A stretch of 21,293 nt of DNA. Origin: Baffinella frigidus. Taxonomy: Eukaryota > Cryptophyceae > Cryptomonadales > Baffinellaceae. The notes under the pieces were generated by a model. The model did not search any database and was not told the DNA's origin. It saw only the letters and a program-made list of their open reading frames with translations. Where the stretch lies: the NCBI GenBank assembly GCA_026770585.1, contig MU646308.1:1886137-1907429 (forward strand). The letters are read 5' to 3'. Within the stretch, counting starts at the first letter, position 1, and every line of letters begins with the position of its first letter. Positions 1 to 21,293 of this stretch are shown here, in pieces. Position numbers and translations under genes: made by a program.

Positions 1-3000
1 ACCACAGTCCAGTCGTCTTCGAGGACGCGGTTGGCGTGCCCCCCCAGGTTGATCATCGGCTGCACACGGGGGGAGGGGGGAGACGTCAGACCACCACACC
101 TCGGTCGGATCGCGAGGGGGCAAACGGATCATTTTAATTTGGGTACACATTCGAAAAAATAGTACGAGTCGTGTCCAACTTGTGGGCGCTAGACTTCCCA
201 TTTGGAAGGCTAGCCACAAATTACCCGATCCGTTTGCCCCCTCGCGATCCGAGCAAGGTGGGGTACTAGTGAAAAAGGACACGGATCGCCCCTCAGGGTG
301 GTCCTATACTCCCTAGGACTGGGCATACCGCAGGACCCTAGTGGCTATACGTCTCGAGGTAGTGAAGTCACTGTAAAATCAGTGAATTTGTACCAGATTA
401 CGGCCTGGTCAAACCACCCAGACGTATAGCCACCGAGCAAGGTGGGGGGTACTAAGGGAAAAGGACACGGATCGTCCCTCAGGGTGGTCATATACTCCCT
501 AGGACTAGGCATACCGTAGGACCCTAGGGCGGCGCGTGTCCTTAATTTCGAGTAGTCCCTGTACCCCTCCAAGTGAAGCATCGTGACCAGTGAAGATTGC
601 CGAACAGCAGAGGCGTGACTCTTCAGTATCAGTCTACTCTCGCTGTATATGTATACATACGTATATGTAGTGCCATGGTAGTTATATATACGTATATGTA
701 GTGGCATAGCTCCTACCCTCACTACCCACATCGCCTGCAGATGAGGGGGGGCGCCTATCCCCGTTTCCTCTAAAACACAGAGGGTGGCCAGAGGGCTGAC
801 ACCGTTCGAGGATCCCCCAACCACTCTGGGAATTCCCTACTTGGGCGTGTGACTACCACTCAGAAGGCTACGGGTTACCTCGCTCATACGGAGGCGCACC
901 CCCCTGGGACCCGACAGTACATAGGGCCTGTCCCTAGAACCCTTCGGTGCATCTGGGGGGGCGCGCGGCTCTTTATGAGCAAGGTACCCCTGTACTCCTC
1001 CAAGTAAAGCTAAATTTAGGATCCGTCTCTTCGGATTGTGACGAGAATGGTCACGTACCCCCCAGATATCCGGGGAGGTAGGTTCATCGTAGCCTTCTGA
1101 GTGGTAGGGAAGGACCTCGATCGTGAAGATGTGGCCCGGGGCCGTTACTGGCAAAAGGATTGGCAATGTGTTTGGGAACAGTTTAGATTGACCGATTCCC
1201 GAAGCCACCAATTGCTGCTGAGTGGGACCGGACCTCGATAGGCAAGATATGGCCGGGGGGCATCGTCCCCTGGTTCTCGATCGAGTGGTAGTGAACGATC
1301 GAGGCATGAAACCCTCAAACACTGAAGGAATTCCTTACTTGAGCGTGTTCCCACTGGCCACTTCAAAGTGACCGACGCTAATCACTTGACTACAGTGGGC
1401 TTCAACGGGGATTCCGACCAGAATTCTGGCCGAACGTCCGGTCATTCCTTAACAATGGATAAAATGTGTACCAGGAAAACTGATGGGACATTCTCTGCGA
1501 AGCCGAGCGCACCGCTAGCCAGGATGTTTTGCTACAGCCAACCCCCCTTGAAACTGACCACTTTAGAATCCAAAACGCCCACGGGCGTCCATTTTACTCC
1601 ACCTCTCTCCCGTTTTGGTCACAGTTGACTAATAAAAAATCTTCCGGCTAGCAGTGCAGTGTGTAGCGGGGCGTACCTCAATGGTGAAGATATGGCCCGG
1701 GGCCATCGTGCCGTGGTTCTGGATGGAGTGATAGTGGACGATGGAGGGCGTGGTGTGGAACACTCGCCCGACCCCGTGTCCGCAGTAGTTGCGCGTCGTC
1801 GACATTCCCCGCGCTGTTAGGGTTGAGGGTTAGGGGTGAGGTGTGAGGTGTGAGGTGTGAGGGTTGAGGTGTGAGGGGTGAGGGGTGAGGGGTGAGGGGT
1901 AAGGGGTAAGGGGTGAGGGTTGAGGGGTGAGGGGTGAGGGTCAAGGGTTGAGGGGTAAGGGGTGAGGGTTGAGGGTTGAGGGTTGAGGGGTGAGGGTTGA
2001 GGGTTGAGGGTTGAGGGGTGAGGGTTGAGGGTTGATAATTAGGGTTGAGGGCAGCACCAGAAGGGCATACGAGGCTGCTTAATCATGAGGGTTAAGGATG
2101 CAGAGATGAGAGTTCACGGTTCAGAGGAGAAGAGGGGGGTTTAAGGTTCAGGATTGAGGGTGGGCGGGGCGCGTACTTTCAACGTATTCTTGGATTACTC
2201 CCCCGATTTTCGAGTAGGGCACCCCGGGCCTGGTTGAGGGTTTAGGGTTCAGGGCTTAGGGTTTAGGGTTTCGGGTTTCGGGTTAAGAGTTTAGGGTGTA
2301 GAGTTTAGGGTTTAGAGTTTAGGGTTCATGGTTTAGGGGTGCGGCGGGGTTCGGGACCGGCAAATTGCGATCGCGGCTCGCCACGCGTCGTAGGTGACCT
2401 GCTCATTTCACCCCCGATTCAGAGAGAGAGGGAGAGGGAGAGATAGAGCGAGAGAGCGAGAGAGAGAGACAGCGCTTGAGAGAGAGCGAGCGAGACTGAG
2501 AGACAGAGCGAGAGAGAGATAGAGAACTTTATTACTACCAACACGTATGGCCAGCCATGTATCTACCCCCACTGAGGCTGTGCCCGAGGATTTCATTTCA
2601 AACCCGAGTGTGCTATCGCCAGGGTGAGTTTTGCCACCTCAGCCTGGCAGCCTTACCGTGGCACGGAACCACTAGATAGCACAGGGGGAAAAAACGGGGA
2701 CCCTCTTCGGAAGGCACCGGTGTCTTTGAAGTGGGCCCCGCCTCTCTTTTCTCCGCTACAACCATGAAACCTCATCCCTGTATCCTTAACCCTGATCCTC
2801 CATTATCATCGTGTGCCCAACTGGTGCCGGGTTGCAGGTTCATCGCGTCCCGTAACAGATTCTATTTTGCAAAGCGTCCACCTAAAGGATTTCCAGTACA
2901 AATCTTGGTAGTTTGAATCCTAAAATACTGAAATGACTCCAATGCCAAGCCAAATCTGAGAACGAATCTATCAGGTGACGAGAATAAGGTGAGCCTGCTA

Positions 3001-6000
3001 GCTCTGCCTGGCTAAAACTTGGCTCCCCATAAAAGCATTTTAGTTGCCCCTTTGTGCTCGAGTTTCTGCTCTAAATGTGTTTTATGAAAAGAACAAAGTT
3101 TTACTCAGGTAGAAAGGAGGCGGGCCCGTTATAAAGCTGATAGACTATCGGACCACTCAACTTAAGACTGGAGAGTAATACAGAAGAAGAAGAAGAAGCG
3201 GACACTTAGCAGCGACCGAGGAACTTTTCGCCTTGAATTCAAGGTGAAATTCCGGTTAGGTTAGAGGGCAATGGATACGATTCTAGTACACATTATGAGG
3301 ATGGACTGTATCCGTAAAGCCCCCAGTGGCTGCTAAGTGGACGAAGAAGAAGAAGAAGAAGAAGAAGAAGAAGGACCTGGAGGCGGCGCCTGGCATCGCC
3401 TAGTCACGTGACCAACCTCAACAAAGTTACTACACACAGGCTACATCTCGGTTTTAATTAGGCGCCTTGAGCAGTCTGGCGTGGCAGGACCTGGATGAGG
3501 CGCCTGGCATCCTCGTCAGGCTCGCCCGCCACGAACATCTCGCTGCCACACACAGGTTGTGAGCACCCCGCCACGGGCCCGCCTGTGGGCGCTCGTGCCT
3601 GTTACGGGCCCGCCTCGGGGCGAGAGCCCCAGATCAACGTGACATTAATGCGGGGGGAAATAACCTGATGTCGCCCTGGAAGCCTCGGAAGTAGCATGAC
3701 ACGTCAATGTTCACCAGGGCAAATAACTTTTTTGCTATCTTCTGGGTGGGTTGCATGCTACGGTAAGGCTATATCGAGGCTTATATGGCAGATTCCACCC
3801 TCAAGATAGCACAAAAAGATGTTTGGCATTGAACCTGATTTCGCATATAATCAGCGCCTGTTCTCGCCGTGGAAGCCAAGCGAGGCACTTGCTTCCAATG
3901 CGGGGGCCACTGGGCGTGAAACCATGAATCCTGCCTCCCTCGTTCTCGAAGGGTTCCCTTCTTCCCTCGCCAGGAGTCACGAGGTTCACGGCTGGGGGTG
4001 CCCACAACCTGTGTGTGTGTGGCAGCGAGGGAAACACTATAACCTGTTGTCGCCATGGAAGCCTTTGAAGTAGCACGACACGTCAATGTTGACGAGATCG
4101 CCATCCACGAAGATCCGGTTTTCGTCCGGGATCCCGTGGCATACCACCTGCTCGAACCCAACGGCTGTGAGACCACACACCAGACTTCCAAGGGATTTTG
4201 CATAAGGTTGTGAGAAGAGCCGCGAACGAAACAGAGGTTTCTGAGCATATCAAATGGGCACATCAACCGAACCCACCGGTTGTGAGACCACAAACCGGAC
4301 TAAACACGTGCTGTGGAAACACAGGCCAGCCTTCTAAACTCCGTAGACACACCCGTGGCGCGGAGACTCCCACGACTGTTGACTCATCAGAGTGTTGCCT
4401 GATATTACGCCTGCCTTGCCACACAGCGGACTTCGAAGGGATTTTGAACAACTCCTAAGCGACAAGACCTACGACCCTACGGTAGGCAACCCGTAGGGAC
4501 ATAAGGGGGGTTCTACGGATAAGGTGACGGAAGGTGCCCCGATTTGGGCCGAACGTCCCTTCGTAGCCCGGTGTGAGAATCGCCGAGAACGAAACAGAAG
4601 GTTGTGAGCACATCAACCGAGCACGTCAACCGAGCACATCAACTGAGCACAGCTCGACGACAGAGGACCAGTACGGGAGGTGCTGGAGGGCGGATTGGAG
4701 CATACGGCGAGCGAGGGTTTATGGTTGCGGGTTCGGGGTTTGGGTTTCGGGTTTGGGATTTTGGGTTGAGGGGTTCGGGGTTAGGGTTCTTGGTTCAGGG
4801 TTCAGGGTTCAGGGTTCAGGGTTTGGGGTTTATAGTTTCGGGTCCAGCACACCTCATTGACCGACGTGCAAACGCTCCGGGGGAAGTTGCGGTAGTTGAG
4901 CGGCGAGGGGTACGCGCCCCGCTTGATCGTCTCCTGCGGGGAACGCCGAGGTTTGTTAATTTGTCAGGTTTGTTAAGTTGACATGCACGACCGCGGTATG
5001 GAGCCAGGGGGAGAGGTGGGACGAGACCTCCTTGTGGTGCAGCACCAGCTGGGGGGAAAGCCGAGGGTTCAATGAATTGTCAAACACGACCGCTGTTCGC
5101 CAGATGGACAAGTGGGGTGAGACGTGAGGGCTCTAGTCACCTCGTGCACGATCGCGTAGATCTCGTCGGTTGACACCCCCGCCGTTAAGTTGACATACAC
5201 AAACGCGGTATGCAGCCAGGGAGAGAGGTGGGACGATATCTGCGTCTTCTTCTTTATTGACCTCTTCAAGTACCTACAAACAGGTCCCTGGAGCTTTCTG
5301 GAAAGTGATCAACTTAATAACTTGGGTGGGGCGAGACCTCATGCACGATCGCGTCGATCGCGTCGGTCGAGACGCCCACCGCCACCGCCCGCCCTGCGAC
5401 GTCCAACACCTGCCGTGCGGCATTCAGGTCCTTCAGGTTCTTCGAGCTCCCAACATAGGCGGACACTGGAACTGGGATCGTGGTTTCAGGTATGGGCCGT
5501 GTGGACGCTAGGCGGAGCCCACCCGTCCACCATGCCGGTTTCCACCATGCGGGATTGCAGGAATCGGACCTAGACTGGAATTCGGCCATGTGGGCACCTT
5601 GAGCGCCTGGATAACCTCCCCGGCACATCCACACACCTATCCTCTCCACACGCCCAGACCGCAAAGCTCTTTCGAAAGAAAACGGACCCCTGGGTCAAGC
5701 TATGTCCAGCATCTACTGCCGCCCACCACCAACCCTCACGGGCTGAGCAAATCGATGATTTTCGGTTTTCAATTTCAAGGTAAAATGGCCCACGGACGCC
5801 GGAATCCGGCAGCCTTCCAGGGATATACGGGACCTCACATTCGACGATTTGCTCTGGCTGTGAGGGTTGGTGGCACCTACCATGCCGTCAGCAGTCAGGT
5901 CCACTCGCAGAGACCCGCTGGCACTTTGCTCAGTTGTTCTCTGAGTCTCAGAAAAGAACTGATTAAAAGGATTACGAGAATGAGGTGCGGGACTGCGTGG

Positions 6001-6604
6001 GGATCACGTCGTAGGAGATGCGGCCACCTTCAGCGCTCACTCTCCATGCTGTTAACATCCACTTGCACGTCTCCGCCCGTGGGCCACCAGCCACCACACG
6101 TGAACAACATCGAGCGATCGCAAAAGTTGATTTTGCCTGGGTCATGAACCCTCAAGGTTTATACCTTGGTGAAATCGCCCACAGGGCTCCATATCGCGAT
6201 TTGGTGCTCTCCTGTTGGCTGGTGGGGCGCTTTTCTCCTCGGGGATGCACCTCGCGGGAGATGCGGCCAGCCTCGCGCGCGCACGCGATGTCCTCCGCGC
6301 TGTTCATGGGGATCTTCCACGGCAACTTCGGCACCGAGCCCTTCGGGACGCCGTCCTCCGCGTAGTCCGGCCGCGGAATGTGCGGCGGCACGGTTCGCTT
6401 GGGGTCCATGCCGCCGCTCCCCGGGGTTCCCCGCGCCACGGCCAGGAGCTGCTCGATCGCGCTCGAGAAGCTTCCCGTCATTGCCCGCATCGGCACGGGA
6501 GCGATGCGGTTGGGAGGCGACGCCGTGGCCCACCATGATGCGCCGCGGTGCGCCAGAACGCCGACGGAGCGCAGCGTGGAGATTCGCGAAACCATCGCAC
6601 GCAT
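1..6604 (-). CDS. METAP1D: Type I methionine aminopeptidase, organelle type, nine exons, C-terminus beyond window
   Basis: This enzyme removes the initiator methionine from nascent proteins, probably in mitochondrion or plastid. Exons on the minus strand: 6604-6251, 5409-5338, 4933-4853, 4147-4044, 3542-3491, 2398-2358, 2229-2177, 1813-1677, 59-1. All phases match and give 317 residues plus two bases. Residues 1-45 are rich in Arg, Ser and Ala, as in a transit peptide. [11 protein letters not shown] is the family's pre-catalytic motif. Active-site residues are visible: H173 (VVCHGIPD), D191 (VNIDV), D202 (FHGDN), H265 ([11 protein letters not shown]), H272 and E298 (IFTIE). The fifth metal ligand, a Glu, should lie past the left edge. 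EDDWTVV in exon 9 matches the family C-terminal region. M1 at 6604 or M4 at 6595 (better context) could start; the frame is open to 6748. Intron borders are GT-AG. The gene is divergent from the EF-hand gene. Family assignment is firm; the organellar location is inferred. Confidence 0.93.
106..251. mobile_element. Short inverted-repeat (MITE-like) element, 25-bp perfect termini
   Basis: The arms 106-130 and 227-251 are perfect inverted repeats of 25 bp (outer end CGGATCGCGAG). Inside, a second hairpin spans about 180-220 around CTTCCCATTTGGAAG. There is no coding capacity. It lies in the last intron of the methionine aminopeptidase gene. Confidence 0.75.
251..527. repeat. Pair of ~92-bp direct repeats flanking a 93-bp inverted-repeat insert
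   Basis: Positions 251-341 and 435-527 are close direct copies (GAGCAAGGTGGGG...GGACCCTAG). Between them, 341-433 has perfect 14-bp inverted termini (GTGGCTATACGTCT). The direct repeats could be a large duplication made when the small element inserted. Confidence 0.7.
871..990. mobile_element. MITE-like element, TACCTCGCTCA family, copy 1
   Basis: Imperfect inverted termini (TTACCTCGCTCAT on the left, ATGAGCAAGGTACC on the right), each followed inward by a C- or G-run. A second copy is at 13888-14002. Confidence 0.6.
1116..1305 (-). repeat. Two nested tail copies of methionine aminopeptidase exon 8
   Basis: Positions 1234-1305 encode 24 residues of the exon 8 end ([14 protein letters not shown]...PIE), then GTCCGG. 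Positions 1116-1142 encode only the last nine (APGHIFTIE), then GTCCTT. The true exon has 45 codons and donor GTACGC. The three copies shorten in the direction of transcription. Confidence 0.9.
1815..2035. repeat. Degenerate telomere-like array, G-rich on plus strand
   Basis: Variants of GGGTTGAGGGGTGAG fill intron 7 of the methionine aminopeptidase gene. On the transcribed strand the array is C-rich and runs directly into the exon 8 acceptor (CCCTAACAG). Confidence 0.9.
2231..2340. repeat. TTTAGGG-type degenerate array
   Basis: Runs of GGGTTTAGGGTTTCGGG in intron 6. On the sense strand it reads CCCTAAACCC and ends in CCCTCAACCAG, the exon 7 acceptor. Confidence 0.9.
2419..2525. repeat. (GA)n purine tract in intron 5
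   Basis: Imperfect GAGAGA tract of about 105 bp. On the sense (minus) strand it is (CT)n and lies just upstream of the exon 6 acceptor at 2399-2401, where it can act as a polypyrimidine tract. Confidence 0.85.
2526..3202. other. Rest of intron 5: no gene recognised
   Basis: Unique-looking intronic sequence. I see no exon-like stretch, RNA gene or clear inverted repeat. Near its high-coordinate end a (GAA)n tract begins, interrupted by the next element. Confidence 0.5.
3203..3339. mobile_element. MITE-like element, CACTTAGCAGC family, copy 1, inside (GAA)n
   Basis: Termini CACTTAGCAGC and GCTGCTAAGTG. GAA repeats lie on both sides (about 3184-3198 and 3343-3373), so the element inserted into a microsatellite. 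It is about 88% identical by eye to the reverse complement of 11130-11266. Confidence 0.8.
3377..3397 (-). repeat. Tail copy of methionine aminopeptidase exon 5
   Basis: Encodes DARRRLQ, matching DARRLIQ at the end of exon 5, followed by GTCCTT (true donor GTCCTG). A (GAA)n microsatellite begins immediately after the donor-like site. Confidence 0.75.
3665..3717 (-). repeat. Tail copy of methionine aminopeptidase exon 4
   Basis: Encodes [17 protein letters not shown], the second half of exon 4, and ends at GTTATT as the true exon ends at GTTATA. The metal-binding Asp of NIDV is kept, but HGDN has become QGDI, so it could not supply the second ligand region intact. Confidence 0.85.
3731..3813. 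mobile_element. Short inverted-repeat element in intron 4
   Basis: Termini TGCTATCTTCTGGGTGG and CCACCCTCAAGATAGCA are near-perfect inverted repeats about 50 bp apart. Related TATGCTAT ends occur at about 9283-9326 and 14733. Confidence 0.6.
4419..4575. mobile_element. MITE-like element, CCACACAGCGG family, copy 1
   Basis: Starts CCACACAGCGGACTTCGAAG and ends CCCGGTGTGAG. The whole unit matches the reverse complement of 10552-10713, including the internal CTACGGTAGGCAA. It lies in intron 3 of the methionine aminopeptidase gene. A third partial copy is near 16210-16260. Confidence 0.75.
4716..4846. repeat. GGGTTC/GGGTTT degenerate array
   Basis: Repeats of GGGTTCAGGG and GGGTTTCGGG lie directly behind the exon 3 donor (sense strand GTGTGCTGG then CCC-rich repeats). 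Confidence 0.9.
5028..5182 (-). repeat. Two tail copies of methionine aminopeptidase exon 2
   Basis: Positions 5141-5182 encode [14 protein letters not shown], matching the last 14 codons of exon 2, followed by donor-like GTGACT. A second, decayed copy ends at 5028 (CACAAGGAG) and continues with GTCTCGTCCCACC, nearly identical to the true start of intron 2 (GTCTCGCCCCACC). A further ~60-bp direct repeat (4972-5032 and 5184-5242) links the two. The 5141-5182 copy has no obvious acceptor, so it is more likely a relic than an alternative exon. Confidence 0.8.
5726..5873. mobile_element. MITE-like element in intron 1
   Basis: Arms 5726-5754 and 5845-5873 are inverted repeats matching at about 26 of 29 positions (outer end CCACCAACCCTCAC, inner end GAGCAAATCG). 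No coding capacity. Confidence 0.7.
6008..6025 (-). repeat. Tail copy of methionine aminopeptidase exon 1
   Basis: Inside intron 1 the minus strand repeats the end of exon 1 (GGCCGCATCTCC...) and runs into GTGATCCCC, close to the true donor GTGCATCCCC. It encodes GRISYD against GRISRE in the real exon. Confidence 0.7.
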
Positions 6605-7358
6605 TCTGTGTATTCCAGCGAATAGAACGCCGGCCGAATCTGGAAAGGGTCGGGCGTTCGTCGTTGTCAGAGATTTTGGCTGTGGTCTGGGACAGGTCGT
6701 CCCCACTACAGCCATGCTCTCATCTATCACATCTGTGATAGAGATCAAGCAAGGTGCTTTCTCAGCATCTGTGATAGCGCAAGGTGCTTTCTCGGCGGAT
6801 CAGTCGCAGAGGCAGGCGAAGATTCGCTGTCTCTTTCAGTGCTCCAGCATCGCTATAGATGCTGGCCCTAGCTCACTGCGCCCCCACATCGCTTTCTCTT
6901 GTGCACGTTTTTGACTCGTGGGGCTGTTCCGGCAAGAGCAAAGATTCTTCAATACTTGGATACATTTCACAAGGTCCAGCCTGTCCTTCACTCGCAGCAC
7001 CACGATCCGGCGAGGCACGCCGTGTGGTGCGCATGCCAGAGCTACCCTGGCGGCTGTAGGCTGCGACCTGCCGGTTGGTCTCGTCTTCGTTATTTCCCTG
7101 CGCCCAGACGATCGCAAAAGGTGACTTTTGCAGCCGAAAGATTTCCCATCAAGTCAACTGCACTGGCAAAGAGAATCTTAAGTCACATACCCAGGGCTTG
7201 TCGACTTACTAGTGAAATGTTTGCTAGGTACATTTTCTAATTCATCCAGTCATCATCATGGATAAGCATATCCTCCAGGTTGTCTAATTTGACGGTCTCT
7301 CCAAGACAAACGACGGCGGCGGTCTCTGAGTAGGCTTTGGACGTTTTTTTCACCAGCA
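6605..7358. promoter_or_regulatory. Shared spacer between divergent genes
   Basis: The methionine aminopeptidase and EF-hand genes are transcribed away from this ~750-bp segment, so it should hold both promoters. It contains the palindrome CTATCAC-ATCT-GTGATAG (6724-6741), a tandem duplication (6730-6765 and 6766-6795, both ending CAAGGTGCTTTCTC), and small hairpins at 6844-6865 (CCAGCATC stems) and 7114-7131 (GCAAAAG stems). No TATA box is obvious. The promoter role is inferred from gene orientation. Confidence 0.55.
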
Positions 7359-10300
7359 ATGGGGTGCGGCGCCTCCTGCGGTCGCGCCGCCAAACCTTTT
7401 CACGAACCTGCCAACAATTCTGTGAAGCACGCGCCCGATGAGATCGTTTCCGGCGTTTCGATCGCAGCAGCGCCTCTCCCAGAACCTCCAAAGTCAGTAT
7501 GGCGCGAGACCCCTCACCCGGAGAACGAGGGCGCACCGCAGCCTTCGGGGGACGGGTCGCCACAAAACTTCGATGAGGCCAGGCCAGGTGAGCAGGCAAC
7601 CGTGGTACCGCTAAGGAGAAATAGGAGCGGTTATAAGCGCACCTAACCGTCGCGAATGTGAACAGGGCGGTCCGTGTCACGAGGTGAAAGCGGCGGGAAA
7701 GAACAGAAGCAAGCTTGGCGCGCTGTGCGGGCGGCTCAAGAGTCCGGTAATCCCACCACTCTTGAATGAACCGGGCGGGGTTTTGTAAGGACGATACCTA
7801 AACCGTGAACCATTGTCTCAACTCTGAAGTTAGGTGTGATTTCTGGAGGAGGATACCATGGGCAGACCTCGACCGGGCAGAACTCGAAATCTGAACAGGC
7901 GGGTTCGCTGCCCGTACAACCAGTCCTGAGAGACCGACTTTCGGGCCGTACGAATATCCGTTTCCATTTCCCCAAAAAATCTCTTGATCACAGTTTTTGA
8001 AACCAACACCGGGACTCACTCCCCTGCTAACGGAGAGAAGCAGGGGAGTGAGTTATTTTGTGTTTGGATTCTGGCTCAGTTTTTCATGGAAGACGGCCCA
8101 GGTGCGGGAAAGTATGAGGTTTGAATTTTGGGAAGCATGCATTTTGCAGATATGGATTGTGGCAGCGAAATTGCATCCGGGAAAGAGTCTTTTCCGCTCA
8201 AAACAAGAAAACCCTGCTTAACCTCATGGTGAAATCTCCTGAAGGCGACTTGTGGTTGTCTAAGGCCCGATCCAAGTCCAGTGACCTCTGGGAGATAGGA
8301 ACTGTGGCTACTAAACGGGGGGTGTCTTGTTTTTATAGCTACTAAACGGGGGGTGTCTTGTTTTCGGTCTGCAGGAAAAGGCTCGGAACCTGGGAGATTG
8401 CGTCGCGCCCGCACCCCGAGCGTCGCGTTTCGTGGCCACAGGCGCGGGTAAACTTCGATGTTCCTACGAACCTGTCATAATAATTCAATTCATACGATTG
8501 GTTCGATATAGAACTGATATGCTCGGTGAAATCCTGTGTTTTTCCTGTAAGATGATTACTCGTGCGCAGATATTGTAAGAAATCGTGTAAACCTTAATCT
8601 CCGTAAAAGTATTAAATAATTGCGTCTGGGCAACGCAAGTTACTACACGATTGGACCATACTAGTAATAATAAAGCATTTGTAAAATAAATTTTGGTGCG
8701 CCAAAAGCTAGTCATAGTAAAGCATTTGTGGAATGGATTTTGTTGCGCCAAACGTACGTATACTACAACTCATATAAGTATTCCCTGCAGTCCTGCAGTA
8801 GGGCCCTAGGGCAGCTAGTCCGTGTACGAGCAATTAATCAATACTTTTACGGAGATGAACCTGAGACCGCCCCGTACCACGGTAGGACATGGGTCAGAAT
8901 TTCAGGACGCAACGTTTCATTTCGTGGTACTAAATGGTACGTAGCCACCATCGATTTCGCAGCTACTCGTTCTTTCCATGTCCGATCCGAATACAAAATT
9001 TCGGACCCGGGTACACTTTTTTATAAAAGACTTGTAGTAGCTGAAATTCCGACAAACGACCTGACGTGGACCACTCGAGAACGCTAGCAGGACCTGTTTC
9101 AAACTGCTTTTACAAGTGGGCTTTTGTATAGGAACTTTCGTGCGTTGGGTCACGCTCCTGTGCGAAAATTGCAGGGTCGCCGGATAACGTACTTTTTCTG
9201 GTACAGATTCTTACGACCCCACATGTAAATAGGCTGCAACCCCTGTTCTCGGGAAACAGGTTCGAGCGCTTAAGATAAGGGTGGATATGCTATGTCAGGC
9301 ATGCAACCAAGGCTTAAGATAGCATAAAAGCGCAACTGATTCAGTCATGTTCCGAGATCAGGTTCAAGTGGCGGCTGGACCAGACAGGCGGGGCGCTATC
9401 GAGAGGGGACTTGGGGCACGGCCTTGAGGTTTCTCCCCCCATCCTTCTTCCTCTTCCTCTTCTTCTTCTTCTTCTTGATTACTCTCGACATACGTCCTAG
9501 GCCCTTGAGCCATGAGTTGAGTATAAATCATAGGGCGCTATCCAGAGGAGACTTTGGGCACGGCCTTGAGGTTTCAACCCCCTGCGCCTGCATTGTTGGC
9601 GGGTGGTACCCGAAACCCGAAATCCGAAACGCGGAACCCGAAACGCGGAACCCGGGACCCGAAACCCGAAACCTGAAACTCGGATCCCTCACTCTCGCGC
9701 GGGGTGGTAGAAGTTGGTGGCTGAAGATGTTTTCGGTTGGCGTGTCTCTCCTTGATGCTGTAGCCCGCCTGGTCTCTTTCCATTGAAGTTGGTTTCGGGT
9801 AGCAGGACACGCAGGAGGACGACGCAATCACCCTTTTTAAATGTCGATTGTAGGCGTTTTGTGGGGATTTGGTCACGTGTCGCCCGGTTAAAGCGGGCGA
9901 CACGTGACCAAACACATAAAAATTACTACGCACTTGAAAATCCGGACTTTGAAGTCAGGATCGTGTGGGGTGGCAGGACACGCAAGAGGATGACGCGATC
10001 TCAGCCCTCTTCCGCGGCCTGGACCTCAACCAGGACGGCCAGGTCCACATACCACTGAGCAGCCCCCGATTTTTGTCTTCCCCCGATTTCCGGGGATCAT
10101 TTCAAGCCCCTTACCCTGAAATGAAGAGAAGTTTGTGCCACAATGGTTTAGATGGACATCAGCGAAGGCCCCGGTGGCTGCTAAGTGGAAAATTCAGCCT
10201 CGGATTGGTAATGCCGCATCTTACCGAGAGATCGGATCTCAGCTAGGACGGCCAGGGTCCACACGCCTCCCAAGTCAACACTTTTGGGAGTCTCGGAGTG

Positions 10301-13300
10301 TGGTCGGTGCATGCTGAATTGCGGGAGCGCGTGGATATCATAAGTTGACGGGATAGTTGGCATAAGTTAACCCCCCCCCCCCCTCACGAGCAGATCACGG
10401 CGGAAGATTTTGTGCGATCAGGAGCGCCAGGGGGTGGCCAACAGGTGCTTATGATAATTCAAATGCATATTTTTATTGCTCCCTCCCCACAATCTGCCAG
10501 CCAGACCGAAAAAAGTCCATCCACGCGAAAAGTTGACGGTGTTTGACTTAGCCACACAGCGGGCTATGCAGGGATTTTTGGCCGGATTCTAATAACCTTT
10601 CCGTTACCTTATTCGTAGGAACCCCCCTATGTCCCTACGCTATTGCCTACCGTAGGTTCACAGGTCTTATCGCTTAATGGTTATTCGAAATGCCTTCGAA
10701 GTCCGCTGTGTGGTTCCGAACAGAGCCGAAACTCGAGGGAGCCCGGCCGAAAAATGCTAGGCACGGCACGAGAATGACCTCCTTAAGCCACCCCGTGGAC
10801 TACGAGGGTTTCGCTGGGGCTGGATTTTAGGGTGTTACGTGACCAATTTGCGTTAGCAGCCTTGAAGTAAATTGTCTCTGGACAAGTCGACTTTTGATGG
10901 AAGGTTCGTAGTCCACCGTGTGGTGTTGGTGTATGCAGGGTCAACGTTCGCCTTCTTGACACAGAATCCATGTCCCACAGGCCCCGAGTCCCAAAACCTC
11001 AATCCCAACTCCCGAAACCCCCCATTCCTAAACACGAAACAACAACCCGGTGTTCCGCTTGAAGAACGCTGCCCACCAAAAGTCGAGGGTGGAACGTCTC
11101 AACGCAAAAGTGGAACCTCCGTCAACTTACCACTTAGCAGCCACCGGGGGGCTTCACGGATACAGTCCATCTAAACGATTTGTACTAGACCCGTATCCAT
11201 TGCCCTCTAGCCTAACCGGAATTTCACCTTGAATTCAAGACAAGGTCCTCGGTCGCTGCTAAGTGGGTAACGGTGAAAAACTTAAAAATAGGCGAGCACG
11301 CGGAGGTATAATCGCCAGGCCCTAGATATGCCCTCAAGCCTTGAGTTGAGTGATGAAATAGTCTAAGAGCCTGAAGGAACGAGCCCGCCTCGGGAACAGG
11401 CGAGCACGCGGGGGTACACTCGGCGATTCTCCAACACCTTTTTCTCGGCCACTGCCAGCCAGGTCCGCCCAACCCCCCTCCTGAACCCCACTCTGAGTAT
11501 TATGTCCCCTCCTCAACCCCACTCTGAGTATTCTGACCCCTCCGCAACCCCACTCTGAGTATTCTCAGTATTCCATCCCTTTCCCGTAATCCTTGGTCCC
11601 TAATCCCTCATCTCTCATCCCTAATCCCTCATCCCGCATCCCTCATCCCTCATCCCTTATCCCTCATCCCTAATCCCCAATCCCTATTCCCGAACCCCGG
11701 ATCCCGGATCCCGAATCCATGAACGTGATTCTGAAGTTTTACAGTCTGAGGTTTTGACAAAACGCCAAAAGTGGCCGGAATGGAGCCTGTGTTGATGATT
11801 TCATCCCAATCTGTGGCTGACAGTTGCGAAAACCGCTCTACCCTCTTACCTGCCCTGCAAACAGGTTCCAACCTTCTGAAAAGTGATCAGCTCATTAACC
11901 ACGCGAGAGCAGATATCCGCGGTATTGACAACGGTAGGCCGCAGGGGCCTAGGGGGGCTCCTTAAAAAAAACCGGGCCTAGGGATGAGCTGACAGCGAAC
12001 CGCGCATGCAGACAACTGCGTACGATCAGCTGGCAAACGCGACGCTCGACAATGCCAACCAGGCAAGCTCTGAGGGTTGCGGGGTCAGGGGTGAGGGTCT
12101 GGTTTTAGGGTCTAAGTTGTAGGGTACGGATGCCCTTCGGAAAAGGGTTTTTGTTGGAGCGACTTGCAGGGGGGCATGATTTTGGGTCGACACTCGACAA
12201 CGCCAACCAGGCAAACTTCACCATCAGTTTGACCATCAATTTGACTATCAATTTGACAAAAGCTAACCAGGCAAGCTCTCTTCCTCTTCTTCTTCCTCTT
12301 CTTCTTCATTACTCTTGCAACAGGCCCTAGATGGGCCCGTAAGCCTCGAGTTAGGTCATACAAAATTTTACGAGCCAGGCAAGCTCTCAGGGTTTCGGGG
12401 TTAGGAGTTAGGTTCAAAGCGCGCATGACCCTAAACCCTAAACCCCTCAACCGCTGCACCCTGAACCCTACACGGTAAATCCCTCCCAGCAGCCCGCTCA
12501 CCCCGACTCTTTCCCTCGTCCACCCCTCTCCCCCACCTCCTTGAAATCTAAACGCCTACCCCCTACATATTACAGACTCTAAAACCTGAGACCTGAAACA
12601 CATGAACGCTTAACTCTGAACCCTGAACCCTGAACCCTGAACCCTGAACCCTGAACCCTGAACCCTGAACCCTGATCCCTGAACCCTGAACCCTGTACCC
12701 TGAACCCTCAACCCCGCATCCCGAACTATGATCCCTCAACTCTGGACCTTGAACCCTGCACCCTGAACCTGCACCCTTAACCTTCGACCCTGACCTCTCA
12801 ACCCTGCACCCTCAACCCACAACCCTGCACTCTGAACCGCGCACCCTGAACCCTGAACCCTGAACCCTCTAGCAGGCGCTGTGGGAAGCAACCAAGAAGA
12901 TCGCTTGCGGCGGGGGAGACATAGCCGCGTAACCCCCCCCCCCATCCCGAAACCGTGAAACGCACCAAACCCTAAACCCTTGGCGGGAGAGACAGCCGCG
13001 TAACCCCCCCCTCATCCCGAACCCGTAAAACGCACCAAACCCTACACCCTAAACTCTAAACCATGTACCCGGAACTCTGAACTATGCACCCTGAACCGAA
13101 ACCTGAAATCCGACGAAACCATGAAACGTACCCCGCCCGAAATCCTGAAACGTGACCCGTGGATCCTCGACCCGAAATCTTGCCCCCCTGAAAGTCGCTC
13201 CCACAAGATCCCTTCTCCGAGGGGATTGCATACCCTACTCCTCAGACCCTGTAATCAGACCCTAAACCAGAAACCCTGAACCCGTAACCAGAAACCCCAA

Positions 13301-14987
13301 ACCCCAAACCCCGAACCCCAAACACCAAACACCAAACCCCAAACACCAAACACCAAACCCCAAACACCGAACCCTAAACCCCAAACCCCAAATCCCACAC
13401 CCCAAACCCCGAACCCCGAACCCCGAACCCCAAACCCTACACCGCACACCTCAAACCCTAAACCCTGATTCCCACCCACGAATGCAGGTGGCTGAGTGCG
13501 ATGAAGTACCTAGTGTACGTGCAAGCAGCGATCGAGCACGTCACTAGCATCCGCCCCAACCTCGAAGGGTAACCCCCCCCCCCACCCCAAATACCCAAAA
13601 ACGCAACCTGACGCATCCCGCCACGCAAGCTGGTCGCATCGCATGAGACGCGGCAGTGGCCTGCAGGAGTCAGCGATACGTGCAGGTAGGCGGGGGGGGA
13701 GGACCCCTTTAAGTAGGCTGGGGAGGAGTAGGCAGGCTGGGGAGGAGGATATGTAACGGTGGGCTGGGGAGGAGGGTGTGCTGTGGTCGTCAGCCGACCC
13801 CGAGCCGCCTTCTGTCCTTGGCCGCCAGCCGGGAGGAGGCGTGGCCCCTCCGTCGACCTGGCGGTGGCCTGCACGAGACAGCGATACGGGGGTACCTCGC
13901 TCATCAGAAACCGCCCCTCTCCCAGGACCACTATAGGGCCCTAGGGATGGGCCTACTGTAGGTTCCTATGGGGGGGGGCTTTCTTGTGAGCGAGGTATCC
14001 CTGTGTGTGTAGGTGTATCATCGATGCATCCATCGGTCGTGCCTTTTTGGAACAGACTTGTCTTCCTTGGTCGATCAATGGGAGAGTGTTAACTGTGATC
14101 AGCTTAAGTCCTAGACACCAAATTCTAAACCCTAAACCCTACACCCTAAATCCTCAACCCTCAACCATAAACCATACACCCTAAACCCTATACCCTAACC
14201 CCTAAACCCTAAACCATAAACCCTGTACCCCAACCCCTAAATCCTAACCCCTGAACCCTAAACCCTAAACCCCACCCCCCACCCCCACCCCGTAGGTTGA
14301 GTGCAGCGATGGGCAAGGTGGATCTCCTCCTGGATGCAGTACCCCTCGAGGTACGTTTCCACGCCCTGTTCGAGCGAATTTGCTCATGGAAGACAGTCAG
14401 GGCCGGTACCCGGTCTTGGCTTCAGGTTAAACAACTCAAAATATTCAAGTCATTCCCTTTTCGCTCGGCAGCGATTAATGCTTACTCTATAGGTTTGATT
14501 TTCACGGAGTTGGATTTTTAGGGGGGTTCCGGAATGAATCCAAAGAACGAAGGTAGGGTTCAAGGGTGTCGGTATTGTTAAAACAAAGATAGGGTTCAAG
14601 GGTGGAAAGACGGAAGGGTTCAAAGGTGGTGAGTCGCGGTGACGAGGTCCCGCGCATCCTCGGGCTTGCGCAGTGTCCACATCCTGTATTTAATTTCCTG
14701 ACCCGCTTCTTAAGGCGTCCAACACCGAAGATGAGGGTAGGTATGCTATTTTAGGCATAAAAGAAGTCTTAAACCAGCAGGAATCAGGACATATGCTGGT
14801 TTGTTGAGAGACGATATTTGTCAAGGACGCGTTTGACTTCTTGGGAACCATACAATACAAACTTCCTGGGAACTACACAATAAATACAAAATGTGTATTC
14901 TGGCAGGTGCGGGAAGGGTTCGGGCGCACGGTCGCGCGTCCTCTCACCGAAATCCTCGGCCATACGGTCACGAGCCCTCCGTACTGA
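7359..14987 (+). CDS. Lipidated EF-hand protein, eleven exons, 289 residues
   Basis: Exons: 7359-7587, 8375-8447, 9362-9428, 9977-10042, 10394-10444, 11400-11462, 12012-12062, 12876-12928, 13488-13568, 14296-14350, 14907-14987. They total 870 nt with consistent phases and end in TGA. The start MGCGASCG is a classic N-myristoylation plus palmitoylation signal (G2, C3, C7), so membrane attachment is expected. Residues 10-100 are Pro- and charge-rich with a basic patch, RRARTPSVAF. EF-hand 1 (LDQTGGALSRGD, 106-117) is degenerate. EF-hand 2 loop D139-D150 (DLNQDGQITAED) is canonical and is split by intron 4. The C-terminal third (about 200-289) is probably helical and I do not recognise it. Intron 7 uses a GC donor (CAG|GCAAGC). 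The acceptors of exons 8, 9 and 10 follow C-rich telomere-like arrays. Exons 3, 4, 5, 9 and 10 are the surest. Extra small exons between 10445 and 11399 are possible. The calcium-sensing role is inferred. Confidence 0.8.
8014..8053. repeat. Perfect 15-bp stem hairpin in intron 1
   Basis: ACTCACTCCCCTGCT (8014-8028) pairs perfectly with 8039-8053 across a 10-nt loop. Its role is unknown; it may be a fold-back relic. Confidence 0.7.
8307..8365. repeat. 31-bp tandem duplication next to exon 2 acceptor
   Basis: Two copies of a unit beginning GCTACTAAACGGGG and ending TCTTGTTTT. The second runs into the exon 2 acceptor TCTGCAG. Each copy carries a branch-point-like CTACTAAAC, so branch site and pyrimidine stretch were duplicated together. 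Confidence 0.8.
8593..8858. mobile_element. AT-rich inverted-repeat element in intron 2
   Basis: Arms 8593-8623 and 8829-8858 share ATCTCCGTAAAAGTATT and a following TAATTGC in inverted orientation. Inside is a ~40-bp direct duplication (about 8666-8705 and 8712-8750; AAAGCATTTGT, GCGCCAAA). The segment is lower in GC than its surroundings. Confidence 0.6.
8797..9087 (+). other. Unassigned open stretch inside intron 2
   Basis: Open for about 97 codons to TAG at 9085, with aromatic-rich sequence (RTWVRISGRNVSFRGTKW) but no Met. An acceptor-like CTGCAG precedes 8799, and its phase would fit EF-hand exon 2. However it ends in a stop and has no strong donor in a useful phase. It could be an alternative terminal exon, an element-derived fragment or chance. 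I do not recognise the protein. Confidence 0.2.
9535..9570 (+). repeat. Tail copy of EF-hand gene exon 3
   Basis: Encodes ALSRGDFGHGLE against ALSRGDLGHGLE in the exon, then GTTTCA (true donor GTTTCT). A pyrimidine-rich (CTT)n block lies between exon and copy. Confidence 0.85.
9605..9690. repeat. CCCGAAA degenerate array
   Basis: Repeats of CCCGAAACCCGAAA and CGCGGAACC in intron 3, C-rich on the sense strand. Confidence 0.85.
9806..9829 (+). repeat. Head copy of EF-hand gene exon 4
   Basis: The acceptor and first eight codons of exon 4 (AGCAG then GACACGCAGGAGG...) appear 171 bp upstream of the true exon (GGCAG then GACACGCAAGAGG...). Both encode DTQEDDAI. A CACGTG hairpin element lies between copy and exon. 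Confidence 0.85.
9871..9909. mobile_element. CACGTG hairpin element, copy 1
   Basis: Perfect 16-bp stem (GGTCACGTGTCGCCCG, 9871-9886, with 9894-9909) and a 7-nt loop, followed by AAACACATAAAAATTACTAC. Copies with the same tail are at 15375-15413 and 15596-15634, and a decayed tail is near 3405-3440. Confidence 0.8.
10052..10188. mobile_element. MITE-like element, CACTTAGCAGC family, divergent copy 2
   Basis: Termini CCACTGAGCAGCC and GGCTGCTAAGTGG. It begins nine bases inside intron 4, between exon 4 and its tail copy. Confidence 0.7.
10238..10255 (+). repeat. Tail copy of EF-hand gene exon 4
   Basis: CTCAGCTAGGACGGCCAG repeats the end of exon 4 and continues GGTCCACAC, as the exon continues GTCCACATA. 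One extra G sits at the junction. Confidence 0.75.
10552..10713. mobile_element. MITE-like element, CCACACAGCGG family, copy 2
   Basis: Inverted termini CCACACAGCGGGC and GTCCGCTGTGTGG. It lies in intron 5 of the EF-hand gene, in the opposite orientation to 4419-4575. Confidence 0.8.
10793..10919. mobile_element. Short inverted-repeat element, CGTGGACTACGA
   Basis: CCGTGGACTACGAG on the left and TTCGTAGTCCACCG on the right, about 100 bp apart, with no clear ORF. Confidence 0.6.
11130..11266. mobile_element. MITE-like element, CACTTAGCAGC family, copy 3
   Basis: Inverted termini CCACTTAGCAGC and GCTGCTAAGTGG. The interior shares ACCTTGAATTCAAG and GCAATGGATACG with 3203-3339 in reverse orientation. 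Confidence 0.85.
11292..11316 (+). repeat. Head copy of EF-hand gene exon 6
   Basis: TAG followed by GCGAGCACGCGGAGGTATA copies the acceptor and start of exon 6 (CAG then GCGAGCACGCGGGGGTACA) about 108 bp upstream. Confidence 0.75.
11465..11715. repeat. Minisatellite plus CCCTAATCCCTCAT array in intron 6
   Basis: Three copies of a ~30-bp unit containing CAACCCCACTCTGAGTATT, then a C-rich array of CCCTAATCCCTCATC type. Confidence 0.85.
12189..12378 (+). repeat. Three nested tail copies of EF-hand gene exon 7
   Basis: Copies end at 12210 (CTCGACAACGCCAACCAG), 12270 (GCTAACCAG) and 12378 (GAGCCAG), each followed by GCAAAC or GCAAGC. The true exon ends AATGCCAACCAG then GCAAGC. All four donors are of GC type, and the copies shorten downstream. 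Confidence 0.8.
12585..12870. repeat. CCCTGAA array in intron 7
   Basis: About 40 repeats of CCCTGAA and variants. It ends CCCTGAACCCTCTAGCAG at the exon 8 acceptor. The repeat contains branch-point-like CTGAAC and pyrimidines. Confidence 0.9.
12982..12999 (+). repeat. Tail copy of EF-hand gene exon 8
   Basis: GGCGGGAGAGACAGCCGC repeats the end of exon 8 and is followed by GTAACCCCCCC, as in the exon. Similarity continues at least 30 bp into the intron (GAAACGCACC type). Confidence 0.8.
13022..13472. repeat. CCCTAAA/CCCCAAA degenerate arrays in intron 8
   Basis: C-rich repeats (AACCCCAAACACCAAAC and relatives) fill most of intron 8, densest at 13249-13472, and stop about 15 bp before the exon 9 acceptor. 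Confidence 0.85.
13651..13890. repeat. 30-bp direct repeat pair in intron 9
   Basis: GTGGCCTGCAGGAGTCAGCG (about 13651-13680) and GTGGCCTGCACGAGACAGCG (about 13861-13890). The second directly abuts the TACCTCGCTCA element. Confidence 0.65.
13888..14002. mobile_element. MITE-like element, TACCTCGCTCA family, copy 2
   Basis: Termini GGGGGTACCTCGCTCA and GTGAGCGAGGTATCCC, with inner GAAACCGCCCC and GGGGGCTTTC. The centre contains GGGCCCTAGGGATGGGCC. Confidence 0.75.
14110..14290. repeat. CCCTAAA array before EF-hand exon 10
   Basis: Dense CCCTAAACCCTA repeats ending in C-runs and CCCCGTAG, the exon 10 acceptor. Confidence 0.9.
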
Positions 14988-15950
14988 AGTTGACTAACCA
15001 GAGATCCGGCGCGTGTTCTGAACACGCTTGGGGTTTCTGGTTTCTGGTTTCTGGTTTCTGGATGTTAGATGTATGGTTTCTGGTTGTGGCGACACCCTAC
15101 AGCCCACTCGGGGAAACCGAGTGGACTCCCTGTTCCCCACGGCTGTTCCCTCGACGAACAGAAAGATCGGTGTTGCCACCAACATGGGCTGAAAGGGGAG
15201 CGTTTTTGGTGAACATTGACTGAATGGATGAAATGAGGTATGAAACCTGTCGTAGACGTTTTTCCAATACATATTTAGGAAGGTTCTGTCAGCTGCATGC
15301 CCCCACACGGAGGGTAGGGTGCTGCCGCCGGAGAGAGCAGGAAATGAGACAGGTTTTGCGTTTTGTACGGACTTGGTCACGTTTCGCCCCGAAAAGCGGG
15401 GCGACACGTGACCAAACATGTAAAAATCACTACACACTACAGCTCCCCGGGTTTTCAAAGGGGTGTTTGATGCGCCTCGTGTGGCCTCGTGTGGGAGAGC
15501 AGGAGACGAGGCAGGCTCGCGCGGGGTGGAAGGAGCGCCTCTCTGCCCGTCTTTACATCCCTGAGCCCCCCCGCGATTCTGTTTTGTACGGAGTTGTTCA
15601 CGTGTCGCCCCGCTTTTCGGAGCGACACGTGACCAAAAATGTGCAAATTACTACACGCTACATCACTTGTACAGCTCCCCGGGTTTTAAAAAGGTTGTTT
15701 GATGCGCCTCGTGTGGCCTCGTGTGGGAGAGCAGGAGACGAGGCAGGATCGCGCGGGGTGGAAGGAGCGCCTTCCGTAGGTTCCTAATTCATGCTATACC
15801 GTAGGGCGACACGGAATGCCGATTTTTTTTTAAAAGCAGTGGCTTGGGGAGAACAGGAAATGCAACGGAATTGGAGCCTTTCCCTCAAGAAGTATACCAA
15901 CGGTTCCAATTCCCGATAGTGCACTGAAAAGGGTGGCCTGGAGAGAGCAG
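14988..15950. other. Repeat-rich spacer downstream of the EF-hand gene
   Basis: Holds a (TTTCTGG)n run at about 15030-15062, the hairpin CCACTCGG-GGAAA-CCGAGTGG (15102-15122), two CACGTG hairpin elements (15375-15413, 15596-15634) and a tandem duplication of about 225 bp that carries them (shared CAGCTCCCCGGGTTTT and GATGCGCCTCGTGTGGCC). Nearly complete copies of the exon at 15951 are included. No promoter was recognised. Confidence 0.6.
15503..15580 (+). repeat. Near-complete copy of the unassigned exon at 15951
   Basis: Encodes ETRQARAGWKERLSARLYIP and six more codons behind GAGAGCAG. A shorter head copy is at 15735-15772, and a fragment (GAAATGAGACAGG) near 15340. The 15503 copy lacks the GCG-GTAACT donor of the main exon. 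Confidence 0.7.
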
Positions 15951-16031
15951 GAGACGAGGCAGGATCGCGTGGGTTGGAAGGAGCGCCTCTCCGCCCGGCT
16001 CGACGTCCCTGATGCCCCGCGCGATTCCGCG
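15951..16031 (+). CDS. Unassigned 27-codon exon (GWKERLSARLDVP)
   Basis: An acceptor (GAGAGAGCAG) and a donor (GCG|GTAACT) enclose 81 nt open in phase 0. It encodes ETRQDRVGWKERLSARLDVP followed by DAPRDSA. Multiple head copies upstream and tail copies downstream mark it as a genuine exon by comparison with the assigned genes. I do not recognise the family and cannot place its partner exons. Possible partners are short open pieces near 16316-16351 (HAIKFDGQE before GTCCTAG) and 16597-16625. It could belong to a separate gene between the EF-hand and NWD-type genes. Confidence 0.45.
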
Positions 16032-16063
16032 GTAACTCCCACCCCTCACAGGGGTCACGCGAC

Positions 16064-16453
16064 CCCGCGTGATTCTACGGTAAGGGTGGACACCCTAGTT
16101 CCGGCGCCAACTTGATTCCGGCATTTCGTATCATCCAACTGTATAGGATACGGTAGCCTTGCCGTCCCTGATGTCCTGCGTGATTCCGCGGTAAGGGTGG
16201 ACACCCTAGCCACACAACGGACTTTGAATGGATTTCGAATAACCCATACGCGGTAAGACAGGGACGTTCCGGATGCCCCACGTGATTCCGCGGTAAGGGC
16301 GCTACCGTATGCCTTAAGTGGCCATGCCATCAAATTTGACGGCCAAGAGGTCCTAGGCAGGTCCTAGGGCCCTACGGTAGGGCGTATGAGCCTACTGGCC
16401 ACTGAAGGGATACCGTGTCGACTCGACGTGCCTCAGGCCCCGCTTGATTCCGC
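16064..16453 (+). repeat. Four tail copies of the exon at 15951
   Basis: Ends at 16079, 16190, 16292 and 16453. Each carries a version of CCCCGCGTGATTCCGCG; the first three are followed by GTAAGG and the last by GAATG. They encode forms of APRDSA. Here the copies do not shorten strictly in order. Confidence 0.8.
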
Positions 16454-16469
16454 GGAATGTCATACCCCA

Positions 16470-16545
16470 GTCATGAGACAGAAACAGGTTATGAGACAGA
16501 ACAGGTTCCCACATTTCGTAATGGGACAGCAACAGGTTATGTCTC
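16470..16545 (+). repeat. Three GAGACAGAACAG|GTT copies
   Basis: ATGAGACAGAAACAGGTTAT, ATGAGACAGAACAGGTTCCC and GGGACAGCAACAGGTTATG repeat the same exon-end-like plus donor-like pattern. The full parent exon was not identified. Confidence 0.5.
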
Positions 16546-16777
16546 ATTTCGTCGCACCGTCTCCCACTCCTGCATATCTGTTGTCTCGCACTGTATAGGA
16601 GCGACTGGGCTCGTTGTCGCTCCAAGGTTGCGGAATTTGTACCACACACCCAGGATATCTCTGTGGGGATAGTCTGCAAACTCCACTAATGCCGAGCTGG
16701 ATGAGTGTGGGAAGACCTGCACCTCAACCCCCGCACCTCAACCCCGCACGTAAACATGAAACATAAATAACCGCGGG

Positions 16778-16851
16778 TGGCGCATAGATCGACGCTAATA
16801 TCGTATGGCGAATAGATGGACGCTAATCCCGTGTGGCGAATAGATGGACGC
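16778..16851. repeat. 28-bp tandem repeat reaching the NWD-type start codon
   Basis: TGGCGAATAGATGGACGC units start at 16778, 16806 and 16834, exactly 28 bp apart. The last contains the ATG of the next gene, so the repeat duplicates the 5' edge of its first coding exon. Confidence 0.85.
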
Positions 16852-19800
16852 GGCGGTGCTGCACGGAAGCATGGACACACCAGATGTTCGTGCGCAGCTC
16901 TCGAAGGAGGTCACGCGCACCGTCCGCTTCCTCGTCTCGTCCACTTTCACGGTGCCACTCCCAAAAGTCACTCCACAAAGCCGCTTCTAAAAGGGGGGTA
17001 CGGTCTGACGGCTCCAAGCCCTTTTGGGGACCGTCTAACGGTGTTGCCAACCCACCAGGCCCTACGAAGACACGTGTCTTGATGGCTCGACGACCCCTCC
17101 GTACCAGCATGCCCCCCCCCCCCTGGTAGAAACCTGGGAATGTCAAACTTTTTGTCTTCGGAGAGCTGATGGAAGCCCTCAACCCTCACCCCAACCGAAA
17201 AATTAACCCTCAACCCGAAACCCGAAACCCGAAACCCGACACCCAACACCCTCCATAAACAGCACCCCCCCCCTCTATAAACGGCACGCCCCTTGGAGGA
17301 CACTACGATGGAGACGAACCTACTCCTTATGACTGGCAAGAGAGCATCACCAACACCGAAAGTTCTAAACCCTGAAGCTCACACCCTGAACCCTAAATCC
17401 TAAATCCTAAATTCTAAATCCCAATCCCTCAACCTTAAAACCTAAACCCTAAATAGCCACTAATGGTGTATTCGCGAAAGCCCTCTGTAATGCGCTGGGC
17501 GGGTGCAGGACACGACACTAGAGAGGAACCTGCTTCTCGCGGATGTCATGCCCGCCGTCCAGGCACCCTCCCCTCCAACCCCTCCTAGATATACAGCTCC
17601 TATATAGGTATTTTCGAATGCCGGACACACATGCCATCACGTGATGCAAGCCGTCCAGGCACCCTCCCCGCTAACCACCGATAGACACACGAATAGATGC
17701 CTCCTAGACACGTATTTATGCCTGATGGGCACGTGCATATAGGCCCCGTGATACTTGCCGTCCAGGTACCCTGACCTCCAACCCCGAACCCTGGACCCAT
17801 CCCTAACCCCCGATCATCCAACGCTTCACGCTTGACACCACACCCAACCCCCCATTCGTTTTGCGCCCACTTTTCAAGTTCGGGCGAACCATCGCAGTCC
17901 CTGAAACTTGTTTTCTGAAACTGAAAGTCGTTGTCTGGGAGCAGGAATTCGCGCGCCGCCTCCGTATCGAGGTCCTACAACTCCCGTTTCCCCATAAATT
18001 GAGCAAACGTTTTCCTATAAGTTGAGCGCGTTCCCATAAGTTGAGTGACGTTTCCCCATAAGTTGAGCGCACGTTTCCACATAAGTTGAGCGTCGTGTCC
18101 CCATGTGTTGGGCGCATTCTTCGGCCGTCGAGATTGCCATAAGAGCCTCTATCGGAGGTCGGTGTTTGAAGTGGGTGGGCGGGTGTAGGGATGCTGTGTT
18201 GGTTCTGAATGAAGGGTCCAGCGTTACGGTTTTGAGTTGAATCGAGTCAGACCATAAACCCTGGGTGTCTTCGGGTTTCGGGTCTCGGTTAGGTGTTGGC
18301 GTGCACATCAGGGTGTTGGTTTCGGGGTTTGGTGTTCGGGGTTCAGGTTTCGATTCGGGTTTTGAATTTCGGGTTTCGGGTTTCGGGGTTTGGGATCGGT
18401 AGACCCAGGGTCTGACTCCGAGGTACCCCTCAAACTGGCAGTGATGGTTCAATTCGGTTCAAACTCTAAACCCTGGGGGTGCTTGACAGGCAGTAATGGT
18501 GGAGATGCGGTGGGGGATCAGAGCTGAAGCCTCTCAAGCACACGAGACGTCCGATATCTGCAGTACCTCCTCAATCCCTCAACTAGGGTGTAGAGTGTAG
18601 AGTGTAGGGTGAAAGGTGCAGGGTCTAGGGTCTATGCTGGCCTGGAAGCCTCGCAGGTTTACGAGACTTTCGACATCTGCAGTAACCCTTCAATCCCCCA
18701 CCCCTCAACCCCAAACCTTCAACCCGAACGAGACTGATGAGATCTGCAGTAACTGCTTCATCTCTCAATTCTCCACCCCGAACCTTCAATTCCAAAGCTT
18801 CAACCGCTGGCCCTAAGTTTGGACCCAGTACCTTGGGCCCTAAACTCTTCGCCCTGGCACCTATACCGCAATCCCGCAAAGCCAAAATCATCCATATCCC
18901 GTAAACACTGTCGATGTTTCAAGTTTTGTTTGTGAAACCTGGGAGCATGCCGGGACTGTTGTTTGGCGCGTTTTCTTTCAAGCGTTGCCTGATATCTGTT
19001 TGATGCTCACTCGTCGGACCCAAATGTGGGTATCTAGGCTTCAAGGGCACCCAAGGATGCAAGGTCATGAGGAATCCAAAGTAGATTCACGTAGGTTCTC
19101 TTTAGAGCCTAGATATCCACACCGGGGGGTTGTACCACGCACGAGCCTACGACCCACCTCGGAGCACACACGTCTTTCTAAGATGTGTTCCACGAATCGG
19201 CCACTATCGGAGAACAATTAAGAAATAGATCCTGCGCGAAATTGACTTTGAGCCTGGGCCGAGTTCGGTCCTTGCCTAGGCTGAGCACGACGCCGTAGAA
19301 TCTTGCGTGGAGCACAAACGTCTTTCTAAGATCTGTACCAATAATCGGCCTCTTTTGGACAACAGTCGAGAAATAATTCCTGCGCCAAATTGACCCTGGG
19401 CCACCGCTCACGTCGTCCCTGGCCTAGGCTGAGGACTCAGCCCTAAAATCTCGCGTGGCAGTGAGAGAGATCGAACGATCGATATCAGAGTCGATTGGCT
19501 TCTCGTACATCTTCCTCGGCACCCAGAAATACGGCTTTCGCCCGTTCCCGGTACACGCCTCAACATTTGATCTTGAGATTTTTTTGAGTGTGGAATCATT
19601 CAGAGTCCCTCACGAGAAGCACCGCAGAGTGAGTCTATTTTCATGTTGTTGTTTTCGAAACGGGATCCAGAAATACGGCTTCCGCCCATTCCCGGTACAC
19701 ACTAGGGTTCGGGGTTCGGGGTTCAGGGTTCAGGGTCCTCAAGGTTCCAGGTTCAGAGTTCCCAGAAATTCGTCTTCCGTGTAGGGCCCTTTAAGATTCA

Positions 19801-19928
19801 GGGTTCAGGGTTCTGGTTTCAGGGTTCAGGGTTGTTTGGTGCGCTGAAAATAGCACCTATGCCCTTCTCTCTGCAGAGCAAAATTCTTGGAAGGGATTGT
19901 CAAAAGTCAATTCCCCACGAGGGATAAG
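16844..19928 (+). CDS. DUF4062/NWD-type NTPase-associated protein, N-terminal exons only
   Basis: Exons: 16844-16951, 17509-17562, 17945-17971, 18490-18562, 19462-19550 and, less surely, 19854-19928. Together they give about 142 residues. The order of motifs is that of the DUF4062 domain at the N-terminus of NWD1-like and related NACHT/WD40 proteins: VRFLVSSTF (27-35), DTTLERNLLL (37-46), VEMRWGIRAE (67-76), REIERSISESIGF (89-101) and LGTQKYGFRPFP (106-117). A TAG stop lies just before the ATG at 16844. Exon 2 uses a GC donor (CAG|GCACCC). Exon 6 (HLCPSLCRAKFLEGIV...) fits phase 0, but its acceptor (AAAATAG) is ordinary and its donor (GTCAAC) weak. The NACHT and WD40 parts expected for such proteins (usually over 1000 residues) are absent before the AT-rich block. 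A role in signalling or innate-type defence is inference from the family. Confidence 0.82.
17180..17455. repeat. CCCGAAA and CCCTAAA arrays in NWD-type intron 1
   Basis: Two C-rich blocks, 17180-17260 and 17345-17455, separated by the head copy of exon 2. Confidence 0.85.
17299..17340 (+). repeat. Head copy of NWD-type exon 2
   Basis: Encodes DTTMETNLLLMTGK against DTTLERNLLLADVM in exon 2, behind TTGGAG. The key Arg of ERN is changed to Thr. It might be an alternative exon, but the acceptor is poor and no donor follows. Confidence 0.7.
17643..17765 (+). repeat. Two tail copies of NWD-type exon 2
   Basis: Copies of GCCGTCCAG end at 17658 (then GCACCCTCCCC) and 17765 (then GTACCCTGACC). The true exon has GCACCCTCCCC. 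The last copy carries a standard GT donor while the functional one is GC. Confidence 0.75.
17986..18117. repeat. Minisatellite, ~21-bp CATAAGTTGAGCGC unit, six copies
   Basis: Units of the form GTTTCCCCATAAGTTGAGCG repeat six times directly behind exon 3 of the NWD-type gene, with small length changes. Confidence 0.85.
18245..18395. repeat. GGGTTTCGGG degenerate array
   Basis: G-rich on the sense strand of the NWD-type gene, unlike most arrays in this window. Confidence 0.85.
18645..18748 (+). repeat. Two nested tail copies of NWD-type exon 4
   Basis: Positions 18645-18681 encode EASQVYETFDIC and end A|GTAACC. Positions 18728-18748 encode only ETDEIC and end A|GTAACT. The exon ends EASQAHETSDIC, A|GTACCT. 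Phase 1 is kept in all three. Confidence 0.9.
18690..18880. repeat. Loose CAACCC/CTTCAACC array
   Basis: Degenerate C-rich repeats around and after the second tail copy of exon 4. Confidence 0.6.
19025..19121. mobile_element. Short inverted-repeat element, TATCTAGGCT termini
   Basis: TGTGGGTATCTAGGCTTCAA on the left pairs with TTAGAGCCTAGATATCCACA on the right, about 57 bp apart. Confidence 0.65.
19162..19457. repeat. 148-bp tandem duplication before NWD-type exon 5
   Basis: Positions 19162-19309 and 19310-19457 are diverged copies (both with CGTCTTTCTAAGAT and CCTAGGCTGAG). The second runs into the exon 5 acceptor GTGGCAG. The first ends GTGGAG at the equivalent place. Confidence 0.8.
19665..19779 (+). 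repeat. Two tail copies of NWD-type exon 5
   Basis: Positions 19665-19694 encode IQKYGFRPFP, then GTACACACTAGGG. About 19762-19778 (CCAGAAATTCGTCTTCC) is a worn copy, then GTGTAG. The exon ends TQKYGFRPFP, GTACAC. A GGGTTC array starts within 10 bp of the first copied donor. Confidence 0.85.
19703..19840. repeat. GGGTTCAGGG array
   Basis: Two blocks of GGGTTCGGG/GGGTTCAGGG separated by the worn exon copy, G-rich on the sense strand. Confidence 0.9.
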
Positions 19929-20085
19929 GTCAACGCGTTCACTTTGGAGATTTTCCAGCGCCGAAAAGTCCGCTTTGGAAGAGCCGAACCCCCCTGAGCA
20001 ATGTGACGTGACTTCGCAGAGCAAGACGGCGCTTGTTTCCTCCTCATCTGCAAAGCAAGATCCCGATTTTGATCTCATCTTTTGA
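19877..20085 (+). other. Coding-like stretch before the composition change
   Basis: Behind a good acceptor (CTTCTCTCTGCAG) two frames are open. One ends CCC-TGA at 19997 after RRKVRFGRAEPP. The other runs to TGA at 20085 and ends SSSSAKQDPDFDLIF. Either could be a terminal exon, and the first continues the proposed exon 6. I cannot decide which is real. Confidence 0.3.
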
Positions 20086-20093
20086 GAGATATA

Positions 20094-20140
20094 GAGGTCA
20101 CACTTTCACACTCGCTTAGCTCGCATGAAAGTGTGACCTC
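20094..20140. repeat. Perfect 15-bp stem hairpin at the composition boundary
   Basis: GAGGTCACACTTTCA (20094-20108) pairs perfectly with 20126-20140 across a 17-nt loop. Weak pairing may continue outward (AGAGA). It may mark an element end or a terminator. Confidence 0.8.
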
Positions 20141-20169
20141 AAGTTCTCTAATGTTCGCACTACTCCGCT

Positions 20170-20250
20170 AAGGCTATACCCTTGACCTATTGATTACTTT
20201 TTCTATTACCGGTTCAAGGTCATACCCTTGCCTTTTTTACTACTTTTTTT
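20170..20250. repeat. Direct repeat beside the hairpin
   Basis: AAGGCTATACCCTTGACC (from 20170) and AAGGTCATACCCTTGCC (from 20216) are each followed by a T-rich stretch with TTACTTTTT or CTACTTTTT. No gene is seen between here and 20399. Confidence 0.65.
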
Positions 20251-20399
20251 ACATCATGTAACCTCATGTTTTTCCGTAAATCACTTATGAGAAGTAAATT
20301 TAAGGGATGTTTAAAAATGAAATAGGTATGTAATCTATAGGCAACAATGAGCCCAATGAAATTCTGTTCAAAATGGAACAAATTTTAAAAAATCGATTT

Positions 20400-21161
20400 T
20401 TATTCTTGTTTATTGTAATAAATAAAATGTTTAGTTTTTGTATGGTGTGCGTCATATGTTTTATCATAAATATTAAGGTCTTCAATATCAAAGATTAATT
20501 CAGTTACGAAATTTAATTCTAAACATATCAACATATGACATTGAAACGCTTTTAAATCGTTCTTTGAGAAGAATTTATATATATCGGATGATTTAGATTT
20601 ATACATAGCATTACAACCTAATATATACGGGGGGTCTAAAAAAAGCATTGTATGATTATCATTAACATATTCTTTGACCAAATCCAAGCCGTCCTTTTCG
20701 GAAATTTCAATATTAGCATTTTGTAAAAAGTCCATAAACGGACAATTTAAAATATTACGATGTCCTACTTTTTTATTAGAAGGATATAAACCTTCACGCA
20801 TTGTATAATACAAATTTCCTAATATGTAACCACCAACACCATCTTTTTTTTTAATATCATATGTTTCTTTTGTCATAGTGCTACAAAATTCATTAATTTC
20901 TTCATTTATCATTTGTAATTCATCAGGGCTATCTTTAGCCATTCGTAAAAGTTCTATTAAATGAAAGTCCATATCATTTAAAACATATTTAATGTCTTTG
21001 TCTTTATTTTGTGTCCATACATAATATGAAAAAGCACAACTCCCACAATATGGTTCTATTATGGTTTTGATATCGTCTATTCTGTTTTTAAATGTATCAT
21101 ATAGTCTTTCGACTTCTTGTCTTTTATTGCCGCTGTATGGAAAAAAGAAATGATTCTTCAT
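20400..21161 (-). CDS. D12-class N6-adenine DNA methyltransferase, 253 residues
   Basis: This enzyme transfers a methyl group from S-adenosylmethionine to N6 of adenine in a short DNA site. Motif order is that of the Dam/D12 class: motif X PYSGNK (8-13) and motif I IIEPYCGSCAFSYY (34-47), both cofactor binding; ND at 62-63; a variable target-recognition part (about 70-165); and catalytic motif IV LFLDPPY (173-179). Length is normal for the class and no break is seen. The ATG at 21161 lies 28 bp from the stop of the upstream gene, suggesting a compact cluster. Codons are overwhelmingly A/T-ending, unlike the host exons, and there are no introns. Such genes are common in algal DNA viruses, polinton-like viruses, phages and bacteria. 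The target site and the source cannot be read from the sequence. Confidence 0.93.
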   Translation of the reverse strand: MKNHFFFPYSGNKRQEVERLYDTFKNRIDDIKTIIEPYCGSCAFSYYVWTQNKDKDIKYVLNDMDFHLIELLRMAKDSPDELQMINEEINEFCSTMTKETYDIKKKDGVGGYILGNLYYTMREGLYPSNKKVGHRNILNCPFMDFLQNANIEISEKDGLDLVKEYVNDNHTMLFLDPPYILGCNAMYKSKSSDIYKFFSKNDLKAFQCHMLICLELNFVTELIFDIEDLNIYDKTYDAHHTKTKHFIYYNKQE

Positions 21162-21189
21162 TATACTTTAATGTAAGAAAAAAAATCAT

Positions 21190-21291
21190 TCAGCCAATCA
21201 TAAAACCTTCTGAATCTTTTACAAATAAATAGAACATCGTTAAATGGTCATTACGATTGGTCTTTAAGTATGCTTCTAAGCATTCCGCAAT
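21190..21291 (-). CDS. 3' end of an unidentified gene, partial
   Basis: A frame is open from the right edge to TGA (21192-21190), giving 33 residues (IAECLEAYLKTNRNDHLTMF followed by YLFVKDSEGFMIG). Composition and spacing match the methyltransferase gene. I do not recognise it; the ending resembles small viral or phage proteins in style only. Confidence 0.5.
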   Translation of the reverse strand: MAECLEAYLKTNRNDHLTMFYLFVKDSEGFMIG

Positions 21292-21293
21292 AT

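Follow-up and report, generated by a model that had tools for sequence, protein, structure and literature searches.

Introns of two genes of Baffinella frigidus, a cryptophyte (single-celled alga), carry truncated copies of the ends of the exons next to them, with tails of exons and their donor sites lying downstream of the exon and heads of exons and their acceptor sites lying upstream. Most probably the copies stem from break repair in which a short segment is duplicated on either side of filler DNA, with splicing shaping which of them survive, and it is possible that we are dealing with a known kind of duplication in a new form, one with a bias toward splice edges. We lean toward the full form of this account, in which the introns are built by repeated local break-repair duplication around filler and the survivors are filtered by splicing.

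Genes and sequence compared

The window, by which we mean the whole stretch of DNA that was analysed, closes contig C6 of an assembly of 382 Mb and 1,364 contigs and comprises the final 21,293 bases of that contig. The published genome of strain CCMP2293 is given as 534.5 Mb with 53.9% GC (PMC9756366), and the word "intron" is absent from the accessible portion of the main text of that paper. Positions of about 1–6600 on the minus strand hold a methionine aminopeptidase (MetAP) gene, the spliced model of which matches structure 2g6p (methionine aminopeptidase 1) with an E value of 4e-74. A predicted protein, P0121, equals this spliced model at 100% identity over 99% of the query, and as its source contigs are at most 1,274 bases long, and thus shorter than the intron-containing gene, it lends support to the exon model; when mapped back, it recovers seven of the nine exons directly (all except 2 and 6) at the filter used.

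The second gene, encoding threonine synthase (ThrS), lies on contig C15 in two adjoining stretches (the end of L013, and L029) of 12,957 bases together. Its spliced model matches the threonine synthase structure 4f4f (E 5e-54), and its exons agree with an MMETSP protein as well as with a B. frigidus protein record, the latter translating the first exons in a different frame. We number the ThrS exons by a list of 16; an extra exon between exons 6 and 7 was recognised later by means of the MMETSP protein and is included in the shuffle, pseudo-edge and clipping comparisons below. Exons 13 to 16 are placed by homology alone, and the end of exon 15 is assumed and set at the end of its copy; exon 15 is omitted where stated. 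The readable sequence compared comes to 101,548 bases overall.

Rfam and tRNA scans of the whole window returned no matches. Its AT-rich tail, at the end of the contig, contains a 255-residue open frame (20403–21167, minus strand) with a DPPY motif, which we take to be a feature of DNA adenine methylases, and the frame is possibly of viral origin.

Copies of exon ends in the MetAP gene

The MetAP exons and their copies are all on the minus strand, and in a self-comparison each copy sits in the intron downstream of its exon. The coding part of exon 1 (6251–6595; a 100% match to residues 1–116 of P0121) has a tail copy with donor at 5999–6048 (76% identity over 51 columns), and exon 2 (5338–5409; gene model, structure match and protein match) has one at 5139–5184 (85% over 46 nt). 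Exon 4 (4044–4147; gene model and P0121) is represented twice, by a short tail copy at 3857–3877 (90% over 21 nt), followed by GC instead of GT, and by a longer one at 3660–3717 (88% over 58 nt) with the donor GTTAT; between the two lies a dispersed short element (3720–3846), about 2 nt from one copy and 10 nt from the other. The copy of exon 5 (3491–3542; gene model and P0121) is diverged and takes in the whole exon with short flanks (3372–3440; 73% over 73 columns). Exon 8 (1677–1813; a 100% match to residues 251–295 of P0121) is followed by a tail copy with donor at 1229–1304 (82% over 76 nt) and by a second, shorter one at 1107–1143 (84% over 37 nt), both running through the GAG/GT border. 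The earlier note had described two copies of the exon 8 tail in the intron that follows it, and a like arrangement after exons 1, 2, 4 and 5; the self-comparison and exon search bear out both descriptions. Exons 3 (4853–4933; gene model and P0121), 6 (2358–2398; gene model) and 7 (2177–2229; gene model and P0121) have no copy in their neighbouring introns, and exon 9 (1–59; gene model and P0121) runs past the end of the window.

The same introns contain inverted repeats. One of these, with 96% identity between 3547–3569 and 3995–4017, is situated near both ends of intron 4 and, judged by eye, extends into the first bases of exon 5; the two ends of the intron could pair through it. Further pairs are found at 93–130/227–264, 853–885/1075–1107, 5726–5754/5845–5873 and 6084–6112/6197–6225, and some of the pairs lie near the edges of copies.

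Number, polarity and splice signals of the copies

When each exon with 80 nt flanks is compared with its two neighbouring introns, 45 exon-derived matches are obtained, 7 in MetAP and 38 in ThrS, where they are denser; 29 lie downstream of their exon and 16 upstream, and two (both of exon 9) have less than 70% identity and may be low complexity. Chance had been dismissed in the earlier note as a source of such copies, and for the two genes tested it is excluded: dinucleotide shuffles (12 rounds per gene, with at most 2 matches in any round) give means of 0 for MetAP and 0.17 for ThrS, compared with 7 and, in a ThrS rerun with the extra exon, 39 matches in the real sequence.

The polarity of the copies is pronounced. 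The 3' edge of the exon, whether donor or coding end, is reached by 28 of the 29 downstream copies (27 of 28 without exon 15), the sole exception being an inner piece of ThrS exon 1, and the acceptor is reached by all 16 upstream copies. The facing edge is reached by 30 of 33 copies of real exons as against 31 of 89 copies of intron pseudo-exons. The idea that only donor-side tails are copied does not hold, as heads with acceptors also occur upstream of exons and a few copies are whole exons. Whole-exon matches make up 4 of the 45 (MetAP exon 5 and ThrS exons 9, 10 and 16), of which that of exon 9, at 61% identity, may be low complexity; most copies are truncated heads or tails. The further statement that every copy is followed by GT is correct for 20 of the 24 tail copies of donor-bearing exons and fails for others, such as that at 3857–3877 and the last copy of the exon at 15951 (see below). 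AG precedes 13 of the 15 head copies.

Two arrangements in ThrS are more elaborate. At L029:6700–7170 the last exon is present twice in full, the stop codon being intact both times, and the doubled exon has a short head copy before it and a short tail copy after it. At L013:8490–8800, in intron 3, minisatellite-like GTGTCAGACACACC units are mixed with tail copies of exon 3.

With repeats masked, 80-nt windows taken from introns have local copies in 17 of 45 cases for MetAP and 18 of 41 for ThrS, and exons have them in 4 of 9 and 11 of 16 cases respectively. Because intron windows too carry local copies, local duplication is general in both genes and not exon-specific; such duplications are common inside introns, though in this small sample they may be biased toward splice edges. 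We read the polarity as a mark of selection, the message remaining intact only if the duplication spans a splice site.

Copies at other loci

Elsewhere in the window, an exon on the plus strand at 15951–16031 (start taken from the earlier note; repeats and motif search) has both head and tail copies, likewise on the plus strand. The head copies, each after AG, lie at 15503–15579 (87% over 85 nt including flank) and, in shorter form, at 15735–15774 (repeat and motif; end by eye). Tail copies followed by GTAAG are found at 16058–16079 (motif; start by eye; a repeat joins 16064–16098 with 16175–16209), 16155–16190 and 16257–16292 (both repeat and motif), and another, at 16419–16454 (repeat and motif), is followed by GAATG and has no donor. 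In all, the motif search finds four tail-like and four head-like places for this exon, most of which recur as repeats in the self-comparison; the tails agree with the layout that had been claimed for it. The EF-hand and NWD-type genes to which the same layout had been ascribed are unconfirmed, Pfam giving no families in 7300–12299, the stretch scanned. At 12040–12408 there are repeated tail-like pieces with a CCAG end and then GCAAG, which resemble GC donors.

Sequence read directly in another locus, L014, contains one whole-exon copy and head copies with AG. A further locus with another M24 peptidase exon, L002, has a single 16-nt repeat, so the copy pattern is not everywhere. We also examined the ends of local repeats in an annotation-free way. 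Conserved GT looks enriched in the redundant set, at 81 of 146 ends (mean 62.8), and is not enriched in 78 non-redundant clusters, where it is found at 37 (33.5, sd 3.8). AG at the opposite end is found in 89 of 146 (66.2) and, non-redundantly, in 46 of 78 (37.8, sd 3.8), and the control dinucleotide CT rises equally (46 vs 37.3). When 34 other repeat clusters are oriented by the strand of their arrays, 25 of 34 score in sense and 20 of 34 in antisense, which is not significant (p=0.15). As these annotation-free tests are weak or non-significant, the generality of the copies rests on the two gene models and a few examples read directly.

A model for the origin of the copies

We propose that either a break whose ends are widely staggered or some equivalent slip in copying would leave a segment D of about 20–80 nt on each side of an inserted spacer F (D-F-D); this spacer could consist of telomere-like repeat, of a dispersed element of short length or of DNA of another kind. 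Within an intron such an event would always be tolerated. At an exon it would be tolerated only where D spans the splice site, in which case F and one D would become intron, and this restriction would place donor-bearing tails downstream of exons and acceptor-bearing heads upstream. The leftover copy would then decay as non-coding DNA, keeping its splice signal for a time and possibly serving as a decoy splice site.

The anatomy in this model is seen in both genes. A contiguous segment lies on both sides of inserted DNA, and it runs through the facing edge in 27 of 28 downstream and 16 of 16 upstream copies; the duplicated segment has a median length of 58 nt and the spacer a median of 179 nt. 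No site without its insertion came to light in the sequence compared. The earlier note had suggested staggered-break repair or insertion with long target duplication, acting at the exon-intron border and giving nested, shrinking copies of exon 3' ends. The succession of exonic segment, spacer and exonic segment agrees with the first part of that suggestion, and the donor-only and shrinking parts are unsupported.

How far the copies resemble known systems can be stated for several of these. In tandem exon duplication the sequence of an exon is repeated in the next intron, and here too exon sequence recurs in the next intron, but only a few of the copies are whole exons. Related work on small tandem duplications at staggered breaks in plants has reportedly been done by Schiml in 2016 and by Vaughn and Bennetzen in 2014. 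Break repair produces small duplications and, where breaks are staggered, tens of nucleotides are directly duplicated at the break, as here (Schimmel 2021, PMC8355091); the duplications described here differ in being recurrent at one exon edge, with many per gene, in having long spacers and in frequently stopping near the splice site. Among the titles and abstract openings listed for introners, Baffinella, cryptophyte introns, telomere-like repeats in introns and at breaks, exon duplication and patch-mediated duplication, we found no description of the exon-edge copy layout.

Homology often stops close to the exon edge

The extent of the copies on either side of the junction was determined for 41 of the 45 (two were dropped for identity below 70%, one for having fewer than 15 exon nucleotides and one for lacking a junction). 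Extending outward from the junction, the exon part has a median of 40 nt (range 16–81) and the intron part a median of 6 nt; for unrelated junctions the extension has a median of 3 and a long-tailed distribution. In 51% of these copies the intron part does not exceed 6 nt, compared with 23% under uniform placement of the junction in segments of the same lengths. If the best copy per edge is taken, with exon 15 omitted and pseudo-edges placed on one grid of intron windows, 10 of 16 exon edges and 2 of 14 pseudo-edges lose homology within the first 6 nt of intron (Fisher p=0.009; Mann-Whitney p=0.009). With all copies the figures are 15 of 30 and 3 of 31, the control windows in this case overlapping. 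At least 19 nt of intron is aligned in 13 of the 41 copies, and in 10 of 30 in the all-copies comparison, some of the alignment being weak. Intron homology displaced farther from the edge is clear in ThrS exon 11 and seldom seen elsewhere, and several of the high scores are overlapping sequence. A simulated control, in which 0.5 to 5% of intron parts were short, exaggerated the contrast and was rejected as unfair, because exon parts no shorter than 16 nt had supplied its intron parts.

A splice-edge bias, significant in this small sample of two genes, is therefore possible, and the early stop of homology at exon edges is a feature that a pure splicing-selection filter would leave unexplained. 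The inference, made earlier from the sequence, that anchoring at the border implies a mechanism acting there is thereby weakened: the polarity is expected from selection on splicing, and what is left of the argument is the edge bias (10 of 16 vs 2 of 14).

These data bring in the most serious alternative, a lesion specific to splice edges, in which breaks or copying stops would cluster a few nucleotides into the intron and so cause repeated duplication of the exonic DNA that ends at the border; the site might be, for example, the edge of an RNA-DNA hybrid formed by the spliced RNA, or AGGT-like sites. The disparity between exon and intron parts in the 41 copies and both edge comparisons are what such a lesion would produce, and by our reasoning splice sites in competition with one another should yield the reverse pattern. 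However, about a third of the copies have at least 19 nt of aligned intron, and the bias comes from two genes only, the 34 other clusters giving p=0.15. We regard this alternative as rather unlikely. We hold as a tentative, minority view that splice edges are fragile in this lineage, with a lesion tied to transcription or splicing arising a few nucleotides into the intron and its repair duplicating the edge around filler; if that were true, fragile edges would make introns grow from their ends and would give rise to decoy splice sites in actual use by the cell.

Dispersed elements and telomere-like repeats in the spacers

The dispersed element that separates the tail copies of MetAP exon 4 (about 3720–3846) has at least 45 matches (40 scored of 134 candidates), two of which are in the MetAP locus. 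Among the 43 matches listed outside that locus, counted by hand, 15 start at query positions 70–72, corresponding to window positions 3719–3721, and 8 end at query position 197. In the 126-nt spacer before ThrS exon 13, a dispersed element with 79% identity to that in MetAP intron 4 (window 3726–3815) takes up positions of about 3 to 122. Some spacers are made up of telomere-like repeat or of such an element, though these assignable spacers are a minority. Dispersed repeats cover at least 60% of 4 of 32 spacers, and there is no excess of them in spacers, where their mean coverage is 0.18, over other intron sequence, where it is 0.23 (32 spacers; about 100 kb compared).

Another conceivable origin is the insertion of introner-like elements at splice edges or close to them, with long target duplication, the end of the element becoming the new splice site. 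Introners, too, are short dispersed elements of aquatic protists that are associated with introns and splice sites, and the family found between the exon 4 tail copies, with its relative in the spacer of the ThrS exon 13 head copy, fits this proposal. However, target duplications are reported as 3–9 bp for introners (Gozashti 2022, PMC9860276) and 3–5 nt in Amoebophrya (PMC7789003), whereas the duplicated exon parts here are 16–81 nt long and variable. Moreover, only the four spacers of 32 are recognisably a single element, AG or GT stands at truncated ends in 10 of 25 and 6 of 15 cases, like other dinucleotides, and in the cases read an existing intron has been lengthened, with copies lying inside existing introns. 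An introner-like origin is improbable in our view.

Sense arrays of a telomere-like repeat are present in 13 of 16 ThrS introns and 3 of 8 MetAP introns, and CCCTAAA-like units in the introns of the two genes are in sense and antisense in a ratio of 241:20 (MetAP 40:10, ThrS 201:10); across all of L014, where the gene strand was judged by eye, there are 134 in sense and 19 in antisense. Telomere-like intron arrays are mostly sense in L014, in the ThrS stretches (L013/L029), in window 1–6700 and at other loci, and their orientation may mark gene direction in this genome. The repeats are C-rich with a branch-point-like CTAAC, and may therefore serve acceptors. Telomerase can add repeats at breaks, and among interstitial telomeric insertions a flanking duplication was present at 6 of 130 in rodents and 4 of 25 in primates (Nergadze 2007, PMC2246262). 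The copies described here have telomere-like filler in common with such insertions, but their arrays are degenerate, mostly sense and common in introns.

Decay of the copies and use of a copied acceptor

The differences between 42 copies and their exons comprise 120 synonymous and 135 non-synonymous changes, a synonymous share of 47%; 26% is expected for random change and, by our own arithmetic, about 42% if the copy evolves neutrally and the exon is under constraint. By this measure the copies largely resemble dead, non-coding DNA. Divergence has no trend with distance from the exon, farther copies not being reliably more diverged, and the "nested, shrinking" order that had been described is not upheld: among 19 neighbour pairs, the copy lying farther away is the shorter one 11 times, the longer one 7 times and of equal length once (p=0.24).

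The MMETSP protein P0001 tracks the ThrS exons through exon 12, then continues with 35 residues whose coding sequence lies at the head copy of exon 13 and in the element that follows this copy; it stops one residue later, where the genome has a different residue followed by a stop. Judged from transcript-derived protein sequences, and not from reads, a copied acceptor is used in at least one assembled transcript.

That the copies are working alternative exons under selection would agree with this protein, with the two full copies of the last ThrS exon, each with its own stop codon, and with a synonymous share slightly above the expectation for a neutral copy, but that share is also near the neutral one, truncation affects the majority of copies, the isoform with the exon 13 head copy enters the spacer and ends, and P0121, the MetAP protein recovered, consists of the spliced exons and contains none of the intron copies; we consider this explanation very improbable. 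Equally hard to credit is the pasting of spliced RNA back into the genome, for although homology often ends at the exon edge, a search for exon-exon junctions gives no crossing matches for MetAP and only two in all, both in the intron before ThrS exon 10 and both exon 10 head copies, where the intron end TCAACTTTCAG resembles the end of the preceding exon TCAACATTCAG, and several copies have at least 20 nt of intron beside the exon. The likeness itself, between the end of ThrS exon 9 (TCAACATTCAG) and that of the following intron (TCAACTTTCAG; L029:1620–1700 and 2380–2400), is a possible trace of intron gain via a short target duplication.

Implications for intron growth and splicing

The traces described here bear on the growth of introns and the origin of new splice sites. 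They occur often in two genes, are of an age that still permits alignment and are tied to known exons, making the process countable, datable and comparable between strains. Should the splice-edge bias hold genome-wide, it would provide a testable tie between DNA damage and splicing. The use of a copied acceptor in a transcript suggests that intron debris is costly to the cell, or else that it can be raw material for new splicing.
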